In this document: positions 1-64,000 of the stretch, one piece after another
How positions within the stretch are numbered: the stretch's first letter is position 1
Layout: each line of letters begins with the position of its first letter
Source of the DNA: Bdellovibrio bacteriovorus W
GTDB taxonomy: Bacteria > Bdellovibrionota > Bdellovibrionia > Bdellovibrionales > Bdellovibrionaceae
Reading direction: 5' to 3'
Assembly: GCA_000525675.1 (NCBI GenBank)
Contig: CP002190.1
Coordinates: forward strand, 2,418,001-2,482,000
DNA length: 64,000 bases
Notes under the pieces: generated by a model
The model's input: the letters and a program-made list of their open reading frames with translations, nothing else
Told to the model about the DNA's origin: nothing
The model's database searches: none
Program-made: the position numbers and the translations under genes

Positions 1-1
1 C

Positions 2-547
2 GTCCTTACAGACAAAATGGGAAAGACCGACATCCCTGGACTTTGGGCTATTGGCGAGACCGCTTACACGGGCCTCCACGGAGCCAATCGCTTGGCTTCC
101 AATTCTCTTTTAGAGTGCTTAACCACGGCCCACAATTGCTCCTTGGATGTTCAAGATCAGTGGCAACAATTGAAGTTCCCAGCAAAACCTCCACAGCCAT
201 GGCATTATCCAGAGCATTCGGATGCGGACGAGATGATTGTTATTAATCATATGTGGGATGAGATTCGCCGTCTGATGTGGAACTATGTGGGTATTGTTCG
301 CTCCAACAAACGTCTAGCAAGAGCGCAACATCGCCTACAAAATATTCTTGCAGAAACCAAAGAGTATTACTCGAACATGAAAATTCACCCTGACATCTTA
401 GAACTCCGTAATATCGCAACGGTGGCAGAGCTTTCAGTTCGCTGTGCTCTTAAAAGACAAGAGTCACGGGGCATTCATTTCAACATCGATCATCCACAAA
501 CAGATCAAGACGCCGAAGACACGATAGTCGTCCGTGGCATTTTGTAA
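2..547 (+). CDS. nadB: L-aspartate oxidase, C-terminal part (5' truncated)
   Basis: The reading frame enters from the left edge, so only the last 181 residues are present. The first visible part carries the L-aspartate oxidase signature GLWAIGE followed by TGLHGANRLASNSLLE, which in this flavoprotein family lies around the FAD and substrate site just before the helical C-terminal domain. The rest is a helical domain as expected for NadB (and for the related succinate dehydrogenase flavoprotein). NadB oxidises L-aspartate to iminoaspartate, the first step of de novo NAD synthesis in the cytoplasm. NadA and NadC are not in the window. The HGANRLASNS motif favours NadB over SdhA/FrdA. Confidence 0.92.
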   Translation, partial: VLTDKMGKTDIPGLWAIGETAYTGLHGANRLASNSLLECLTTAHNCSLDVQDQWQQLKFPAKPPQPWHYPEHSDADEMIVINHMWDEIRRLMWNYVGIVRSNKRLARAQHRLQNILAETKEYYSNMKIHPDILELRNIATVAELSVRCALKRQESRGIHFNIDHPQTDQDAEDTIVVRGIL

Positions 548-553
548 TTGGAC

Positions 554-579
554 TTGCCCTGACTGCGGAGTCACGGCAA
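554..579 (+). terminator. hairpin after nadB
   Basis: TTGCC (554-558) pairs with GGCAA (575-579), and inside it GACT (561-564) pairs with AGTC (569-572), with a two-base mismatch between the stems. There is no T-run, so it may be a weak terminator or just a processing structure ahead of the gene at 590. Confidence 0.3.
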
Positions 580-589
580 TCTGATTTCT

Positions 590-1441
590 ATGTACAGCAG
601 ATCAGAAGGTTTTTTTACAGGCGCATCTAATAACAAAATCTTTTTCCAAATTTGGAAAAAAGAAAATGCCCGTGGCACCATTCTTATTACCCATGGCCAA
701 GGTGAACACTCTGAGTGCTATACCCGCTTGATCGAAGGCTTGAGTGATTTGAATGTCAACTTTTATGCATGGGACCTACGTGGCCATGGAAGATCTGAAG
801 GCCGCAGAGGTTTTGTAAAAGACTTTGATGAGTACTGCGAAGACTTCCATCTCTTTGTACAGAAAGTTCACTCTGAAGAATCCGTTAAAGGAAAACCGTT
901 TATTCTCTTAAGCCACTCCATGGGGGGCTTGATCCAACTGAAGTCTCTTTTGAAGTTCTCTGATATCAAAGCAGATGCTTTAGTTTTCAGCGCACCTTTC
1001 TTAGGTCTTTCTGTACCGGTTCCGACTTACAAAGAAAAAGCTGCTTTCATTTTTAATTCAATCCTTCCACAGATAACGATGGGGAACGAAATTCGCAATG
1101 ACATGCTTACAAGAGATCCTGACGTTATTCGGGAATACGAACAAGATGCTCTTCGCCACTCGCGTGTGTCGCCAGGAGCGTTTGTTGGCTTCTTAGATTC
1201 TTTTGAGTTTGTTTTGCCACGCGCTGCTGATTTTAAAATGAAATCTCTTTTTCAAATTCCTTCGGATGACCCTGTGGTCAGCTCGCCTGTAACAAAATCT
1301 TTTTTTGAACGCTATGGTGCTCAGGATAAAAAAATGATTACTTACGATGGCGCTCGTCACGAGCTCTATAATGACATCAACAGACAAGAAGTATATACAG
1401 ATCTTAAAGAATTTCTCAGCACTGTTTTGGAGCAAAAATAA
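590..1441 (+). CDS. alpha/beta hydrolase, lysophospholipase / monoacylglycerol lipase-like
   Basis: A 283-residue alpha/beta hydrolase of the Hydrolase_4 (serine aminopeptidase S33 / PldB-like) type. The nucleophile elbow is SHSMGG, the oxyanion region is THGQGEHS, and the strand-helix WDLRGHGRSEGRRG is typical of monoacylglycerol lipases and lysophospholipases. The catalytic His is probably in GARHELYND near the end. There is no signal peptide, so it should act in the cytoplasm or on the inner membrane face. Likely substrates are monoacyl lipids, but specificity cannot be read from sequence. The stop codon shares one base with the next start (TAATG), so it is probably translated together with the following lipoprotein. 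Confidence 0.85.
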   Translation: MYSRSEGFFTGASNNKIFFQIWKKENARGTILITHGQGEHSECYTRLIEGLSDLNVNFYAWDLRGHGRSEGRRGFVKDFDEYCEDFHLFVQKVHSEESVKGKPFILLSHSMGGLIQLKSLLKFSDIKADALVFSAPFLGLSVPVPTYKEKAAFIFNSILPQITMGNEIRNDMLTRDPDVIREYEQDALRHSRVSPGAFVGFLDSFEFVLPRAADFKMKSLFQIPSDDPVVSSPVTKSFFERYGAQDKKMITYDGARHELYNDINRQEVYTDLKEFLSTVLEQK

Positions 1442-2019
1442 TGATTCGTTTTCTATGCTTATTTCTATTACTTGCAGGATGCTCAACCACTCGCACAACG
1501 CAAGCGCCCGTTTCTTCTCGCAGTTATATGACTGTGATTGATAAAAACTCGGACCGCATTCGCCGCTACTCCGGCTTCTATAACACTCTCGACGTTGAAG
1601 CGACAATTCTGAACAAAGAAATTCTTTCGAATCAGCTCTATTACCTAACAAGCCTCTATCAGTGGGATGAATCTAAGAGCCAAGCAGAGGGCGAAAAGAT
1701 TTTTAAAGATTCTAAAACATCAACGCAGTTTTTCGTGAGCTTCTTTACTCCGGAAAGAAAGAATATCGATCTTTCAAAAAAGAATACGATTTGGAAATTC
1801 TTCTTAGACGTAGATGGAAGAAGGTTTGAAGGAACAGCGACACGCTTTAAGGCACCCATGGCAGAGACTGAAGTGATCTATCCTTATCACAATCGTTTTT
1901 ATATCCCTTATATTATTTCATTCCCAGTTCCCACAGAGGCCATCGAAAATAAGCCTGTAGAGCTAACAATCACTGGAGCCGTAGATTCAGGGACGCTGAA
2001 GTTTCAACAAGTGAAATAG
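1441..2019 (+). CDS. putative lipoprotein, unknown function
   Basis: A 192-residue protein with a short lipoprotein signal: a hydrophobic stretch ending in the lipobox LAGC, with Cys at about residue 14. No known domain was recognised. The mature part is mixed alpha/beta and has a motif WKFFLDVDGRRFEG in the middle, suggesting a beta-rich periplasmic domain. It begins one base before the end of the upstream hydrolase stop codon and probably shares its transcript. A role in the same lipid-related process is possible but rests on adjacency only. Confidence 0.75.
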   Translation: MIRFLCLFLLLAGCSTTRTTQAPVSSRSYMTVIDKNSDRIRRYSGFYNTLDVEATILNKEILSNQLYYLTSLYQWDESKSQAEGEKIFKDSKTSTQFFVSFFTPERKNIDLSKKNTIWKFFLDVDGRRFEGTATRFKAPMAETEVIYPYHNRFYIPYIISFPVPTEAIENKPVELTITGAVDSGTLKFQQVK

Positions 2020-2121
2020 TCACAGCTGATAAGTCCAGTAGTAATATAATTGATTACACAGCCATCAAAAGCAATAGTGCGTAAACTCTAAGACATTCAC
2101 GATCGTTTCACACCTCAAGTG

Positions 2122-2898
2122 CTAAGAGCGTTTAAATCTGCGATTCAGCTCTAAATCAAAAAGAGGTTTCGCATATTTTGCGACCTTCAACCCAATTCCT
2201 GTCATACCCGAAGGAGACACTTCTGCAAGGTCATGGAGAACTGCCTCACGAATAATCTCTGCGTACTTTGTCGGAGAGAGTGTTTCATTGGGAAGCTGGA
2301 AGTTCTTCGTGTAAAGAGTTTCAACCTCTTCAAACAGGCGTGTTTTTACAGGCGGAGTAATTAGGAGTAACGTCGAAACTCCTGTGCCTTTAAGCTCAAT
2401 CTTTAAACAATCCGTAAAGGCTGCCACCGCCGCCTTGGACGCTGAGTAGGCTGCTGTATAAGGGAAGTGCATAAAAGCAGAGACACTCGAATTGTTAATA
2501 ATTTTTCCCCGGCGACGCTCAATCATTCCTGGCAAAAGCCCTTGAGTCAGATGAATGACCGCATTTAAATTTACCTGCATCATTTTATACAAATCTTCAG
2601 CCGATTGCTTTTCTACGAGCCCCCCCGTAAGAATGCCCGCGTTGTTAAAGAGAACATCAATGGCGCGTCCCTTCACTTGCTCAATCACAAAGTGAACACC
2701 TTCAAAAGACCTCAAGTCTGCAAGAATAACTTCAACCGAACGTGCGCCTTTATCCTCCAGCTCTTTCACAAGCTCTGGTGATTCTTGCCGAAGAACAAGA
2801 ATCAGGTGAGCCTTATCTTCCGCGCAGATGTTGGCAAATGCTCGTCCGATTCCACGACTAGCACCTGTAATGAGAATATATTTATTGGCAATTTCCAC
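2122..2898 (-). CDS. short-chain dehydrogenase/reductase (SDR)
   Basis: A classical SDR of 258 residues: the NAD(P)-binding TGASRGIG near the N-terminus, NNAG (about residue 87), the catalytic Ser in NNSSVSA and YSASK (Tyr-x-x-x-Lys). The dinucleotide motif plus the downstream LRQ suggest NADPH or NADH cannot be decided by eye. The start is GTG, supported by the purine-rich GGGGAG seven bases upstream. It lies 12 bases after the rnhA stop and is probably cotranscribed with it. The substrate is unknown. The C-terminus is slightly hydrophobic and basic (ELNRRFKRS), as in some membrane-associated SDRs acting on lipids. Confidence 0.88.
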   Translation of the reverse strand: MEIANKYILITGASRGIGRAFANICAEDKAHLILVLRQESPELVKELEDKGARSVEVILADLRSFEGVHFVIEQVKGRAIDVLFNNAGILTGGLVEKQSAEDLYKMMQVNLNAVIHLTQGLLPGMIERRRGKIINNSSVSAFMHFPYTAAYSASKAAVAAFTDCLKIELKGTGVSTLLLITPPVKTRLFEEVETLYTKNFQLPNETLSPTKYAEIIREAVLHDLAEVSPSGMTGIGLKVAKYAKPLFDLELNRRFKRS

Positions 2899-2910
2899 AG
2901 ACTTCTCCCC

Positions 2911-3654
2911 TTAGGAATCTAAAATTGACGTACTTTCAGAGAGTCCCCATGATTTCAAAATTTCTTTTTCATCACTTGAAGACGTTGCTTTTTTAAACTT
3001 CGCACCAGACTGCCCACTCACTCTTTTTTGACAAGATGGCCAATCCCTGTGGCGATAGACGATACCACCCAAGTTACTTAAATAACTAAAAGCGACCTTT
3101 TTTTCTCCAGGAGCCTTCATGTCTGGCAAAGATGTATCCTTCGGTAGCTCCATCAAATTCACAGAGTAAGTAGAATAGGGCCCACGATACAAATTTATCG
3201 ATTCTCTTTTTGAATATGCCACAGCGATGCGATCGCAGCGTTCATTCCCTGGAGTTCCAATGTGTCCACGCGTGTAGTGCCACTCAATTTTAGCCGTGGC
3301 AGGACGCTTTTGAACCAATTCATTCAGTCTTTGCCAAAGATCTTGATTCAAAACGGGTTGACCTTCCGCGGTCTTCCAACCTCGGCGCATCCATCCCCAT
3401 ACCCACTGTGTAATTCCACGAATAAGATAAGTAGAGTCTGTGTAAAAGCGCACGGGAAGAGCTTGATCTTGAATAAACTCTAAAGCGCGAATTGCTGCTA
3501 ACATCTCCATTCGATTATTTGTTGTACTTGGATCAAATCCTCCAAGCTCTTGAACAGTATCATCTGGAAAAAGAAGAACAGATCCCCAGCCTCCAGGGCC
3601 TGGGTTTCCAGAACAAGCACCATCAGAAAAAATCAAAAAATAATCTCGCGACAT
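2911..3654 (-). CDS. rnhA: ribonuclease HI with a C-terminal hybrid-binding domain
   Basis: Residues 1-150 form a complete RNase HI: the first Asp in FSDGACSGNPGPGGWG, Glu in NNRMEML, Asp in YTDSTYL and the final Asp in GNERCDRIA, plus the His of RGHIGTPGNE. It cleaves RNA in RNA/DNA hybrids. After a linker of about 35 residues, residues 186-236 match the RNase H hybrid-binding domain (RHBD, the caulimovirus viroplasmin fold): aromatic strand, GGIVY, then W-x-x-C-x-x-x-V with G-A-K-F-K-K. In eukaryotic RNase H1 and in many bacteria this domain is N-terminal, so here the order is reversed. The ATG at 3654 is preferred over an upstream TTG because AGAGG lies upstream of it. Confidence 0.92.
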   Translation of the reverse strand: MSRDYFLIFSDGACSGNPGPGGWGSVLLFPDDTVQELGGFDPSTTNNRMEMLAAIRALEFIQDQALPVRFYTDSTYLIRGITQWVWGWMRRGWKTAEGQPVLNQDLWQRLNELVQKRPATAKIEWHYTRGHIGTPGNERCDRIAVAYSKRESINLYRGPYSTYSVNLMELPKDTSLPDMKAPGEKKVAFSYLSNLGGIVYRHRDWPSCQKRVSGQSGAKFKKATSSSDEKEILKSWGLSESTSILDS

Positions 3655-3761
3655 TAATATCAACCTCTATAAAGTTCTTACCAAGAAAAGCCATTCTTTG
3701 TCTCGTGTTTAATGTTTTGACAGCCCAGCATCATTCAAAGCGCCTTCAAGTCCAAGCAGGC

Positions 3762-3777
3762 TGGCACTGAGAGTGCA
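3762..3777 (+). promoter_or_regulatory. sigma-54 (-24/-12) promoter
   Basis: TGGCACTGAGAGTGCA has the GG and GC doublets exactly ten bases apart edge to edge, as in the RpoN consensus TGGCAC-N5-TTGCA; only one base of the -12 box differs. A start of transcription near 3788 would give a very short leader, with AAGGAG at 3790-3795 and the ATG at 3801. The identical 16 bases recur at 4977. Confidence 0.75.
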
Positions 3778-3800
3778 GTTTTATGACTTAAGGAGTAAAC

Positions 3801-4661
3801 ATGACCTTTAAGCTCAAGCCCTTTCTGGGCATTTTCCTATTATCTGTTTGTTCGAGCACACCTGCTTGGGCGAACAACAATAATAATGCAACGGTAACCT
3901 CTGCTGTTGTCATGCAAGCTCCTAAGAAAGAATCCCGTATATGGAGTGGATTCTTCAACATGAGTCGATCTATGAACGCCATCGATCACGAAGACGGCAA
4001 CCGCCTTGATGGCATGGACTATATGGCTCGTTTGAACTTAAGAATTAATAAAGACTATGCGATTCGCGCTCAAGGTGGTTATTCGCAAGACCTCAAAGAC
4101 TCTCAAAATAATGATTTCTCCGACACCTCTGTCAGTTTCGTTCGCAGCGCTATGCCTGTTGGAAAAACCTTCCTGATGAATTACCGTATCAACTCGGGAC
4201 TGCCAACATCAAAGGACTCCCGCATTCGCCAAAACCTTATGGGATCACTTTCTGGAGCGGTCTCCTTCATTGTAAATCCAAAAAGATTGCAACCCGGAGT
4301 CGATATATCAGCTTCTCTTTCTGTGGGAAGAAACTTTCATCAATATGAGACGGCGTTAGATGGCAGAGTGAATACAGAATGGTCTTCATCCCAAGCTCTT
4401 TCTTTGGGGTATAACTTCAGCTTCGGCCTTTCATTGACTGCTGATTTCTCACATCGAAACACTTGGTCCTACCAAAACGTTATGAGAGATAGTTTTGCCC
4501 TCAGCCAAGAAATTGGCTATCAAATGAATTCTTCTATCGCCATCGCCGCTGGCCATAGCAATAGTGGTTCTACGCTAAAACCTAATGGGCAAGATACGAA
4601 TGTTCAGTTCTTTGATGACAATAGTTCGATTGTGTATGGTTCTTTAACCTATATATTCTAA
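3801..4661 (+). CDS. outer-membrane beta-barrel protein, unknown
   Basis: A 286-residue protein with a clear signal peptide (basic start, hydrophobic core, cleavage after about PAWA, residue 25). The remainder alternates polar and hydrophobic residues in short strands (for example YAIRAQGGYSQDL, LSLGYNFSFGLSLTADFSH) and ends in YGSLTYIF with a terminal Phe, the hallmark of a BamA-recognised barrel. It probably has about 12 strands. No family could be named. AAGGAG sits five bases before the start and a sigma-54 promoter just upstream, so expression should depend on RpoN and an activator. A strong hairpin follows the stop. Confidence 0.82.
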   Translation: MTFKLKPFLGIFLLSVCSSTPAWANNNNNATVTSAVVMQAPKKESRIWSGFFNMSRSMNAIDHEDGNRLDGMDYMARLNLRINKDYAIRAQGGYSQDLKDSQNNDFSDTSVSFVRSAMPVGKTFLMNYRINSGLPTSKDSRIRQNLMGSLSGAVSFIVNPKRLQPGVDISASLSVGRNFHQYETALDGRVNTEWSSSQALSLGYNFSFGLSLTADFSHRNTWSYQNVMRDSFALSQEIGYQMNSSIAIAAGHSNSGSTLKPNGQDTNVQFFDDNSSIVYGSLTYIF

Positions 4662-4688
4662 GCTCTGCATATTTTTAGGATTCTTTAA

Positions 4689-4720
4689 AAAGCAAACTAC
4701 TCTAGCGAGTAGTTTGCTTT
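4689..4720 (+). terminator. strong hairpin terminator
   Basis: A perfect 14-base-pair stem (4689-4702 with 4707-4720) with a four-base loop lies 27 bases after the barrel gene. Only three T residues end the stem, so it may also protect the mRNA 3' end. Confidence 0.75.
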
Positions 4721-4909
4721 ACCTATTTGTGCTGATTCATGCCATTCCCTCGCGTCGGAAATATCCACTGCACCCTTTTAAAAACATCCAACTCGCTGAT
4801 CGGAAAAATATCCCCTATTAACATGCTCCTCGTTGTCTCACTTTGACTCTCCGAAAAAGTTTGCAAGCTACCAAACTTATTAGAATTTTTAGAAATGCGC
4901 GAATTGTCC

Positions 4910-4935
4910 CCTGTCAGGATTCTAGACAGGTTTTT
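4910..4935 (+). terminator. isolated hairpin with T-run in a gene-free stretch
   Basis: The stretch 4721-4976 has no supported gene. Within it CCTGTC (4910-4915) pairs with GACAGG (4925-4930), followed by five T residues. It could be a weak terminator of a short untranslated transcript; no convincing promoter was found for one. Confidence 0.35.
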
Positions 4936-4976
4936 CGCGTGTAATGCAATAAGTTCACTTTAGCCAAATCCGCTTG

Positions 4977-4992
4977 TGGCACTGAGAGTGCA
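4977..4992 (+). promoter_or_regulatory. sigma-54 (-24/-12) promoter, second copy
   Basis: The same 16 bases as at 3762-3777, TGGCACTGAGAGTGCA, on the same strand, 90 bases before the start of the giant metalloprotease gene. Flanking bases differ, so it is a conserved site and not a recent duplication of the whole region. Confidence 0.75.
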
Positions 4993-5081
4993 ATTAAAGA
5001 CCTTATGGAGAGTGTCGCCTCTTAAAGCCTCGTATATTTCATATGAGATTTAGGAAGTGACAATAAAGGATGGGAGAGAAA

Positions 5082-8000
5082 ATGAACAAGTCTAACTACG
5101 CAAAGGCAGTTTCTTCACTAGTAGCCTTAGCTCTGTTTGCAACGGGTTGTACAAAAACTCGTGAGGCGTCTTTATCTGAAGACGCTCAGGAAACAAGCTT
5201 TGCTATTTCTGAAATTGATACGCTGTCGGCGCAACAACCTCAGTTGAAAATCACGACTGACTCTGAGCTGCTAGCTCTAGGCTTCGGTGAAGCTTCAAAA
5301 GCAACGGCTGAAAAAGGTAAAGTTGTTGTATCACGTGCTGACGTGCCAAAAAGACTTCAGTTCATGTTCAAAAATCTTCAAATCACTGGTCAAGCGGGTC
5401 ACTCCTACCCAATTGCACTTTCAGTAGATAGACAACACGTTACAGCTTATAAAGTTGTTTCTGATGCTTCTGAATTAACCATCCTTGAGAAGCATCTTGC
5501 ACAAGTAAAAGAAGAAGTTGTTTTACAAAAGCAACTTCAAAAGACAGCTGACATCACTAAAGCAAAAAGTCTTATGCAACAGTTAAGATCTGCTAAAACT
5601 CTGACTGCAAATGCTTTAACTAAAAAAGATCAGCAAATCTTTGTTCCTATCTTTAAATATCCAGTTCAATCCTACGGTGTTCTTCAACGCGCTAAAAATG
5701 AACTTAAAGAAGAGACTTCAAACCTACGTTTAAAAGGCACTAACTGGACGGAAGCTACTCATATCACTTTAAGCATTAAATCAGAGCACAGAGTTCTTGT
5801 AGGACTTGAGCCAGCTTCAATTGGCGATATGGACAGAACTTTTGTGATGGATCGTATCAACAATAAAATCATGACTGTTGGTACTTTAAAAAATGAATTC
5901 CAAATCCCAGTGGCATTGAATTCAGATGCACGCGTATTAACACTTCTTGATGTTGATGCTATGCACGTCTTTGAGATTACACAAATTGAAAAAGCAGGTC
6001 TTACTGAGTCTCAAAAACAGCAATTGCTATCTGCTTCTAATAAAACAAACGTACGCCATTGCTCTGACGACATCAAAAATGCTCTTCCTAAAGAAGCTCA
6101 AGCAAACTGTATCCTAGTATTGCGCTTTGATGTTCCTGTGAACTACGTAAAACCACAACTTGCTAACATTGACGACGAAGGCAACCAACAAGCACGTATC
6201 AACTTTGAGCAGGTAAATGCGGGTCAAAGCGTTGGTCTTGTACAAATCGCTAAAAACATTGAACCTAAGAAAATTGAGCACAATAACAACCTTGATCCAC
6301 GCAGCACCATCCGTATTGCTGACATCAAGAACAAAGAATTCTTCTTCAAACGTACTCTTGAAGACGCTCCAGTAAACACGGTTTTTCCTCCAGGACTAGC
6401 TGGCGACCTAACGATTGTAAGATTCGAAATCCAAGAAAAACGCATCGTTGTTCGCAAAGCAGACAAACTTATTAACTACAAATCTGGTAACAACGACGTT
6501 GACGTTGAAGAATTGATGTCAATCGGTGCCAAATACTTAAAATTTGACTCTAAAAACAGTGCTGGTGCTGACTACTCTATGGCTCGCCTTGTTCCTGCTA
6601 CACACGTAGATGCTGAATACGTTGAGCTTGACTGGGGCCACAACGCTCTAGCTTCTGATGGTTCACCATTTGACGCTCTATACAGTGATTGCTTTAAATC
6701 CGTCGCTGATAAAACTGTTACTGATACAGACTATAACTTAGCTCAAGGATCTCTAAACTTCACATTGAACTACTCAGTAGGTCTTTCTCGCTACTGCATC
6801 GCAGACGAAATCAGATCTTCTGATAGCTATAACGACGTTGCAAAAAGACAAACCACAGCTCGCATCAAAGAGCGTATCTCTTTCCTAGCGAACGATGGAA
6901 AAACAAACACGTCATTCGTAGAACAAGTGCCTTTCAGAGTTCAAAACGAACTTGGTTACGGTGTATGGACTGTCGCTCAAATGAACCCAAGCGAAGCTGG
7001 TTTAATGGGCCGTGCGGGTCAAGAAAAAAACTTCCAAGTAGTTCACGACTTCAGAAACGGAAAAACTCTTAACTATACAGTGACAGGTCTTGAACCATCT
7101 GTACAAATCCCAGCTGATATCCGCGAGCTTTACATTGAAACTACTAAAGAAGTTGTCGATGCTTGGGACTTTGCTTACCGCCAAGCTTTCAAAGGCACTA
7201 AACTAGCAAGAGAAGGTCGCTATGTAACTGTTCAGTTTGCTGACGACAACACAATCAAAGCTAAAGTCGGTGATCTTAATAAGAATATCATCCACTACGA
7301 AAACAAATTTAACGGAAATCACGGTATCCTAGGTGTATCTCAAGTTGGTTACAATCCACGCTCTGGAATCGTAGTCGCAGACTCTATGGTTGTTTACGCT
7401 GGTAACCTACAACACTTTGTTGCTAGCTACCAACGCAGCCTAAAAAATGCGGCTCAATACCAAGCGATGAAAGAACAGTTTAAAAAGGATGCTTTTGAGA
7501 AACTTACAGCTCAACAAGCGGCTGATGCGAAAGCGCAAAAATCTGTAAAAGCAGACGCCAATCCTCAGGAAAAAGCTGAGGCAGCTGCCAACTTCACTCG
7601 TCAACTTGCTAAGATGAGCCAAGGAATGAAAGCTTCTAAGGGAGCATTCATCCAAGCTAAAAATCTTAAGATTTCTGCAATGGACGTTAAAGCGGCAGCT
7701 ACTCAAATGAAGAGAACAAATGCTAAAAACTTTGCTTACTCTTCTCCAACAACTGAGCACGGCTGGATTGACAAGGTTCTAAAGCAACTTAACGACAATA
7801 AATCAATGGATGAGATGGAGTTAGAGGGCATCGTAGCTAAAGAGATGCTTGCTGCTAAAGGTAGAAAAATGTCTGCTGCAGACCGTGCATCTCTTGAAAA
7901 CACTGCAAGAATGGGAGAGCTTCGCGCAAAGCTAAACTCTCAGTTTAAAACTCGTCCAGGTTGTATGTTGACTGCTAGAAATCCAATCTCTACGGGCTTT

Positions 8001-9965
8001 GCGAACATGACTTTCAAAGAAGCATTAAAAGAAGAGCTATTCTTTGACCTTGCGCACGAGATGGGTCACTCTCAAGGTCTTACACATAACTTTGTAGGGT
8101 CTTTTGATAAAGCTAACTTCAATAACGAAGATGGTTCTGCATCTAAACGTAACTACTCTTCAATCATGGATTACATCGAACCAGGTAAATTCAAATGGGA
8201 TGGTATCGGATCTTACGACATCCATGCACTACGTGCATCTCACCTTGGGCTGTTTGAACTTAGCACCGAGGCAGCAAAGCAATTAGCTAATGATCCAAGA
8301 GTGGTAAATGGTAAGTTCCTTACTTACAAGACAATTAAAGAAGACGTGATGAAGAATAACGTTCAAACATTCAACAAACGTCGTATCCAAGGTCTATTGA
8401 AGGAGTACAAATACTGCACAGACATTCACGTAGGTTATGAACCAAATTGTCAACGCTTTGACTACGGTACGACTCCAGGTGAAATCGTAGACAGCTTGAT
8501 CCAAGATTACGAAGATGGTTACGCTAATAACTACCATGCTTGGGATCGTAATAACTTTGGTGTCAGACAAGCTAGCGGTGCTGTCAGTGGTTCTATTAGA
8601 TCAATGTTCCAAATGCGCCAATTCTTAGACGAGCTGTTCTACAACATGGTTCTTGATCCTGAAAATCAAGAAGCTGTTAGCTCTAACTTCGAAGCAGCAT
8701 TGAAAGCATACTTGTTCTACGTACAGTTAATTCAAACACCGGATGCTCACACTTCATTCCTTGATAAGAATCGTTTTGTGGCAGTTCCTTTTCAGTACAA
8801 AGAAACAAACGCTGAAGGCAAAGAAACGGGAAGAACTCTAACTGATATCGAAGTTGTTGAAAGACGTGCCGTATCTGATCTAGCGATTCGCGAAGACAGA
8901 ATTGACACCGTTGGTATCGAGTATGACAAAGTGATGGCATTAAACTTCTTAACTATGAAGGGTTTCCCTGAGTACAAATACTGGGCTAACAACATCCAGT
9001 TCTCATTCTTAGATTTTGAAAAATACGCTCTTGGAATGAAAACTGAAAACAGTTTGTTCGTAAATCTAGTAACGGGAATGATTTTGGATGATATCCAACC
9101 AAGCTTCTCTAATGACAAAGTCACGCTTGCTCCACTTCAAGGTGAAAAAGCGACAGTGACTGCGGCAATGAGATCTTACGCCGGTATCTACTCAATCCTT
9201 AATCTTGAAGCTTCAACACTTCGTGATAAGGACAACTTTGCCACGCTATTCAAAGTTGGTAGCAGCTTAGGTAAAGCTCCACAAGATCGCCTTGCTTTAA
9301 GTCAACTGGGTGTATCTGATACATCTGCGACACGTCTTTCATTCTGGGCTGTAGACAATGCAGTGGCATCAAACAGCGTTCTTCAGATTGCGAACACGAA
9401 AAACTTCTTTATCAAAAATACAGAAGTGATTCAGGCTCCAATCGAAAAGCTAGTTGCTGAGCAGGTGATCGGTCTTCTAAGTGAAAAAGGAAATGCCGAA
9501 AAAATCGCAGCCGCTAAAGCTGAGTTAGTTGCAAAACTAAATGAACTAAACTCAACTGGTATGATCGCATCTAAAGCAATGGTTCAAGCTAATCCACAAC
9601 TTTCAGTTGAGGGACAAGCAACAATCATCGAACAGTTCAACCAACAAGTGATCGAAATGATCCTTGCAGCGATGACTGGTCAAGATGTAAGTGAACATGC
9701 AGGAGAGTTAAAAGCTCAAGCTGATATGATGGCTGAAGCGCTTCCATTACTTGCAGTAGGACAAGTTTCTCTAAAATCAGGTCTTACTAAAGTTGGTCAG
9801 CAGCTTTCAAAAACAAAAGGTCTTGAGGCACTTAAAGACATGGGCGACATCGCTAGACAACTAGTAGATGGATCTCAACTTGAGGTTTCATACGGAATCA
9901 TCATGAAGAACGTTGAGTTCTTAAACATGCTGACTCTTATGACGAACCCAGAACTAAACAGATAA
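5082..9965 (+). CDS. giant metzincin zinc metalloprotease lipoprotein
   Basis: A 1627-residue lipoprotein. The signal peptide ends in the lipobox ATGC, anchoring the protein to a membrane. The zinc site is HEMGHSQGLTH (first His about residue 992; HExxHxxGxxH), followed about 30 residues later by the Met-turn SIMDY (Met about 1029), so it is a metzincin related to the zinc-dependent metalloproteases with DUF5117/DUF4953-type domains. About 900 residues precede the protease core, and a long Ala/Gln/Lys-rich helical tail follows. The ATG at 5082 is preferred to the one at 5070 because GGGAGAG lies just before it. A role in degrading prey or its own envelope proteins is plausible but not shown. 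The upstream sigma-54 site is shared with the barrel gene at 3801. Confidence 0.88.
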   Translation: MNKSNYAKAVSSLVALALFATGCTKTREASLSEDAQETSFAISEIDTLSAQQPQLKITTDSELLALGFGEASKATAEKGKVVVSRADVPKRLQFMFKNLQITGQAGHSYPIALSVDRQHVTAYKVVSDASELTILEKHLAQVKEEVVLQKQLQKTADITKAKSLMQQLRSAKTLTANALTKKDQQIFVPIFKYPVQSYGVLQRAKNELKEETSNLRLKGTNWTEATHITLSIKSEHRVLVGLEPASIGDMDRTFVMDRINNKIMTVGTLKNEFQIPVALNSDARVLTLLDVDAMHVFEITQIEKAGLTESQKQQLLSASNKTNVRHCSDDIKNALPKEAQANCILVLRFDVPVNYVKPQLANIDDEGNQQARINFEQVNAGQSVGLVQIAKNIEPKKIEHNNNLDPRSTIRIADIKNKEFFFKRTLEDAPVNTVFPPGLAGDLTIVRFEIQEKRIVVRKADKLINYKSGNNDVDVEELMSIGAKYLKFDSKNSAGADYSMARLVPATHVDAEYVELDWGHNALASDGSPFDALYSDCFKSVADKTVTDTDYNLAQGSLNFTLNYSVGLSRYCIADEIRSSDSYNDVAKRQTTARIKERISFLANDGKTNTSFVEQVPFRVQNELGYGVWTVAQMNPSEAGLMGRAGQEKNFQVVHDFRNGKTLNYTVTGLEPSVQIPADIRELYIETTKEVVDAWDFAYRQAFKGTKLAREGRYVTVQFADDNTIKAKVGDLNKNIIHYENKFNGNHGILGVSQVGYNPRSGIVVADSMVVYAGNLQHFVASYQRSLKNAAQYQAMKEQFKKDAFEKLTAQQAADAKAQKSVKADANPQEKAEAAANFTRQLAKMSQGMKASKGAFIQAKNLKISAMDVKAAATQMKRTNAKNFAYSSPTTEHGWIDKVLKQLNDNKSMDEMELEGIVAKEMLAAKGRKMSAADRASLENTARMGELRAKLNSQFKTRPGCMLTARNPISTGFANMTFKEALKEELFFDLAHEMGHSQGLTHNFVGSFDKANFNNEDGSASKRNYSSIMDYIEPGKFKWDGIGSYDIHALRASHLGLFELSTEAAKQLANDPRVVNGKFLTYKTIKEDVMKNNVQTFNKRRIQGLLKEYKYCTDIHVGYEPNCQRFDYGTTPGEIVDSLIQDYEDGYANNYHAWDRNNFGVRQASGAVSGSIRSMFQMRQFLDELFYNMVLDPENQEAVSSNFEAALKAYLFYVQLIQTPDAHTSFLDKNRFVAVPFQYKETNAEGKETGRTLTDIEVVERRAVSDLAIREDRIDTVGIEYDKVMALNFLTMKGFPEYKYWANNIQFSFLDFEKYALGMKTENSLFVNLVTGMILDDIQPSFSNDKVTLAPLQGEKATVTAAMRSYAGIYSILNLEASTLRDKDNFATLFKVGSSLGKAPQDRLALSQLGVSDTSATRLSFWAVDNAVASNSVLQIANTKNFFIKNTEVIQAPIEKLVAEQVIGLLSEKGNAEKIAAAKAELVAKLNELNSTGMIASKAMVQANPQLSVEGQATIIEQFNQQVIEMILAAMTGQDVSEHAGELKAQADMMAEALPLLAVGQVSLKSGLTKVGQQLSKTKGLEALKDMGDIARQLVDGSQLEVSYGIIMKNVEFLNMLTLMTNPELNR

Positions 9966-9986
9966 TCAAAAAATAACAAAAAACCA

Positions 9987-10008
9987 GGGCCGATTTAAAA
10001 GTCGGCCC
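9987..10008 (+). terminator. hairpin between metalloprotease and small secreted protein genes
   Basis: GGGCCGA (9987-9993) pairs with TCGGCCC (10002-10008) around an eight-base loop. It is not followed by T residues, so it may only partly stop transcription or may stabilise the upstream mRNA, letting the gene at 10033 be read through. Confidence 0.5.
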
Positions 10009-10032
10009 CCACAATAACTAAGGACGTATGCT

Positions 10033-10530
10033 ATGAATAAGAAAATCTCTCTAACACTTGCTAGTCTAATTTTGTTCTCTGGAGTTGCTCAAGCCGCAGC
10101 CACTGATAAGTTTAATGGCACTTTTGACCTAGTGAAATCTGAAGATAAGGGAACCTTTTGTTATGAAGGTATCGTGATTACATCTGAAGGAAACACGATG
10201 AATCTGTATCGTAAAGATATGCAGAGCTATGGTCCTCTATATTCAGCTGAGGTCAACGGCACTCCTCGCCAAGTTAAGCACTCTCATGGCGAAGCTCTTT
10301 CAAGCTTAAAGGGCCAAGACACTGTTAGTTTCCTCAATAACACTCTGACTTTTTCATTTAAAGGCCGCCAATCAGTTGCGGGCATCCCTGCAATTCGTAT
10401 TACCGATTCGATTTCGATTAAAATGAATTCTGACCAAAAGACTCTTCAAGTTGAGCGTCGCTCGACAGAAGGTCCTGTAGCTGGAATCGGCAGAAAAGAC
10501 TCTGCAAGCTGCGTATACGTAAGACAATAA
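10033..10530 (+). CDS. small secreted protein, unknown
   Basis: A 165-residue protein with a good signal peptide (MNKKISLTLASLILFSGVAQA, cleavage at about residue 22). The mature part of about 143 residues is strand-rich, with two cysteines (FCYEG and ASCVYV) that could form a disulfide joining the first and last strands, suggesting a compact lipocalin-like or beta-barrel-like fold. No family recognised. It follows the metalloprotease by 67 bases, so it may be in the same sigma-54-driven unit, with the hairpin between them lowering its level. A role with the protease is only suggested by position. Confidence 0.75.
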   Translation: MNKKISLTLASLILFSGVAQAAATDKFNGTFDLVKSEDKGTFCYEGIVITSEGNTMNLYRKDMQSYGPLYSAEVNGTPRQVKHSHGEALSSLKGQDTVSFLNNTLTFSFKGRQSVAGIPAIRITDSISIKMNSDQKTLQVERRSTEGPVAGIGRKDSASCVYVRQ

Positions 10531-10553
10531 AACTGTCTGTCCTAGGCAAGATA

Positions 10554-10594
10554 GCCAACGCCCTGAATGCACCTCAGAGCGTTGGCTTTTTTTT
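10554..10594. terminator. intrinsic terminator
   Basis: GCCAACGC (10554-10561) pairs with GCGTTGGC (10579-10586), with an inner CTGA/TCAG pair, followed by eight T residues. It ends the secreted-protein gene; the T-run touches the stop codon of the convergent addA gene. Confidence 0.9.
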
Positions 10595-13500
10595 AGATCT
10601 TTGACTCGAGCTCTTTGGCGTACTCTTTAAATTCTTTGAAATTATAAACTTTCACAACTTCATCAAACGGATAAATCACTGCTAGACAGATCTCATCATT
10701 TTCATTGATGAGCTTCATCTGATAAAGTGCCCAAGCATATATCTTTAACTGATCAAGAGCCGCATCGTAGTATCGCTGAGACCCTGTTTTATAATCTAAT
10801 ACCCAAGCCTTGCCATTGATTTTACCCCAAAGATCAATCTGTCCTTGAAGGACAGCATCTTTAAACTTCAAGGCAAAGCCCCACTCCGCATTCCCCGCCT
10901 GCATTAAATCCGCAAAAGGAATTTCCTGAGTCGCATATAAATAATCAATAGCGCCTTTATGGGTAGAGTCTAGGCCCTCTTTGACAGTCTCGATATCACT
11001 ATAACGAAGAGATTCAAAGATGCGATGAGCCTCAGTTCCTTGCTGCGCTCTTGCGAGGCCTGCCAATAAATCCTTTGGAGCGCTCTTACCATCTGGCCCA
11101 GCGATCTCTTGACTTAAAATCTCTGTCACTGACAAAGATTTTAGGCGCATCCCAGAATCTTTGATTTGATACTTCTCGCGCACGTCTTTAAGTTCTAAAG
11201 CTGGAGCCTCTAGAACTTCCGGTAAGGCATTATCTTTTCGCACGAGATAAGAGAACTTTTCTTCTTCATGCAGGCCCTCTTCTAAGTTTAAAGGACAAGA
11301 TGCCGCCCAAGATTTCTTATCAATATTTTCATCCCAGATCAGAGTAACACCATGCTTTGCACGGGTGAGAGCCACATAAAGAACTCGATAGAATTCTTGA
11401 GCCTCTCGCTCGCGCATTTCCGAATTAATCTCTTCAGCAAGAATACTACTCACCATCGACTGTGTATCAGCATCTCTGACTTTCAAAGTCCAAAGTCCAT
11501 CTTCTTCGCGAACACTAAAGCTAGGGGCAATGGACATGCGCGGATCTTTCCCCATTCCTGGTAACAGAACGTGGGAAAACTGCAGCCCTTTAGAGGCATG
11601 CACTGTCATAAAGTTAACTCTTTTTGGTTCTACCACAGGAGTGGCGTCAGCTTCGTCTCCGCCCTCATCTACTGAAAGTGCCTCTAAATTCTTATCTAGA
11701 AAATCCAAATAATTAAATCCAGGGCGTCGTTCCTCTTGAGACAGCAAAGCCACGATCTTCCACAAATTCGCTTCTCTGCGTCCTGTCGAATCAATCGTTG
11801 CCGAATAATCAAAAAGTCCAAACTCAATCATGGCATTTCTAAGTGCGTGAGAAAGTCCAAATTCCTCCGCTTGATGATGGAACTTCAAAAGATTATCAAT
11901 AGTTTTTAGAGGACTCTCTTCATGGTGTTTTAAAATCTCTCTCCAATAGGACTTTTCTCCTCGACAAAAAGTCGAAATGACCGTGTCTGATAAATGTGCC
12001 CAAGGGGACCTTAACAGAGCCACCAGATTTAAATTATCGTGAGGATTAAGAAGAAACTTCAGCAACGCCAGAGCATCTAAGACCTCTCTGCGATCATAAA
12101 AATTGGCTCCACTATGAACTAATACCGGAACACCGTGACTTTGCGCAATCAAAGCGATGTCTTCAAGAACTCGATGAGTTCTCCCCAGGACACAGATTTC
12201 TTCCGGCGATACTCCCTCAGAAAGTAGCTCCTGAATTCTTGCAACTGTGATAAGGGCCTCAGAAGATTGCCCATCGTCCTCATTCTCTTTACCAATGAGA
12301 ACCTGAACCGTAGGTTGCGATAAATCTAAAGTCTTTTCCGGAGCTGGCTCCATCTCAGAAAACTGCTTGCTGGTTTTAGTAAAGTAATGATTAAAAAAAG
12401 CTAAAACCTCAGGGTTAGAACGATAGTTAATCAGTTTAACTTCTGTCCTTTTTCCCTGCTCTTGAAAGAGTTCGACTTTTTCTTGAAAGACCTCTGAGCG
12501 AGCACCACGGAAAAGATAAATACTCTGTTGAGGATCTCCTACAATAAATACCGGCTTTTCCCCAATCAGCTGATCTAGTATGCGCACTTGAATGGGGCTT
12601 GTATCCTGATACTCATCCACCATCCAAAAATCCCAATCATTTGCAAACGACTCAGCGGCCTTCGGCTGCTCAGTGATGATTTTCAATGATAGAGTTTCAA
12701 GATCGGACATGGATAAGATGCCGTTTTCTAACTTTGACTGTAAGAAGTCCGTATAGAAACTTTGCGCTAAACGCTCAAAAAGTTCGCAATTGCGAAAATG
12801 CTTATTCCAAAACTCTTCTTGAAAACGCGTCGTTTTAAGAATTTTTCCTAGTTCATCGCGCAGCTCTTCAAGCTCATCGTTCACGGAAAAATCAAAAGCG
12901 GGCTTGGCTTTTCTAAATTGAGGTTTCTTTAAACTCTCCCAGAAAGACTTCAATTGCGAGAAGTACTCTTGCCACTCGACGCCTTGTGAGGTCCATGAAA
13001 AACCCCTCAAAGTTTGCGCGTACTCCACCCACTTATCATCATCGGCAGATTTTTCGATTTCTAGGGCGACTCTCAGGATTCTTTGCGCAATTTTACCAAT
13101 CACCTTTTGACATAAAACAGCCATCTCTGCACGATCGATGAAGCGAAGATTTGGATGCTCGGCTTTGGCTTCAAAATAAATAAGCAGCATCGACTCGAGC
13201 GAAGAAAAATCATACTCATCAAGTAGCTCCTGTAACTCTGGGTCTGCGAGAACATACTTACGAATAATCTTTCGTGCGACTTTTTTAATTTCAGCAGCAC
13301 CCATGATTTTATAATCTGGAGTGAGTCCGATAACAGAACCATAACGAGCTAAAAAGACACTTAAAACACCGTGAATCGTGGATATTTGCACCAAAGATTT
13401 GGAGCTGACATAATGAAACAGATCCTGACGGCCATCTTTCAGTGCCTTGGCAAGAAGTCTTTCCTTGAGCTCTTGAGTGGCTTTACGAGTAAACGTCGTC

Positions 13501-13625
13501 ACCACAATGCGTGGCCAACGTCCTTCTTTAGTTTCAAAATCAGAAGCAAACTCGAGAAAAGTTGCAGTTAGCGTCGTTGTTTTTCCAGCTCCGGCTCCGG
13601 CCTTGAGAATAATGCTAGAACTCAT
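10593..13625 (-). CDS. addA: ATP-dependent helicase/nuclease subunit A (AddA/RecB type)
   Basis: A 1010-residue UvrD-like helicase with a C-terminal RecB-type nuclease. It has the Walker A GAGAGKTT near residue 10, motif Ia TTFTRKATQEL, the Walker B/motif II VDEYQDTSPIQ, GDPQQSIYLFRGA, the late motif HASKGLQFSHV and VALTRAKHG. The nuclease part has the Asp of GQIDLWG and DYKTGS (about residue 944). With AddB it resects double-strand breaks for RecA-dependent repair. It starts 73 bases after the addB stop, with GAGG eight bases before the ATG. It is shorter than typical AddA (about 1200 residues) but all catalytic motifs are present. Confidence 0.9.
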   Translation of the reverse strand: MSSSIILKAGAGAGKTTTLTATFLEFASDFETKEGRWPRIVVTTFTRKATQELKERLLAKALKDGRQDLFHYVSSKSLVQISTIHGVLSVFLARYGSVIGLTPDYKIMGAAEIKKVARKIIRKYVLADPELQELLDEYDFSSLESMLLIYFEAKAEHPNLRFIDRAEMAVLCQKVIGKIAQRILRVALEIEKSADDDKWVEYAQTLRGFSWTSQGVEWQEYFSQLKSFWESLKKPQFRKAKPAFDFSVNDELEELRDELGKILKTTRFQEEFWNKHFRNCELFERLAQSFYTDFLQSKLENGILSMSDLETLSLKIITEQPKAAESFANDWDFWMVDEYQDTSPIQVRILDQLIGEKPVFIVGDPQQSIYLFRGARSEVFQEKVELFQEQGKRTEVKLINYRSNPEVLAFFNHYFTKTSKQFSEMEPAPEKTLDLSQPTVQVLIGKENEDDGQSSEALITVARIQELLSEGVSPEEICVLGRTHRVLEDIALIAQSHGVPVLVHSGANFYDRREVLDALALLKFLLNPHDNLNLVALLRSPWAHLSDTVISTFCRGEKSYWREILKHHEESPLKTIDNLLKFHHQAEEFGLSHALRNAMIEFGLFDYSATIDSTGRREANLWKIVALLSQEERRPGFNYLDFLDKNLEALSVDEGGDEADATPVVEPKRVNFMTVHASKGLQFSHVLLPGMGKDPRMSIAPSFSVREEDGLWTLKVRDADTQSMVSSILAEEINSEMREREAQEFYRVLYVALTRAKHGVTLIWDENIDKKSWAASCPLNLEEGLHEEEKFSYLVRKDNALPEVLEAPALELKDVREKYQIKDSGMRLKSLSVTEILSQEIAGPDGKSAPKDLLAGLARAQQGTEAHRIFESLRYSDIETVKEGLDSTHKGAIDYLYATQEIPFADLMQAGNAEWGFALKFKDAVLQGQIDLWGKINGKAWVLDYKTGSQRYYDAALDQLKIYAWALYQMKLINENDEICLAVIYPFDEVVKVYNFKEFKEYAKELESKI

Positions 13626-13698
13626 TTCTATACCTCAAAATATTTCTGACGGCGAATTAAAGAAGAACACTTCGTCGAAGCCTTAGAGATTCCACTCA

Positions 13699-16425
13699 TT
13701 AGTTCAAGTGCGGGGCCCGACATTGCCTTCTCCATTTACAGTCTGCGCAAATCTTTTTGTCTTCCGGCTCGGGATTGACTTTACCTTTTCTAATTTCCTT
13801 CAGTGTATTCACAAAAATACTTTGGAACTCTGCTTTATACTGTTCGCGAGTTTCCAAGGTGGCCGTGCTATCGCGACGTTTGGGAGCGGGATAAAGGCTG
13901 CCGGCAAAGTCCTCAATACAAAAACCCTTACGTGTAAAGTCTCGGAAAATATAATAAAACAAACCAATCACTTCGCCATCAATATCAGGGATGAGTTTGT
14001 GCTCAATCACCCATAGATAAAACAATAACTGCAAGGTCTTATTTTTAAACCACGAACCATGGGCATAGATCCCACCGGCAGAACTTTTATAATCTATAAC
14101 TAAGAGTTGCCGAGCATCGACATTGGCATCAATTCTATCTATCTTTCCAGAAACTCTAAAGAAGTCTGCATTTTCTTCATCCGAAAACTCTAATGTTTCG
14201 GGGTTAAAATAGAACTTGAAACTTGCCTCTCTACCAACAGTGCGAGTGTGGATGTAGTTCTGTCTCCACTCTTTTTCAAACTCTAAAAACCTTTGCCCCA
14301 AGCGAATGTGCTTTTTTTTTAGAGGAATCCAAAGCCTATCATCGGCAAATATTAACTTCTTTTCCGCACGGATCTTTTCTAGGACTTCTGAAATCTCTTC
14401 TTCGCTCCACGAAAAACGCATAGGCTCTTCAGTTAAGTATTCAAACAATGAATGGGCCAATTGCCCACGAGTGCGATGATCGATATCAAGATCTATGTCT
14501 GGCAAATCTTCTAATCTAAAATATCTTTGCGCTGAAAAAATAAATGGACACTCTAAATAGCTCTCGATGGCTGACGCAGATACCGACGGTAAAGCCTTAA
14601 GATCAAGAGCAGGTGTTTCTGCCTTGCCAAGATCAATATCAATACGCCCCTGAATCTCGCCACGAAGATCTTTAATAAGCTCACGCTCACCTTTAATCTC
14701 AGAAGCCTGAATTTGATCCAGTCGGGTCTCTAAAGGAATCTTGAGTGTTTCATGATCCGTGGCCTCACTCATCCAGAAATTTGCCGGAGAGCAAATAGAG
14801 CCAGATAAGTCCGTCAAACCAAAACAGTAGATATCGTGGGCAGAAGGAAGCTCGGCCAGAAGTCGAAGTTCAAATTCAATATCGCTCTGATCAGGGTTTG
14901 CTAAGTAGAAACCCAAATCCTTTCCAATTAAAAAGTAATCGTCCCTTGAAAGCTGAACTCTACTTTTCTGCTTTAATGACTCATCTGTCAGACCTAAAAA
15001 AATACGATGAGTGACGCTCTCACTATGGCCCGACATGAGCTTAGTAACTAAGACTCCATCTGGATGCCCTTTTGCAAGAGTGAACTCTTTGGCTGCGACC
15101 ACTGTCTCTAAATATCCCAGCCATTCACTCCAAGGCATGGTCGTTGACACCACAGCGTTTTGAAGTAGCTCTCTTAAAACTATTTGCGCACTTTCAGAAT
15201 CAATTTGTCGCCAATGGGCCAATGCCCCAACAACAAATTCATCTCTCGAAAGATGCCCCGACAGATCGAGCTGATTAGAAAACAATTTATCAACAAGAGC
15301 ATGCCGCTTTAAATCTTCGTCAACATAAAGACTTTTAAAGAGGGCTTTAAATTCTTCATAGCGCAGACTCTTTGCTTCTTGGCTGTCATAAAATGCAATC
15401 TCAAGATCCGTCGTAGAAAGCTTCCCACTGCGAGAACGTAGCGACGCCATCCATTTGACGATGCTTGGAAGACTTTGAACCTTATGAGTCGAATCCTTTT
15501 GATAAGGAATTCCCTCTTCATCTAAAAAGGGCTGAAGCACGGGCCAGTAGGTTTCAATATCTGGCGCCAAAAGCGCTATCTCAGAAGGTTTCAATCCTTC
15601 TTCGAGCCAAGCTCGCACCTGCCCAACAGCGTTTTTTATCTCTGCGAGCATCCCCGAAAAACGTAGCGTTTCTTTTTTTAGTGCTGCCGTAGAAACACTT
15701 TCTAACTGTTTTACGTCCGAGCTTTCCGCTTTCAAATACTCATAGGGTTTGAGTAAATAGGCATACTCATTTTTCCATTGCGGAGATGGCTCAATAACTG
15801 TGACATCCACACTGCGGGAAAGTGTTTTCAAAATCTCTGCTTCAACCTTAGAAACCTCACCGCTCAGATCAATAACCAACGGCTGCTTCCAAAGATGTTC
15901 TAGGTTATTAAATGTCACTAAATAAGAAGTGATCCAGTCAGAGGTAATAATACGGTGCTCAGAAATAAGTTTCTTTACACAGAAATTTGCGCGTAAATAC
16001 CACGCACGCCAGCGATCCGCAGATTCAGGATTTTGCGTGAACCACTCTTCAATCTGTGCATATCCTTCTGGATGAAATAGGACAGGGCTTAGTTGATCGA
16101 TATAAGAAAAAAGCGTCTCAACAGCACTCGAGTTCACACCTAGAACTTCAGAATTTTCATCCATCATTGTGCGCAAAAGAGATTTAGCAAAGGGATCACT
16201 GACGATACGAATATGCGGGTCACATCTTTTTAAGAGTGCCTTCCATAAGTCACTCGCCCTGAGGACGGACTCGTCGATGAAGTAGCCGGAGCTTTGAAGG
16301 ATTTTGCGCTGTAATTCAAATTTAGTGCGCAAATCTGAAACGATCCATGTTTGTTGACGAGGATCGTAGTTCTTAAAAATTTCTGCAACCTGAGAGCGGT
16401 TTTGTATCGAGACTAATCTAAGCAT
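13699..16425 (-). CDS. addB: ATP-dependent nuclease subunit B (AddB type)
   Basis: A 908-residue protein with an inactivated helicase-like N-terminal part and a C-terminal PD-(D/E)XK nuclease domain: SASAIESYLECPFIF begins the domain, DYKSS is the catalytic motif, and three cysteines near the end (about 893, 896, 902, in CADCKWRRQC) join the Cys of ECPF to hold the 4Fe-4S cluster expected in AddB. It has no clear Walker A, as is common outside Firmicutes. It is followed by addA and begins four bases after a PorV-like barrel gene, so addB and addA are probably expressed from the same transcript as three cell-envelope genes, an unexpected partnership. Confidence 0.85.
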   Translation of the reverse strand: MLRLVSIQNRSQVAEIFKNYDPRQQTWIVSDLRTKFELQRKILQSSGYFIDESVLRASDLWKALLKRCDPHIRIVSDPFAKSLLRTMMDENSEVLGVNSSAVETLFSYIDQLSPVLFHPEGYAQIEEWFTQNPESADRWRAWYLRANFCVKKLISEHRIITSDWITSYLVTFNNLEHLWKQPLVIDLSGEVSKVEAEILKTLSRSVDVTVIEPSPQWKNEYAYLLKPYEYLKAESSDVKQLESVSTAALKKETLRFSGMLAEIKNAVGQVRAWLEEGLKPSEIALLAPDIETYWPVLQPFLDEEGIPYQKDSTHKVQSLPSIVKWMASLRSRSGKLSTTDLEIAFYDSQEAKSLRYEEFKALFKSLYVDEDLKRHALVDKLFSNQLDLSGHLSRDEFVVGALAHWRQIDSESAQIVLRELLQNAVVSTTMPWSEWLGYLETVVAAKEFTLAKGHPDGVLVTKLMSGHSESVTHRIFLGLTDESLKQKSRVQLSRDDYFLIGKDLGFYLANPDQSDIEFELRLLAELPSAHDIYCFGLTDLSGSICSPANFWMSEATDHETLKIPLETRLDQIQASEIKGERELIKDLRGEIQGRIDIDLGKAETPALDLKALPSVSASAIESYLECPFIFSAQRYFRLEDLPDIDLDIDHRTRGQLAHSLFEYLTEEPMRFSWSEEEISEVLEKIRAEKKLIFADDRLWIPLKKKHIRLGQRFLEFEKEWRQNYIHTRTVGREASFKFYFNPETLEFSDEENADFFRVSGKIDRIDANVDARQLLVIDYKSSAGGIYAHGSWFKNKTLQLLFYLWVIEHKLIPDIDGEVIGLFYYIFRDFTRKGFCIEDFAGSLYPAPKRRDSTATLETREQYKAEFQSIFVNTLKEIRKGKVNPEPEDKKICADCKWRRQCRAPHLN

Positions 16426-16429
16426 TCCA

Positions 16430-17542
16430 TTACCGACGTTGTTTTAATTTACTACGTCGATTATCAGCGATATTGAAGTCGGCATCAAAGCTTAAATCAA
16501 GACTGAGACTCACCATGTAACGTGGATCACTTGATTGCCCTGGGTAAAGACCTAACTCTTCCGTGTATCTGGCCGCATCAAGTTTAAGAAACCAGAAATC
16601 GAGCCCAGCACCATAGACAAAGTAACCTTGGTTAAACCCGCCCCTGAAATTAAAAATTCCAACTCCAATTTCAGTACCCAAATGCAGTTTTTTTCCCATA
16701 TCCAGATCAGGCTCTAATAAATGTCGTGCTTCAAATCCAAGACCCCACAAAAACCCTGGGGCCTCCGCACTCACTCCTGCTCCGAAGATAAGGTTTTGTT
16801 GGATTTGAGAAGGAGCATCTGGCCCCTCTTTGTGCTGAAAGGAAGTTCCGCCAATATCTTGCCATACCACTGTGAAACTCGGCTTCAATGCATGCTCTTG
16901 AAACTCTTTCGTCAAAGCAAAATCAACACCATAACCTTGGCCCGCATTATCAAAACGTCGCGCGATATCTTCAGGGCGCGCAGTTCCAGCAATATCATCG
17001 ACGCTCAACTCCTGAATATCTCCACCGCGACGAAAAATTCTCTTCACCGCAAGCCCCGCATATAGGCCTTCGCCAAGATCGAAACCACCCCCTAAGTAAT
17101 AGGCATCATCTTGGCGATAATAGGTTTCAAAACTTGGTAAAACGGGATTATGCAATTCAGCTGTAACGTAGACATCCTTTAAATACCCGAGTGCCAACCC
17201 CTTCACAGCCAAACCTGCCTGTAAAAAAGTTTGCGCCTGAAGTCTTTTTCCAAATAACGGATCAAAAGTTGTTGGATCATTGGCATCTATATTCGAAAAA
17301 TTTTCTCGATTATTCCACAGTTCATCGTTCAACCCCGCTGACAACCCCAAAAGGCGTAACTGAATTCCATTGTTCTTACCAAGTGCCGCGGGATTAATAT
17401 AGAGCGACTCAAAACCACCAACAAAGGGAACGGCAACGCCTCCCATCCCTTTAGAGCGTGCGCTTCGTGCAGAAACACCTAAGGACTGAGCATGAGAGGC
17501 TATCGTCGTAAGAAATAAAAAGAAGATAATAAAATACTTCAT
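16430..17542 (-). CDS. PorV/TraF-like outer-membrane barrel protein (copy 1)
   Basis: A 370-residue protein with a signal peptide (MKYFIIFFLFLTTIASHAQS). The N-terminal signature KGMGGVAVPFVGGFESLYINPAALG is the one seen in PorV/PorQ and TraF-like FadL-fold barrels. The rest has long alternating strands. Two further members lie at 18519 and 21776. The ATG at 17542 is chosen because it starts the signal peptide; it overlaps the upstream stop by four bases (ATGA). It ends in a basic tail (RRSKLKQRR) and not in an aromatic residue, unusual for a barrel. Probable function: outer-membrane channel or scaffold for a lipoprotein; unproven. Confidence 0.8.
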   Translation of the reverse strand: MKYFIIFFLFLTTIASHAQSLGVSARSARSKGMGGVAVPFVGGFESLYINPAALGKNNGIQLRLLGLSAGLNDELWNNRENFSNIDANDPTTFDPLFGKRLQAQTFLQAGLAVKGLALGYLKDVYVTAELHNPVLPSFETYYRQDDAYYLGGGFDLGEGLYAGLAVKRIFRRGGDIQELSVDDIAGTARPEDIARRFDNAGQGYGVDFALTKEFQEHALKPSFTVVWQDIGGTSFQHKEGPDAPSQIQQNLIFGAGVSAEAPGFLWGLGFEARHLLEPDLDMGKKLHLGTEIGVGIFNFRGGFNQGYFVYGAGLDFWFLKLDAARYTEELGLYPGQSSDPRYMVSLSLDLSFDADFNIADNRRSKLKQRR

Positions 17543-18516
17543 GGTACCGCCAAAGCTGGGCAACACTGTGCCTCTAAGCGTGGATTCGCCGCATCCGTCT
17601 GATTCAGATTTAAGGCAGTAATGTCACATGGATTTCCCGAATAACGGGCTGGTGCAAAGCCATAAGCAGAGCTTTCGATCATACGACGAAGCAAGCGAAT
17701 GTTTTTATCTTTTACATCCTCTAACTTTGTCGTCAAACAGTTGATAGGCTCGAAGGCATCTTGGGGTAAGATCTCGGGAGGTATTACAATTCCTCCTAAA
17801 TCAATCGGAGCAGCACAGAGACTCTGGACGTGAGTAAGTGAATCCACAATGCTTCCTCCGGCAATATCGGCCTTAATCGCAGAAATATTTTGTAAGAATA
17901 ATCCCACTCCTACTCCAATAGTCTTCACATCATTATCAGTGAGTTTTAGAGGAGCGCTGGGGCTAATATTGTCGCAGGCATCAATAGATCCATCAGCATA
18001 CCCATCCCCTGCCCCCTGATTGTCTAGATCAAATTTCGATTTCAAAGTTGCTGATACCTGAGTCATACCCAGGAGAGCCGCATAGATATTTGAGCTTTTC
18101 GAACGTAACTGCGGATCATCTCCCATACTTTGCAATGTTAAATACGATTGTTCACAGGCTAAGTTATTTAAAGATTTGTTTGCATAGAGCTTTAAAAGAA
18201 TTTGAAATACAGTTCCAGTATTGGCGTTTTTTAGCTGATTTACTAAATCAAAAAAACGAATCCCACATTTTCCACCATAGGCATGCATCAATGTTTCTTT
18301 ACTTGAAACCTTTTGACGCTCTGGTAGCTCCATCTCTTGGGTGATGATTTCAATAGCTCTGTCCCACTGTGAATTATCCACGGCCTTCTTTGCGGCATAC
18401 AGCAAAGCACTTTCCTTGTCTGCACTGCTATACTCGGTCAAAGCATTCGGAGCATCGCAAGATGTCGCAAAAAGAAAAATTAAAAGTGTTAGAAATCGGA
18501 AAGCAACCTTCATCAT
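17539..18516 (-). CDS. cysteine-rich lipoprotein, unknown
   Basis: A 325-residue lipoprotein: the signal ends in the lipobox ATSC at about residue 20. The mature part is largely helical, with tetratricopeptide-like spacing near the start (KKAVDNSQWDRAIEIITQ) and an acidic, Gly-rich loop DNQGAGDGYADGSIDACD that could bind calcium. There are about ten cysteines, including a CC pair near the end, so disulfides are likely. It sits between two PorV-like barrels, with gaps of two bases and a four-base overlap. A similar lipoprotein (20971) neighbours the third barrel, suggesting lipoprotein-barrel pairs. Confidence 0.78.
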   Translation of the reverse strand: MMKVAFRFLTLLIFLFATSCDAPNALTEYSSADKESALLYAAKKAVDNSQWDRAIEIITQEMELPERQKVSSKETLMHAYGGKCGIRFFDLVNQLKNANTGTVFQILLKLYANKSLNNLACEQSYLTLQSMGDDPQLRSKSSNIYAALLGMTQVSATLKSKFDLDNQGAGDGYADGSIDACDNISPSAPLKLTDNDVKTIGVGVGLFLQNISAIKADIAGGSIVDSLTHVQSLCAAPIDLGGIVIPPEILPQDAFEPINCLTTKLEDVKDKNIRLLRRMIESSAYGFAPARYSGNPCDITALNLNQTDAANPRLEAQCCPALAVP

Positions 18517-18518
18517 TT

Positions 18519-19592
18519 TTAAAACCTATAAGCAAACTTCATTGTATAGCGACGGTCTTCTCGAGGATTCGCACTAGTACCTATTTCTTCTCCATAGGTT
18601 GCAAGTTGCCACTGAAAATTTCCAGAGGAGAGTTCTAGGCCCCCCGTAATATAGCGTTGATTGTATCCAGCTCTCACAAAGAGACGATCCGCAAAGTTAA
18701 ACTCCACACCTGCGTGTAAAAGTTTGGCTTTATCTTCTTCTTTATCAGCTGTAAGTATCCCTCGGTATTCCACCGTCCACGAAGAGCGGATGCCGTTGGT
18801 GTGAATTGGGAACAACGCCAAACCAACATCTAAATCTTGCTCTACTGTTTCAGGTCTTAAATTCGAAGCCATGCGCATTCCACTGCCTTGATCAAATTTA
18901 GTATCTCCAAGATCTCGAAGAACTGCGGTGATCGTTGGCAGATAAGTCCAAGGAGCAGAAAACATCAACCCTATATCTGTTGATACTCCTAACCCCTCAC
19001 TGCCAATGTCCGCATAAGAAAGTGAACCCGCTGATGAAACAGCTGGATCATTCACTTCGATACGACTGATAAGTTTTGTATTGAAGCCAAGCTTCATACG
19101 TCCGTCAAAAAAGCGAAAATTGAAACCCAACACCAAAGCTAGATCGTTTCGATAATAAGTATCTATCGTACTTCCATCGTCACTCATCTCCGCATCTAAT
19201 AGATAATTTCCATAAAGGCCGATCCCAAAGTTGCGCGCCACAAACGACGGAAACACTTGTGCCTTCGCATGATAGTAGTCACCGCGCTTACGATCTAAAG
19301 CTGCTTTGATATCTTCTAAATTAAAGGGAGAGGAAAAGCTATTCTCACTATAGAAACTATAAGTATGAGAGCCAAACTCGATCTCGGGATCAATCAAAGT
19401 TCCAAAGTAGTCGCGCAATCTTCCCAAACCCGCAGGGTTGATCAAAAGAGATGTCTCATCATTGGCAACGGCAATACAAGCGCCTCCCATTGCCTGACAT
19501 CTGACACTACTATAAAAAGCTCTTCTCTCTTTAGCCAACGACAGCGACGAAAATAAACTGAGAATGAGCGTTATCCATAAAATCCTTTTCAT
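18519..19592 (-). CDS. PorV/TraF-like outer-membrane barrel protein (copy 2)
   Basis: A 357-residue barrel protein beginning with a signal peptide (MKRILWITLILSLFSSLSLA). The family signature is AMGGACIAVANDETSLLINPAGLGRL. It ends RRYTMKFAYRF with the terminal Phe expected of a barrel. The ATG at 19592 is chosen since it starts the signal peptide and is preceded by GAGG; an upstream in-frame start would add a hydrophilic extension. It is the first gene of a five-gene unit with the lipoprotein, the second barrel, addB and addA. Copies 1-3 share the signature but are otherwise quite different, so they are old paralogues. Confidence 0.8.
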   Translation of the reverse strand: MKRILWITLILSLFSSLSLAKERRAFYSSVRCQAMGGACIAVANDETSLLINPAGLGRLRDYFGTLIDPEIEFGSHTYSFYSENSFSSPFNLEDIKAALDRKRGDYYHAKAQVFPSFVARNFGIGLYGNYLLDAEMSDDGSTIDTYYRNDLALVLGFNFRFFDGRMKLGFNTKLISRIEVNDPAVSSAGSLSYADIGSEGLGVSTDIGLMFSAPWTYLPTITAVLRDLGDTKFDQGSGMRMASNLRPETVEQDLDVGLALFPIHTNGIRSSWTVEYRGILTADKEEDKAKLLHAGVEFNFADRLFVRAGYNQRYITGGLELSSGNFQWQLATYGEEIGTSANPREDRRYTMKFAYRF

Positions 19593-19692
19593 AGAAACCT
19601 CGTTGTGGTGAAAATCACTTTTCTTATCGGCATATTTAGGTTCAAATTGAGACATCTGGTAATTTTAAGGTCTTTCGTCTAAAGGAGATGTC

Positions 19693-20883
19693 ATGGTCCG
19701 TGGTGCCGTATTCACTGTATTGGCCTTGAGTTTTTCACTCTCGACTTTTGCCCAGTCAGGATCCTTTTTAAAATCTGAATTTGCCCCGAGCCAAGCCCGC
19801 TCACCTCAAAACAAGGGTTCGTTAGCGGATATTCGCTTTAAAACCAAAGACATCCCGCAAACGCTCTTCCGCGACACCTACCAGAATCTTTCAGACTCTG
19901 CTTATCAAGCAAAACTTCAAGGAGCTTTAGAGCGAAGTCCGTTAATGTTCATGCGCTCTTTCGTGAATACTTATTATGCAGACCTTTCTGCTAACAATAG
20001 TTCGCAAAACTTGATTCTATGCCTCGGTGACCTACATCCGGAAAACTTTGGGTTTATGAAATTTGGAAATGATCAAAAATTTGTCTATAACGATATCGAT
20101 GACACCGGCGTGTGTCCTTTAGATTTCGACATCTTAAGATACTTCACCACTATTCAACTGACTTTTAATGACAAGGCCCTGACGAAAGAACTTGCTCACG
20201 CCTACTCAGAAATCTTGAGTGGTCGCATGGCAGCTCCGGCCTTGCCAAAAAATCTTTACCCTAAAAATCTCGATCAACGCATTGAAAAAACAATTCAAAA
20301 GCTCACGGAGAACAATCTCTTTGTTGCAAATAAGAAAACAACACCTCTGCCTGAATCAGAAAAAAATCGAATCAAAAATATCCTGTCAAAGAACTCGTTC
20401 TTTAAAAACTTAGATGTGCTTGATATCAATGCAGTTGAACGTGATTCCGGTGGTAGCGGAGGACTAAAAAGATACTGGGTCTTAGTTCAAAATAAAAAAG
20501 ACAAGTCATCTGATATCCTAGAACTTAAAGAAACAACCCTTCCAGGAACTTCTTATGGAAGTTGGGAACAACCTCCATGGAGCCCTTCAGAGCGTCTAGA
20601 GCAAATTGTTAAATACGTATGGGGAGAGAATCCTCATCACTTTGGAGTTTTAACGTTTGATAACGCCAACTACTTAATTCGTAGCCGTGACAAAGACTCC
20701 GTAGATCTCGACAGTCTGAAAAAGAGCGATCTTCGTGCGTACTTGATGACTCAAGTTGGGATTATTGCGAGCTATCACAGAAATTTTGTGGTTTCTGAAA
20801 TTCCTCAACTCGAATCTTGGATTGAGAAGAACTCTCAGTCTCTTGCTGAACGCTATAGCCGCAGCTTTAAGGCTTTTAAGTAG
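19693..20883 (+). CDS. secreted DUF2252 family protein
   Basis: A 396-residue protein with a signal peptide (hydrophobic stretch ending STFAQS). The mature part matches DUF2252: GDLHPENFG, followed by VYNDIDDTGVCPLDFDILR. These motifs resemble the catalytic and metal-binding loops of the kinase-like (aminoglycoside phosphotransferase / HipA) fold, so a phosphotransferase role has been proposed for the family, though its substrate is unknown. Export is notable, as there is no ATP in the periplasm; a host- or envelope-directed role would need another phosphate donor. AAGGAG precedes the ATG. It diverges from the barrel operon by about 100 bases. Confidence 0.85.
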   Translation: MVRGAVFTVLALSFSLSTFAQSGSFLKSEFAPSQARSPQNKGSLADIRFKTKDIPQTLFRDTYQNLSDSAYQAKLQGALERSPLMFMRSFVNTYYADLSANNSSQNLILCLGDLHPENFGFMKFGNDQKFVYNDIDDTGVCPLDFDILRYFTTIQLTFNDKALTKELAHAYSEILSGRMAAPALPKNLYPKNLDQRIEKTIQKLTENNLFVANKKTTPLPESEKNRIKNILSKNSFFKNLDVLDINAVERDSGGSGGLKRYWVLVQNKKDKSSDILELKETTLPGTSYGSWEQPPWSPSERLEQIVKYVWGENPHHFGVLTFDNANYLIRSRDKDSVDLDSLKKSDLRAYLMTQVGIIASYHRNFVVSEIPQLESWIEKNSQSLAERYSRSFKAFK

Positions 20884-20922
20884 ATCATCTTGAGACTTTT
20901 CTTGAGATTCCATAAAGGGCAT

Positions 20923-20948
20923 TAAGACTTAAATAGAGTTGCCGATAA
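20923..20948 (+). promoter_or_regulatory. possible sigma-28 (FliA-type) promoter
   Basis: GCCGATAA (20941-20948) is an exact match to the FliA -10 consensus, with TAAGACTT (20923-20930; 5 of 8 matches to TAAAGTTT) ten bases upstream, one base closer than usual. The lipoprotein ATG is 22 bases further on. Confidence 0.35.
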
Positions 20949-20970
20949 AATACTCTGAGGAGTACAGAAT

Positions 20971-21729
20971 ATGCGGCAACTAAATTTCACCAAAGTTCTT
21001 CTAATAGGCCTTTTATCTTGTGGCCTCATGGCCTGTGAAGCTGAGCAGACTGAAAAAGATATCGTAGCCGAGGCTCAGTTTTGCCTGAACAAAGCCCATG
21101 AACCAGCAGCAGTAGATAGCTGTGTGGCGCCTCTTGCTGGTTTAACTTCGTTTTACGCCTATGAATTAAAATGTGCCGCTGGATTTGTGAAAGCAGATGT
21201 CACAAGTGCTGAGAATCTTTCGAAAGCATTAACCGCCATCAACGATCCGAATGCCCCCCCAACCCTCATGCTAGCCGCCCTTTCATTTCCAGCCAGAGAT
21301 AGTCGCGGAAAAGATATCTATATCGATGAGGTATTTAGTGATTGCAATAACTCTGGACGTCCCGGACTAAAACTCATCGGAGCGATGGCTAAAAGTGCTA
21401 CTATTTTATCTTCTCTAGCAATTTTGCCTAGTTGCACAAATCCAGATCCTCTGTTTTGTACTGGCGAACAAATTGCATCGAATATTTCACAGCTTATTAC
21501 CGATCTTGATTCTCCGACACCAGAAACTAAAAAGGCTGCTAACGATAATCTTACAGGAATTGTTGAGTCAATCCAAACAGTCTATCAAACGACTTGCGCA
21601 GGGGCATTTAACGCAAACTCTGATATCTGCAAGCAGATCAATACGGCGGCTGGCGCACATGACTTTATGACACAAAAACCAGAAGAAATTATAAACTTAG
21701 GTTTAGAACTTTTAAAGCAGTGGCAATAA
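20971..21729 (+). CDS. cysteine-rich lipoprotein, unknown
   Basis: A 252-residue lipoprotein with the lipobox LMAC at about residue 22. The mature part is helical, with eight or more cysteines spaced widely (FCLNKA, DSCVAP, LKCAAGF, SDCNN, PSCTNP, LFCTGE, TTCAGAF, DICKQ), probably four disulfides. In composition and cysteine use it resembles the lipoprotein at 17539, and like it lies next to a PorV-like barrel gene (convergent here, at 21776). Strong GAGGAG before the start. Function unknown; an outer-membrane or periplasmic partner of the barrel is a reasonable guess. Confidence 0.78.
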   Translation: MRQLNFTKVLLIGLLSCGLMACEAEQTEKDIVAEAQFCLNKAHEPAAVDSCVAPLAGLTSFYAYELKCAAGFVKADVTSAENLSKALTAINDPNAPPTLMLAALSFPARDSRGKDIYIDEVFSDCNNSGRPGLKLIGAMAKSATILSSLAILPSCTNPDPLFCTGEQIASNISQLITDLDSPTPETKKAANDNLTGIVESIQTVYQTTCAGAFNANSDICKQINTAAGAHDFMTQKPEEIINLGLELLKQWQ

Positions 21730-21758
21730 AAAAAGCGGCTCTCAAAGCCGCTTTTTTT
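21728..21758. terminator. bidirectional intrinsic terminator
   Basis: A 13-base-pair stem, AAAAAAAGCGGCT with AGCCGCTTTTTTT around a five-base loop, lies between the convergent lipoprotein and barrel genes. It has A- and T-runs on both sides and serves both strands. Confidence 0.93.
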
Positions 21759-21775
21759 ATTTCTAAGTTTCTTTA

Positions 21776-22945
21776 CTAAAAATCTAGATTCAATCGCGTC
21801 GCATACACCCTACTTTCAATGGGTGTATTTCTCGTACCAACATCATTGGCATAGCTGACTAAATCAAGATTGAAAATTCCTAGGGCTGCAGAAAGTCCCG
21901 CTGTCCAAAAACCTTGATTCAAACCCACGCGATAGTGCCCTTTCCACCAGCTCGTCACCGTCCAATCAAATTCCAATCCTAGATGCACACCTTTGCGCCA
22001 ATTAAAATCTGGGTGTCCAAGATCGCGAACGTCGAGAACACCTCTACCGCCAAAAATCCAAGCTTGTGGATACTCCCAACGAGATCCCACATCGAAAACT
22101 CTGTACATTTTCTCCGGAACATTCTCACCAGGCTCTTTATTTAGAAGTTTTAAATTAGAACCAAAACCTGTCTCGGCAATATTTCGAACGACCGCTCCAA
22201 ATGTGGGTCTTGCCATTCTGAGAGCCGACGAAAAGAAACCATCTCCATGAATCTCCGGAGTCCAAAGTACGCCAAGATCAGCATCAATGGTATATCCCTC
22301 AGCAAGGTCGTTCTTACTGATAAGCTCTTGCCCGCCCGCTAAATCAAGAGCCGTCACTCGCTTATTCATATAACCACGGTTTACAAACTTTCCCGCGATC
22401 CCCCATGAGAACTGCCCTGGGATTGAATAGATGTTATTACCATATCCATAGGCTAGCGTCGTATCAGCATAGACAGTCGCATTGATAGATGGTCCCACTG
22501 ATTTATGCATCGCTAGCTCAACACTTAAATCCAAAGGAATAAAAGCAATTCCCCAATTTGGTCGGACCCAGAATCCCTCTAAAGGGGAAATCCTAAATGA
22601 GTAGACATCGCCGTAATGCTTTTCAATATGCTCAAGATACCTCTGCTCTTTTTGTTGTTGAGTGAGACTGTTATCATCTTCGATATCTTTGTATCCATTA
22701 TAGAAATCAAGAGCCCCTGGTGTTGCAGCATAACTCATTGAAAAGTTCACTTGTCCATTGTCTCTACGTGCTAACCCGGCGGGGTTGTAAAAAAGACCTG
22801 AATAATCATCAGCCACCGCAACGAATGCATCTCCCATCCCAAGAGCTCTCGGAGCTTGATAGTGATGATGGATGGTGGTGCTGGTCTGTGCCACTGCTGA
22901 ATCGATGAATAGGAAACAAAAAACGCTCAAGACAACTTTAAACAT
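21776..22945 (-). CDS. PorV/TraF-like outer-membrane barrel protein (copy 3)
   Basis: A 389-residue protein with a signal peptide (MFKVVLSVFCFLFIDSAVAQ). The family signature is RALGMGDAFVAVADDYSG followed by LFYNPAGLARRD. It ends ESRVYATRLNLDF with a terminal Phe. Compared with copies 1 and 2 it has an added loop (about residues 65-90, with many Gln, Glu and Lys). AGAGGG precedes the ATG. It stands alone, transcribed toward the lipoprotein at 20971 and sharing its terminator. The FadL-like fold suggests either a channel for hydrophobic compounds or, as PorV in Bacteroidetes, a carrier of secreted proteins; the sequence alone does not decide. Confidence 0.82.
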   Translation of the reverse strand: MFKVVLSVFCFLFIDSAVAQTSTTIHHHYQAPRALGMGDAFVAVADDYSGLFYNPAGLARRDNGQVNFSMSYAATPGALDFYNGYKDIEDDNSLTQQQKEQRYLEHIEKHYGDVYSFRISPLEGFWVRPNWGIAFIPLDLSVELAMHKSVGPSINATVYADTTLAYGYGNNIYSIPGQFSWGIAGKFVNRGYMNKRVTALDLAGGQELISKNDLAEGYTIDADLGVLWTPEIHGDGFFSSALRMARPTFGAVVRNIAETGFGSNLKLLNKEPGENVPEKMYRVFDVGSRWEYPQAWIFGGRGVLDVRDLGHPDFNWRKGVHLGLEFDWTVTSWWKGHYRVGLNQGFWTAGLSAALGIFNLDLVSYANDVGTRNTPIESRVYATRLNLDF

Positions 22946-23038
22946 ATCTACCCTCTTAAGGCTTTTATCTTAATCAACTCGAAGCGACTTGTTTAAGAAT
23001 TGCTCTAAAAATGATTTGAACTCTCCCTTTGTCGGGAC

Positions 23039-23641
23039 TTAAGGAACCAACGAATTGAGCCAATCTGAAAGTTTTTTAATTTGACTCAAGAGATGCTGTT
23101 CATCTCGATTATTGTAGAGAATAAAGTCTGCTTTTTCTTCTTTGCGCTGAATCGGAATCTGCGAAGCTATGCGCATTTCTATTTCTTCATCGGTCCATTG
23201 GTTTTTGCGACGAAGCCTTTCGCGTTGCTGTTCCCGCGTACAGGAAATCACAACAACTTTATCAAATTGTGCTTCTGCTCCGGTCTCAAAGAGCAAGGGG
23301 ATGTCATAAATCGCTAAAGGCTCTCCCATATCTTCATGTAATCTTCTTTGTCTGCGAGTCTCGGCGCGAATCAAAGGATGTAAAATAGACTCGAGCTTAT
23401 GAAGTTCTTCAGGATGTCCAAAAACTTTTTGACCTAAGGCTCTGCGATCCAATTCCCCCGAGGGCAAAATGATTTCAGGACCAAAGACTTGCTCAACCGA
23501 CTTAAGTCCTGTGGACCCTGCGGCCACAACACTTTTTGCAATTTCATCAGCATCAACGACAGGAAATCCTCTCTCAGCAAGCGCTCTACACACAGTGCTC
23601 TTGCCACAAGCTATACCTCCGGTCAGTCCTATCCACTTCAT
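23039..23641 (-). CDS. coaE: dephospho-CoA kinase
   Basis: A 200-residue P-loop kinase: GLTGGIACGKS at the N-terminus, VDADEIA, the LHPLIR motif and YDIPLLFETG, all diagnostic of CoaE, which phosphorylates dephospho-CoA in the last step of coenzyme A synthesis. The ATG at 23641 starts directly before the P-loop strand and has GAGGAG nine bases upstream; an in-frame TTG would add seven residues by using that ribosome site as coding. It is a single-gene unit, divergent from the Ser/Thr kinase. No terminator is evident between its stop and the barrel gene upstream of 23038. Confidence 0.95.
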   Translation of the reverse strand: MKWIGLTGGIACGKSTVCRALAERGFPVVDADEIAKSVVAAGSTGLKSVEQVFGPEIILPSGELDRRALGQKVFGHPEELHKLESILHPLIRAETRRQRRLHEDMGEPLAIYDIPLLFETGAEAQFDKVVVISCTREQQRERLRRKNQWTDEEIEMRIASQIPIQRKEEKADFILYNNRDEQHLLSQIKKLSDWLNSLVP

Positions 23642-23707
23642 AAACTTTAACTCCTCAAGCAATGTTTCTATTTTACCGATAGACCCTTCAAAGGGGAATA
23701 AGAATTC

Positions 23708-25657
23708 ATGTCTCAGTCTGTAGAGCAGTTTGGAAAATACATCTTACTTGAGCGTCTTGCTGCTGGTGGTATGGCTGAAGTGTATCTTTCTAAATCTACT
23801 GGAGCAGTAGGCGTCAATAAGTTTGTCGCAATCAAACGGATTCTTCCTCAATATTCTGACCACCAGGAATTTATCGATATGTTTAAAGAAGAGGCGAAAA
23901 TTGCCGTGAATCTAAATCACGGTAACGTTGTCTCAATTTATGATTTCGGTGTCGAGAGAAGTCAGTTTTTCCTAGTGATGGAGTACGTCGAAGGACGCAA
24001 TCTCCGCCAAGTGTTAAACGAATTAAAAAAGACAAATACACAATTCGTCATCGAACAAATTGTTTATATGATGAAAGAAGTAGCCGCTGGTCTTGATCAC
24101 GCTCATCGCTGTATTGACGGTACAACGGGAAAACCCCTAAACATCGTACATCGTGACATGAGTCCGCAAAATATCATGGTCTCTTTTGAGGGTGAAGTTA
24201 AGATTATCGACTTCGGTATCGCCAAAGCCGAGACTCAAATGGAAGCTACTAAAGCCGGAACCCTTAAAGGGAAATATGGCTATATGAGCCCCGAGCAAGC
24301 AGATGGTCAATCCATTGATACGCGCACGGATATCTTCTCTCTAGGAATTGTTCTCTGGGAACTTCTTGCTAATGATCGCCTTTTTACTTCTAACAGCGAA
24401 GCGGCCATCTTAAGAAAGATCCGTGAGTGCCAAGTTCCTTCAATTCGTAAAATCAACCCTTCAGTTCCCCCAGAACTAGAGCGGATTGTTAATAAAGCTT
24501 TGGCAAAAGATAAAAGCTTACGCTATCAAACTGCCGCAGCTCTCCATCGTGATTTAAATAGATTTTTAAATACTCAGTATCCAGAGTTTTCTCCACACGA
24601 CTTTAGTGTGTTTATGAAAAATGCTTTCTCGGCTGCTTTCCTTGAGCAACGAAGAAAGTTAGTTGAGTATTCTAAAGTTCAAGGCAACTCACCTGATGAC
24701 AAAACTGTTGTAACACAGACTGATCTCCGTGCACCAACAGCTCCTCCTTCGGCTCAGCAGCAAGATGGTGAAGACGATTTAGGAAAACTCAATCTTGATA
24801 CTTCAACAGATATTCGAGTCAGCTTAGACAACTTGCAGCCGCCGCCGAGGCCGATGCCAAGTGCAAACACGAATATCACGCATACCAATACACGCACGCA
24901 AACTGGAACAGGTACTTTTGCTGGACATGGAACTATGACTAGGACTCCGACCGGAGTTCACAGCAACACTGTTAGCCAAAGACGCCCTCAAATGGCCAGC
25001 TCTTCAAAGGTTGAAGATATTACGGGCATCGCAATGAAAGCTGTTGTAGCTCTCATTGCGGTTGTTGGTATGTGGTGGGTTTACCAAAACTACTTTGCGA
25101 AGAAGTCCGCACCTGTCGTTGTAAATTCTGGCGGTATTAAAACAACTGTCACACAAAACACGAAGGCTCCTGCTGCGGTTCAACCTCCTCAGCAAATGGA
25201 CATCTCAGCGACCACTCCGAAATTTACGGTTTTACTGCGTAGTCAGCCGGATAAAGCCCGTGTGATTATCAACGGAGTCGACACTGGTGAATTTACGCCT
25301 ATGCGAAAGTCACTACCAGCCAACACACCGTTCAATCTACGTCTCGTCAAAGAAGGATATACGGATCTCATCACAACCGTGACACCAACCTATGAAGCCT
25401 TCTCTGTCGATGTAACTATGCAAAGACTGATGCGCATTGCTTACGTAGTTATTAACATCGTAAATGGTGGCGCAAATCCTGAACTTAAAATTTCTGGCGT
25501 TCCTGTAAATATAAAAGGGGCTGGAGAAACCTATCAAATTCAGGCCGGCGTAGATGTGCGCATCGAAGCAAATAATAAAACAACAGGGCTATCTGCACAT
25601 AAGACCGTCAATGTTCCTGCTGATCAACGAAGCAGAATTGATCTCTTCTTACAGTAG
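23708..25657 (+). CDS. transmembrane Ser/Thr protein kinase with PEGA domain
   Basis: A 649-residue kinase. Residues 10-280 form a Hanks-type kinase domain: glycine loop LAAGGMAEVYL, Lys in AIKRI, HRDMSPQNIM, IDFGIAK (DFG) and the activation segment with YGYMSPEQADG. A Pro/Thr/Asn-rich linker follows, then one membrane segment (about 437-459) and an external PEGA domain (about 505-575: LLRSQPDKARVIINGVDTGE) with a further beta domain. All catalytic residues are present. It lies 60 bases before the acyl-CoA ligase gene, with no clear terminator between, so it may be the first gene of the lipid operon or act on it as a regulator. Confidence 0.92.
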   Translation: MSQSVEQFGKYILLERLAAGGMAEVYLSKSTGAVGVNKFVAIKRILPQYSDHQEFIDMFKEEAKIAVNLNHGNVVSIYDFGVERSQFFLVMEYVEGRNLRQVLNELKKTNTQFVIEQIVYMMKEVAAGLDHAHRCIDGTTGKPLNIVHRDMSPQNIMVSFEGEVKIIDFGIAKAETQMEATKAGTLKGKYGYMSPEQADGQSIDTRTDIFSLGIVLWELLANDRLFTSNSEAAILRKIRECQVPSIRKINPSVPPELERIVNKALAKDKSLRYQTAAALHRDLNRFLNTQYPEFSPHDFSVFMKNAFSAAFLEQRRKLVEYSKVQGNSPDDKTVVTQTDLRAPTAPPSAQQQDGEDDLGKLNLDTSTDIRVSLDNLQPPPRPMPSANTNITHTNTRTQTGTGTFAGHGTMTRTPTGVHSNTVSQRRPQMASSSKVEDITGIAMKAVVALIAVVGMWWVYQNYFAKKSAPVVVNSGGIKTTVTQNTKAPAAVQPPQQMDISATTPKFTVLLRSQPDKARVIINGVDTGEFTPMRKSLPANTPFNLRLVKEGYTDLITTVTPTYEAFSVDVTMQRLMRIAYVVINIVNGGANPELKISGVPVNIKGAGETYQIQAGVDVRIEANNKTTGLSAHKTVNVPADQRSRIDLFLQ

Positions 25658-25717
25658 AATATAGCTTAATTTTTCGGTTTTTTTTGAAACGAGTTCTGCA
25701 CCAAGGAGTCTCCACCC

Positions 25718-27499
25718 ATGTCGACAAAAGCAACCACTTTGGGCGACTGTATCGCTAACTTTCCAAAGAGAGATTCTCAACAAGCAGCGATCAAGTTTAA
25801 AGATAAAAAAAAATGGATCTCTAAGTCTTGGCAAGAATATTACAAAGATATCGAGTCCATTGGCTTAGCCCTAAAGAAATTAGGCATTCAAAAGGGAGAC
25901 CGTGTCGCTATCATGGCTAACACTCGCTACGAGTGGAGTGTTTTTGATTTGGCCATCATGGGCATTCATGCGGTCACTGTACCTATCTATCAAAACAATC
26001 GCGCCGAAGAAGTCGAATATATTCTAAATAATAGCGAAGCTAAGTTCTTAATCTGTGAAACCAAAGGAACACTTCGATCTTTCTTAGCCATCAAAGATAA
26101 ATGCCCCTCTATAGAGCAAGTCATCGTTATGGATAATAAGTCCCATCATGAAGGCGTTTTAGCTTGGTCTGATCTTTTAGAGCTTGGAAAGATTAACGCT
26201 GAAAATACCGGACTTTTTAAATCGCTCTGTTCAAGCCTCTCCCCTGAAGATATGGCGACTATTTTATATACTTCTGGAACCACCGGACTTCCGAAAGGTG
26301 TCGTTCTTACTCACCTTCAGGCCTTCAGCGAAGTCTCCGAAGCCTTTCCTTTCTGTGGTGCTACCACAAAAGATGTTTCTTTGAGCTTCCTCCCCTATGC
26401 CCATATCCTTGGAAGAATCGAACACTGGGGACATACCTTTATTGGTTTCACTCTTTGTTATGCAGAGAACATCGACCGCGTTCGTCAGAATCTTGTAGAG
26501 ATTCATCCAACTTTTCTTGTTTCAGTGCCTAGAATTTTTGAAAAAGTCTATGCGGCTATTATCACTCAAGTGCAGACAAAACCTTTGAAGTTAAAACTAT
26601 TTAACTGGGCCATTGGCGTTGGTAAGAAAGTCAGTGATTACAAAATTCGCGGTGAAGTTCTTCCTCTTGATCTTTTAGCTCAATACGAACTTGCAAAAAA
26701 ACTTGTTCTTAATAAGGTGACTGAGGCCTTTGGTGGTAAGCTGCGCTTTGCCATCAGTGGCGGCGCGCCTATATCTCAAGAGATTGCTGCCTTCTTTCAC
26801 GCTGCAGGAGTTTTAATCCTAGAAGGTTACGGCCTCACAGAGACCACAGCTGCCATCACCGTGAACACTCCCTACAACTATCGCTTCGGAAGTGTGGGGC
26901 GTCCAATCGGAGAAGTGCAAATTAAAATCGCCGACGATGGAGAGATTCTCGTTAAGAGCGATAAAGTAATGAAAGAGTACTATAAGAATCCGGAAGCCAC
27001 AAAAGAAGCCTTCACCGATGGCTGGTTTCATACCGGAGATATTGGTGAACTCTTAGATAATGGAGATCTTAAGATCACGGATCGTAAAAAGGATCTCATC
27101 AAGACCGCTGGCGGAAAATATGTCGCTCCTCAAAGACTTGAAGGATTTTTAAAACTGTCACCGGTTATTGGTCATGCTTTGATTCACGGCGATCAGCAAA
27201 AGTATGTGGTTGCTCTTCTTTCTCTAGATCGCCCGACGGTCATGACTTTAGCAAAAGAGCAAAACGTCGAATTTCAGAACTGGGAAGACCTCAGTCAAAA
27301 TCATTTCACCCAAGAACTGGCTCGCCAAGCGGTGGCGGAGGCCAATTCACATTTAGCAAGCTTTGAAACGATAAAGCGCTTTAAGATCGTGCCTGAAGAA
27401 TTCACCGTAGAAGGCGGCGAACTCACACCTTCGATGAAGGTAAAAAGAAAAGTTCTCGATAAACGCTATTCCCAAACCATACACGATCTCTATCAATGA
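25718..27499 (+). CDS. long-chain acyl-CoA synthetase (FadD-like AMP-forming ligase)
   Basis: A 593-residue adenylate-forming enzyme. Motifs: the P-loop YTSGTTGLPKGV, GGAPISQEIAAFFHAAG, EGYGLTETTAAIT, the Asp of WFHTGDIG, DRKKDLIKTAGGKYVAPQRLE and the C-terminal catalytic Lys region (PSMKVKRKVLDKRY). This is the FadD15/AMP-binding long-chain type, which activates fatty acids to acyl-CoA through an acyl-AMP. AAGGAG precedes the ATG. Its stop overlaps the next start by four bases (ATGA), making it the first of a tightly coupled five-gene set. It probably supplies activated acyl chains to the enzymes in this cluster or the one converging on it. Confidence 0.92.
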   Translation: MSTKATTLGDCIANFPKRDSQQAAIKFKDKKKWISKSWQEYYKDIESIGLALKKLGIQKGDRVAIMANTRYEWSVFDLAIMGIHAVTVPIYQNNRAEEVEYILNNSEAKFLICETKGTLRSFLAIKDKCPSIEQVIVMDNKSHHEGVLAWSDLLELGKINAENTGLFKSLCSSLSPEDMATILYTSGTTGLPKGVVLTHLQAFSEVSEAFPFCGATTKDVSLSFLPYAHILGRIEHWGHTFIGFTLCYAENIDRVRQNLVEIHPTFLVSVPRIFEKVYAAIITQVQTKPLKLKLFNWAIGVGKKVSDYKIRGEVLPLDLLAQYELAKKLVLNKVTEAFGGKLRFAISGGAPISQEIAAFFHAAGVLILEGYGLTETTAAITVNTPYNYRFGSVGRPIGEVQIKIADDGEILVKSDKVMKEYYKNPEATKEAFTDGWFHTGDIGELLDNGDLKITDRKKDLIKTAGGKYVAPQRLEGFLKLSPVIGHALIHGDQQKYVVALLSLDRPTVMTLAKEQNVEFQNWEDLSQNHFTQELARQAVAEANSHLASFETIKRFKIVPEEFTVEGGELTPSMKVKRKVLDKRYSQTIHDLYQ

Positions 27500-28902
27500 A
27501 CTGCGTAGAACTATTCACCCAACAGGCAAAAGCATTTCCAGAGAAAACAGCCATCTGGATTTCTCCGCAGGAGCAAGTCTCTTTCCGCGAGCTTGTTGAA
27601 CTATCTGGTTCTGCACAAAACTACTTCAAATCTCACGGGCTTCAAGAAAAAGATTGTGTTCTTCTATTAGAGCCTCTTTCTCCGCATCTCTACGCACTCA
27701 TCTGCGGAGCTCTAGCCTCCGGCATTTCTATCATTCTTGTAGAACCATGGATGCCACTTAAAGATATCAATCATGTTATCAACATCGTTCAGCCAAAAAT
27801 GTTTATCACTCGTTGGTGGGGCTATATCTGGGGCGCTCGCCTAAACTCTGTACGCGACATTCCGCACTGGACCTCTGCAGAAAAGGTGCTCTCTAAAAGA
27901 AATAAACTCGAAGTTTTAAATGTCGATCCGGCCACCGCTGGTATTATCACGTTTACGACGGGAACAACTGGCAAACCCAAAGGCGTTCTACGCTCTCAAG
28001 GCTACCTCGTTGAGCAATTTAAAGAATTAGATCTTGCCTTAGGACTTTCTAAAAATACCCATCCAGATCTCACCGTGTTTGCAAACTTTGCTTTGGCGAA
28101 TCTAGCTGCTGGAAAAAGCTCTGTGATAGTTCACCCAGCATGGAAACCTAAGCAATTAGAAATGATTTCCTCTCTTCCTCAGAATCTCCAACCCCGCACG
28201 AGCACAATGGGACCTGGGTTTCTAAAAAAACTCTTAGGCATTCCTGATTTTTTAAAGAACTTGGAAGACCTTCATGTCGGTGGAGCACTAACGGATACAT
28301 GGATATTTGAAGAGACCTTTCGCAAATGGCCAGAAGCCCATGTTCTCCATCTTTACGGAAGCAGCGAAGCCGAACCAGTGGCTCTTTGTGACGCCCGTCA
28401 GGCCGTTCAATTCAGCAAAGAGAAAGATCTTTTTCAAACTCTTTTCGTTGGAAAGCCGTCTCCAAACATTCACCTGCAAAATCTTGAAAACAATCTCTGG
28501 GTCTCTGGAAATCATGTCTGCCCTGAGTATATTGGCGCAGCCGAAGACAATAAAAAACATAAACGCCGTGATCAGCAAGGCATCCTTTGGCACGACATGG
28601 GAGACAGAATTACTGAAGATGAAAGTGGTCTTTGGTATGCGGGAAGAAGTTCTCAAGATCTCGAGGACTTTCAGAAAGAACAGGCGATCTATAGCCAAAT
28701 TCAATCTAGCGCTAACTTTCTATTTAGAAACCCTCAGCAAGAATTATGTATCATCGGAAAGAACCTTCAAGGACATCGCTCCTTATTGATGAAAAATTAT
28801 GAAATCAGCCACGTTTATGATTTCCCAATTCTTCGCGATCGTCGCCATCGAGCTAGAATTGATCGCGCCGGCACTTTAAAAAAATCAGGAGTTCTTAAAT
28901 GA
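27496..28902 (+). CDS. AMP-forming ligase, OleC-like, atypical
   Basis: A 468-residue adenylate-forming enzyme, shorter than FadD by about 120 residues. It has TFTTGTTGKPKGV and LYGSSEAEP where the usual motif would be YG-x-TE, then HDMGDR. The C-terminal part is reduced: I do not see the usual GDxxxxDxxGxxxxxGRxxD run in full, although GLWYAGRSSQDLEDFQ is probably its remnant, and the last Lys is in AGTLKKSGVLK. Similar proteins act as olefin beta-lactone synthetases (OleC) or free-standing acid ligases. The carboxylic acid it activates is unknown. Start and stop both overlap neighbours by four bases. Confidence 0.78.
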   Translation: MNCVELFTQQAKAFPEKTAIWISPQEQVSFRELVELSGSAQNYFKSHGLQEKDCVLLLEPLSPHLYALICGALASGISIILVEPWMPLKDINHVINIVQPKMFITRWWGYIWGARLNSVRDIPHWTSAEKVLSKRNKLEVLNVDPATAGIITFTTGTTGKPKGVLRSQGYLVEQFKELDLALGLSKNTHPDLTVFANFALANLAAGKSSVIVHPAWKPKQLEMISSLPQNLQPRTSTMGPGFLKKLLGIPDFLKNLEDLHVGGALTDTWIFEETFRKWPEAHVLHLYGSSEAEPVALCDARQAVQFSKEKDLFQTLFVGKPSPNIHLQNLENNLWVSGNHVCPEYIGAAEDNKKHKRRDQQGILWHDMGDRITEDESGLWYAGRSSQDLEDFQKEQAIYSQIQSSANFLFRNPQQELCIIGKNLQGHRSLLMKNYEISHVYDFPILRDRRHRARIDRAGTLKKSGVLK

Positions 28903-29915
28903 TTGTCGTGAACTCTCTTTCTAAGGCCACTGACGCTAAATCCTTTATTACTGCTTTTGCCGAAGTTCCCTATTTAGTTCGAGCCAAGAGCGAGCATAAA
29001 TTCTTGCAACCCAAAGAATGGACCGAAGCTTTACTGATGGCTCCCCTTCCGATTCCTAAAGAGTTCTTTATTGCGACTCAAGACGGTGCTTCCTTCGGCC
29101 GGGCTTCTGTGAATCTTTCTTTAGCTTATAAAGACTATGCTTATTTCGGCTTCTTTGAAGCAAAAAGTTTTGATGTTGCTCAAGCACTCATCGCAGAAGT
29201 CAGGAAATGGGCTCTAGAGAAAAATATTAAAAAGATCATTGGACCGATTAACTTTAACACCTGGCTCCCTTACCGCTTTCGTGTGAATTGGGATGACTCA
29301 AACTACTTTGCATGGGAACCACAAAATCCCCAAACCTATCCTGAGTATTTAGAAAAATTAGGCTTTAAAACACAAGCCTCTTACACGAGTACAGGTTATG
29401 AGCCGCTTGTGGATCTCATGAACGCCACAGAAAAAAACTTTACCGCAACTTCACAGCAAGGTTATTCCTATCCAGAGTTTGATGATTCCTCTTTACTCAA
29501 AAACATAGATCAGATTCACGCCGTTACTATGCGTGCGTTTGCTCAGAATCATCTTTTTGAACCACTCCCTTTAGACTACTTCAAGCAATTCTATGTTCCA
29601 TTAGCAAAGAAGGAAGATCATTCTCACTTTCGTTGGATGCTATCTCCACAAAATGAAATTGTAGGTTATCTTTTTAATTTCGTGGATCAAGGGCACTTCA
29701 TTATGAAGTCCTTTGCTGTTGTGCCTGAAGAAACGGGAAAAGGGCTTTCCAATGCGTGCTTGCATGCCTGCTTAAAGAAAGCCCACGCCCTAGGAATTGA
29801 TAAAACTGTTTCAGCCCTCGTCATTGAAGGAAATCGCAGTGAATCCTACGGAAAGAAGCAAAAACAGATCTGGCAACATCGCTATTGTCTTTATGAGTTG
29901 GAGGTATCCCCTTGA
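28899..29915 (+). CDS. GNAT-fold protein, YghO-like
   Basis: A 338-residue protein that resembles the YghO-like GNAT superfamily members: FGRASVNLS, YFGFFEAKSFDVAQALI, then KKIIGPINFNTWLPYRFR, a motif typical of this poorly studied group. The C-terminal half looks like a second GNAT domain (VVPEETGKGLSNACLHACLKKA, the acyl-CoA-binding loop form). It has no signal peptide. Known GNAT proteins transfer an acyl group to an amine; the donor and acceptor here are unknown. Its coupling with two acyl ligases suggests an N- or O-acyl transfer using the activated chains they produce. Confidence 0.72.
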   Translation: MIVVNSLSKATDAKSFITAFAEVPYLVRAKSEHKFLQPKEWTEALLMAPLPIPKEFFIATQDGASFGRASVNLSLAYKDYAYFGFFEAKSFDVAQALIAEVRKWALEKNIKKIIGPINFNTWLPYRFRVNWDDSNYFAWEPQNPQTYPEYLEKLGFKTQASYTSTGYEPLVDLMNATEKNFTATSQQGYSYPEFDDSSLLKNIDQIHAVTMRAFAQNHLFEPLPLDYFKQFYVPLAKKEDHSHFRWMLSPQNEIVGYLFNFVDQGHFIMKSFAVVPEETGKGLSNACLHACLKKAHALGIDKTVSALVIEGNRSESYGKKQKQIWQHRYCLYELEVSP

Positions 29916-30775
29916 ATTTTAAACCTTGGCTGACATTTACTAAAGAACGCCTGCCTCTACTCTCTTACGCCTTGCTCGTCGGAGGCTTTACCCTGACTGG
30001 CAAAGCATTAACTCAAGGAAATTGGGGCTGGGAGTTCTGGCTTTCCTTTATTGGTTTGATGATTTTCTTTATTGAGCTTCGCTTAATGGATGAATTCAAA
30101 GATTATAAAAAAGATCTCATTGCCCACCCGCAGAGACCACTTCCTCGCGGCCTCATCAAGCCCGAGAGCTTACAAAAGGTTATTAGTTGGGGACTAATGT
30201 TCATGCTCATTTACGGAGTTAGCCTCTGCCTGCTCTCCAATGAGGCGGGTATTTCCTATATCCTGATTCTATTTTACCTCTACCTTATGTATAAAGAATT
30301 CTTTCTCGGAGAAGGATTTGCAAACTCTCCTCTCCTCTATGCTGCTAGCCACCAAATCATCATTGTCGGCCTGACAGTCTTTGCAACAGCCTGCTTTGAT
30401 GCCATGGCCGTTTATGACCCCGTAGTTTACTTAGCGGGCTTCGTTGTCTTAGGATGTTTCTTTACCTATGAAGTTTGTCGAAAGATGGACCCTCAAGCAC
30501 ATCCTCTTCTAAAAACCTATCTGCAAGTTTACGGCACTAAGAAAGTCGGACTTTTGCTTTGCGTGCTCCAACTTATTAGTTGGACTGCCGCCTTCTTACT
30601 TCATCAGCAGATCTCACTTTTTGGTTTAATCGCTGGAGGTGCTTTACTCCTTCTGAGCTGGATTCTTTTTGTTATGGACGAAAAGAAATTTAAGGCCGTA
30701 GAAGGTGCTGGAACCTTCACCCTACTTATCAGTCTTTATATAATTCCTCTACAGTTCTGGATTACAGGAGGTTAG
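29912..30775 (+). CDS. UbiA-family membrane transferase
   Basis: A 287-residue polytopic membrane protein with about eight membrane segments. The Asp-rich motif RLMDEFKDYKKD, followed by HPQRPLPRG, matches the UbiA family first motif (N/D-D/E-x-x-D-x-x-x-D), which binds the Mg-diphosphate of a prenyl donor. The second motif is degenerate: YEVCRKMDPQ replaces the usual D-x-x-D. The start is TTG, supported by GGAGG seven bases upstream, and it overlaps the preceding stop (TTGA). UbiA proteins move a prenyl or other isoprenoid-like group to an aromatic ring or glycerol; the acceptor here is not known. Confidence 0.82.
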   Translation: MNFKPWLTFTKERLPLLSYALLVGGFTLTGKALTQGNWGWEFWLSFIGLMIFFIELRLMDEFKDYKKDLIAHPQRPLPRGLIKPESLQKVISWGLMFMLIYGVSLCLLSNEAGISYILILFYLYLMYKEFFLGEGFANSPLLYAASHQIIIVGLTVFATACFDAMAVYDPVVYLAGFVVLGCFFTYEVCRKMDPQAHPLLKTYLQVYGTKKVGLLLCVLQLISWTAAFLLHQQISLFGLIAGGALLLLSWILFVMDEKKFKAVEGAGTFTLLISLYIIPLQFWITGG

Positions 30776-30776
30776 C

Positions 30777-33512
30777 ATGAAACGGATTTTATTTTCGTCA
30801 GACGACGACATTCTATTTTTAGAAGGTGGCGGAGGTAAGGCTCGCAACCTTGCAAAGCTCACAATGCTCAATGTTCCAGTTCCAACTTGGTTCTGCATCA
30901 CACAGAGTGCTTTTGATGAGTTTCTAAATCAAAATCGCATTCAGGTTCAACAATACGTGGACCCTGAAAACCTCAAAGTCACAGAACAAAAGATCGCTGA
31001 TATCTTTTTAGCTAATCCACTTCCCTCTGGATTGATCAATGAGATTCAGGAATCACTCAAAAACTTAAACATTGCCTCTGATTTCGTGGCCGTTCGTTCA
31101 AGTGGCTTGGATGAAGATTCTGCGGATAATAGTTTTGCCGGTCAGTTCTCGTCATTTCTTTTTCAGAAAGACTTTGCTGATATCGAAAAATCTTTGAAGC
31201 TATGTTGGGCTTCAGCCTATTCAGAAAGAGCTCTTTCCTATCGACAGACAAAGAATCTGCCTCTGAATGATATTAAAATGGGTGTTGTTATTCAAAAGAT
31301 GGTCAATGCTGAAATTGCCGGAGTGGCTTTTTCTCGTAACCCTATGAAAGTAATGGATCGCGATCAACTGATCGTAAGCTCCGTTTGGGGCTTGGGAGAA
31401 GGTCTTGTTAGCGGAGAACTAGATGCCGACCATTATGAAGTTCATCGCGTAAAGAAAACAATTAAACCCACCATCGTAGAAAAGAGCGAAGCTTTTTATC
31501 AAAAAGAAGGTGGTGGAATTCAAAAGTTTCCTCTGAGTGAAGATAAAACCAAGATCTCAAGTCTTACAGACGAACAAGTCAAAGAGGTCGCGGAGCTTGT
31601 GCTTCATCTAGAAAAATCTTTAAACTCACCCCAAGACTGCGAATGGGTTTATGAAAACGGAAGTCTTTTCTGTGTACAAACTCGCCCCATCACTTCCGTT
31701 CCAAGAGATGATTTCTTTGATGCAGAATCGAATGGCAACGAGGCTACGTTGTGGGACAACTCAAACATTGTAGAAAGCTACTCTGGAGTCACCTCCCCTT
31801 TGACCTTTAGCTTTGCCAGCCAAGCGTATCGCCAAGTCTATATACAGTTTTGTGAGGTCATTGGTGTTCCTAAATCACTGATTCTCGCAAATGAGAAGAT
31901 GTATAGAAATATGTTGGGAAGTATCCGCGGCCATATCTATTACAATCTCATCAACTGGTACAAGCTGATCCTCATGCTTCCGGGCTCGAGCAATAACAAA
32001 GCCTTTATGGAAACAATGATGGGAGTCAAACAAGGGCTCAAGCCTGAGTTTGCGCACCTATTTGATTTTATGAAGACACCCATCAAGTATTCTCTGCCGC
32101 ATAAGATCGGCCTCTTAGGTGTGACTCTGTGGCGCTTTATCCGTGTCGATTCAATCATCAACGGGTTTCAAAAACATTTCACTGAAACCTATGAAGATGC
32201 TCGTAAAAAAGATTTTAAAAAAATGTCGCTCAATGAATTGCGCGCATTCTATGAATATTTAGATGGAGAAGTTCTTAGAAACTGGAAAGCTCCTATCATC
32301 AACGACTATCTCTGCATGGTGTTTTTCGGACTTTTGAAAAAACTCACGGAGAAATGGGTTTCGTCAGGCAATGATGGCGCCTCTCTACAGAACGATCTGC
32401 TCTGTGGACAAGGAGATCTTGAATCCACCGAACCCACTAAGACTCTAATGAGAATTGCGGCAGCGGTGGATCAAGGCGAGCCCCAACAGCGCACTTGGCT
32501 TTTAGAGACTCCGGCATCGCAAGCTTGGGAAGAACTTAAAGCAGGGAGATTTCGCAATCTCAAAGCCCGCATGGATGATTTCTTAGATGCCTATGGCTTT
32601 CGTTGCATCAATGAACTCAAACTGGAGGCGAGCGATCTGCATGACGACCCAAGCTTTGTCATGGGAGCCGTTCAATCCTATGTCCGCATGAAGTCCTATG
32701 ACATTGCTGAAATGGAAAAACGTGAAGCTGAGATTCGTGATGCTGCAGAAAAGAAGGTTCGCGAAAACCTAAAAGGCGTTAAACTGTGGATCTATTTTAA
32801 AATCCTAGGACAAGCCCGTAAAGCCGTGCGCAATCGTGAGAACCTGCGCTTTGCAAGAACTAAGATATTTGGAATTGCTCGCCATCTCTTTAGAGGGATC
32901 GGCCATCAGTTAACACGCCAAGGTGTTATACAAGATGAAAGAGATATCTTTTATTTGACGGTCGAAGAGATCATGTCCTTCATCGAAGGACGCTCTGTCA
33001 CACTTAATATTTCTGCGCTGATTGAACTTAGAAAATCTGAATACGCAGACTTCGAGAAGTCTTTGCCACCACCAGATCGTTTTATGACGTTTGGTGCTGC
33101 AGGAATTGCTTGTAAGTATCCCCAAGTACTTACGGAGTCAGATCTCTTGGCAGCAGATATGCCCAAGTCTACCGATCCAAATACGCTCTATGGTGTTCCT
33201 TGCTGCCCTGGAGTCGTTGAGGGTGTCGTTAGAGTCGTTCATAATATGCAGGATGCTGAAGGCCTTAACGGGGAAATTCTTGTTACGAGTAAAACAGACC
33301 CTGGCTGGGTTCCACTGTATCCTTCTTGCTCAGGATTATTGATTGAGCGCGGAAGCTTACTGTCTCACTCTGCCGTGGTTGCTCGTGAACTTGGATTGCC
33401 AACGATAGTTGGAATCTCTGGAGGGCTTATGCAAAAGCTAAAAACAGGGCAACGAGTTCGCATTGATGCGGCTAAAGGGGAAGTTCGCATTCTACAAGAC
33501 GCGGCTGAATAA
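30777..33512 (+). CDS. PEP-synthase-like phosphotransferase, rifampin phosphotransferase architecture
   Basis: A 911-residue protein. Residues 1-315 are an ATP-grasp domain of the pyruvate phosphate dikinase type (GGGGKARNLAKL, AVRSSGLDEDSADNSFAGQF, ending in VQTRPITS). The C-terminus is the swivelling phosphohistidine domain: GVPCCPGVVEG, DPGWVPLYP and LLSHSAVVARE with the probable phospho-His at 864. The 450 residues in between are helical, and the PEP/pyruvate TIM barrel is absent. This is the layout of rifampin phosphotransferases: ATP phosphorylates the His and the phosphate goes to an alcohol acceptor bound by the middle domain. Here the acceptor is probably a lipid or UbiA product, since the start is one base after the UbiA stop. 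Confidence 0.85.
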   Translation: MKRILFSSDDDILFLEGGGGKARNLAKLTMLNVPVPTWFCITQSAFDEFLNQNRIQVQQYVDPENLKVTEQKIADIFLANPLPSGLINEIQESLKNLNIASDFVAVRSSGLDEDSADNSFAGQFSSFLFQKDFADIEKSLKLCWASAYSERALSYRQTKNLPLNDIKMGVVIQKMVNAEIAGVAFSRNPMKVMDRDQLIVSSVWGLGEGLVSGELDADHYEVHRVKKTIKPTIVEKSEAFYQKEGGGIQKFPLSEDKTKISSLTDEQVKEVAELVLHLEKSLNSPQDCEWVYENGSLFCVQTRPITSVPRDDFFDAESNGNEATLWDNSNIVESYSGVTSPLTFSFASQAYRQVYIQFCEVIGVPKSLILANEKMYRNMLGSIRGHIYYNLINWYKLILMLPGSSNNKAFMETMMGVKQGLKPEFAHLFDFMKTPIKYSLPHKIGLLGVTLWRFIRVDSIINGFQKHFTETYEDARKKDFKKMSLNELRAFYEYLDGEVLRNWKAPIINDYLCMVFFGLLKKLTEKWVSSGNDGASLQNDLLCGQGDLESTEPTKTLMRIAAAVDQGEPQQRTWLLETPASQAWEELKAGRFRNLKARMDDFLDAYGFRCINELKLEASDLHDDPSFVMGAVQSYVRMKSYDIAEMEKREAEIRDAAEKKVRENLKGVKLWIYFKILGQARKAVRNRENLRFARTKIFGIARHLFRGIGHQLTRQGVIQDERDIFYLTVEEIMSFIEGRSVTLNISALIELRKSEYADFEKSLPPPDRFMTFGAAGIACKYPQVLTESDLLAADMPKSTDPNTLYGVPCCPGVVEGVVRVVHNMQDAEGLNGEILVTSKTDPGWVPLYPSCSGLLIERGSLLSHSAVVARELGLPTIVGISGGLMQKLKTGQRVRIDAAKGEVRILQDAAE

Positions 33513-33526
33513 AATCTGCCTATCGA

Positions 33527-33553
33527 ATGCTAGGGATATTACGTCCCTAGCAT
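33527..33553. terminator. hairpin between two convergent operons
   Basis: A perfect ten-base stem ATGCTAGGGA / TCCCTAGCAT with a seven-base loop begins 14 bases after the phosphotransferase stop and overlaps the last codons of the minus-strand gene. There is no long T-run on either side, but it can end both transcripts. Confidence 0.65.
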
Positions 33554-34087
33554 TATACAATGTTCATAGAGCTGATAGAGGCTCTTTTTAAAGTAACGTA
33601 CCGGCTGAATAGCCTTCAGAGTTTTCTCATCAGGACATTTGATCTCTAAAGCTTTTTGAACCTGATCCGGAGATCCCGAAAAATCCTTCGCGCGAGGGAT
33701 ATCCCAACCCATAAGATGATTCATCTGCGCCACCAAAGCCGAATAGAGTTCAAGAGCCTTCTCGCAAGTGGCAACCTTCTTAGGATCATGATCGCCTTGC
33801 CGTGAATCGCACTGCACTGTTGTCAGCACGGGGCCTGCTTTGTAGGCATTCTCCTGAATGATTTTCTTTTGCTTCTGAATCTCTTTATCTAATTCTGCGA
33901 CTAGATTATCGACTTCAATTTTCTTTTGATCATAAAAATCATTGATACATTGAATTCGAATTTTTTCGGCGTCCGTCAGTAACCTTTCAAAAAAGGAAGC
34001 CTTCGGACCGCAGTTATTCTGCGCCCCTTGAGCAAAGGCAAGTTGAGACATTGAAAGAAAAAATAAAACACTTAGCATTAGTCGCAT
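33539..34087 (-). CDS. small secreted protein, unknown
   Basis: A 182-residue protein with a signal peptide (MRLMLSVLFFLSMSQLAFAQ). The mature part is mainly helical with a coiled-coil-prone run of Asp, Lys and Gln (about residues 55-80) and six cysteines (NCGPK, IQCIND, VQCDSR, ATCEKA, IKCPDE, EHCIML), suggesting up to three disulfides. No family recognised. It lies at the meeting point of two lipid-related operons and runs in the same direction as the minus-strand one, but is separated from the BtaA-like gene upstream of it by 86 bases. A periplasmic helper of the transport genes is possible; nothing in the sequence shows it. Confidence 0.7.
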   Translation of the reverse strand: MRLMLSVLFFLSMSQLAFAQGAQNNCGPKASFFERLLTDAEKIRIQCINDFYDQKKIEVDNLVAELDKEIQKQKKIIQENAYKAGPVLTTVQCDSRQGDHDPKKVATCEKALELYSALVAQMNHLMGWDIPRAKDFSGSPDQVQKALEIKCPDEKTLKAIQPVRYFKKSLYQLYEHCIMLGT

Positions 34088-34173
34088 AGGTTTAGTTTAA
34101 GATGCTTTCCTGTTGCAATGAAAGAGAAGATCCTTACCGCCGAAAATCCTTCCCTAAGCCTAGGCTCTATCCC

Positions 34174-35265
34174 CTAGTCCTTCTGGTAAATATGGAACTG
34201 ATAGACCCCTGTCCCATCTTGCATCTGCGCTTCCTGACTCTTATCTATTAAATAGCTCCAGTTTTTTGAATTCATCTCTTTAGCTGCTCTCATAAATGAG
34301 CGAATCACGATACGCGCGCCTGCGGGAGTGTCCGTGTGAAGCCTCTGCAAAAGATCATTGGCATCAGAGTCTTCCAGATATGAGATTGTATCGGATAATG
34401 AAATAAACGAGTACGCGTGCTTAGGCAACAATTCTACTAAATTGCCCAAAACATAGTTTACCTTCGTCTGCGACTTCTTAACTGCATTAAATACTTTGAG
34501 ATGAGCTTCTAACGGAAGTCCTTCTTCGTACTGAATCTTTCCTAGAAACAAGGTTTGCATAAAATAGTTCTGACGTACCAATTGGGTCATGAAAACTCTT
34601 TTAAACTCTTCCATAATAAACTGTGAAGAGCTGCGTTCCTCGGTCTTTCCATCACGACCAGAGAAATGCCCCTTGTACAAATACTTGTTAAAAACATATT
34701 CACTGGCAGCAACGCGGATAAAACTATTCCAGCGCAAATGAGGCCACGCCTTTTCATAAAGTTCTTTCTGCTCTTCTAAAGAGTTTGCAGCAAAAACTTT
34801 CGAGAAATCACAGCGAAGCACATCTCTAAAAAGCATTCCAAGCTTCTGAAAATGACTTTCCCACTTACCCAAACGAATAAAGCCTGTCCCCTCCCACCCG
34901 TTGACTCTTTCTTGCCAATAGGTCCGAGCCTTGTCAGACAGTTCAAGCTTTGCAAAAAGATCGGCACGACGAGGAGTGGGCTTTACACCTTGGACCGCTC
35001 CGCGATAGCCCATAAAAAATAAATATTCTTCATAGCTCAGAGCCTTCATGGCCTGTAAACGCAACTCTACTAAAAAGAGCTGACTTTCGGACATATCAAC
35101 AACATCAATCTCTTTGGGATTTTTAGCAATCAGCGGAAGACAGCGAGCGCCAGATCCGGCAATAGAAAAAACTCGTTCCGCATTTTCACGCAACAAACCA
35201 TACTCAATCTCGGTATCTTCATTGGCGAGTGTGTAATTCAGATCTGAAAAGTATTCTTTTGCCAT
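34174..35265 (-). CDS. BtaA-like (DUF3419) aminocarboxypropyl transferase
   Basis: A 363-residue protein of the DUF3419/BtaA family: a SAM-binding start (VFSIAGSGARCLPLI), the acidic loop (IDVVDMSESQLFLVELR) and a C-terminal SDTISYLED part. BtaA transfers the 3-amino-3-carboxypropyl group of S-adenosylmethionine to diacylglycerol to begin betaine lipid (DGTS) synthesis, with BtaB then methylating it. No BtaB-type methyltransferase is encoded in this window, so the final lipid may keep a free amine or be methylated elsewhere, or the acceptor may be another lipid. It is the last gene of the six-gene minus-strand operon, 11 bases after the barrel gene. Confidence 0.85.
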   Translation of the reverse strand: MAKEYFSDLNYTLANEDTEIEYGLLRENAERVFSIAGSGARCLPLIAKNPKEIDVVDMSESQLFLVELRLQAMKALSYEEYLFFMGYRGAVQGVKPTPRRADLFAKLELSDKARTYWQERVNGWEGTGFIRLGKWESHFQKLGMLFRDVLRCDFSKVFAANSLEEQKELYEKAWPHLRWNSFIRVAASEYVFNKYLYKGHFSGRDGKTEERSSSQFIMEEFKRVFMTQLVRQNYFMQTLFLGKIQYEEGLPLEAHLKVFNAVKKSQTKVNYVLGNLVELLPKHAYSFISLSDTISYLEDSDANDLLQRLHTDTPAGARIVIRSFMRAAKEMNSKNWSYLIDKSQEAQMQDGTGVYQFHIYQKD

Positions 35266-35276
35266 TTCATTTCCTT

Positions 35277-36332
35277 TTAAAAATCAAATATATGATTCAG
35301 TTCTGCACGCAGACCTATCACCGTTTCTTGAGTCATCTCTTGGTAAACGGCATACAGCCCTTGTTCTCCGCCATAGTTCTGAGCAAATGCTGATAGATTC
35401 ACGAGTGTGTGAACCTGATATCCATAAGAAAGAGCTAAAAATTGATCTTTCAAAGTGGTGTTCGCATAGGCTTGCAAAGTCAGCTCATGCTTATCTGGTC
35501 GCCATTGTAAAGATCCATACAAAAGAGTCTGATCTTGCTCGAAGATTCTGGATTTATCTTGAAGCTGGGTTCCTTGTAAAACAAGAATCCAATCACCCAA
35601 AAATAAATCAGCTCCCAAAGTTAAAAAATTACCAAGAGACTTTGAATCCTTTTGCTGCATGCCGAACTCTAACTTCGGAACCCAATCATCGAAGGCATAA
35701 TTAAGGCCTACACCCAAGACCTCAGAGTCCGGGACTTTAGCGGCGATGATACTGTAATCCATGGACCAGGCTTGGCTCTTAAGGCGCAATCCATAACTTA
35801 ACTCATCCCTTGGCTCTTGTAAGGTCTCTGGCAATGGGTAAGGAAGTTGGGTCTCTGCATACTCTCCAATAAACGCAAGATCCAAAGAAAAAAGAGATCC
35901 CGCATAACTAAGACTCACTCCCGATGAATGATTGAGTTGATCTTTAAAGGGATCAAAATACAGACGATTGAACTTTCTCCCTGACCACACATCCAAAGAA
36001 GGCAAAACCCAGCTTTCACTCCAACGCAAAGCCTGCTTGCCTGCTCGGAGGTAAAAGGCATCGAAATTAAATTCCAAGTAGGCCTCTTGCAGATAGCCTC
36101 TCATCGGGGATCGCCTTAGAATTCTTTGATCCTCATTGGTCTCAAAGTCACCAAAGCCTTCGATAAAAAGTTTAAAGGGGCCCTTTTCTTCAGCGAGGGT
36201 TGCCGACAAGACAAGGCGATTAGCAAGTTCTTCGTTTTGACTTTGAATATAGTCATAACGTGGATTCACCGTGACTTCAGCCAGAGCTATCGCCGGAAAA
36301 AATAGAAGAACGAGCCAAAGCCGTGTGAACAT
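35277..36332 (-). CDS. outer-membrane barrel porin, DUF1302-like
   Basis: A 351-residue protein with a signal peptide ending at about PAIALA (residue 18). The mature part is rich in alternating strands and includes YLRAGKQALRWSESWVLPSL followed by a conserved DVWSGRKFNRLYFDP loop, which resembles the inner loop of DUF1302/alginate-export-like porins. It ends in LRAELNHIFDF with the terminal Phe of a barrel. It begins three bases after the LolA-like gene. Genes for LolA-like and DUF1302-like proteins are often found together with lipid exporters, so a role in moving the product of this operon across or into the outer membrane is plausible. Confidence 0.78.
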   Translation of the reverse strand: MFTRLWLVLLFFPAIALAEVTVNPRYDYIQSQNEELANRLVLSATLAEEKGPFKLFIEGFGDFETNEDQRILRRSPMRGYLQEAYLEFNFDAFYLRAGKQALRWSESWVLPSLDVWSGRKFNRLYFDPFKDQLNHSSGVSLSYAGSLFSLDLAFIGEYAETQLPYPLPETLQEPRDELSYGLRLKSQAWSMDYSIIAAKVPDSEVLGVGLNYAFDDWVPKLEFGMQQKDSKSLGNFLTLGADLFLGDWILVLQGTQLQDKSRIFEQDQTLLYGSLQWRPDKHELTLQAYANTTLKDQFLALSYGYQVHTLVNLSAFAQNYGGEQGLYAVYQEMTQETVIGLRAELNHIFDF

Positions 36333-36335
36333 GGT

Positions 36336-37031
36336 TTACTTCAAGCTTTCCATATTACGAACTGTGAAGAATGAGTCTGAAAAATTTTTCGGAGTCATTT
36401 CTAAGATACGGATATAACTTGTCTGCTTGCCCGTATCTTCAATCCGAATCGTAGAAGGTCTTTCAGCACCCGCGATTTTCTTATAGTCTTCAAAATAGGC
36501 TTTCTTTAAAACCGTTTTACCATTCAGTGCCAAATACTCGGCACGCACGGGGCGACTATTAGATTTCTTTAGCCACAAACGAATCGCAGCATAAGTTAAG
36601 TTCTTTTTATTACCCTCTAAGAAAAGTTGAATTTCATCACCCTTTTCTGCTTCTTTTTTGGCTTCATAGTCGCCATACCAGCGGGTACGAGAGATATCGC
36701 CGTTTGCAACTTGTCCTGATAGTTTTTGCGCCAACGATAGGCGCATAGATCGCTTTAAATTCGGAACATAGGCATTAAAATCTCGATCGAGCATTAACAT
36801 ATTACGACCGCGATCGCGCGCGGGCTCTTTGGTGACGATCAGAGTTTTTTCCTGACCTTTAAGAAAGACCTGAAAAACGGAAGAGCTTTCGCCCCCTTCC
36901 ACTTTAATTTTCATTTCATAAGACTCTGAAGGATTGCGAATAGCATCGGCTTTCTTGAGCAATTCATTATAAGGATTTGCAAATACTTGAGAACTCAAAA
37001 CGAAAATCAAAGCAGCCATTGTCTTTATCAT
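36336..37031 (-). CDS. outer-membrane lipoprotein-sorting protein (LolA-like, COG2834)
   Basis: A 231-residue periplasmic protein with a signal peptide (MIKTMAALIFVLSSQVFA). The mature part has the half-barrel LolA/LolB-like fold pattern of COG2834: YEMKIKVEGGESSSVFQVFLKG, then MLMLDRDFNAYVPNLKRSMRLS and the DTGKQTSYIRILEMT end. These proteins carry a hydrophobic ligand in the cavity, either a lipoprotein acyl chain or a free lipid. The ATG at 37031 overlaps the stop of the acyl reductase gene (ATGA), and this start gives a proper signal peptide; a TTG three codons earlier is a weaker option. Translational coupling suggests the cargo is the lipid made by its neighbours. Confidence 0.82.
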   Translation of the reverse strand: MIKTMAALIFVLSSQVFANPYNELLKKADAIRNPSESYEMKIKVEGGESSSVFQVFLKGQEKTLIVTKEPARDRGRNMLMLDRDFNAYVPNLKRSMRLSLAQKLSGQVANGDISRTRWYGDYEAKKEAEKGDEIQLFLEGNKKNLTYAAIRLWLKKSNSRPVRAEYLALNGKTVLKKAYFEDYKKIAGAERPSTIRIEDTGKQTSYIRILEMTPKNFSDSFFTVRNMESLK

Positions 37032-39166
37032 GGTGTCCAACTCTTTCTTCGAGAGAGCGCCAGTTGTCGTGTTAACTCAATCTCTCGGTCTGTGATTATA
37101 CCTGCATGACCTTGAATTGCAGCTAATTTCACGCCATGTTTTGTGGCCATTTTATAAATTTGTTTTACCTTATGCCACTCGATATCACGCCCTAAAGTGA
37201 AAGCTTCATAGCGTTTTTCCATCGCCAACAAAGCTGTCTCTGCCAGACAAGCATAAACAGAATTTCCTGGCAGTCCTAAATCGCAATCCATCTTCACAGG
37301 TCCTGGCAAAATCACTTCGCCAGATTCAATGATCAAAACGTCAGGACGTTTTTTTGCGTCTTCAATATCAAAATCCAGAGGACGAGAGCAGTCACAAACG
37401 ACGGCCCCAGGCTTTAAGCGCATCACATCGACCACCTTATGATCAAATGCCGAAGTCGCCGTTACTAGGACATCTGCTTGAGAAGCCAACTCATTGGCGT
37501 CTGTGACAATCATAACTTCGCAACGAGGAGAGATCGCTTCGAGCTGCTGCTTTAGTTCTCTTAAGCGCTCTAAGCGTGGCGCCACAAGAACTAGTCTTTT
37601 AAAAACCAGGGCTAAAAGTTTTGCGGATACCTGTCCAATGGACCCCGTGGCGCCAATCACCATTGCGGTGCCCTCAACAAGTCCCGTTTCTTTGTCGTGA
37701 TTTAAAATACGCATCTTCTGCACGACATCGTTCAAAGCCCACAGTGTGGCAGACGCGCTCAGGCTGTTTCCGGTCGTCACAGGGATTGGTGAATTCGCAT
37801 TGATGGTAATTCCCTGATCGCCGACGATCTTAGTGTAAGCCCCAAGACCAATGATTTTTGCACCGCGATTGGCAGCATCATGACAGAGGTTCTCAATTTT
37901 TCGATAGATTATCTCTGGATCAGAGTTCTTTAAAACCTTCGGAGTTGCTGGTAGAGCATAAAGAATCCCGTTCACCTTTTCACCGGTGGATTCGCTGATC
38001 ACATGGTTTACGTGTCCGTACACAAACGCTGGTGTCTTCCCCATCAATTTATCGAAGCCATCGTTCCATGAAGTGGGCATATGCTTAATCATTCCTAAGC
38101 CCGGAACTCTTTCAAAGTCTTTATGGGAGAGCGCATGTATCACAAACGCAAAGTCTGGAGCTTTTTCTCCGAGAACTTTGTTGCGAACTTTATTCACCTG
38201 AGAAGAAATCTTATGTTGCGTTGAGTTTCTACGAGTCACCGTATACTTACGAACCGTATGACGCTTTTCACTTTCTCCAAGTATAAGATCTTCCCACTCT
38301 TCCAATGAAAGAGGAGCGGTCTTTCCAAAAGCCAATCTTAGGGTCGCATCTAATACCGAATAGTTCATATTCGGGTGCAGTTTATATTTTTCTGGAAAGA
38401 GATTAATTATCGAACGTGGTTGGTATTTCTTAGCGACTTCTTCCATCACAGGGTGTGAAGACCAGATCACTAGGTCCTTCCCTCTTACAAACTCGATGGC
38501 AGAATCAAAAAGCAATAAAAATGGCAGATCGCAAAAAACATACTGAATATTTTCAACTTGGCTTGCAAAAGAACTCCGACTCATCTTTTGCAATTTAGTT
38601 TCAGCCAGAGGGGTGTTGCTCTTTAAGTCTTTCACGTTCGCAAAATTGAGAGCCAACTTAGAGATAGTCATCAAACCACGGAATGGTTGAATCAAGATAG
38701 GCAGCCCCAAAAGAGAATACGCGTCCCCGATATGCACCGCTTTTTGATATCGATGGCGGATATATTCTTCAAGCTCGGTTGAAAAAATCGCCGCAGGAAA
38801 GAACACGCCCTGTTCTGGCTGAATCTCCTTCTCTTCAATCATTTCGATTAAAGAGTTCACATTGCTAATCTCTCGCAAACCCGTTCCATCACAAAGAGGA
38901 ACGGTCGTCGGAGTCGCCATAATTTCTAAATACTGACGATGCACGTAGCTTTTCTGATCAAGTTTAATAACCGGTGGTAAGCTAGTCATCGCAAAAGCGT
39001 CGACTTGATCACGCAGGGACTCAATCAAACGCACTACCGACTCTACGGAAAAGTTCGCACTGAATCTCTGAACTTGAAAAATTTTATTTTCAAATTCAAA
39101 TTCATAAGCTGTGTCCCAGTGAGATCTGCCGAAACTAATCTCTGCGATTCGATATGAATGCTTCAT
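37028..39166 (-). CDS. acyl-ACP reductase-like protein with an unknown N-terminal domain
   Basis: A 712-residue two-part protein. Residues 339-685 closely follow cyanobacterial long-chain acyl-ACP reductase (AAR): FAFVIHALSHKDF at the start, TTGNS (464-468), the Rossmann motif GATGSIG (505-511) and NSVYACLAETALL, where Cys640 aligns with the AAR cysteine that holds the acyl thioester. It ends with the AAR-like KMATKHGV. AAR reduces acyl-ACP to a fatty aldehyde. Residues 1-335 match no family I know; they are mixed alpha/beta with DLPFLLLFDSAIEF near residue 215. Free AAR is about 340 residues, so this is a fusion. It overlaps the SDR gene by 32 bases. Confidence 0.8.
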   Translation of the reverse strand: MKHSYRIAEISFGRSHWDTAYEFEFENKIFQVQRFSANFSVESVVRLIESLRDQVDAFAMTSLPPVIKLDQKSYVHRQYLEIMATPTTVPLCDGTGLREISNVNSLIEMIEEKEIQPEQGVFFPAAIFSTELEEYIRHRYQKAVHIGDAYSLLGLPILIQPFRGLMTISKLALNFANVKDLKSNTPLAETKLQKMSRSSFASQVENIQYVFCDLPFLLLFDSAIEFVRGKDLVIWSSHPVMEEVAKKYQPRSIINLFPEKYKLHPNMNYSVLDATLRLAFGKTAPLSLEEWEDLILGESEKRHTVRKYTVTRRNSTQHKISSQVNKVRNKVLGEKAPDFAFVIHALSHKDFERVPGLGMIKHMPTSWNDGFDKLMGKTPAFVYGHVNHVISESTGEKVNGILYALPATPKVLKNSDPEIIYRKIENLCHDAANRGAKIIGLGAYTKIVGDQGITINANSPIPVTTGNSLSASATLWALNDVVQKMRILNHDKETGLVEGTAMVIGATGSIGQVSAKLLALVFKRLVLVAPRLERLRELKQQLEAISPRCEVMIVTDANELASQADVLVTATSAFDHKVVDVMRLKPGAVVCDCSRPLDFDIEDAKKRPDVLIIESGEVILPGPVKMDCDLGLPGNSVYACLAETALLAMEKRYEAFTLGRDIEWHKVKQIYKMATKHGVKLAAIQGHAGIITDREIELTRQLALSRRKSWTP

Positions 39167-40154
39167 AACCTCTCCACAGAGTTTCTTGATAGGTTGAGAA
39201 TTCAGGACACCAGTCTTTTCCTAGCACCTTCTCCGTTTCCGAAGAGTCATAAATTGGAAAGTTTAAAAGATAATATAATTGCTCTTTAGGGAGACCCGCA
39301 AGGCTATGGGTCATACTGATCAATAATGATTCACCTAAAACATCGACCAAACGAATCCCTTTATGGGATATATTTAAACCTCGTAAAATCCACTCGTAGA
39401 GTTCAGATACACTGGCCCCTTCATTTGGGGTTAGGTGAAAACTCTGATAACTTTCGCCATTGTCTTGAGTGCTCCAAAGGCAAAACTGCGCAATCGCAGA
39501 AGCTGCCACATCCACCGGCACTAGAGGTAATCGCCCCTGCTCTTTTCCTGGAAGAGGTAAAACAGTCGGGAACTTTTCTAAAACTGTTTTCATTTTTTTG
39601 AAGGCGTCTAAAGCCGCATAGGGACCATCAAGACGGTCAACTTCACCACGCAAAGTGTCTCCAACCAGAACTCCTAAGCGAAGATTGATTTTTTTAAAAT
39701 CTGCACTCCAGTTTTTAAGAAGCTCCTCGCCGTTAGCTTTAGAAAGTGAATAGGCGTCAGGAAAGGCTTTTGTCAGTTGCAAATCGTAAGGCTTTACTAA
39801 GCGCAAAGGAGAATTGATTGCGGCAGCGACGGTGCTGGTATTCAGAAAGGTTTTAACTTTAATATGTGTTGCTATTTTTAGAGCTGTTCCGAGAGCGTTG
39901 ACGTTATGTTGATTACAATCCACTTCGCTGGCTTCTAAATCATAAAGCCCTGCCATGTGCAGGAAGAGATCGTATTTTCGTTCTTTCAACTTTTCTAAAT
40001 CAAGCCCACCATCCCAAAGAGTGAGATCCCCTTGCACCTCAGATCCTGGCTTGCGGGAAATAACATCCACCTCAAAGTGCTCTTGCAAAAGAGGCACAGT
40101 GAACTTTCCGACAAATCCGGTTCCTCCAGAAACTAGGATCTTTCTTTTGGGCAT
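39135..40154 (-). CDS. extended SDR, NAD-dependent epimerase/reductase
   Basis: A 339-residue extended short-chain dehydrogenase: SGGTGFVGKF at the N-terminus, STVAAAI, and YSLSK (Tyr-x-x-x-Lys) near residue 135. It resembles the sterol dehydrogenase/OleD and thioester-reductase-like groups, which act on lipidic ketones, aldehydes or thioesters. GAGGAG precedes the ATG. It sits between a lipid kinase gene and the acyl reductase-like gene, so a natural reading is that it reduces the fatty aldehyde or a derived keto group. The substrate is inferred from context only. Confidence 0.82.
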   Translation of the reverse strand: MPKRKILVSGGTGFVGKFTVPLLQEHFEVDVISRKPGSEVQGDLTLWDGGLDLEKLKERKYDLFLHMAGLYDLEASEVDCNQHNVNALGTALKIATHIKVKTFLNTSTVAAAINSPLRLVKPYDLQLTKAFPDAYSLSKANGEELLKNWSADFKKINLRLGVLVGDTLRGEVDRLDGPYAALDAFKKMKTVLEKFPTVLPLPGKEQGRLPLVPVDVAASAIAQFCLWSTQDNGESYQSFHLTPNEGASVSELYEWILRGLNISHKGIRLVDVLGESLLISMTHSLAGLPKEQLYYLLNFPIYDSSETEKVLGKDWCPEFSTYQETLWRGYEAFISNRRD

Positions 40155-40164
40155 TTTGTCTCCT

Positions 40165-41160
40165 CTACTGCCTTACCATTAAAGGCAAAGCTCGATGAAT
40201 ACAACGCACAGAGATCTCTTGCACATCACGATGAAGAATCTCTCCGTCTCCAAAAAAAGTTAAAAGACGTTCAGGATTTTGAGTTTTAAGTTTAAATTCT
40301 TTGAGTTCAAAAGTTTTAATCGGTGCAAATTTATCAACAGTTCCACGGCGAATATGCATTGCTGCGAGAGTGTGTGCCGGAACAGAGTTCGTTTCAGATA
40401 AAAGAAGATTCACAGTCCCGTCCGTATTGGAAGTGTAAGGGGCAGGAGAAAAATTGGATCCGATAGATGTTTGGTTATTCACTAAGACGATCGGAGATTC
40501 CGTAAGAAATGACTCTTGCTCCGGAAGGCTGACTTCAAGACCCCAGCCCTCATTGTTCCAAGTTCGAATGGCTTCTGCTGTCATCAAAGAGTAAACACTA
40601 GGTCCCATTTTCTTCACGGCATGATAGCTCTTCTCTGCCAAGAATCGAAAAGCGCTGCGATCGTTTTTTTCAGCCAACGAGCGCAAGTGGGAGCGAAACT
40701 TATTAGCAAGCTCTGCTGCTACGGCCGGGAGTCCAAGCCCCCCGTTAGTCAGCATATACTTAGTCATGCCTTCCGCAGCGACTTCAATAACATCAATATG
40801 ACGAACATATCCTTCGAAAATACTGCGAATAGCGATATCGATACGGTTAGAGATTCCAATTTCTTGAGCGAGGTCATTGGCAGTGCCCGAACGAACAACC
40901 GCAATGGGAGGCATTTTTTCAGAAAGACGCAAAGCCATCAGATGCTGAAGTGTCGCGTTGATCGTGCCATCACCACCACAAATGATAAAACCATCTGTGC
41001 TTTGAGCAATCTCTTCTGCCAAAAAGTCAGCGAGTTCGGGATGCGTTTTAGGACGCGCAATTCTCAGGTCACAACGAAATAGAGATTCCCTAATTTTACC
41101 TTCGATAAAATCAGCATTCACGGAACCTGCTCTTTCATTGATTAAAACCGATACTCTCAT
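40165..41160 (-). CDS. diacylglycerol / sphingoid base kinase family protein
   Basis: A 331-residue lipid kinase of the DAGK/YegS/LCB type: VLINERAGSV at the N-terminus, ICGGDGTINATL (GGDGT nucleotide motif) and VVRSGTANDLAQEIGI. The C-terminal domain is a beta-sandwich with the SNTDGTVNLLL motif. It phosphorylates a lipid hydroxyl (diacylglycerol, a sphingoid base or similar). It is the first gene of the six-gene operon that continues with the SDR, acyl reductase, LolA-like, barrel and BtaA-like genes. With the phosphotransferase at 30777 there are therefore two unrelated enzymes in this region able to phosphorylate an alcohol. Confidence 0.88.
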   Translation of the reverse strand: MRVSVLINERAGSVNADFIEGKIRESLFRCDLRIARPKTHPELADFLAEEIAQSTDGFIICGGDGTINATLQHLMALRLSEKMPPIAVVRSGTANDLAQEIGISNRIDIAIRSIFEGYVRHIDVIEVAAEGMTKYMLTNGGLGLPAVAAELANKFRSHLRSLAEKNDRSAFRFLAEKSYHAVKKMGPSVYSLMTAEAIRTWNNEGWGLEVSLPEQESFLTESPIVLVNNQTSIGSNFSPAPYTSNTDGTVNLLLSETNSVPAHTLAAMHIRRGTVDKFAPIKTFELKEFKLKTQNPERLLTFFGDGEILHRDVQEISVRCIHRALPLMVRQ

Positions 41161-41359
41161 TTTTTCACCTATCTTGAACTAGAGAGCAAACTCTATACCC
41201 GCTTTTTTCAATATGAGACATTGTTATAATCGTTCTGAGCCCCGCTGTGACTGCCTAAAATGGCACCCTGCCTAATGTCCTGACAACTCTCCGATTGAAT
41301 TTTTGCCGAAAATGAGGGACATTAAAGACCTGTGAGGATTTCCTCAGAAAGGCCAGACA

Positions 41360-41539
41360 ATGGATTATTGGATTATATTTGGAATTGGGTTGGTCTCTCT
41401 TGGTTCTTTCATCGTCTATATGGCGTTTATGTTTTTCCTTCCTGAATGGGTCGGCATCACAGGAAAAGTTGCCAAAGATGCCATCCAAAGTCATGTGGTT
41501 GGTGAAACCGAAGAAGAGCAAAAAATTCACCAAATTTAA
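41360..41539 (+). CDS. 59-residue small membrane protein
   Basis: A short gene of 59 residues: MDYWIIFGIGLVSLGSFIVY begins one membrane helix that runs on through MAFMFFLP, and a polar tail with AIQSHVVGETEEEQKIHQI follows. A GAAAGG-type ribosome site lies about 8 bases before the ATG, and a strong terminator begins five bases after the stop. The region between the two minus-strand operons would otherwise be empty for 413 bases. No family recognised. An N-out/C-in helix with an acidic cytoplasmic tail suggests a small regulator or transporter accessory. The overlapping frame starting at 41379 is not favoured, as it runs through the terminator. Confidence 0.6.
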   Translation: MDYWIIFGIGLVSLGSFIVYMAFMFFLPEWVGITGKVAKDAIQSHVVGETEEEQKIHQI

Positions 41540-41543
41540 AAAC

Positions 41544-41575
41544 AAAAAAGCCGACTTCTCAGTCGGCTTTTTTTT
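41544..41575. terminator. bidirectional intrinsic terminator
   Basis: AAAAAAGCCGACT and AGTCGGCTTTTTTTT form a long A/T-flanked stem with a short loop between the small membrane protein and the ABC permease, whose stop codon (41574-41576) touches it. It serves both strands. Confidence 0.93.
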
Positions 41576-42782
41576 ATGGTGTTCTTAATAAATCAGGAAT
41601 CGTTCTCTTTAAAAGCTTCCTCACCGGATAAATACTTGCAAGCACCGTCGCAATCATTGGCAATAATAACGCCTGCACATAATGAGCAGGAAGAATATCT
41701 AAAAACACAATGAACTGCCTTGTTATCCCTGGTGCTGGAGGCATGGTGATCCCCGTTCTTAAAAGTGTACTATTAATAAGAACAGCAAGAATGATTCCCA
41801 GAGCTCCGCCCAGAAGCCCTAAAAAGGAATTCTCTAAAATAAATATTTTAAAGAGTCTTTTTCGAGTTTCTCCATTCGCCCTCAGCGCGCCCACTTCACC
41901 CGCTCGCTCTAAAAGACCCACAGAGATTACATTGAAGATTCCCATTGCTACGATGACCAAAATGATCGAGCGGATAAATGCGAATTGCGCATCCAAAAAA
42001 TCCACTGAGTTTTGGTAATAGTTTTTATCCAAAATTTCAAAGGGAATAGGATCAAGTTCAGAGTTTTGAGAGCGGATGTCTTTTTCTGCCTGAGCCCAAT
42101 GCTCAACACCTGTTGTTGCTAAGGCAAACATCTCAACACGATTTGTATCTAAGAGCTGCTGTGCTTGCGATAACTCTATTCGAAAAAAACTATCGTCGAG
42201 TGACTGCTTACCCGTAAAAAAGATTCCCGCCACACGTAAATCGACACCGTTAAGCTGCCCATGAACTGTCTGCGCAAGAATGGTAATCGTATCCCCCACC
42301 TTAGCATCAATACTTTCTGCAAGGCCTTTTCCTAAAATAATTTGGTCGGACTCTTGAATATCTGTTCCAGAAATAAAATTCATTTCCGTAAAGAACTTAT
42401 TTTCTCTTTGCGGAATAATCCCTTCACCGCGTCCACCGAGAGTGATTCCGCCTTTAACTACAAAGGCATAGAATGAAACCCTTGGAAAAACATCCTTTAC
42501 CTGAGATGAACTGCGAATTTGCTTTTCAACTTCATCCGGCTTTTCAAACCACTGCTTCCATGGTTCTTCGTGCACAACTCCAAAATAATCTTTAGGATAA
42601 ACTTGACCATGACCGTAATAACCGTGAATCACATTTTCACGATACTGGTTCATAACGCCTGAATTAAAACCTTGGTAGATTAAAAGCCCCGCCGATCCCA
42701 GAGCCACCGTGCAAAGACTTGCCAATGTACGACGAGGGTTACGGAATAAATTTCTCCAAGAAATAAGAATAAACTCTTTCAT
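41574..42782 (-). CDS. ABC transporter permease, LolC/MacB (FtsX-like) type
   Basis: A 402-residue permease with one N-terminal membrane helix (LFRNPRRTLASLCTVALGSAGLLIY), a large periplasmic domain of about 230 residues with the MacB-type VFPRVSFYAFV and GKGLAESIDAKVGDTI parts, then three C-terminal helices with the FtsX motif (VISVGLLERAGEVGALRANGETR would be the coupling segment; shown here in part). This family does not move cargo through a pore but pulls lipids, lipoproteins or proteins from the inner membrane by mechanotransmission. It follows the ATPase by five bases. Its cargo could be a lipoprotein (as LolCDE) or a lipid from the nearby operon. Confidence 0.85.
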   Translation of the reverse strand: MKEFILISWRNLFRNPRRTLASLCTVALGSAGLLIYQGFNSGVMNQYRENVIHGYYGHGQVYPKDYFGVVHEEPWKQWFEKPDEVEKQIRSSSQVKDVFPRVSFYAFVVKGGITLGGRGEGIIPQRENKFFTEMNFISGTDIQESDQIILGKGLAESIDAKVGDTITILAQTVHGQLNGVDLRVAGIFFTGKQSLDDSFFRIELSQAQQLLDTNRVEMFALATTGVEHWAQAEKDIRSQNSELDPIPFEILDKNYYQNSVDFLDAQFAFIRSIILVIVAMGIFNVISVGLLERAGEVGALRANGETRKRLFKIFILENSFLGLLGGALGIILAVLINSTLLRTGITMPPAPGITRQFIVFLDILPAHYVQALLLPMIATVLASIYPVRKLLKRTIPDLLRTP

Positions 42783-42787
42783 AGGCT

Positions 42788-43459
42788 TTAATTCAACTCC
42801 CCATCTTTCATTGTTAAAACAGACTCTGCATAGCTCACTAAATGAGAATCATGGGTTGAAAAGATAAAACTCGTTTTCTCGTGCTTTTGCAGCTCTTTAA
42901 ATGCGGTGATAATTTTCTCAGCAGTGACCGAGTCCAGATTAGCTGTCGGTTCATCTGCTAAAACCACTTCAGGTTTTTTAGCAATAGCACGAGCTATCGC
43001 CACCCTTTGCCTTTGTCCTCCAGATAGCTGCAAAGGTTTCTTCAAGGCATGATCCGCAAGCCCCAAAAGATCCAAGGTCTCCATCGCAATCTTTTTACTC
43101 TCACTTGGAGAATGCCCCAAAGAAGGTAAGAAGTAGGACGTGTTCTCTAAAACTGTAAGTGTGGGAATCAAATAGAAGGACTGAAAGACAAAGCCGATTT
43201 TCTTTAAACGCAATTTTTCACGCTCAGACTCTGAAAGGTTCGTCATTTCTTGGTCTGCTAAAAACAGCTTCCCGCGGGAAGAATGATCCAACAGCCCTAA
43301 GAGATTTAAAAGAGTCGTTTTACCAGAGCCAGAGGGCCCAACAATACAAGTAAAACACCCCTTCGGGATTTCTAAAGAAATGGACTTTAAAACTGACTGA
43401 GTTTGCCCATTCCAAGCATAGTCATAGCCAAGGTTTTCAAGGCGATACAATGTACTCAT
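42788..43459 (-). CDS. ABC transporter ATPase, LolD/MacB type
   Basis: A 223-residue ATPase: Walker [12 protein letters not shown], the Q-loop [10 protein letters not shown], signature [14 protein letters not shown], Walker [13 protein letters not shown] and the H-loop STHD. The length and the PTANLD ending put it in the LolD/MacB/FtsE group, which powers FtsX-like permeases. It is followed by the permease, and preceded in the same direction by a barrel gene and an AMIN-like gene, giving a four-gene unit that spans inner membrane, periplasm and outer membrane. Confidence 0.93.
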
Positions 43460-43478
43460 GAAATTTCCTTATTTGTTT

Positions 43479-44225
43479 TTAGAGAAAGAAGCGAAATCCA
43501 ATAGAGATGAACGCGCCAGACAGATCAAATTTTCTATCTGCCCCTGAAAGATCTTTCAGAGTGTCACCGCTTGGGTGAGTTCCAGAAAATGTGGAAGTCT
43601 CTTTGGAATATTTTAATTGATCAAAGTTCATGCGACGATAGCCGACCTCAAATGCCAGCGTTGTTGTGTCAGTGAAGTGACTCTCGTGACCAAAAACCAA
43701 GTTGTACTGAATTGTTTCACTCTTTGCCTGAAGCGAATGATCTAGAACTCCAGGAAATCGAGCCATCCCATCCGTTGTCAGCGAGTAAGTATTTTTGAAC
43801 GAAAGATTGGCAAGCCCTGCCCCTACGCCAATATATGAACGCGAAGTGCGATCATCACGAAGGTTCCACTCAAGGACAATCTTAGGAACTAAAACTAACA
43901 TATCACTTTGCACATCGTAGAGGTTAATCCCGGCCTCGGTGCCAGAGGTATTCAGACTGTTCGGCTTAAGGATTTCCACCCCAAGGCGAAGATTTGCAAT
44001 CGGCCGAGAATATAAGAAACCAACTTCAACAGAATAGTTAAAAGCTTGATCCCCAGAGAACTCCACAGTGTTAGGAGCTTCATCTTCAAGAGCCTTTGTG
44101 CCCATTCCAACTTTCCCACCCGAGAGAGAGAAGTACGCTGCAAAAGTCTCTTTGCCAAAATCAAAGATTCTGGCTTGAGCCACAGAGGAAATAAGTAATG
44201 AACACAAAAGAGTTCTTAAGAGCAC
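43479..44225 (-). CDS. outer-membrane barrel protein, unknown
   Basis: A 248-residue protein beginning with a signal peptide (about 18 residues, ending SSVAQA). It has about eight to ten strands and the family-typical GVGAGLANLSFKNTYSL, then YNLVFGHESHF and TLAFEVGYRRMNFDQLKYS, and ends SIGFRFFL. The pattern resembles OmpA/OmpW-sized barrels. The start is GTG at 44225, four bases after the AMIN-like gene's stop; no clear ribosome site was seen, so translation is probably coupled. It belongs to the ABC transporter unit and may provide the outer-membrane part of the route. Confidence 0.75.
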   Translation of the reverse strand: MLLRTLLCSLLISSVAQARIFDFGKETFAAYFSLSGGKVGMGTKALEDEAPNTVEFSGDQAFNYSVEVGFLYSRPIANLRLGVEILKPNSLNTSGTEAGINLYDVQSDMLVLVPKIVLEWNLRDDRTSRSYIGVGAGLANLSFKNTYSLTTDGMARFPGVLDHSLQAKSETIQYNLVFGHESHFTDTTTLAFEVGYRRMNFDQLKYSKETSTFSGTHPSGDTLKDLSGADRKFDLSGAFISIGFRFFL

Positions 44226-44229
44226 TGAA

Positions 44230-44739
44230 CTATTCCATTATAAGATCGACAACAACTTTGCTTGTCGTTTTCTTGCCAGCCACTTGGTAAACACGAACCT
44301 TAGTGTTCTTCTTTAAACTTAGAGTTAAATTCAAAGACGAATCCATCGGATCTAAGCTCATCTTCGCCGCGTGAACAGCTTTTGAAGAGTTGAACTTCTG
44401 CTTAAGCAATTGTTGGTTAACTAGAGAATTTGGCATTTGCGAAAAGTCGATAACCAATTCGGAAGGGTCTTTCCTAAGCTCTGCAAAGTAGTAACCCGGC
44501 CAACCAATAATTTTTCCACCGTTCATATCTCCCACATCAATGACAATGCGTTCGACTTTTTTCTTATTGTCGGCAGACAGACGCAAATCCATCATAGTGA
44601 AGCCAGTTCCGGCCAATCCACCAAAACTCACACCTTCACCAGATAAAATCTTTGAAACAGGGGCTTGAGATTTTTTTTGAACTGCCGCCATTGAAGGCAC
44701 AGCTAGCAGAAGAGCAAATACACATCCGATGTACTTCAT
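44230..44739 (-). CDS. secreted AMIN-domain-like protein
   Basis: A 169-residue protein with a signal peptide (MKYIGCVFALLLAVPSMA). The mature part resembles an AMIN domain: DLRLSADNKKKVERIVIDV, ELVIDFSQMP and, near the end, KVRVYQVAGKKTTSKVVVDL, the usual pattern of paired strands ending in VVDL. AMIN domains bind peptidoglycan or lodge secretion and amidase proteins in the periplasm. AAAGGAG precedes the ATG. It is the first gene of the ABC unit and may help anchor it to the cell wall. Confidence 0.65.
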   Translation of the reverse strand: MKYIGCVFALLLAVPSMAAVQKKSQAPVSKILSGEGVSFGGLAGTGFTMMDLRLSADNKKKVERIVIDVGDMNGGKIIGWPGYYFAELRKDPSELVIDFSQMPNSLVNQQLLKQKFNSSKAVHAAKMSLDPMDSSLNLTLSLKKNTKVRVYQVAGKKTTSKVVVDLIME

Positions 44740-44964
44740 TATCGACTCCTTTCGATATCTCTATAAGAGTAAAGAACGGATCTCCCCTTGCCAACTGAAA
44801 GGGTCCCCAAATCTAGGATATCATTTCGCGGCGCGTGGTGGCGTTTTTTGTCACCTATTTTCACTATTTTTCCATCCAACTCAAATTTAAGAGCTTTCCA
44901 CCAATTTTAGGAGAAGGCACGAAACTTGGAATTTGATCACCTTGTAATACTTTTTGGAGGAACC

Positions 44965-45537
44965 ATGAAAAGGTTAGTTTTAGCTATCCTCACAATCTTT
45001 ACGATGGCGGCTTGTCAGCAGGAAAGCAGCAATAATGGTAATGGCCAGGTGGCAACTCCTCTGGATTTCCACTGTATTAACGGAAACGCCAACTGTAACA
45101 ACCAAGCCTATAACTACTATCAAGGATGGATGCCCTATCCAGGATTTTATGGCTACGGCGGACAGCACTTCATCAATCAACTGAACAATCAAGGCTTCTG
45201 TAACTGCCCGTCTGGCTATATACCAACTTACAACGGCACTTTCGGGCTCGGTTGCGTCCAAAGTGCTATCGTAAATCCATTTATAGGGACTTTCTTCTAT
45301 TGGACATGGAATGTGATGGGTGGATACGGCTCTTATATGGGTTATGTTCCCGCAGCTCCGCAAACAATCAATAACTATCCACAAGTCTCTAATATTAGCG
45401 GATACCCGAATTCAGCGTCTTGCTCAAATCAGCTCACTCAGAGTTGTTTGTTGAACCAAGGCAATACCTGCGGAGCCGGCGCCTCGTGCCGTCCCGTTAC
45501 TCATGGCCAAAACCTTGGGGTTTGTGTACGAAATTAA
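44965..45537 (+). CDS. Asn/Gly/Tyr-rich lipoprotein, unknown
   Basis: A 190-residue lipoprotein: the signal ends in the lipobox MAAC at about residue 17. The mature part is rich in Asn, Gly and Tyr (NNGNGQ, NNQAYNYYQGW, GGYGSYMGYVP) with many cysteines, of which several are near the C-terminus (SASCSNQ, QSCLLNQ, NTCGAGASC), as in surface-exposed, disulfide-linked proteins. An upstream in-frame ATG exists, but GGAGG at 44956-44960 clearly marks the ATG at 44965. It is divergent from the ABC unit. No known family; a surface adhesin-like or prey-contact role would be speculation. Confidence 0.75.
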   Translation: MKRLVLAILTIFTMAACQQESSNNGNGQVATPLDFHCINGNANCNNQAYNYYQGWMPYPGFYGYGGQHFINQLNNQGFCNCPSGYIPTYNGTFGLGCVQSAIVNPFIGTFFYWTWNVMGGYGSYMGYVPAAPQTINNYPQVSNISGYPNSASCSNQLTQSCLLNQGNTCGAGASCRPVTHGQNLGVCVRN

Positions 45538-45599
45538 AAATTTTGGAGTGAGAGCGTCGCTCCTCCACCGTTTTTACGGATAATACGCCGCAATATCTT

Positions 45600-45641
45600 G
45601 GGCCCTCGGAAGGAACTAACCTCTAAGGGCCCTTTCCTTTT
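45600..45641 (+). terminator. intrinsic terminator
   Basis: GGGCCCT (45600-45606) pairs with AGGGCCC (45626-45632), followed by a T-rich stretch with CC inside. It ends the lipoprotein transcript about 60 bases after the stop; the rest of the gap 45642-45758 shows only the upstream region of the oligopeptidase gene. Confidence 0.75.
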
Positions 45642-45758
45642 TGTCGCCTGCTTTTTTAGCCTTCCGCATAGCTCTTTTTAGCTTTATTTTCCCTCTTGTT
45701 CATGAAAGAAAAGGTGTTGAATTGAACTCGTTTAACTCACCTTTTTGGGAGGTCATTC

Positions 45759-47798
45759 ATGACAACTGCAAATCCTCTTTTACAAGCTTTCACAAATAAG
45801 GACCAAGCGGTTCCTTTTGATAAAATCAAAGTTGAGCACTACATACCTGCTTTGGATGAAGCGATCGCACTTGCTAAGAAAAACATCGAAACAATCAAGA
45901 ACCAATCTGAAGCTCCAAGCTTTGCAAATACGATTGAAGCCTTAGAAAGTGCCTCTGAACTTTCAGACACTATTTCTGGAATCTATAGCAATCTTGAGGT
46001 GGCCAACGCCAGCCCTGAGCATCAAGCTCTCGCAGTAGAAATCTACCCTAAGTTGACAGCACTTTCTTCAGACATTGCGTTGGACGAAGCTATCTTCCAA
46101 AGAGTGAAAGCCGTTTACGACCAACGCGCTGATTTAAATCTTAATGGCGAACAATCTCGCCTTTTAGAAAAAACTTATCTTTCTTTCGCGCGCAACGGAG
46201 CCTTATTAAACTCTGCGGATAAAGAAACTCTTCGTCAAATCGACCAAGAGCTATCGGTACTAGGTCCAAAGTTTTCTGAGAACGTTCTAAAGGCGACGAA
46301 CTCTTTTGAAATGTATTTGGATAAAGCCGAAGACGTTGCTGGAATCCCCGAAGGAATTCTAGAGGGGGCTGCAGCTGCTGCAGAAGCAAAAGGCAAAAAA
46401 GGCCAATGGCTTTTCACTCTTTCAATCCCGAGCTATTTACCATTTATGACTTATGCAAGCTCACGCGCTTTAAGAGAGAAAATGTGGAAAGCATTTTCAT
46501 CAAGAGCATTTAGCGGTGAATTCAGCAATCAAGACAACGTTCTTAAGATCGTAAAACTTCGCGATCAAAGAGCAAAGCTTCTGGGCTTCAAAACCCATGC
46601 AGACTTCGTCCTTGCTGAGCGTATGGCGCAGAATCCAACAACAGTGAATGATTTCCTTAACAAGCTTCTTACGGCTTCTAAGCAAGCTGGTGAAAAAGAC
46701 GTTAAAGAAGTTGCGGACTTTGCAAAAAAACTAGATGGCGTTTCAGACATCCAGCCTTGGGACTTTGCCTACTACTCTGAAAAGCTTAAAGAAGAAAAGT
46801 ATGCTTTCAACGAAGAAGATCTTCGCCCGTACTTCAAACTTGAAAACGTAGTTGATGGCGTCTTCGCCCATGCTAAAAAACTTTACGGCTTAACGTTCAA
46901 AGAAAATAAAGAAATCCCAGGCTATCACCCAGAGGTGAAGGTCTATGAAATCTATGAAGATGGTTCGAACAAATACATGGGTCTTTTCTATACAGACTTC
47001 TTCCCTCGTGACACTAAAAAAGGTGGCGCATGGATGACTCAGTTCAGAGGGCAAGGCATGATTGGTGGCGAGATGAAGCGTCCACACATCAGCATCGTGT
47101 GCAACTTCACGAAACCAACTCCGACAAAACCTTCTCTTTTAACTTACGATGAAGTTCGCACTCTATTCCATGAGTTCGGTCACGCTCTGCATGGAATCCT
47201 TTCAGAGTGTCATTACGCTTCTCTTAGCGGAACAAATGTTTACTGGGATTTCGTCGAACTTCCTTCGCAAATCATGGAAAACTGGGCTGGAGAAAAAGAA
47301 GGCTTAGATCTGTTTGCAAAACACTATGAGACCAATGCATTGATGCCCGCTGAGTTGATTGAAAAATTAAAGGCGTCACAAAAGTTCCAAGCAGGTTACA
47401 TGTCTTGCCGTCAAATTCAGTTCGGTATGATGGATATGGCTTGGCACTCAACGCCTCCAGAGCATATCAAAGACGTTGATTCTTTCGAGGAGTCAGCAAC
47501 TGCTGAGACTCGTCTCTTCCCTAAAATTGAAGGTGCGAACTCTTCAACTAGCTTCAGTCATATTTTCGCAGGCGGATACTCTGCAGGATATTATTCTTAT
47601 AAATGGGCTGAGGTTTTAGACGCTGATGCTTTTGAATATTTCAAAGATGAAGGTCTCTTCAATGCAGAAGTTGCTCAGAAGTTTAAAGACAATATCCTGA
47701 GCCGTGGCGGAACGGAACACCCTATGGAACTTTACAAAAAGTTCCGTGGTAGAGAACCAGATCCAGCAGCTCTTTTAAGACGTGACGGTTTGATTTAA
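45759..47798 (+). CDS. prlC: M3 family oligopeptidase A
   Basis: A 679-residue zinc oligopeptidase. The zinc motif is HEFGHALHG (first His about residue 471), with the third ligand Glu in VELPSQIMENW as in M3 enzymes such as oligopeptidase A (PrlC) and Dcp. There is no signal peptide, so it works in the cytoplasm, degrading signal peptides and small peptides, as would be needed after uptake of prey peptides. GGGAGG precedes the ATG. Its stop shares one base with the NAD kinase start (TAATG). Length is close to the usual 680 residues. Confidence 0.93.
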   Translation: MTTANPLLQAFTNKDQAVPFDKIKVEHYIPALDEAIALAKKNIETIKNQSEAPSFANTIEALESASELSDTISGIYSNLEVANASPEHQALAVEIYPKLTALSSDIALDEAIFQRVKAVYDQRADLNLNGEQSRLLEKTYLSFARNGALLNSADKETLRQIDQELSVLGPKFSENVLKATNSFEMYLDKAEDVAGIPEGILEGAAAAAEAKGKKGQWLFTLSIPSYLPFMTYASSRALREKMWKAFSSRAFSGEFSNQDNVLKIVKLRDQRAKLLGFKTHADFVLAERMAQNPTTVNDFLNKLLTASKQAGEKDVKEVADFAKKLDGVSDIQPWDFAYYSEKLKEEKYAFNEEDLRPYFKLENVVDGVFAHAKKLYGLTFKENKEIPGYHPEVKVYEIYEDGSNKYMGLFYTDFFPRDTKKGGAWMTQFRGQGMIGGEMKRPHISIVCNFTKPTPTKPSLLTYDEVRTLFHEFGHALHGILSECHYASLSGTNVYWDFVELPSQIMENWAGEKEGLDLFAKHYETNALMPAELIEKLKASQKFQAGYMSCRQIQFGMMDMAWHSTPPEHIKDVDSFEESATAETRLFPKIEGANSSTSFSHIFAGGYSAGYYSYKWAEVLDADAFEYFKDEGLFNAEVAQKFKDNILSRGGTEHPMELYKKFRGREPDPAALLRRDGLI

Positions 47799-48703
47799 TG
47801 AATACAGATACCTCGGCAATGGAAACTTCGTTTTTGAAACTTGAAAAAGGCAGTGCCATTGCCTTGGTTTATAGACTCCAGACGGCAGCCGCCGTCTCTG
47901 TCGCTCAGAAAGTAGCCACATACTTACAAAAAAAAGGTTTTGAGGTCTACACAGCCCCGGGGCAAAAGCTAATCCCTGGGACCAAGGCTGCTCGCTCTAA
48001 GAAACAACTCGATGAAATCAAGTTGGCTATTGTACTGGGTGGCGATGGAACGTACTTACGTGGTGTCAGAGTCTTAGAAGGTCGCAATATTCCCCTTCTC
48101 GGCTTTAACATGGGGTCGTTGGGCTTTTTAACTGTTCACCCTGAAGAGTCGGCTTTTAAAATCATCGACAAAACCATCAAAGGTGAAATGGCTCTTTTGC
48201 CGACCTCGATGCTTTACGCAAAGGTCATGCGCAAAGGGAAAAAGCGCGTAGACTTCCACGCCTTGAATGACTTGGTCTTGGAGAGAGGTTCTTTCTCTCA
48301 GTTAATCAATACGGCAATTTATTCTGAAAAATTCCTAGTTAGCCAAATCAAGGCCGACGGTATTATTGTTTCGACGCCTTCAGGATCAACAGCCTATAAC
48401 TTGGCAGCTGGTGGACCCATTGTTCATCCAGAAGCTCCGGTTTTAGTCGTTGCTCCAGTAGCCCCTCATAGCCTGACATCTCGCCCTCTGATCTTTCCTG
48501 ATCAAAGAGCGATTTCATTTAAGCTAGAAGGCAAAACACAAAAAGCCCACCTGATCGTCGATGGTCAGAAGATGACGGAAGTAACAGCCGCCGACGAAGT
48601 CATCGTCATGCGCTCTTGCTACGATCATTGGATGGTTCGAGAACCGAATCACAACTTCTATCACCTCTTACGTGAAAAGTTGAAATTCGGAGATAGAAAC
48701 TAA
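47798..48703 (+). CDS. nadK: NAD kinase
   Basis: A 301-residue NAD kinase (PpnK/NadK): the nucleotide motif GGDGTYLRG (about residue 76-84), GFNMGSLGFL, NDLVLERG and the TPSGSTAYNLAAGGPIVHP stretch, all typical. It phosphorylates NAD to NADP. The 12-residue start (MNTDTSAMETSF) could begin at the second Met, but overlap with the preceding stop (TAATG) makes the first ATG likely. The gene pair with the oligopeptidase is followed by a hairpin and then recN, so recN may have its own promoter. Confidence 0.95.
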   Translation: MNTDTSAMETSFLKLEKGSAIALVYRLQTAAAVSVAQKVATYLQKKGFEVYTAPGQKLIPGTKAARSKKQLDEIKLAIVLGGDGTYLRGVRVLEGRNIPLLGFNMGSLGFLTVHPEESAFKIIDKTIKGEMALLPTSMLYAKVMRKGKKRVDFHALNDLVLERGSFSQLINTAIYSEKFLVSQIKADGIIVSTPSGSTAYNLAAGGPIVHPEAPVLVVAPVAPHSLTSRPLIFPDQRAISFKLEGKTQKAHLIVDGQKMTEVTAADEVIVMRSCYDHWMVREPNHNFYHLLREKLKFGDRN

Positions 48704-48733
48704 GAAGAACGGTATTTAGATAGTTTACAAGAA

Positions 48734-48764
48734 GGCATCTTGCTTGAAAGACCCTAAAGATGCC
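48734..48764 (+). terminator. hairpin between NAD kinase and recN genes
   Basis: GGCATCTT (48734-48741) pairs with AAGATGCC (48757-48764) around a 15-base loop. There is no T-run, so it may be a weak terminator or a leader structure for recN. Confidence 0.5.
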
Positions 48765-48810
48765 CTCGCTTTGAGATCAGATCGGCCCTTGAAAGACATT
48801 TGGAGACAAA

Positions 48811-50505
48811 ATGTTATTAGAACTGAAAGTTTCAAATTTTGCGATCATCGAAAATCTTCACATCTCTTTTAAAGATGGTTTAAACATCCTCAGTGGTGAA
48901 ACCGGAGCTGGAAAATCTGTTCTTTTAAAGAGCTTAAGCCTTCTTATGGGTGGTAAGGGCTCTAGCGATACCATTCGCACAGGCGCTCAGCAGGCGACGA
49001 TTGAGGGTTCTTTTGATATCAGCAAGCGCCCTGATATTATCGAGCAATTGATCAATATGGGAATCGATCACGACGAGCACACTTTAATTGTTCGTCGTAT
49101 CTTAAGTGCAGGAGATCGCTCTAAGGTCTATCTCAATGGCAGCCTCAGCACCTTAAACAGTTTGCGTGATATCGTGGCTCCGATGGTGGAATTAGCGGGA
49201 CACTCTGCTCCTTTGATCGAAATGACGGGTCAGCACGAAAATAGAAACCTCATGTCTAAAAATTATCACTTAGATCTTTTAGATCAGTACAGCGGGACGT
49301 GGGATAAGCGATTGCTATTTACAGAGAAGTTCAATCGCTACAATCGAATCTTTGAAGAAATTAGAGAGCTTGAAAGCGATGCAAAACAAAAAGCTCAGCG
49401 CCTTGATTTCTTAATTTACCAACGCGACGAGATCTCTAACCTTGATTTACAGTCCGGCGAAGACGTTGAACTTGAAGTCACTTTAAAAAAACTTAAAAAC
49501 TCAAATCGCATTGGAACTTTTGTCGACCAAGCCGAGAGTGCTCTATACACAGATGACGACTCTGCTATTAGTCGCATCAATGCCATTCTTAAAAAAGGTA
49601 TGGAGATCGCCAATATTGATCCGGCTATTGCTGAAAAGGTTGATAACCTTGAACAGGCAAAAACCTTGATCGACGAAAGCATCTACGAGCTACGTCAATA
49701 TGTTTCAAGAATTGATTCGGACCCAGCTAAACTTGAAGAAACGGAAGCTCGTCTTAGTGATCTCCGCAAATTGCAAAAGAAATACGGCGCAAGTGTTGAT
49801 GACATTTTAGCAGCCCTTCAAGAAATTGAATCTGAAATCTCTGACCTTCAAAATAGCGATACTAAAATTGATTCTCTAAAAAAAGAATCCGCGGTTCTTC
49901 TGAAAGAGCTACAAGTTCTTGGCAAAGATATTCACGCTCGTCGGCTAAAAGGCTCTGTCCTTTTAGCCGATAGCGTGAATGCTGAGCTTTTAGACTTAAA
50001 CATGAAGGGCGTAACCTTCCATGTTCAGATTATGGATTCAGAGATGAACTCGACGGGTTTAAGTGATGTTGAGTTTATGAGCCAGACCTCTGCTAAAGAT
50101 GTTAAGCGCCCTTTAACGAAGTTTGCCTCTGGTGGTGAGCTCAGTCGTATTCTTTTGTCGTTAAAGCGTGTTGTAGGCTCTTCTCACCAGCCCCGCACTT
50201 ATCTATTTGATGAAGTCGACACCGGCGTTTCTGGAGAAACGGCTGAAAAAGTCGGTCGTAAATTAAAGACGATCGCCCAAGGCCAACAAGTGATTTGTGT
50301 AACTCACTTACCGCAAGTTGCGGCTTTTGGTGATATCCACTTCTTTATCCAGAAAGCCCCAGATTCTGACTCTGTGGCTATGGCTGTGTCTGAGTTAAAA
50401 ACGAAAGATCGTATTCAAGAGATCGCCCGCTTGATCAGTGGAGAAAAGATTTCTAAAACATCTTTAGCCCATGCTGAACAGCTTTTAACCGAAGCACGCG
50501 CCTAG
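48811..50505 (+). CDS. recN: DNA repair protein RecN
   Basis: A 564-residue SMC-like ATPase: ISFKDGLNILSGETGAGKS with the Walker A at the N-terminus, the typical RecN NFAIIENL start, two coiled-coil arms (about residues 160-210 and 305-375) and the C-terminal ABC motifs: signature ASGGELSRILLSLK, Walker B YLFDEVDTGVSG and VTHLPQVA. RecN holds and scans broken DNA ends, working with RecA and end-resection by AddAB (encoded at 10-16 kb). TTGGAGA precedes the ATG. No palindrome resembling a LexA box was seen in the 107 bases before it. Confidence 0.95.
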   Translation: MLLELKVSNFAIIENLHISFKDGLNILSGETGAGKSVLLKSLSLLMGGKGSSDTIRTGAQQATIEGSFDISKRPDIIEQLINMGIDHDEHTLIVRRILSAGDRSKVYLNGSLSTLNSLRDIVAPMVELAGHSAPLIEMTGQHENRNLMSKNYHLDLLDQYSGTWDKRLLFTEKFNRYNRIFEEIRELESDAKQKAQRLDFLIYQRDEISNLDLQSGEDVELEVTLKKLKNSNRIGTFVDQAESALYTDDDSAISRINAILKKGMEIANIDPAIAEKVDNLEQAKTLIDESIYELRQYVSRIDSDPAKLEETEARLSDLRKLQKKYGASVDDILAALQEIESEISDLQNSDTKIDSLKKESAVLLKELQVLGKDIHARRLKGSVLLADSVNAELLDLNMKGVTFHVQIMDSEMNSTGLSDVEFMSQTSAKDVKRPLTKFASGGELSRILLSLKRVVGSSHQPRTYLFDEVDTGVSGETAEKVGRKLKTIAQGQQVICVTHLPQVAAFGDIHFFIQKAPDSDSVAMAVSELKTKDRIQEIARLISGEKISKTSLAHAEQLLTEARA

Positions 50506-50511
50506 CGCCCC

Positions 50512-50579
50512 TGCGGGAATGAAACTCCCGCATATTCTGCCATTTCTATCCATAAAAAAGCCGTTTCCTCGGCTTTTTT
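50512..50579 (+). terminator. tandem hairpins after recN
   Basis: First, TGCGGGA (50512-50518) pairs with TCCCGCA (50526-50532). Second, AAAAAAGCCG (50554-50563) pairs with CGGCTTTTTT (50570-50579), a classic intrinsic terminator. The first may only guard the 3' end. Confidence 0.85.
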
Positions 50580-50640
50580 AATTTTCGTGTCTACATCTAA
50601 GACATAGATGAATCATATAAACACAAACGAAATTACAATC

Positions 50641-50667
50641 TCATATTTTCAGAACGAGATCCGATAA
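50641..50667 (+). promoter_or_regulatory. possible sigma-28 (FliA-type) promoter
   Basis: TCCGATAA (50660-50667; 7 of 8 matches to GCCGATAA) with TCATATTT (50641-50648; 5 of 8 to TAAAGTTT) at the standard 11-base spacing, 18 bases before the start of the lipoprotein gene. Confidence 0.3.
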
Positions 50668-50684
50668 GGTAAATATAACTTTAT

Positions 50685-51455
50685 TTGGAGGGGAAAATCT
50701 TAGTCCTTAAGAAACAAGTCATCTCTTTATTAAAAGTTTTGATCTTACTTGTGGTGATCATATTTCACACGGGTTGCCTTACAAATTGCCTTGTCGCTGG
50801 AGATCTAAAAACATCAGAAGAGACTGTTTCCTTACAACTTTACTCCTCCGAACCAAGCTCTACCAGCTCTCATATCATACCTGTCTACGCTGTTTTTTCT
50901 GAAGAACTGGCAGAACTCTCTATCAAGTCATTTCGCGTAACAAATGGAATCCTAGAAAGCTTTCAACAATTATCAGAATCCCCAAATACTTATCTTCTTG
51001 AAGTTCGACCAATGTATATAGGAACTGTCACGATTGAGCTGAACATAAACAATGTTTGGGCTAAATCATCCAATAGTCTTAGACCCATTATAAAAGAGAA
51101 GATCTCTTTTAACTTTTTTTACGTAAGTCCCTTTACAGAATTTTCTGTACCTTCGAAACTCACTGTTACCTCACAAGATTCAACTGAGTACACACTCACT
51201 TACAGAGGGACCTATACAGAGGTTGTTCCTAATCTATATGATTTTTTAAGTTTAGATTACGCCGGCAACGTTCAATGTGACTTTTTAGACTTAAATAAAA
51301 TAAGTAGATTTCAGTATAAGGTTATAATTTCAGGCTGCCATGGGAATGGATTAGTACGCCTGAGAGTCGAAGCTGGAAGTGCGTCTGCTGAGGATGGCCC
51401 CTTCCCTATTATGCTCTCGCTCCACAGGCTGACAGTCGCAAACCCACTAAATTAG
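50685..51455 (+). CDS. putative lipoprotein with an unusual start, unknown
   Basis: A 256-residue frame with an evident lipoprotein signal: basic start (VLKKQVISLLK), hydrophobic core and HTGC lipobox at about residue 31, so the mature protein is about 225 residues, of beta type (VSLQLYSSEP, LTVTSQDSTEYTLTYRG), like a bacterial Ig-like domain. No ATG or GTG opens the frame before the signal. The first possible start is the TTG at 50685, which overlaps the strong GGAGGGG site; an ATC ten bases later lies at better spacing from that site. The true start is uncertain, or an ATG was lost by mutation. It has no clear gene partner. Confidence 0.6.
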   Translation: MEGKILVLKKQVISLLKVLILLVVIIFHTGCLTNCLVAGDLKTSEETVSLQLYSSEPSSTSSHIIPVYAVFSEELAELSIKSFRVTNGILESFQQLSESPNTYLLEVRPMYIGTVTIELNINNVWAKSSNSLRPIIKEKISFNFFYVSPFTEFSVPSKLTVTSQDSTEYTLTYRGTYTEVVPNLYDFLSLDYAGNVQCDFLDLNKISRFQYKVIISGCHGNGLVRLRVEAGSASAEDGPFPIMLSLHRLTVANPLN

Positions 51456-51669
51456 TCTCCTTGAAGCAAAAATCAAGACTATCAGATAACTTCTACTGAT
51501 GATTGACACTCTAATTCTCCAGATCTTTTGTTTCATACGATCCATGAAAAATTTGATTTGCAACAGGGCGTTTCCTGTAAAAACTTACTTCCTCTCATTT
51601 CGACTCATGATAGGCTTGAATACGCCTATGTCTTCTTAAAAGACTTAGAACAACTCAACGGAATTTTAA

Positions 51670-53763
51670 ATGAAATATCTTTTTCTGATTCTAACTACTT
51701 TATCAGGAGTCTCTTGTATGCACAAAGCCCCTCAAGCTCCCAAAGCAATGACGAAACCACACAACCTGAGCATTCATGGTGACACTCGAGTGGATAACTA
51801 CTTCTGGCTCAAAGATCGTGAAAATCCAGAGGTTATTAAATATCTAGAGTCCGAGAACAAGTTCACTGCTGAAAGCATGAAAGACGTCAAAGGACTCGAG
51901 GAAGAACTCTTCAAAGATATGAAGTCACGAATCAAAGAAGATGAATCTTCATTTCCTGTAAAAAAAGGGAATTATTATTACCAAGTTCGCTACGAGGTCG
52001 GTGCGCAATATCCGCTTTACACTCGAACTCATATCGCAAGCCACACGGAAGAAGTTCTTCTCAATATTCCCGAGATGGCAAAGGGACATAGCTTCTATCA
52101 AAACACTTCTCCAAAGATCAGCCCCAATGAAGAGTGGATGGCCTATGGAGTAGACACAGTGGGGCGCCGTTTCTATACAGTTTCCGTTAAAAATCTGAAG
52201 TCAGGTGAAGTCCTTTCCCATCAGATAAAAGATATCACTCCTAACTTTGTATGGGCTGCGGATAATCAGCATTTATTTTACGCAAAACAAAATCCCGATA
52301 CTTTGCGATCAGAAAAGATCTTCCGCTTTGATATCAAAACTGGAAAAGAGGAGATGGTTTACTTTGAAGCCGACGAAATCTTTTCGGCGTACGTGTATAA
52401 ATCTTTGTCAGAGAAATTTATTTTTATTGGTTCTGCCAGCACTCTAACCTCTGAAGTTCATTTCTTGGATGCGCACATTCCTCTTCAAAAGCCGCGATTG
52501 TTCTTAAAACGCAAACAAGGACACGAGTATTCCGTCACTGATGGCGTCGATAAGTTCTATATCTTATCGAATGATGGTGCGACGAACTTTAGAGTCTTTG
52601 AAACATCTATTTACGATACAGACAGACAGTTCTGGAAAGAGATCATCCCCCATAATCCAAAGTCTTTGATTCAAGACATGACAGTCTTTGAACACTATAT
52701 CGTTCTTGAACAAAGAGAGAATGGTTTAACACATATTCGCATCTACGATCGCCATGGTAAAAATCCCTACTCGATCCCTTTCACAGACCAAAGCTACTTA
52801 GCATCTATTGGGGATAATCGTGAGTATCAATCTCATACTTTGAGATATAACTTTGAATCTTTAAGACTTCCGGATTCCATCTACGATTTTAATATGAAGT
52901 CACACACGCAAGAGCTAAAAAAAGTTCGCGAAGTGCCAAACTATAATGCGGAAAAATATGTCGCTGAACGAGTGATGATTGAAAGCCATGATGGCGTTAA
53001 GGTTCCGGTTTCTATCATTAGAAAAAAAGACTTTAACTTCGATTCTTCAGCAGGCCTTTTAATATATGGCTATGGATCTTATGGGGCGACCATGGAACCA
53101 TGGTTTCACAGCGACATCTTCAGCTTGGTTGATCGCGGCTTTGTCTATGCCATTGCCCATATTCGCGGAGGCTCTGAAATGGGCCGCGAGTGGTTCGATA
53201 CCGGCAGACAAATGCATAAAAAGAATACCTTCTTAGACTTTATCGCCTGCACCGAAGGCTTATTAAAAATGCGCTACGCCTCCCCGAAAAGAGTTTTTGC
53301 GATGGGTGGAAGTGCGGGAGGTCTTTTGATGGGGGCCATTACGAATATGCGCCCTGATCTTTACACTGGAATCGTAGCCCAAGTTCCTTTTGTGGACGTT
53401 GTCACAACCATGCTCGATGAAACGATTCCTCTGACCACTGGCGAATACGAACAATGGGGAAATCCAAACGAAACAGAGGCATATAAGTATATTCTTTCTT
53501 ATTCCCCGTATGACAATGTCGTCGATGCTAAGTATCCAAATATGCTTATAACGACAGGCTTGCACGACTCTCAAGTTCAGTACTGGGAGCCCGCTAAGTG
53601 GGTCGCCAAACTGCGCGATCATAATAAAGGGAACTCTTTAATCTTAATGAAAACCAATATGGATGCAGGTCATGGTGGAGCTTCAGGTCGCTTTGAAAGA
53701 CTGCGCGAAGAGGCTACGGAAATGGCCTTTATTCTTATGATCGATAAAGCACATCAACACTAA
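51670..53763 (+). CDS. prolyl oligopeptidase family lipoprotein (S9A)
   Basis: A 697-residue lipoprotein with signal and lipobox (SGVSC, Cys about 16). It has a beta-propeller (about residues 75-400) that covers the active site, and a C-terminal alpha/beta hydrolase: GGSAGG (Ser about 548), Asp in HDSQVQYWEPAKW, His about 668 in DAGHGGASGR. All three are typical of prolyl oligopeptidase / oligopeptidase B. As a lipoprotein it would act in the periplasm or at the cell surface, cutting short peptides. A terminator follows the stop. The gap 51456-51669 holds no other gene that I can support. Confidence 0.92.
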   Translation: MKYLFLILTTLSGVSCMHKAPQAPKAMTKPHNLSIHGDTRVDNYFWLKDRENPEVIKYLESENKFTAESMKDVKGLEEELFKDMKSRIKEDESSFPVKKGNYYYQVRYEVGAQYPLYTRTHIASHTEEVLLNIPEMAKGHSFYQNTSPKISPNEEWMAYGVDTVGRRFYTVSVKNLKSGEVLSHQIKDITPNFVWAADNQHLFYAKQNPDTLRSEKIFRFDIKTGKEEMVYFEADEIFSAYVYKSLSEKFIFIGSASTLTSEVHFLDAHIPLQKPRLFLKRKQGHEYSVTDGVDKFYILSNDGATNFRVFETSIYDTDRQFWKEIIPHNPKSLIQDMTVFEHYIVLEQRENGLTHIRIYDRHGKNPYSIPFTDQSYLASIGDNREYQSHTLRYNFESLRLPDSIYDFNMKSHTQELKKVREVPNYNAEKYVAERVMIESHDGVKVPVSIIRKKDFNFDSSAGLLIYGYGSYGATMEPWFHSDIFSLVDRGFVYAIAHIRGGSEMGREWFDTGRQMHKKNTFLDFIACTEGLLKMRYASPKRVFAMGGSAGGLLMGAITNMRPDLYTGIVAQVPFVDVVTTMLDETIPLTTGEYEQWGNPNETEAYKYILSYSPYDNVVDAKYPNMLITTGLHDSQVQYWEPAKWVAKLRDHNKGNSLILMKTNMDAGHGGASGRFERLREEATEMAFILMIDKAHQH

Positions 53764-53766
53764 ACG

Positions 53767-53797
53767 AAAAAAGGCCGATCTAAGATCGGCCTTTTTT
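53767..53797. terminator. bidirectional intrinsic terminator
   Basis: A 14-base-pair stem AAAAAAGGCCGATC / GATCGGCCTTTTTT with a three-base loop lies between the convergent prolyl oligopeptidase and L,D-transpeptidase genes. Confidence 0.93.
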
Positions 53798-53824
53798 TAT
53801 TCTTCATCTAAAGAATCAGATTTC

Positions 53825-54634
53825 TTATTTTGTTAAGCTAGAGTCCTCAACGATAATCAATGCACTGTACGTGTTGAATGTCGTTGCATAGTTCGGATTT
53901 GTCTTACTTCTGAAGTTTTGTTTCGTGATATAAATCATACGTCCTGCTTCATCAAGAACAGGAGTTCCATCTTCACGAATCATTGGGATCTGACGACCTT
54001 CCGTTGATCTCACTTGGTTAAACAAGTTCTGCGCTGATGTAGCATCTTGTCTTGTGCATCCACCTGAAGCGCGGCTTCCCAAGTAGCCTGCATACTTAGA
54101 GTAAACTTCATGCAAAGCTAAACCGTTATCGATATCGTAAAAAATCGCATACGGCATTGATGAATCCCACGAGCTAGAAACATGGTCTTTTGATAAGTAC
54201 TTCGGTGTAAAGTAACCCGTTGGCGTATTAGACCAGTAAGACTTTGGAGGAGCCCCTGTACACGACTTGTTTTTACGCTTTAACTCAAGAGTCTCGCGAC
54301 CTGTAGAAACTTTGGCTTTATGAATTAAACGACCGTTCTCATAAACTCTCATTGATTGCGCGCCAGCACCTTTAGCTGCTCTATCAATGACGATCACATA
54401 AATAAAATCTCTCATCCAAGGTTTAGAATCGAAATCAGACTCAGAGAATTTTCCGAAGAAATGATCCGGTAGCTTTTGCGTGCTTTGCATTTCACTGCGA
54501 TAGGTTTGATTGTATTCTTCTTTTGAATACTTACAGTCGTTGAATGCGTTTTTTACTTTACCCCAAACAGAAGCTGAGGCTGCGTGTGATGCTACTAGGG
54601 AAGCTAAAACCACACCATACTTAATTGACTTCAT
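53825..54634 (-). CDS. L,D-transpeptidase-like (YkuD) secreted protein
   Basis: A 269-residue protein with a signal peptide (MKSIKYGVVLASLVASHAAS). The middle has the YkuD pattern: ALHEVYSKYAGYLG with the catalytic His, then ASGGCTRQD with Cys about 193, where S-x-G-C is the L,D-transpeptidase nucleophile motif (most have SHGC or SRGC). Such enzymes make 3-3 peptidoglycan cross-links or attach lipoproteins, and in Bdellovibrio many copies change prey or own cell wall. The ATG at 54634 is chosen because CGGAG lies six bases upstream; two earlier in-frame starts would spoil the signal. Two more cysteines (DCKYS and SCTGA) may pair. Confidence 0.8.
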   Translation of the reverse strand: MKSIKYGVVLASLVASHAASASVWGKVKNAFNDCKYSKEEYNQTYRSEMQSTQKLPDHFFGKFSESDFDSKPWMRDFIYVIVIDRAAKGAGAQSMRVYENGRLIHKAKVSTGRETLELKRKNKSCTGAPPKSYWSNTPTGYFTPKYLSKDHVSSSWDSSMPYAIFYDIDNGLALHEVYSKYAGYLGSRASGGCTRQDATSAQNLFNQVRSTEGRQIPMIREDGTPVLDEAGRMIYITKQNFRSKTNPNYATTFNTYSALIIVEDSSLTK

Positions 54635-54863
54635 AGTCATCTCCGTTTCGACATTTATTTCTTCTTTAAACAATGAACCCGAAGAGATTTATCAATGGAA
54701 ACGGACTTTTTAAACACTTTCAGGAAAAAATCAAATCAACCCTTACTTATTAACAGCCTTGTCTAAACTTTATACACTCTTGACTCTCAGATTTATTGAA
54801 AATCCGCAATACTTCAGGCAATTCCACAGCTTTAAAGGGGCTCGCTCCTTAGGGCCTCAAGAA

Positions 54864-54896
54864 AGAAAAAGCTCCTATTACTTCTAACAGGAGCTT
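54864..54896 (-). terminator. intrinsic terminator of aconitase gene
   Basis: Read on the minus strand, AAGCTCCT pairs with AGGAGCTT, followed by a T-run (the A-run 54866-54870 of the plus strand). It begins 28 bases after the acnA stop. The rest of the gap to 54673 shows no gene. Confidence 0.8.
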
Positions 54897-54923
54897 CGTT
54901 CGTCGGTCGTATTTACAAGCCTC

Positions 54924-57593
54924 TTAAGTGAGCTTTCTCAGAACGTAGTGCAAAATCCCATCGTTCTTAAAGTACTCTAACTCTACAGCCGTATCGATAC
55001 GTGACTTTAAAGGAACCAGAGTCATCGTTCCATCCTGGCGCTTCACTTCAAGCTCCAGAACCTGACTCGGCTTCATTGTCTCTATTCCGCGAATAGACAG
55101 TAGCTCTGTGCCATCCAAATTCAGTGTTTTGCGATTCACGCCATCCTTAAACTGCAATGGAATAACTCCCATTCCAATAAGGTTCGAACGATGGATACGT
55201 TCGAAGCTCTCGGCAATAACAGCCTTCACACCAAGGAGTCTTGTTCCCTTAGCCGCCCAATCGCGTGAAGAACCTGTACCGTATTCTTTTCCGGCAATAA
55301 CTATCAAAGGCGTTTTAGTGCCCATGTACTTAGTTGCCGCATCGTAGATGGACATCACCTCACCTGTCGGAGCGTATTTTGTGACACCGCCTTCAGTTCC
55401 CGGAGCAAGTTCATTCTTAATACGAATATTTGCGAAGGTTCCGCGTACCATCACATCATCGTTCCCGCGACGTGAACCATAAGAGTTGAAATCTACTGGC
55501 TCTACGTTTTTAGACATAAGGAACCGACCTGCTGGAGAATCTTTTTTAATACTCCCCGCCGGAGAGATATGATCTGTTGTGATAGAATCACCAAGAAGCG
55601 CTAAAATTCTTGCGCCCGAAATATCTTCCAACTTACCTAAACCTTTTTTCATACCATCAAAGTACGGTGGATTTTTGATATAGGTACTTGGAGTCCATGA
55701 GTAAGTCTGCTCAGAGGTCGTCTTGATATTTTTCCAATCTGCCGTGCCATCAAAGACGTTGCCATAACGATTTTCAAACATATCAACATCAACCGTGTTA
55801 CGGACTGTCTCGCGAATTTCCTCATTAGACGGCCAGATATCTTTTAGATAAACATCTTTGCCGTCGTGTCCTTTACCCAATGAATCCTTGTAGAGGTTTA
55901 CTCCCATATGCCCCGCTAAAGCATAGGCAACGACTAGCATAGGTGAAGCAAGGTAGTTGGCCTTCGCCTGAGGATTGATACGTCCCTCAAAGTTTCTATT
56001 GCCAGATAATACAGAAGCAACAACGAGATCGCCTTTATCAACAGCTGCGCTAATAGGCTCTGAAAGAGGACCCGAGTTCCCAATACACGTTGTACAGCCA
56101 TACCCTACAAGATTGAATCCCAACTGATCGAGATACTTTTGAACACCCGCTTTTTCTAAGTAATCTGAAACGACCTGTGAACCCGGAGCAAGCGATGTCT
56201 TTACCCATGGCTTAACCGTCAAACCTTTTTCAACGGCTTTTTTTGCCACGAGACCTGCGCCCAACATCACATCTGGATTTGAAGTGTTCGTGCAGCTAGT
56301 GATAGCCGCAATAACAACATCTCCATGTCCTAAGCTATAGTCTTCGCCAACGACGGGAACTTCAAAGCTCTTTCTTTGACGTTTGGTTTGTTCAACTTGA
56401 AATGTTTTATCTAACTGAGTTTCAAAATCTGCCGGAGCCTGACTTAAAAGAACACGATCCTGCGGGCGCTTTGGCCCTGCTAATGAAGGCTCTACCGAAG
56501 ACATGTTTAAGTGAAGAGTGTCTTGGAAAGTGAAGTTCTTTTCATCTTCCTCATGTCTCCATAAACCTGTTGCTTTTGCATAGGACTCTACAAGCTCTAA
56601 TGTCTCTGCGGGTCTACCTGAGTTTTTTAAGTAACGAAGAGTTTCATTATCAATCGGGAAGAAACCACAAGTAGCTCCATATTCTGGGGCCATGTTCGCT
56701 ATCGTCGCACGATCTGCAAGACTTAAAGAATTCAATCCAGGCCCATAGAATTCAACAAACTTACCCACCACACCTTTTTGACGTAGCATCTGTGTAATTG
56801 TCAAAACTAAGTCTGTCGCCGTTGTACCTTCTTTAAGGTTTCCTTCCAACTTGAAGCCAATAACTTCTGGAATCAACATGCTCAACGGCTGACCTAACAT
56901 CACCGCCTCAGCTTCAATTCCACCAACACCCCAACCCAATACGGAGAGACCATTTACCATGGTCGTATGGCTATCAGTTCCGACGAGAGTATCTGGGTAG
57001 GCATAAGAACCATTGTTCCAAACAGTCTTTGCAAGGTATTCCAAATTAACTTGGTGACAGATACCCGTCCCCGGAGGAACCACTTTAAAATTTTGAAATG
57101 CGTTCTGTCCCCATTTCAAAAATGTGTATCTTTCAGAGTTTCTCGCAAACTCCATTTTTACGTTTTCATCAAATGAGTTTTTTGATCCAAATGAATCCAC
57201 CATCACCGAGTGATCAATCACGAGATCCACTGGCACTAAAGGATTGATCTTTTTCGGATCTCCTCCCAAGGCTTTCATAGCATCTCTCATGGCTGCAAGA
57301 TCGACAACAGCAGGCACGCCTGTGAAATCTTGCATCAGCACACGTGCAGGGAAAAAAGATATTTCACGTGATAGAGATTTTTCATCCAGCGCTAATAAAG
57401 ACTCTACGTCATCTTTGGTAACATGCATTCCATCTTCATGGCGCAATAAATTTTCCAGTAGAACTCTTAATGAGCGTGGAAGTTTTTTAAGATTCGGATG
57501 TTTGATTTTTGACTGATTAAAAATCGTGTACTGAGTCTTACCGACAGAAAGTGTTTCTTTCGTGCCAAAGCTATCTTTAGATTGAATATTCAT
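54924..57593 (-). CDS. acnA: aconitate hydratase
   Basis: An 889-residue AcnA/IRP-type aconitase. The three Fe-S ligand cysteines are in [12 protein letters not shown] and [13 protein letters not shown]. The substrate loop [14 protein letters not shown] with [24 protein letters not shown], and the C-terminal swivel domain ([16 protein letters not shown]) are complete. It interconverts citrate and isocitrate in the TCA cycle, and this form can also bind RNA as a regulator when it has lost the cluster. AGGAG precedes the ATG. It starts eight bases after the Nudix gene, so both are probably on one transcript. Confidence 0.97.
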
Positions 57594-57601
57594 GAGAGCT
57601 C

Positions 57602-58159
57602 CTATGATTGTTCATTCCAACTGCCACGCAAGATTTTATCAAGCCAAAAGGCAGCAATCTGGGTTTTCACATCTGACAAATGTCCACTTTGAATCAACTC
57701 TAAAAGTTGGGGGATTTCAATTTCGACAGTTTCTAAAAATTCTCCTGCGTCCAATTTCACATTCGAGAAAGTTAAATTTTTCGCAAGATAGATATCAATG
57801 TGCTCATCGGAATAACCAATCACAGGATGAATGGTCGTTAGGAACTTCCAATCCTTAGCCGTGTATCCTGTTTCTTCCAAAAGTTCTCTCTGAGCCGTTA
57901 TCAAGAGATCCTCGCCGGCATCTCTTTTGCCTGCAGGAAATTCCAGGAACTCTTTCTTCACCGCGTGACGGTATTGGCGAATCATGACTACTTTATTGTT
58001 ATCTAACAAAGGAATGATTAAAGAAGCTCCGGGGTGCTGAATATATTCACGTAGGTACACCTTACCATCTGGCCCCTGCACCTCATCCTGCTTCACCTTG
58101 AGAAAGCTTCCGCTATATACATCTTTAGTAGAGAGAGTTTTTTCTGAGAGTGCGTCCAT
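57602..58159 (-). CDS. Nudix hydrolase, ADP-ribose pyrophosphatase-like
   Basis: A 185-residue Nudix protein with the box [23 protein letters not shown] (Gx5Ex7REUxEExGU; shown in shortened form as G-x5-E-x7-REL-x-EETGY) at about residues 77-99, after a [22 protein letters not shown] strand that is typical of ADP-ribose pyrophosphatases (NudF/NUDT5-like). It probably cleaves ADP-ribose or related nucleoside diphosphates. AAGGA precedes the ATG. Cotranscription with aconitase looks likely. Confidence 0.9.
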
Positions 58160-58314
58160 TGAAGTCCTTAATATTTTTTTTCATACTGAGTGATTCTATT
58201 CTTAGCCGAAGGTCTTGCAGTGATCTTTAGAAAACGCTTCGATGTTTTATATTAAATCACTCTGTGAAAGAATCAAACCTGTGACTCGGATTTTTAGAAG
58301 TTGGAGGATTTTTG

Positions 58315-59061
58315 ATGTTTCACAATAAGGGTGCCATCAGTTTATTTTTAGCCATCGCTGTCGTCGGCTCACTACTACCACAAACTGCAGAAGCACAGAG
58401 ACGTTTTGTTCCACGCGCTTCCACTGGAGATATTTCTTTAGGGATTGCTATTGCCACAGTTTCTGCGGGTCAAGATGACATGAACTCCGCTATCGATGCT
58501 GCAGCCGCAACAGGTGCTTCTACGAAAAACCTTGGCAACGCATGGGAAATCATGGGCTCTTGGAACTACCGTTTCTCGGGCACAATGTATTCTTTTGTCT
58601 TTAGACCTTCATACTTCTTTCAAAAACAAGATGGCAGCGGACCTGGCGGAAGCTATGATTATGGGCTTTCTGGCTTCACAGTATTTCCGATATTCCGTGT
58701 TACGCCACTTGAAAACTCATTTATTAAATTCTATATGCAGACCGGTTTAGGCTATGGAACCTTGAATGGCGAGATTACGGCAGGTGCACATGATCTTAAA
58801 TTCAAAGGCAGTGCATTTGGTGTGATGGGTGGTATTGGGGTGGACTTCTGCTTCTCTGACGCTCACTGCTTAACAGTGGAAGGGAATCTGCGCTATATGC
58901 CGATCGAAAGAAACCTAACAACGGGTGGAAACTGTACAAATGGCTCTATCCCAGACGTTACTCAATGTGGCGGATCTTCTGAAGTTGAACTTCGAAACTC
59001 TGACTTAAGAACGACATTCTCTGGCGTTCAAGGTGTTGTCGGCTATACGATGAACTTCTAG
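58315..59061 (+). CDS. small outer-membrane barrel protein, unknown
   Basis: A 248-residue protein with a signal peptide ending about TAEA (residue 24). It is strand-rich with YNYRFSGTMYS-like alternation (WNYRFSGTMYSFVFRPSYFF), VTPLENSFIKFYMQTGLGYG, a two-cysteine loop (VDFCFSDAHC) and a second pair (GNCTNGS, VTQCGG), ending VVGYTMNF with the terminal Phe expected of an eight-stranded OmpA/OmpW-like barrel. GGAGG seven bases before the ATG at 58315 decides between it and a TTG three bases earlier. No partner gene is evident. Confidence 0.8.
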   Translation: MFHNKGAISLFLAIAVVGSLLPQTAEAQRRFVPRASTGDISLGIAIATVSAGQDDMNSAIDAAAATGASTKNLGNAWEIMGSWNYRFSGTMYSFVFRPSYFFQKQDGSGPGGSYDYGLSGFTVFPIFRVTPLENSFIKFYMQTGLGYGTLNGEITAGAHDLKFKGSAFGVMGGIGVDFCFSDAHCLTVEGNLRYMPIERNLTTGGNCTNGSIPDVTQCGGSSEVELRNSDLRTTFSGVQGVVGYTMNF

Positions 59062-59081
59062 TTTAAAGAAAATTCTAAATT

Positions 59082-59110
59082 AAAAAGGCAGCTCTTTAGG
59101 CTGCCTTTTT
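59082..59110. terminator. intrinsic terminator
   Basis: AAAAAGGCAGC pairs with GCTGCCTTTTT around a seven-base loop. It ends the barrel gene, and on the minus strand lies just past the lpxH stop, so it serves both. Confidence 0.9.
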
Positions 59111-59111
59111 T

Positions 59112-59867
59112 TTATTCGCTATGAATCTCTACCCACCGAGGCTTCCCGCCTTCAATACAAAGAACCTTGATCGTATTTTCGAACCATGATCCTAGATTGA
59201 TAGTTCTTACCGATCTTCCAGAGATCTGCTCTGTTTCATCAACGTAAACATGCATATGCCCGGAGATAATCACGTCAAAAGGCTTTTCTTGATAAGCTCT
59301 TGGCGTGTGTGCGCAGATCATCTGCTTTAACCCTTCGGCGTTTCTAACTTGATAGTTCCCGGAACGCGATCTACTTTTTTGACTCGCTTTGTTCCCGATG
59401 TAACTCCAAAAAGCTCCTGGTAGCAAATCCCCTAAGGGCTTAATAAATGGATTTCTAATGATTGAGCGATAGCGCAAGTAAGCGACATCATTCAGATTGA
59501 TCAGATCTCCATGCTCTAAGCGAACTGTCAAACCATCTAGCTCTACATATTGAGCTTCCACATGAACTTCAACACCCAAAAACTTTTGAAAGTAGCCTTC
59601 GACGTGAACATCATGATTTCCTTCGATATAGACAACCTTAGCCCCACCATCGACGAGATCTTTAAGAGCTTTTAAAATATCAGGAAATTGCTTTGCAAAA
59701 TAAGAGTGACTGCCAATCCAAAGATCAAAAATGTCACCTAAGAGGTACAAGTGCGTTTGCGAGAGATCTTCTTCTTGCTTCAGAGAACGCAAAAAGCGCA
59801 ATAGGATTTTCCCATTGCGCTCTTCTTGTGTTTTCAAATGAAGATCTGAAATAAACCAAGCTTTCAC
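59112..59867 (-). CDS. lpxH: UDP-2,3-diacylglucosamine diphosphatase-like metallophosphoesterase
   Basis: A 251-residue calcineurin-like phosphoesterase with the LpxH pattern: FISDLHL, LLGDIFDLWIG, IEGNHDVH, EHGDLIN and ISGHMHV, giving all the metal ligands. LpxH removes UMP from UDP-2,3-diacylglucosamine to make lipid X in lipid A synthesis. The start is GTG at 59867, one base after the ftsZ stop, with no clear ribosome site, so translation is probably coupled to FtsZ. In E. coli lpxH is not linked to fts genes. LpxG/LpxI alternatives are less likely because the motifs match LpxH. Confidence 0.85.
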   Translation of the reverse strand: MKAWFISDLHLKTQEERNGKILLRFLRSLKQEEDLSQTHLYLLGDIFDLWIGSHSYFAKQFPDILKALKDLVDGGAKVVYIEGNHDVHVEGYFQKFLGVEVHVEAQYVELDGLTVRLEHGDLINLNDVAYLRYRSIIRNPFIKPLGDLLPGAFWSYIGNKASQKSRSRSGNYQVRNAEGLKQMICAHTPRAYQEKPFDVIISGHMHVYVDETEQISGRSVRTINLGSWFENTIKVLCIEGGKPRWVEIHSE

Positions 59868-59868
59868 T

Positions 59869-61557
59869 TTAGTTGTTCAGATCAAAACCCTGTTTTTTTC
59901 TGATAAAAGCAGGAACTTCTAGATTTTGGTTCGAAAATGGAGAGCTAAGTACTTCTCTTGCCATACGACGAGCTTCTTCTAGAGATTGTTGTTCATGATC
60001 AACGTTCATTGAAAGCTGCTCAGGATTGTTGTGCTTTGCTTTAAGGTCTTGGCTTTCTTTGAAAGCACGAGCTTTTGCCAACAACATATCACGAGAAGAA
60101 ATGTTAGCTTCGATCTGTGGCTGGATCGGAGTTGCAACCTCTTGAGATACCGGAGCAGTCATTTCTTGAGCAGGAGCTGCTGGCATCACCGGCGCTACCG
60201 TTTCAACAACAGGAGTTTGAGGGGCCATCGGTTGTTGTTGCACCATTGGCTGAACAACTGGCATTGCTGGCTCAACTTCCATCATTGGAACTTCTTGAGA
60301 CGGAGTCGTCGTGAAATTCATAACTTGAGATTGAACTGCAGAAATCGGTGGCAACTCAACTGCCGGAGGTGCTACTGGCATTTGTGGCATAGATGGCATT
60401 ACTGGCATCTGTGGCATGTTCATTTGCGGTGGCATCTGAGGCATTTGTGGCATAGCCGGCATTTGTGGATACTGAGGCATTTGCGGCATCTGCATATTAT
60501 TCATATTCATGTTCATTGAATTGAAATGCATATGATTTTGGTTGTTCAAGAAATTTTGCATCTGATTAACTTGAGCCATATCATTCACAAGTTTTACTTC
60601 GTGAGAATCAAAGCCAGTTGCAATAACAGTTACACGAACTTCATCGCCCATGCTTTCGTCAATAACTGCACCGAAAATGATTTCCGCATCTTCATGAGCA
60701 GCTTCTGTGATCAAAGTAGAAGCTTCGTTCACTTCATATAATGACAAGTCAGATCCACCAGTCACGTTGATGATAATGCCAGTAGCACCATCAATTTTAA
60801 CATTTTCTAGTAGAGGAGAAGAAATTGCAGCAGTTGCAGCTTCAACAGCTCTGTTATCACCAGTTGCAGATCCTGTTCCCATGATCGCAATACCTTTAGA
60901 AGACATAACCGTTCTGATATCTGCAAAGTCTAAGTTGATAAGACCACGGATGTTGATCAAATCAGAGATACCTTTAACAGCTTGAAGAAGAACCTCATCT
61001 GCTTTTTTGAATGTATCTAATAGAGGAGTTCTTTCCGCAGCGATTGAAAGAAGCTTTTGGTTAGGAATAACGATCAGTGTATCAACATTTTCCTTAAGCT
61101 CTTGCAAGCCACCTTCAGCGTGTTTGCCACGTTTTTTACCTTCAAATAAGAAAGGCTTAGTTACAACACCAATAGTAAGAGCGCCAAGCTCTCTTGCAAT
61201 TTTCGCTACAACTGGAGCACCGCCAGTTCCCGTTCCACCGCCCATACCAGCAGTTACGAAAACCATGTCAGAGCCTTCAAGTTTTTCTACGATTTCATTG
61301 TAGGACTCAATCGCAGCACGACGGCCAACATCTGGATTTGCACCAGCGCCAAGACCTTTCGTTAAATCAAGACCAAGCTGAATTTTGTTAGAAGCTTTGT
61401 TTGCGTTCAATGCTTGGATGTCTGTGTTAGCTACGATGAACTCAACACCAGTCATACCTGATTCGATCATTGTAGATACAGCGTTGCTTCCGCCTCCGCC
61501 AACACCTACAACTTTAATATTTGCACCTATGCTGATATTTTCTTCCAATTCAAACAT
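59869..61557 (-). CDS. ftsZ: cell division protein FtsZ with a long repeat linker
   Basis: A 562-residue FtsZ. Residues 1-320 are the tubulin-like GTPase: [22 protein letters not shown] (GTP-binding signature) and the T7 synergy segment NLDFADI. A linker of about 210 residues follows: a Met/Pro/Gln-repeat part (about 340-400) and a Val/Pro/Gln/Ala-rich part. The C-terminal peptide [10 protein letters not shown], which binds FtsA and other partners, is kept at the end. The ATG at 61557 has GGGAGGA seven bases upstream. FtsZ forms the division ring; in a filament-dividing predator it must act at many sites. The E. coli protein is only 383 residues. Confidence 0.95.
60361..60540 (-). repeat. Met-Pro-Gln coding repeats in ftsZ
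   Basis: On the coding strand this stretch is a run of short imperfect units (CAGATGCC, CAAATGCC) encoding PQMPxM-type repeats and an MNMNN stretch. It encodes the first part of the FtsZ linker, about residues 340-400. Unit number could vary by slippage. Confidence 0.75.
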
Positions 61558-61583
61558 GTTCTGATCCTCCCCCAAATAAGATC

Positions 61584-61614
61584 AAGTGCCAAATCGACGG
61601 CACTTACCGAGTAA
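61584..61614 (-). promoter_or_regulatory. ftsZ leader hairpin overlapping a LexA-like box
   Basis: In the 64-base gap between ftsA and ftsZ, AAGTGCC (61584-61590) and GGCACTT (61599-61605) form an inverted repeat. Overlapping its end, TTACCGAGTAA (61604-61614) matches TTAC-N3-GTAA, the LexA motif reported for Bdellovibrio bacteriovorus. A chance match is expected about once in a window of this size. Confidence 0.35.
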
Positions 61615-61621
61615 AATAATT

Positions 61622-62872
61622 TTAAAAAATCTGTCCAAAAAAATCTTTGATCTTCTTAGTGATGCCATCCAAAGATTCACCGATATTGACTTCCTGTCCA
61701 TGGGACGTCATCAGGTCTTTCTTTTGGCTGAGGGCATACATTAATAAGCCTACAGAAGTTGAATACTCTCCAGATTTTACAACATCTGTTAGTCCGCCAA
61801 TTTCGCGAGGAGCCCCTCTACGAACGGGGATATCAAAGATAAACTCACCCATCTCCACAAGACCGTCGAGCTGACTGCCACCACCAGTTAGGACAATTCC
61901 TGAACCTAGCATTGGCATCACTCCACTCATGCGAAGATCGTTTGCAATTAAATTTAATGTTTCTTCAGCTCTTGCTTCGATAACATCAGCAAGATCTTTA
62001 CGAGGGATCGAGCGAGCCTTACGACCGCCTACACCTTCTACTTCGATAGTTTCATTATCATTGACCATCGAAGCCATCGCACAACCGTATTTCTTCTTTA
62101 ATTCTTCAGCAGCAAACTGAGGAGTACGAAGACCTACTGCCACATCGTGTGTGAAATGCTGACCACCGACTGGAATCGTTGATGAATGAGCAACACTGCC
62201 ATTTACAAAGTAAAGAGCGTTACAAGCACCACCGCCCATATCAACAACGCAAACCCCAAGGTTTTTCTCGTCATTTGAAATCACTGCTGTTGCTGAAGCC
62301 AATTGCCCCAACACCAGACCGCCAATTTTCAGGCCTGCTTTTTCGATACATTTAATAGAGTTATTGATAGCGCTTTGACTTCCCGTCACGATATGAACAT
62401 TCGCTTCTAAGCGAATACCTGACATGCCGATAGGATCGGTAATTCCGTCTTGCCCATCGACTTTAAACTCTCTTGGCAAAACGTGCAAAACTGTGCGATC
62501 TGCAGGCACTGCAACGGCCTTAGCAGCATCAATCACGCGATCGATTTCGGAAGCTGTGACTTCACGATTCTTAATCGCCACCATTCCTTTAGAGTCAAAA
62601 GAAGAGATATGAACGCCTGCAACACCTGCCCACACTTCGTTGACAGAGTATCCAGACATCAATTCAGCTTCTTCTTTAGCCTTCTTGATGGATTCAGTTG
62701 TTGCTTCAATATTAACGACGACACCCTGACGAATCCCTGTATTGGGAGCGGTGCCAACACCTACGACTTCAATTTTTCCGTCCGGATTGACTGTTCCAAT
62801 AACAAATGAAACTTTTGTGGAGCCGATGTCCAACCCAGCCAATACCGGTGCTTTCGGTTTCGATGTACTCAT
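61622..62872 (-). CDS. ftsA: cell division protein FtsA
   Basis: A 416-residue actin-like ATPase: the N-terminal phosphate loop AGLDIGSTKV, the second loop DMGGGACNALYF, and the late ADPgroup-binding LTGGGSQLDG. The C-terminal amphipathic membrane-binding helix is at the end (GITKKIKDFFGQIF). FtsA tethers FtsZ to the membrane. The ATG at 62872 precedes the conserved core; the upstream TTG or GTG option would add a basic extension not expected. It lies 113 bases after the ftsQ stop, a longer gap than usual. Confidence 0.95.
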   Translation of the reverse strand: MSTSKPKAPVLAGLDIGSTKVSFVIGTVNPDGKIEVVGVGTAPNTGIRQGVVVNIEATTESIKKAKEEAELMSGYSVNEVWAGVAGVHISSFDSKGMVAIKNREVTASEIDRVIDAAKAVAVPADRTVLHVLPREFKVDGQDGITDPIGMSGIRLEANVHIVTGSQSAINNSIKCIEKAGLKIGGLVLGQLASATAVISNDEKNLGVCVVDMGGGACNALYFVNGSVAHSSTIPVGGQHFTHDVAVGLRTPQFAAEELKKKYGCAMASMVNDNETIEVEGVGGRKARSIPRKDLADVIEARAEETLNLIANDLRMSGVMPMLGSGIVLTGGGSQLDGLVEMGEFIFDIPVRRGAPREIGGLTDVVKSGEYSTSVGLLMYALSQKKDLMTSHGQEVNIGESLDGITKKIKDFFGQIF

Positions 62873-62985
62873 CCTTAAGTCCTCACGGATGCAAAACTTA
62901 TGTTGTAGGACCACCAATTAAAATCATTTCAAATGGTTATTAAGGGGGTATACACCCGACTTTGATCGGTCCTCCAGACTTAAGC

Positions 62986-63789
62986 TTAGGGACCCTTACG
63001 CAACCTGACAAGGACTTTCTTTGAGAGGTTCGCATCTATGACGCGCGCCTCAAACTGACGATTTTCCAAATACTCAACGACCTGACTCACGCGTGAAGCC
63101 TTGAGCGCAACTTGCTCTTCCCCCATCTTCACCGTGATTCCTGACTTCACCAACGTCATCCAGAAACCTTCATTTTTATTATGACGAATTTCTGCGATGG
63201 TCTTTTTGCTGAAAGGTCCCACGTCCGGAATTTGTTCGATCACTGCTACCGCTTTCTTGCGAAGCTCAGGATTTTTTTCAAAGGCGTCGCCTTCTACAAG
63301 GGCAACATCTGGAGCTTGCCTTGAATCCACAGGATTCAACATCTGCCCTTCTTTAATAATAGGAGTGAGCTTTCCACCTTTACTCATTAAAAGTAGTTTT
63401 ACTTCATGCGGTTGAATACGAACTGAAAGAGTCGTCGGCCAACTTCTTTTCACATTCAAATTCATAATCCAATTCTCACTCGCCACCTCTGAAGAAATTC
63501 TCTTAAGAGGCAATTTCCAAAGCGAAACATTTTTATACTTTTCTAAGGAGGATTTTAGATCTGTTACAAGCGGCTCCAAGAACTGCTCTTGCCCTACTGG
63601 TAAGTTTTCAACACTGACTTCCACTGCTGTCAGATTGAAAAAACCAATGGAGTTAAGATAGTAAAGAGACCCTGTTAGCATCGCAGGAAATACAATAACT
63701 CCGAACACTAACTGTAAAACTAACTTTTTCACTTCGGCTCTTTCTGTACAACGTCCTTCCTTCACTCTAGCAACAAGCAAGCTCCTCAT
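62986..63789 (-). CDS. ftsQ: cell division protein FtsQ/DivIB
   Basis: A 267-residue bitopic membrane protein: a cytoplasmic start of about 20 residues, one membrane helix (LVLQLVFGVIVFPAMLTGSLYYL) and a periplasmic POTRA domain (FFNLTAVEVSVENL) followed by the FtsQ domain, in which VKRSWPTTLSVRIQPHEVKLLL is the family-typical strand (shown in part). FtsQ links FtsB/FtsL to the division ring. It is the first gene of the ftsQ-ftsA-ftsZ-lpxH unit; ddl and mur genes are not next to it. The ribosome site before the ATG is weak, so a later GTG may be the real start. Confidence 0.85.
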   Translation of the reverse strand: MRSLLVARVKEGRCTERAEVKKLVLQLVFGVIVFPAMLTGSLYYLNSIGFFNLTAVEVSVENLPVGQEQFLEPLVTDLKSSLEKYKNVSLWKLPLKRISSEVASENWIMNLNVKRSWPTTLSVRIQPHEVKLLLMSKGGKLTPIIKEGQMLNPVDSRQAPDVALVEGDAFEKNPELRKKAVAVIEQIPDVGPFSKKTIAEIRHNKNEGFWMTLVKSGITVKMGEEQVALKASRVSQVVEYLENRQFEARVIDANLSKKVLVRLRKGP

Positions 63790-63870
63790 AAATTGCCCGC
63801 AGCCAAATCAAGACCTTCGTCGCAAATATTACAAATGCGAGGGATTACCCATTTTATTAAATCTTAACAA

Positions 63871-63878
63871 GCCGATAA
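63871..63878 (+). promoter_or_regulatory. possible sigma-28 (FliA-type) -10 box
   Basis: GCCGATAA matches the FliA -10 consensus in all eight bases, 35 bases before the ATG of the gene at 63914. The expected -35 position is AT-rich but does not match well, so this is weaker as a promoter than as a -10 box. Confidence 0.35.
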
Positions 63879-63913
63879 ACATCGTATCTGCACCTCAAAG
63901 GAGTCCTTACACT

Positions 63914-64000
63914 ATGAAACTTTCAAGCAAGATTATTCTCACTATTGCTTCGTCATGCTTGGTCTGCTCTTTGGCCGCCGTCGCCATCACCTATACTAAA
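63914..64000 (+). CDS. N-terminus of a membrane or exported protein, perhaps a chemoreceptor (3' truncated)
   Basis: Only the first 29 residues are inside the window: MKLSSKIILTIASSCLVCSL and more hydrophobic residues, ending AVAITYTK. The short basic start with one long hydrophobic helix fits the first membrane segment of a methyl-accepting chemotaxis protein (or a signal anchor), but also a signal peptide. AAAGGAG at 63897-63903 is a good ribosome site. The gene runs away from ftsQ. The FliA-like box upstream would suit a chemotaxis gene. With so little sequence the product cannot be named. Confidence 0.45.
   Translation, partial: MKLSSKIILTIASSCLVCSLAAVAITYTK

Follow-up and report, generated by a model that had tools for sequence, protein, structure and literature searches.

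In the window, the stretch of 64,000 nt that was analysed as a whole, a gene for an outer-membrane beta-barrel and a gene for a giant exported metalloprotease are each preceded by the same 16 bases, TGGCACTGAGAGTGCA, at 3762-3777 and 4977-4992 of the + strand, and farther upstream each has an inverted repeat that is a candidate activator site. The explanation that we consider likely combines sigma-54, one shared activator, a regulon at the level of the genus and a protease promoter that was copied. RNA polymerase with sigma-54 (RpoN) would transcribe both genes from the two 16-base promoters, and one enhancer-binding protein would, as a dimer, bind repeats of the type CCTGTC-N9-GACAGG and activate both genes. 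Lying 37 and 46 bp before the -24 element, the repeats would face the same side of the helix. Besides the barrel and the protease, this regulon would take in further exported proteins across the genus. Other lineages would have a barrel-protease operon with one sigma-54 promoter in front of it; within the genus Bdellovibrio, the genes would have become separated, with the protease promoter being an old copy of the barrel control region.

Two sigma-54-type promoters and the genes behind them

As the preliminary description had claimed, an identical 16-mer lies upstream of two genes for exported proteins. The copies form a unique pair in the genome. A search of the genome from which the window was taken (the own genome; 3,006,992 bases in a single contig, of which the window covers 2,418,001-2,482,000), which that description had proposed, returned these two exact copies, both at promoters, and one copy with two mismatches, with none for the reversed control. 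The other 23 genomes of the genus contain no exact copy and one with a single mismatch. No third match was found in the window with up to three mismatches, a loose setting at which 8 of 100 shuffles reached at least two matches. Both sites have the GG-N10-GC arrangement canonical for sigma-54, so the spacing had been described correctly, in a context resembling TGGCAC-N5-TTGC with one mismatch to TTGC (GTGC). At the barrel promoter, the -24 GG is at 3763-3764 and the -12 GC at 3775-3776; the 16-mer begins 39 bp before the ATG at 3801, and the transcript is predicted to start near 3787. At the protease promoter, these elements are at 4978-4979 and 4990-4991, the distance to the ATG at 5082 is 105 bp, and the predicted start lies near 5002. 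No sigma-70 promoters were found at either 16-mer site, and the FliA motif TTAAG-N16-CCGATA is absent from both promoters, its nearest match being at 4038, within the barrel gene. The looser pattern TGGCAC-N6-YGCW occurs at 29 places in the own genome, versus 13 for the reversed control, so about half of these sites may be real; the genes behind two of the others (L087 and L107) are presumably flagellar.

The identification of the two sites as sigma-54 promoters, also made in the earlier description, is strengthened by their conservation and by the presence of rpoN. The RpoN DNA-binding domain was found in 23 of the 24 genomes of the genus (own genome match, 2.3e-65), the single miss being G017, a genome that is 88% complete. 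Barrel relatives are present in all 24 genomes (25 rows). Every one of the 19 rows with at least 37% identity has TGGCA(C/T) and a correctly spaced GC, 40-75 bp before the start; the nineteenth, from G022, was read via the named record L130 as TGGCATTCTTTTCGCT, the protease promoters of L130 and G022 being identical. Likewise, TGGCA(C/T)-N7-GCA is kept 105-133 bp before the start of the protease gene in all 18 genomes where the N-terminus is covered. The six rows at 25-28% identity represent a diverged barrel relative; TGGCCCACCCCTTGCT stands about 115 bp upstream in three, and in the other three there is no site at the cut-off used. A second, diverged pair of barrel and metalloprotease genes (25-28% and ~30-38% identity) is found in G010, G011, G013, G014, G015 and G020 (loci L024-L029, L048-L052 and L057), in some cases with TGGCCCACCCCTTGCT upstream, and G014 carries both pairs.

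In a comparison that reached beyond the genus and comprised 13 loci with a barrel relative, seven loci from outside the genus have a sigma-54-like site 28-85 bp before the barrel gene, even in Pseudobdellovibrio and Halobacteriovorax. The site has the form TGGTAC or TGGTAT in L128, L129, L133, L135 and L136, and TGGCAC in L138 and L140; in these loci the protease gene begins 19-65 bp after the barrel gene, an operon-like layout. L131 has TGGCACGTTCATCGCA 28 bp before the barrel gene. In L132 the candidate site is at most weak, and the protease gene is not found behind the barrel gene. No sigma-54-like site was found in L139, a locus that may begin within the gene. The same conservation bears on the idea that the two sites are not promoters but terminator-like or hairpin-forming RNA elements. 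The terminator scan does list GCACTGAGAGTGC followed by AGTTTTATGA at 3764, but this stem has 5 pairs only and is gone in most orthologues, which retain the -24/-12 letters, and we give this reading next to no chance.

The barrel gene (3801..4661, +) has orthologues and encodes 286 aa with a signal peptide. Its earlier designation as a barrel is borne out by an AlphaFold2 model from 13 sequences, which has 12 strands (mean pLDDT 68) and matches barrels of the FapF/OmpG type. Behind it lies a terminator-like stem-loop with a 14-pair stem (4689..4720, +), from a simple consensus scan in which 2 were found versus 1.0 expected. This stem would end the barrel transcript, and the protease gene would therefore need its own promoter. 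On the other side, the barrel gene is divergent from an RNase HI gene (2911-3663), a neighbour shared with B. bacteriovorus kdesi and Halobacteriovorax (L140).

The metalloprotease gene (5082..9965, +) yields, from the ATG at 5082, the 1627-residue exported protein that had been described. It is a predicted lipoprotein with a lipobox-like N-terminus (LFATGC), and the motif HEMGHSQGLTH, of the form HExxHxxGxxH, is followed later by a Met-turn-like IMDY. The match to Pfam DUF4953 'Met-zincin' scores 25.1 bits, the cut-off being 24.2. Relatives among the named records come from Bdellovibrio, Pseudobdellovibrio and Halobacteriovorax; a contig scan for relatives gave 0 loci with a single-protein query and 17 with an alignment query. 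A hairpin of 50 nt (5013..5062, +) is located in the predicted leader of the protease mRNA (-23.4 kcal/mol, z -2.95, 0/200 shuffles). Two-sided changes occur at 4 of its 14 consensus pairs among 16 sequences, and no Rfam family matched it at gathering thresholds; the hairpin may modulate translation.

An inverted repeat shared by the two promoters and a wider set

The preliminary description had also proposed looking upstream for activator sites. This search revealed a 21-base inverted repeat with the consensus CCTGWYNAANNYTTNGACAGC and the ideal arms CCTGTC-N9-GACAGG. The candidate site of the barrel gene (3704..3724, +), the best-scoring 21-mer, reads TGTT-N9-GACA and ends 37 bp before the -24 element; that of the protease gene (4904..4930, +) consists of a perfect CCTGTC-N9-GACAGG at 4910-4930 with TTGTCC before it, at 46 bp. 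Each of the 36 promoters of barrel or protease genes in the comparison has the repeat upstream, those of 17 other barrels among them, a count that is circular and descriptive since the 21-base profile was trained on those 36 promoters. The gaps from the repeat to TGGCA are 28 (1 promoter), 37-38 (14) and 46-47 (21), with 57 in L130, and at orthologous promoters they differ by about one helical turn. Most loci outside the genus showed no such repeat, and the activator site may thus be a genus-level feature.

A check independent of the profile used the pattern TGTC-N10-ACA-N(25-55)-TGGCAY-N6-YGC, which was found at 35 places in the 24 genomes, versus 2 when reversed. When the repeat was scrambled and the promoter part left unchanged, 9 places were found genus-wide, two of which are strict-pattern places, while a third resembles the promoter of the coiled-coil gene described below. 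With TGAC-N9-GACA in front of the same promoter part there were 12 places, versus 0 reversed, and 11 of the 12 are barrel or protease promoters. In the own genome, the strict pattern occurs twice, before the protease gene and before the coiled-coil gene, the left arm at the barrel having TGTT; a profile search of the own genome returned only the two promoters in its training set. For the 30 of the 35 places that have loci, the gaps are 24 (1), 28-29 (3), 37-39 (13), 46-49 (11) and 52 (2). Taken as 19 pairs of gene family and gap, these are periodic (p 0.009, period 9.5); with the barrel, the protease and hits inside genes removed (12 pairs), p is 0.10. Helical phasing thus appears well supported at the barrel and protease genes and is suggestive for the other targets.

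Elsewhere in the window, a good match to the repeat lies at 54758-54778 (CTTGTCTAAACTTTATACACT, score 18.3), with no sigma-54 site noticed nearby. In the own genome, repeat-like dyads are also found at G000:C1:90640 (L084) and 325796 (L086); they precede, by 85 and 108 bp, sigma-54-like sites that have no close downstream gene on that strand. These two could belong to small RNAs or be due to chance, and were left uncounted.

What follows the repeat and promoter is mostly exported. Five of the 30 strict-pattern places are barrel or protease promoters, three lie inside long open frames (L201, L210 and L214) and one has no frame; 26 of the 29 open frames begin with a signal-peptide-like N-terminus, given here as a raw share. 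For example, the paired elements precede a subtilase (Peptidase_S8, 3.5e-32) in G001, G003, G006 and G007, a papain-like protease (Peptidase_C1_2, 9.1e-14) in G014, and an exported protein of 252-266 aa in G010, G015 and G020; several further targets have no Pfam match. A gene for an exported coiled-coil protein of 402 aa has them, with a gap of 49, in the own genome and in at least four others of the genus (G001, G003, G006 and G019), and its repeat and sigma-54 site in the own genome (L100/L187), which fit the strict pattern, are at G000:C1:2052718-2052801. In B. bacteriovorus kdesi, an exported HAD-like gene, so assigned from motifs as Pfam gave no match, lies between the barrel and the protease (L134:6176-6964). 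It is absent from that position in the own genome, and its relative in G008 lies elsewhere, with a repeat and sigma-54 site of its own (L173). The profile search added further sites before a small exported protein (G022 and G010) and a protease-like gene of 1302 aa (G016).

Promoter and repeat conservation, the classes of gap, the further paired promoters and the exported nature of the products can all be read from the genomes themselves. The paired repeats and promoters look like a regulon that extends over the genus, has exported products and answers to one enhancer-binding protein; a single activator probably turns on a group of secreted proteins. The earlier suggestion that one switch governs both the barrel and the protease is thereby upheld by the conserved promoters, rpoN, the shared upstream repeat and its genus-wide pairing with the promoter. 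We infer from these patterns the use of sigma-54, the role of the repeat as an activator site, the action of one protein at all of the promoters and a timing within the predatory cycle.

A search of the own genome gave 16 rows, made up of ten full enhancer-binding proteins and several weak or incomplete matches. Six of the ten have receiver domains, one has an FHA domain, and for three another N-terminal domain or none was matched. In a neighbourhood search, no full enhancer-binding protein was found adjoining the barrel, protease or regulon loci; the two hits at E<=1e-10 came from L109 and L084, which are loci of other sigma-54-like sites. No convincing repeat was found in the promoters of the ten candidate genes, and neither search connected any of these genes with the repeat. 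With ten such proteins available, the sigma-54 promoters could be real and yet be served by different activators, the repeats being coincidental or bound by a general DNA-binding protein. The barrel repeats do favour left halves of the TGAC or TGTT type, and the protease repeats differ in detail. However, the two genes share the 21-base register and the gap classes, and the pairing of repeat and promoter is enriched genus-wide, which makes separate activators an unlikely alternative to the single one proposed here.

Spacer identity and the origin of the protease promoter

The identity of the two 16-mers extends over the spacer, and the preliminary description had suggested that an extra protein may read it. 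The other genomes speak against this. Only in the own genome are all six spacer bases alike between barrel and protease; the 16 other genomes having both match at 1-4 of 6, and the maximum over 289 cross-genome pairs of barrel and protease spacers, the own genome left out, is 4 of 6. Since the spacer differs in every other species, it can evidently vary freely and does not act as a conserved operator, and we reject the idea of a protein that reads it. What the promoters share instead is the upstream repeat, and the extra protein most likely reads that repeat, ~40-65 bp further upstream. The operator could also be the entire 16-mer, spacer included, with its near-perfect inverted repeat GCACT-GAG-AGTGC binding a dimeric regulator on top of sigma-54 or in place of it. 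This would account for the GCACT-N3-AGTGC symmetry, for the identity of the two copies in the own genome and for GCACTNNNAGTGC being kept in the protease promoters of several relatives. However, the barrel promoters of relatives keep -24/-12 without the symmetry (spacers CGTCCC, CCTCCC and CCGATT), and the half-symmetry is partly a consequence of TGGCAC and TGCA; we therefore regard such an operator as very improbable.

The other suggestion made earlier, that one copy arose from the other, is borne out in part: shared runs of up to 15 nt in some relatives make an old duplication likely, and the flanks in the own genome show no sign of a recent one. In G019, the stretch after the -12 element that is common to both promoters in register is 15 nt long (AGGAGAGTGTCCTAT), and in G017 it is 13 nt. 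This stretch comprises the ribosome-binding site of the barrel gene and in G019 also takes in the start codon's first two letters, yet at the protease gene it sits in the leader, a long way before the real start. What looks like a relic of the barrel ribosome-binding site in the protease leader thus points to an old, copied barrel promoter. In a shared-run test of 12 genomes, six had a run that was reached by at most 1% of 300 shuffles, G018 was borderline (0.07), and nothing was found in G000, G021, G006, G003 and G001. An old duplication of the barrel promoter is likely, and the barrel and the protease were probably once one operon.

A recent event in the own lineage, by gene conversion or by duplication of one promoter, could still explain why the spacers are identical. 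In the own genome, the barrel spacer has 0-2 of 6 bases in common with the barrel spacers of other species and up to 4 of 6 with their protease spacers, and this protease-like character makes it possible that the protease promoter converted the barrel promoter; the older duplication discernible in relatives fits with it. The flanks, however, show no recent copy and do not support a recent duplication: upstream, 28 of 110 bases agree in register, which is no better than chance, and downstream 11 of 24 do. A conversion confined to 16 bases would be unusual, and convergence over six spacer bases is possible. A recent event is thus conceivable, and we lean against it. The old duplication of the barrel promoter is the part of this history that enters our explanation.

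Known regulons and the biology of the predator

Regulons of RpoN and enhancer-binding proteins of the NtrC, NifA and FlrC type have -24/-12 promoters, an upstream inverted-repeat site, unlinked targets and a spacing set by the helix face. The set described here resembles them in its GG-N10-GC promoters, upstream inverted repeat, several unlinked targets and what may be a helix-face constraint, and differs in that its targets are the exported proteins of a predator. Known activator boxes include TGCACC-N5-GGTGCA for NtrC and TGT-N10-ACA for NifA, and CCTGTC-N9-GACAGG matches neither of them. A NifA-type site was rejected because eleven bases separate TGT and ACA here (TGTC-N9-GACA), as against ten.

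In the same bacterial group, the attack-phase regulon of FliA (sigma-28) in B. bacteriovorus HD100 is described as including surface proteins and proteases (PMC3627812), and is thus another case of an alternative sigma factor running such genes; its motif, TTAAG-N16-CCGATA, is at neither promoter here. The available text of that study assigns two thirds of the attack-phase promoters to FliA, describes the remaining third as lacking a strong motif, and gives no mapping of growth-phase promoters (PMC3627812). HD100 has an annotated RpoN-like sigma factor, Bd0843 (PMC3464611; PMC11209729), the type of sigma factor that these promoters need, and the available part of one source names no target for it (PMC3464611). 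Bd3137, a zinc-metalloprotease homologue, appears in a list of proteins with a possible link to prey entry (PMC12546842); it may or may not correspond to the protease of the window, and carries no weight in the argument. Among the papers listed in searches of the Bdellovibrio literature for sigma-54, RpoN, NtrC and enhancer-binding proteins, no title or abstract opening describes a sigma-54 regulon for this group. Mechanistically this is a known kind of control; what appears to be new, within the literature searched, is the regulon and its site.

The control of prey-attack and prey-digestion proteins in predatory bacteria is largely unmapped beyond FliA. A dedicated sigma-54 programme under one enhancer-binding protein might, via CCTGTC-N9-GACAGG, make the exported proteins of prey contact and prey digestion (the barrel, the giant metalloprotease, the subtilase, the papain-like protease, the exported HAD-like protein and the coiled-coil protein), apart from the attack-phase programme of FliA, and the core barrel-protease operon would then date to the common ancestor with Halobacteriovorax. 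We offer this broader reading tentatively, at a little short of even chances. The rule of repeat, gap and -24/-12 element predicts which exported proteins would be co-regulated, and this can be tested directly in B. bacteriovorus.

Follow-up and report, generated by a model that had tools for sequence, protein, structure and literature searches.

A probable two-domain reductase of the AAR/PigE type with a probable degenerate AAR-fold twin, and its lipid-gene neighbourhood in Bdellovibrio

The minus-strand gene at 37028..39166 of the window (the whole stretch of 64,000 nucleotides analysed here) encodes a protein of 712 residues, hereafter AAR2, which family profiles, fold and cross-phylum conservation identify as a probable di-domain acyl-thioester reductase of the AAR/PigE type. 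We consider it likely that AAR2 is a fatty acyl-thioester reductase whose aldehyde product would be converted to an alcohol by a neighbouring SDR and then enter a membrane lipid, with the N-terminal half of the protein as a degenerate partner. Judged from sequence comparisons, this two-domain build is the norm for a large family spread over several phyla, and the catalytic domain itself belongs to a known superfamily. The open reading frame begins with an ATG at position 39166. Most genomes of the genus carry it with 66-78% identity, and over the phylum as a whole the identity is about 33-57%.

The C-terminal half and its closest relatives

The C-terminal domain of AAR2 (residues 334-712; 37028..38167, minus strand) adopts the AAR fold and is probably an acyl-thioester reductase that depends on a cysteine. 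In a structure model (mean pLDDT 83.5) this half matched AAR and the carmabin TAD with Z scores of 32-34 over 320-356 residues, the next unrelated chain scoring 13.3. The AAR structures gave Z 31.5-32.4 over 322-329 residues, and residues 338-698 could be superposed on AAR 6jzq with a Z of 32.4 and an rmsd of 2.9 over 329 residues, in agreement with the preliminary description, in which residues 339-685 had been likened to AAR. The carmabin TAD (9e4s, 9e4u, 9e50, 9e56) has the same fold (Z about 33) at about 18-20% identity, but there it is one domain within a large protein of a biosynthetic assembly line.

The motifs picked out earlier in this half are all in place: TTGNS at residues 464-468 (TTGNT in AAR), the nucleotide-binding GATGSIG at residues 505-511 (37634..37654, minus strand), and the catalytic-type Cys640 (codon at 37247..37249, minus strand). 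Among 108 aligned relatives, the GATG, the I and the final G of GATGSIG were invariant (108/108) and S nearly so (106/108), Cys640 was a cysteine in 108/108, and the YACLAET motif around it was almost invariant. HMMER aligned Cys640 with the cysteine of AAR 'MFACFAE', counted as AAR residue 294, which is also the residue changed in PDB entry 6jzz (the C294S mutant of AAR). This puts Cys640 where the acyl-enzyme was expected to form, at the catalytic position of AAR, and not away from the active site. AAR2 thus carries two features of the AAR/PigE-type superfamily COG5322, a catalytic cysteine at the position of AAR Cys294 and PigE Cys296, and an NAD(P)H motif of the GxTGxIG type.

We also weighed the reading that the AAR-like fold serves a different carbonyl substrate, as in dehydrogenases of the quinate/shikimate or amino-acid type, and that Cys640 is structural. 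A remote fold likeness of the C-terminal half to shikimate, malic and phenylalanine dehydrogenases (Z 12-13) speaks for this reading, but the far higher Z scores to AAR, the near invariance of Cys640 and YACLAET, and the lipid enzymes encoded next to the gene make it very improbable. Profile scores were similarly one-sided: shikimate dehydrogenase (23.7 bits) and glutamyl-tRNA reductase (20.9 bits), raised earlier as possible better matches, fell far below AAR (TIGR04058, 66.2 bits) and PigE (NF053554, 184.5 bits).

As these profile scores indicate, the nearest characterised relative of the C-terminal half is the reductase domain of PigE rather than cyanobacterial AAR, and a sequence search of the PDB likewise ranked PigE (4ppm) first and AAR second. 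Neither family's curated cut-off was reached (449.7 bits for TIGR04058; 850 bits for NF053554, where the match covers the C-domain only), and a Pfam scan of the reading frame detected no aminotransferase domain. The N-terminal thioester reductase domain of PigE (prodigiosin; COG5322) gives the highest score of any characterised relative across the entire C-domain and shares with it the catalytic cysteine and the nucleotide motif region; however, PigE is fused to an aminotransferase, whereas the Bdellovibrio reductase is fused to a degenerate AAR-like N-domain and lies among lipid genes. A 2021 study proposed that the AAR-like domain of PigE is a thioester reductase and gave experimental support for this, the lysate showing the reduction and the purified protein in vitro not (PMC8341465). 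KecF and further transaminase fusions have been described with similar C-terminal domains (PMC6498172, PMC10829540), and those of KecF/PpKTFusion (COG5322) are counted with PigE among the closest known systems. Cyanobacterial AAR (TIGR04058; 6jzq/6jzu/6jzy) shares the fold over ~330 residues (Z about 32), the catalytic cysteine and a GATGxIG motif, but is only about 22% identical, and the Bdellovibrio protein has an extra N-terminal domain and no aldehyde-deformylating oxygenase (ADO) partner. The proposal of a cyanobacterial-AAR-type enzyme is therefore sound as to fold and cysteine but has to be revised as to affiliation, given the profile scores and a di-domain clade of its own. The presence of such a domain outside cyanobacteria is real but unremarkable, AAR-type domains being known from PigE, KecF and related fusions.

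The N-terminal half

The N-terminal domain (residues 1-333; 38168..39166, minus strand) is a probable duplicate of the AAR fold which seems to have degenerated into a catalytically dead twin of the C-terminal domain, as indicated by an AF2 model, fold matches, profile comparison and column conservation. The statement that this half matches no nameable family holds at the sequence level: Pfam gave no family match for the 71 members scanned, and a sequence-profile search of the PDB gave none either. The picture of an unknown partner fits less well at the level of structure, where the fold search puts AAR first and a duplicate becomes the likelier reading. The AF2 model, built from a 71-sequence alignment, has a pLDDT of 86.8 and a pTM of 0.84, and its best Foldseek match in the PDB was AAR (E 9e-4, probability 0.99). 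In the VIA structural alignment, AAR occupied ranks 1-4, and AAR and the carmabin TAD together ranks 1-8 (Z 10.8-9.3), followed by malic enzyme (Z 8.9) and periplasmic-binding-protein folds (8.5); the structural fit has an rmsd of 4.8 over 235 residues, and its Z is higher by only about 2 than that of unrelated alpha/beta proteins with two domains.

A profile-profile comparison of the N- and C-domains with hhalign gave a collinear alignment over the whole domain (18-296 with 4-338) and a score of 30.6. Among 75 controls, comprising 15 other families from the same loci, 59 block-permuted N profiles and one reversed N profile, the maxima were 22.3 for the other families (17.5 for the SDR) and 24.0 for the permuted or reversed profiles. 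The evidence for homology of the halves is nevertheless only moderate, because the absolute hhalign probability is low (12.6%). Three landmarks can be followed through the alignment: P-V-x-(D/T)-G-x-x-L of the N-domain pairs with P-V-T-T-G-N-S-L, the G-K-T-L-I-x-D strand with K-P-G-x-V-I-C-D, and (E/D)-A with E-T. Taking this last pair as the anchor places the equivalent of Cys640 at position 270, mostly occupied by Ser, Ala, Gly or Asn; no column of the N-domain has cysteine in more than 30% of the sequences, so a conserved catalytic cysteine is absent. The counterpart of GATGSIG is a variable stretch in which the Rossmann glycines have been lost. It is because both the cysteine and these glycines are missing that we describe the duplicate as degenerate.

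The competing explanation is that the N-domain has nothing to do with the AAR fold and is an alpha/beta module of two domains with acyl-CoA or a carrier protein as its ligand. In its favour, sequence profiles yield no family for the domain, and its Z of 10.8 to AAR exceeds the values for malic enzyme and periplasmic-binding-protein folds only moderately. Since, however, all of the top eight structural matches are AAR or carmabin TAD, and the collinear N-C profile score lies above every one of the 75 controls, we regard an unrelated module as unlikely and homology of the N-domain to the C-domain as very likely.

Stand-alone homologues of the N-domain, of about 312-318 residues, are encoded outside the cluster in some Bacteriovoracaceae genomes (L073:8980-9918; L075:9887-10843; L077:2995-3951; L078:3069-4025; L079:9592-10545). 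Proteins annotated as 'quinate 5-dehydrogenase' may also carry the motif of the N-domain.

Distribution of the two-domain family

A genome scan recovered at least 400 confirmed relatives of AAR2, and the loci of the best 80 of these were analysed. Among the matches listed, relatives occur in Bdellovibrionota, Chloroflexota (Herpetosiphon, Chloroflexaceae), Gordonia, Nocardioides, Rhodocyclales, Burkholderiales, Halomonas, Endozoicomonas and Acidobacteria, the di-domain clade among them covering five phyla (Bdellovibrionota, Chloroflexota, Actinomycetota, Acidobacteriota and Pseudomonadota). Every copy not cut by a contig end contained the N-domain (among the best 80 of at least 400), and the fusion to an unknown domain described at first is thus the general form of a multi-phylum family. 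Searching viral contigs with the reductase protein returned no relatives.

In a tree including PigE and AAR, the di-domain proteins formed a clade (support 99/95) separate from PigE (99/98), within which Bdellovibrionota made up a single subclade (100/99). The root of this tree is not fixed because the AAR reference branch is very long. On one acidobacterial contig the di-domain reductase is present twice, in divergent versions (L125:5730-7847; L125:8078-12208), next to genes for a WS/DGAT and an Fe-alcohol dehydrogenase.

Gene neighbourhood and fate of the aldehyde

On the minus strand, AAR2 lies within a run of six genes consisting of a lipid kinase (DAGK_cat, Pfam 74 bits; 40165..41160), an SDR (NAD_binding_4; 39135..40154), the reductase, a LolA-like outer-membrane lipoprotein-sorting protein (PF17131, 112 bits; 36336..37040), a porin-like protein (weak Porin_4 match and synteny; 35277..36332) and a DUF3419 protein (PF11899, 204 bits; 34174..35265), which we take to be BtaA-like. 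The reductase gene shares 32 bp with the SDR gene upstream of it and 13 bp with the LolA-like gene that follows downstream. This same-strand arrangement suggests, as read from gene spacing, that the genes from the lipid kinase through DUF3419 form one transcript; in a scan for promoters and terminators the number of sites did not exceed the chance expectation. On the opposite strand (27496..33512, plus), synteny identifies a companion half of the cluster encoding an AMP-dependent ligase, a GNAT, a UbiA and a PEP-synthase-like protein (30777-33512, plus). An FtsX-type permease and an ABC ATPase (41574..43459, minus strand) lie beyond the lipid kinase and are present in 10/27 loci.

Among the 27 Bdellovibrionota loci counted, the SDR was immediately upstream of the reductase in all and the lipid kinase nearby in 26, while within 20 kb we found the PEP-synthase-like gene in 23, DUF3419 in 22, UbiA in 20, the AMP ligase in 18 and GNAT in 6; the LolA-like/porin pair accompanied only about 40%. 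The two-part cluster (27496-33512, plus, with 34174-41160, minus) recurs across Bdellovibrionota with variation in order and strand. Across 40 genomes, the reductase and DUF3419 occurred together in the same 17, one further genome having a weak partial match to DUF3419 only. This shared pattern is evidence of a module and not of a reaction order, because linked genes gained and lost together would look alike. Both genes are absent from some Bdellovibrio genomes. In the literature searched on Bdellovibrio with acyl-ACP reductase, fatty aldehyde or related subjects, no paper on this cluster was found.

By analogy with AAR, the acyl group of an acyl-CoA or acyl-ACP would be transferred to Cys640, and the acyl-enzyme would then be reduced by hydride from NAD(P)H with release of a fatty aldehyde. 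The N-terminal half could act as a fixed partner in this reaction, as a built-in pseudo-dimer or a docking or gating platform. From the neighbouring genes, the most likely fate of the aldehyde in Bdellovibrionota is reduction to an alcohol by the product of the overlapping SDR gene, whose function is predicted from its family; its position directly upstream of the reductase in all 27 loci favours the earlier suggestion that the aldehyde is passed to this SDR. AcrB-type PRK07201 has an N-terminal half similar to this SDR, and together the SDR and the reductase would be a two-protein counterpart of AcrB-type fatty-alcohol synthesis. AcrB, FarA and FcrA of wax-ester producers (PMC11948995) have a role like the one proposed here, the conversion of acyl-CoA to fatty alcohol; in contrast, the acyl-reducing domain of AAR2 has another evolutionary origin, and alcohol formation would need a second protein, either an SDR or an Fe-ADH. 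More tentatively, the alcohol or aldehyde might be built into a membrane or outer-membrane lipid by way of the lipid kinase and DUF3419, and the LolA-like/porin pair could perhaps export it.

The affinity to PigE raises the alternative of a PigE/KecF-like pathway: the aldehyde, made from a specialised acyl thioester, would go into a product resembling an alkaloid or pigment, and the PEP-synthase-like protein, which is distantly similar to PigC, would be the condensing ligase. This would accord with the C-domain being nearest to PigE by profile and with the match of the PEP-synthase-like neighbour to PigC/RedH profiles (359-375 bits). The same neighbour, however, scores far higher, and above the cut-off, with NF004881 'phosphoenolpyruvate synthase' (909 bits), neither the reductase nor the rest of the cluster includes an aminotransferase, the C-domain clade is distinct from PigE in the tree, and relatives adjoin alcohol dehydrogenase and wax-ester synthase genes. 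We therefore hold such a pathway to be improbable and retain the fatty acyl-thioester reductase as the preferred reading.

Three other fates of the aldehyde were considered and set aside. Alkane synthesis was ruled out: as had been noted for the window, there is no ADO, and PF11266 was absent from the whole genome, the Synechococcus elongatus positive control being found. As far as the searches reach, wax esters can be dismissed for Bdellovibrio, WS/DGAT being present in 0/24 Bdellovibrionota genomes and in 7/8 other genomes searched as a positive control. As for olefin synthesis of the OleABCD type, the AMP ligase resembles an olefin beta-lactone synthetase (60 bits), but the SDR scored only 14.8 bits against an OleD-type reductase and no thiolase was seen in the cluster.

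Outside Bdellovibrionota, the neighbours suggest that the reductase product is likewise an aldehyde destined for alcohol. Among the matches listed, an Fe-alcohol dehydrogenase adjoins the reductase gene in about 15 loci, nearly all of them betaproteobacterial (Sulfuritalea, L141, is one example), and about 9 loci have a WS/DGAT in the flanking sequence retrieved. The gene directly upstream in Gordonia and Nitriliruptoraceae encodes an SDR that matches AcrB-type PRK07201 over its N-terminal half (255-258 bits), and the actinobacterial loci with an adjacent SDR of this type are L130, L131, L135 and L150. Of the seven reductase-carrying genomes in which WS/DGAT was found, two had a full-length AcrB, none had a gene of the HMG-CoA-reductase type (the FcrA superfamily), and five had neither. 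The Bdellovibrio genome itself encodes, outside the window, an HMG-CoA reductase family protein (C1:1189078-1190169, 326 bits), which may be an enzyme of the mevalonate pathway or a fatty acyl-CoA reductase of the FcrA type. A survey from 2025 assigned FarA to 1%, AcrB to 31% and FcrA to 26% of WS/DGAT bacteria, shares which imply that many of these bacteria may lack a known fatty acyl-CoA reductase (PMC11948995).

The two-domain form with its degenerate twin, the breadth of phyla and the link to wax-ester loci appear to be undescribed in the literature we could search, which left out most subscription sources. It is conceivable, though we put it forward as speculation, that the di-domain proteins are an unnamed class of fatty-acyl reductases that arose when the AAR fold was duplicated in tandem and one half became inactive, that with an Fe-ADH or SDR they supply fatty alcohol in many wax-ester formers devoid of FarA, AcrB and FcrA, and that in Bdellovibrionota, with the BtaA-like DUF3419 protein, they serve an undescribed alkyl (ether-type) lipid of the outer membrane. 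If the preferred reading is correct, AAR2 would be an acyl reductase that carries a dead duplicate of itself, and its locus directs attention to a so far undescribed, accessory lipid module of predatory bacteria, in a genus open to laboratory culture and mutation.
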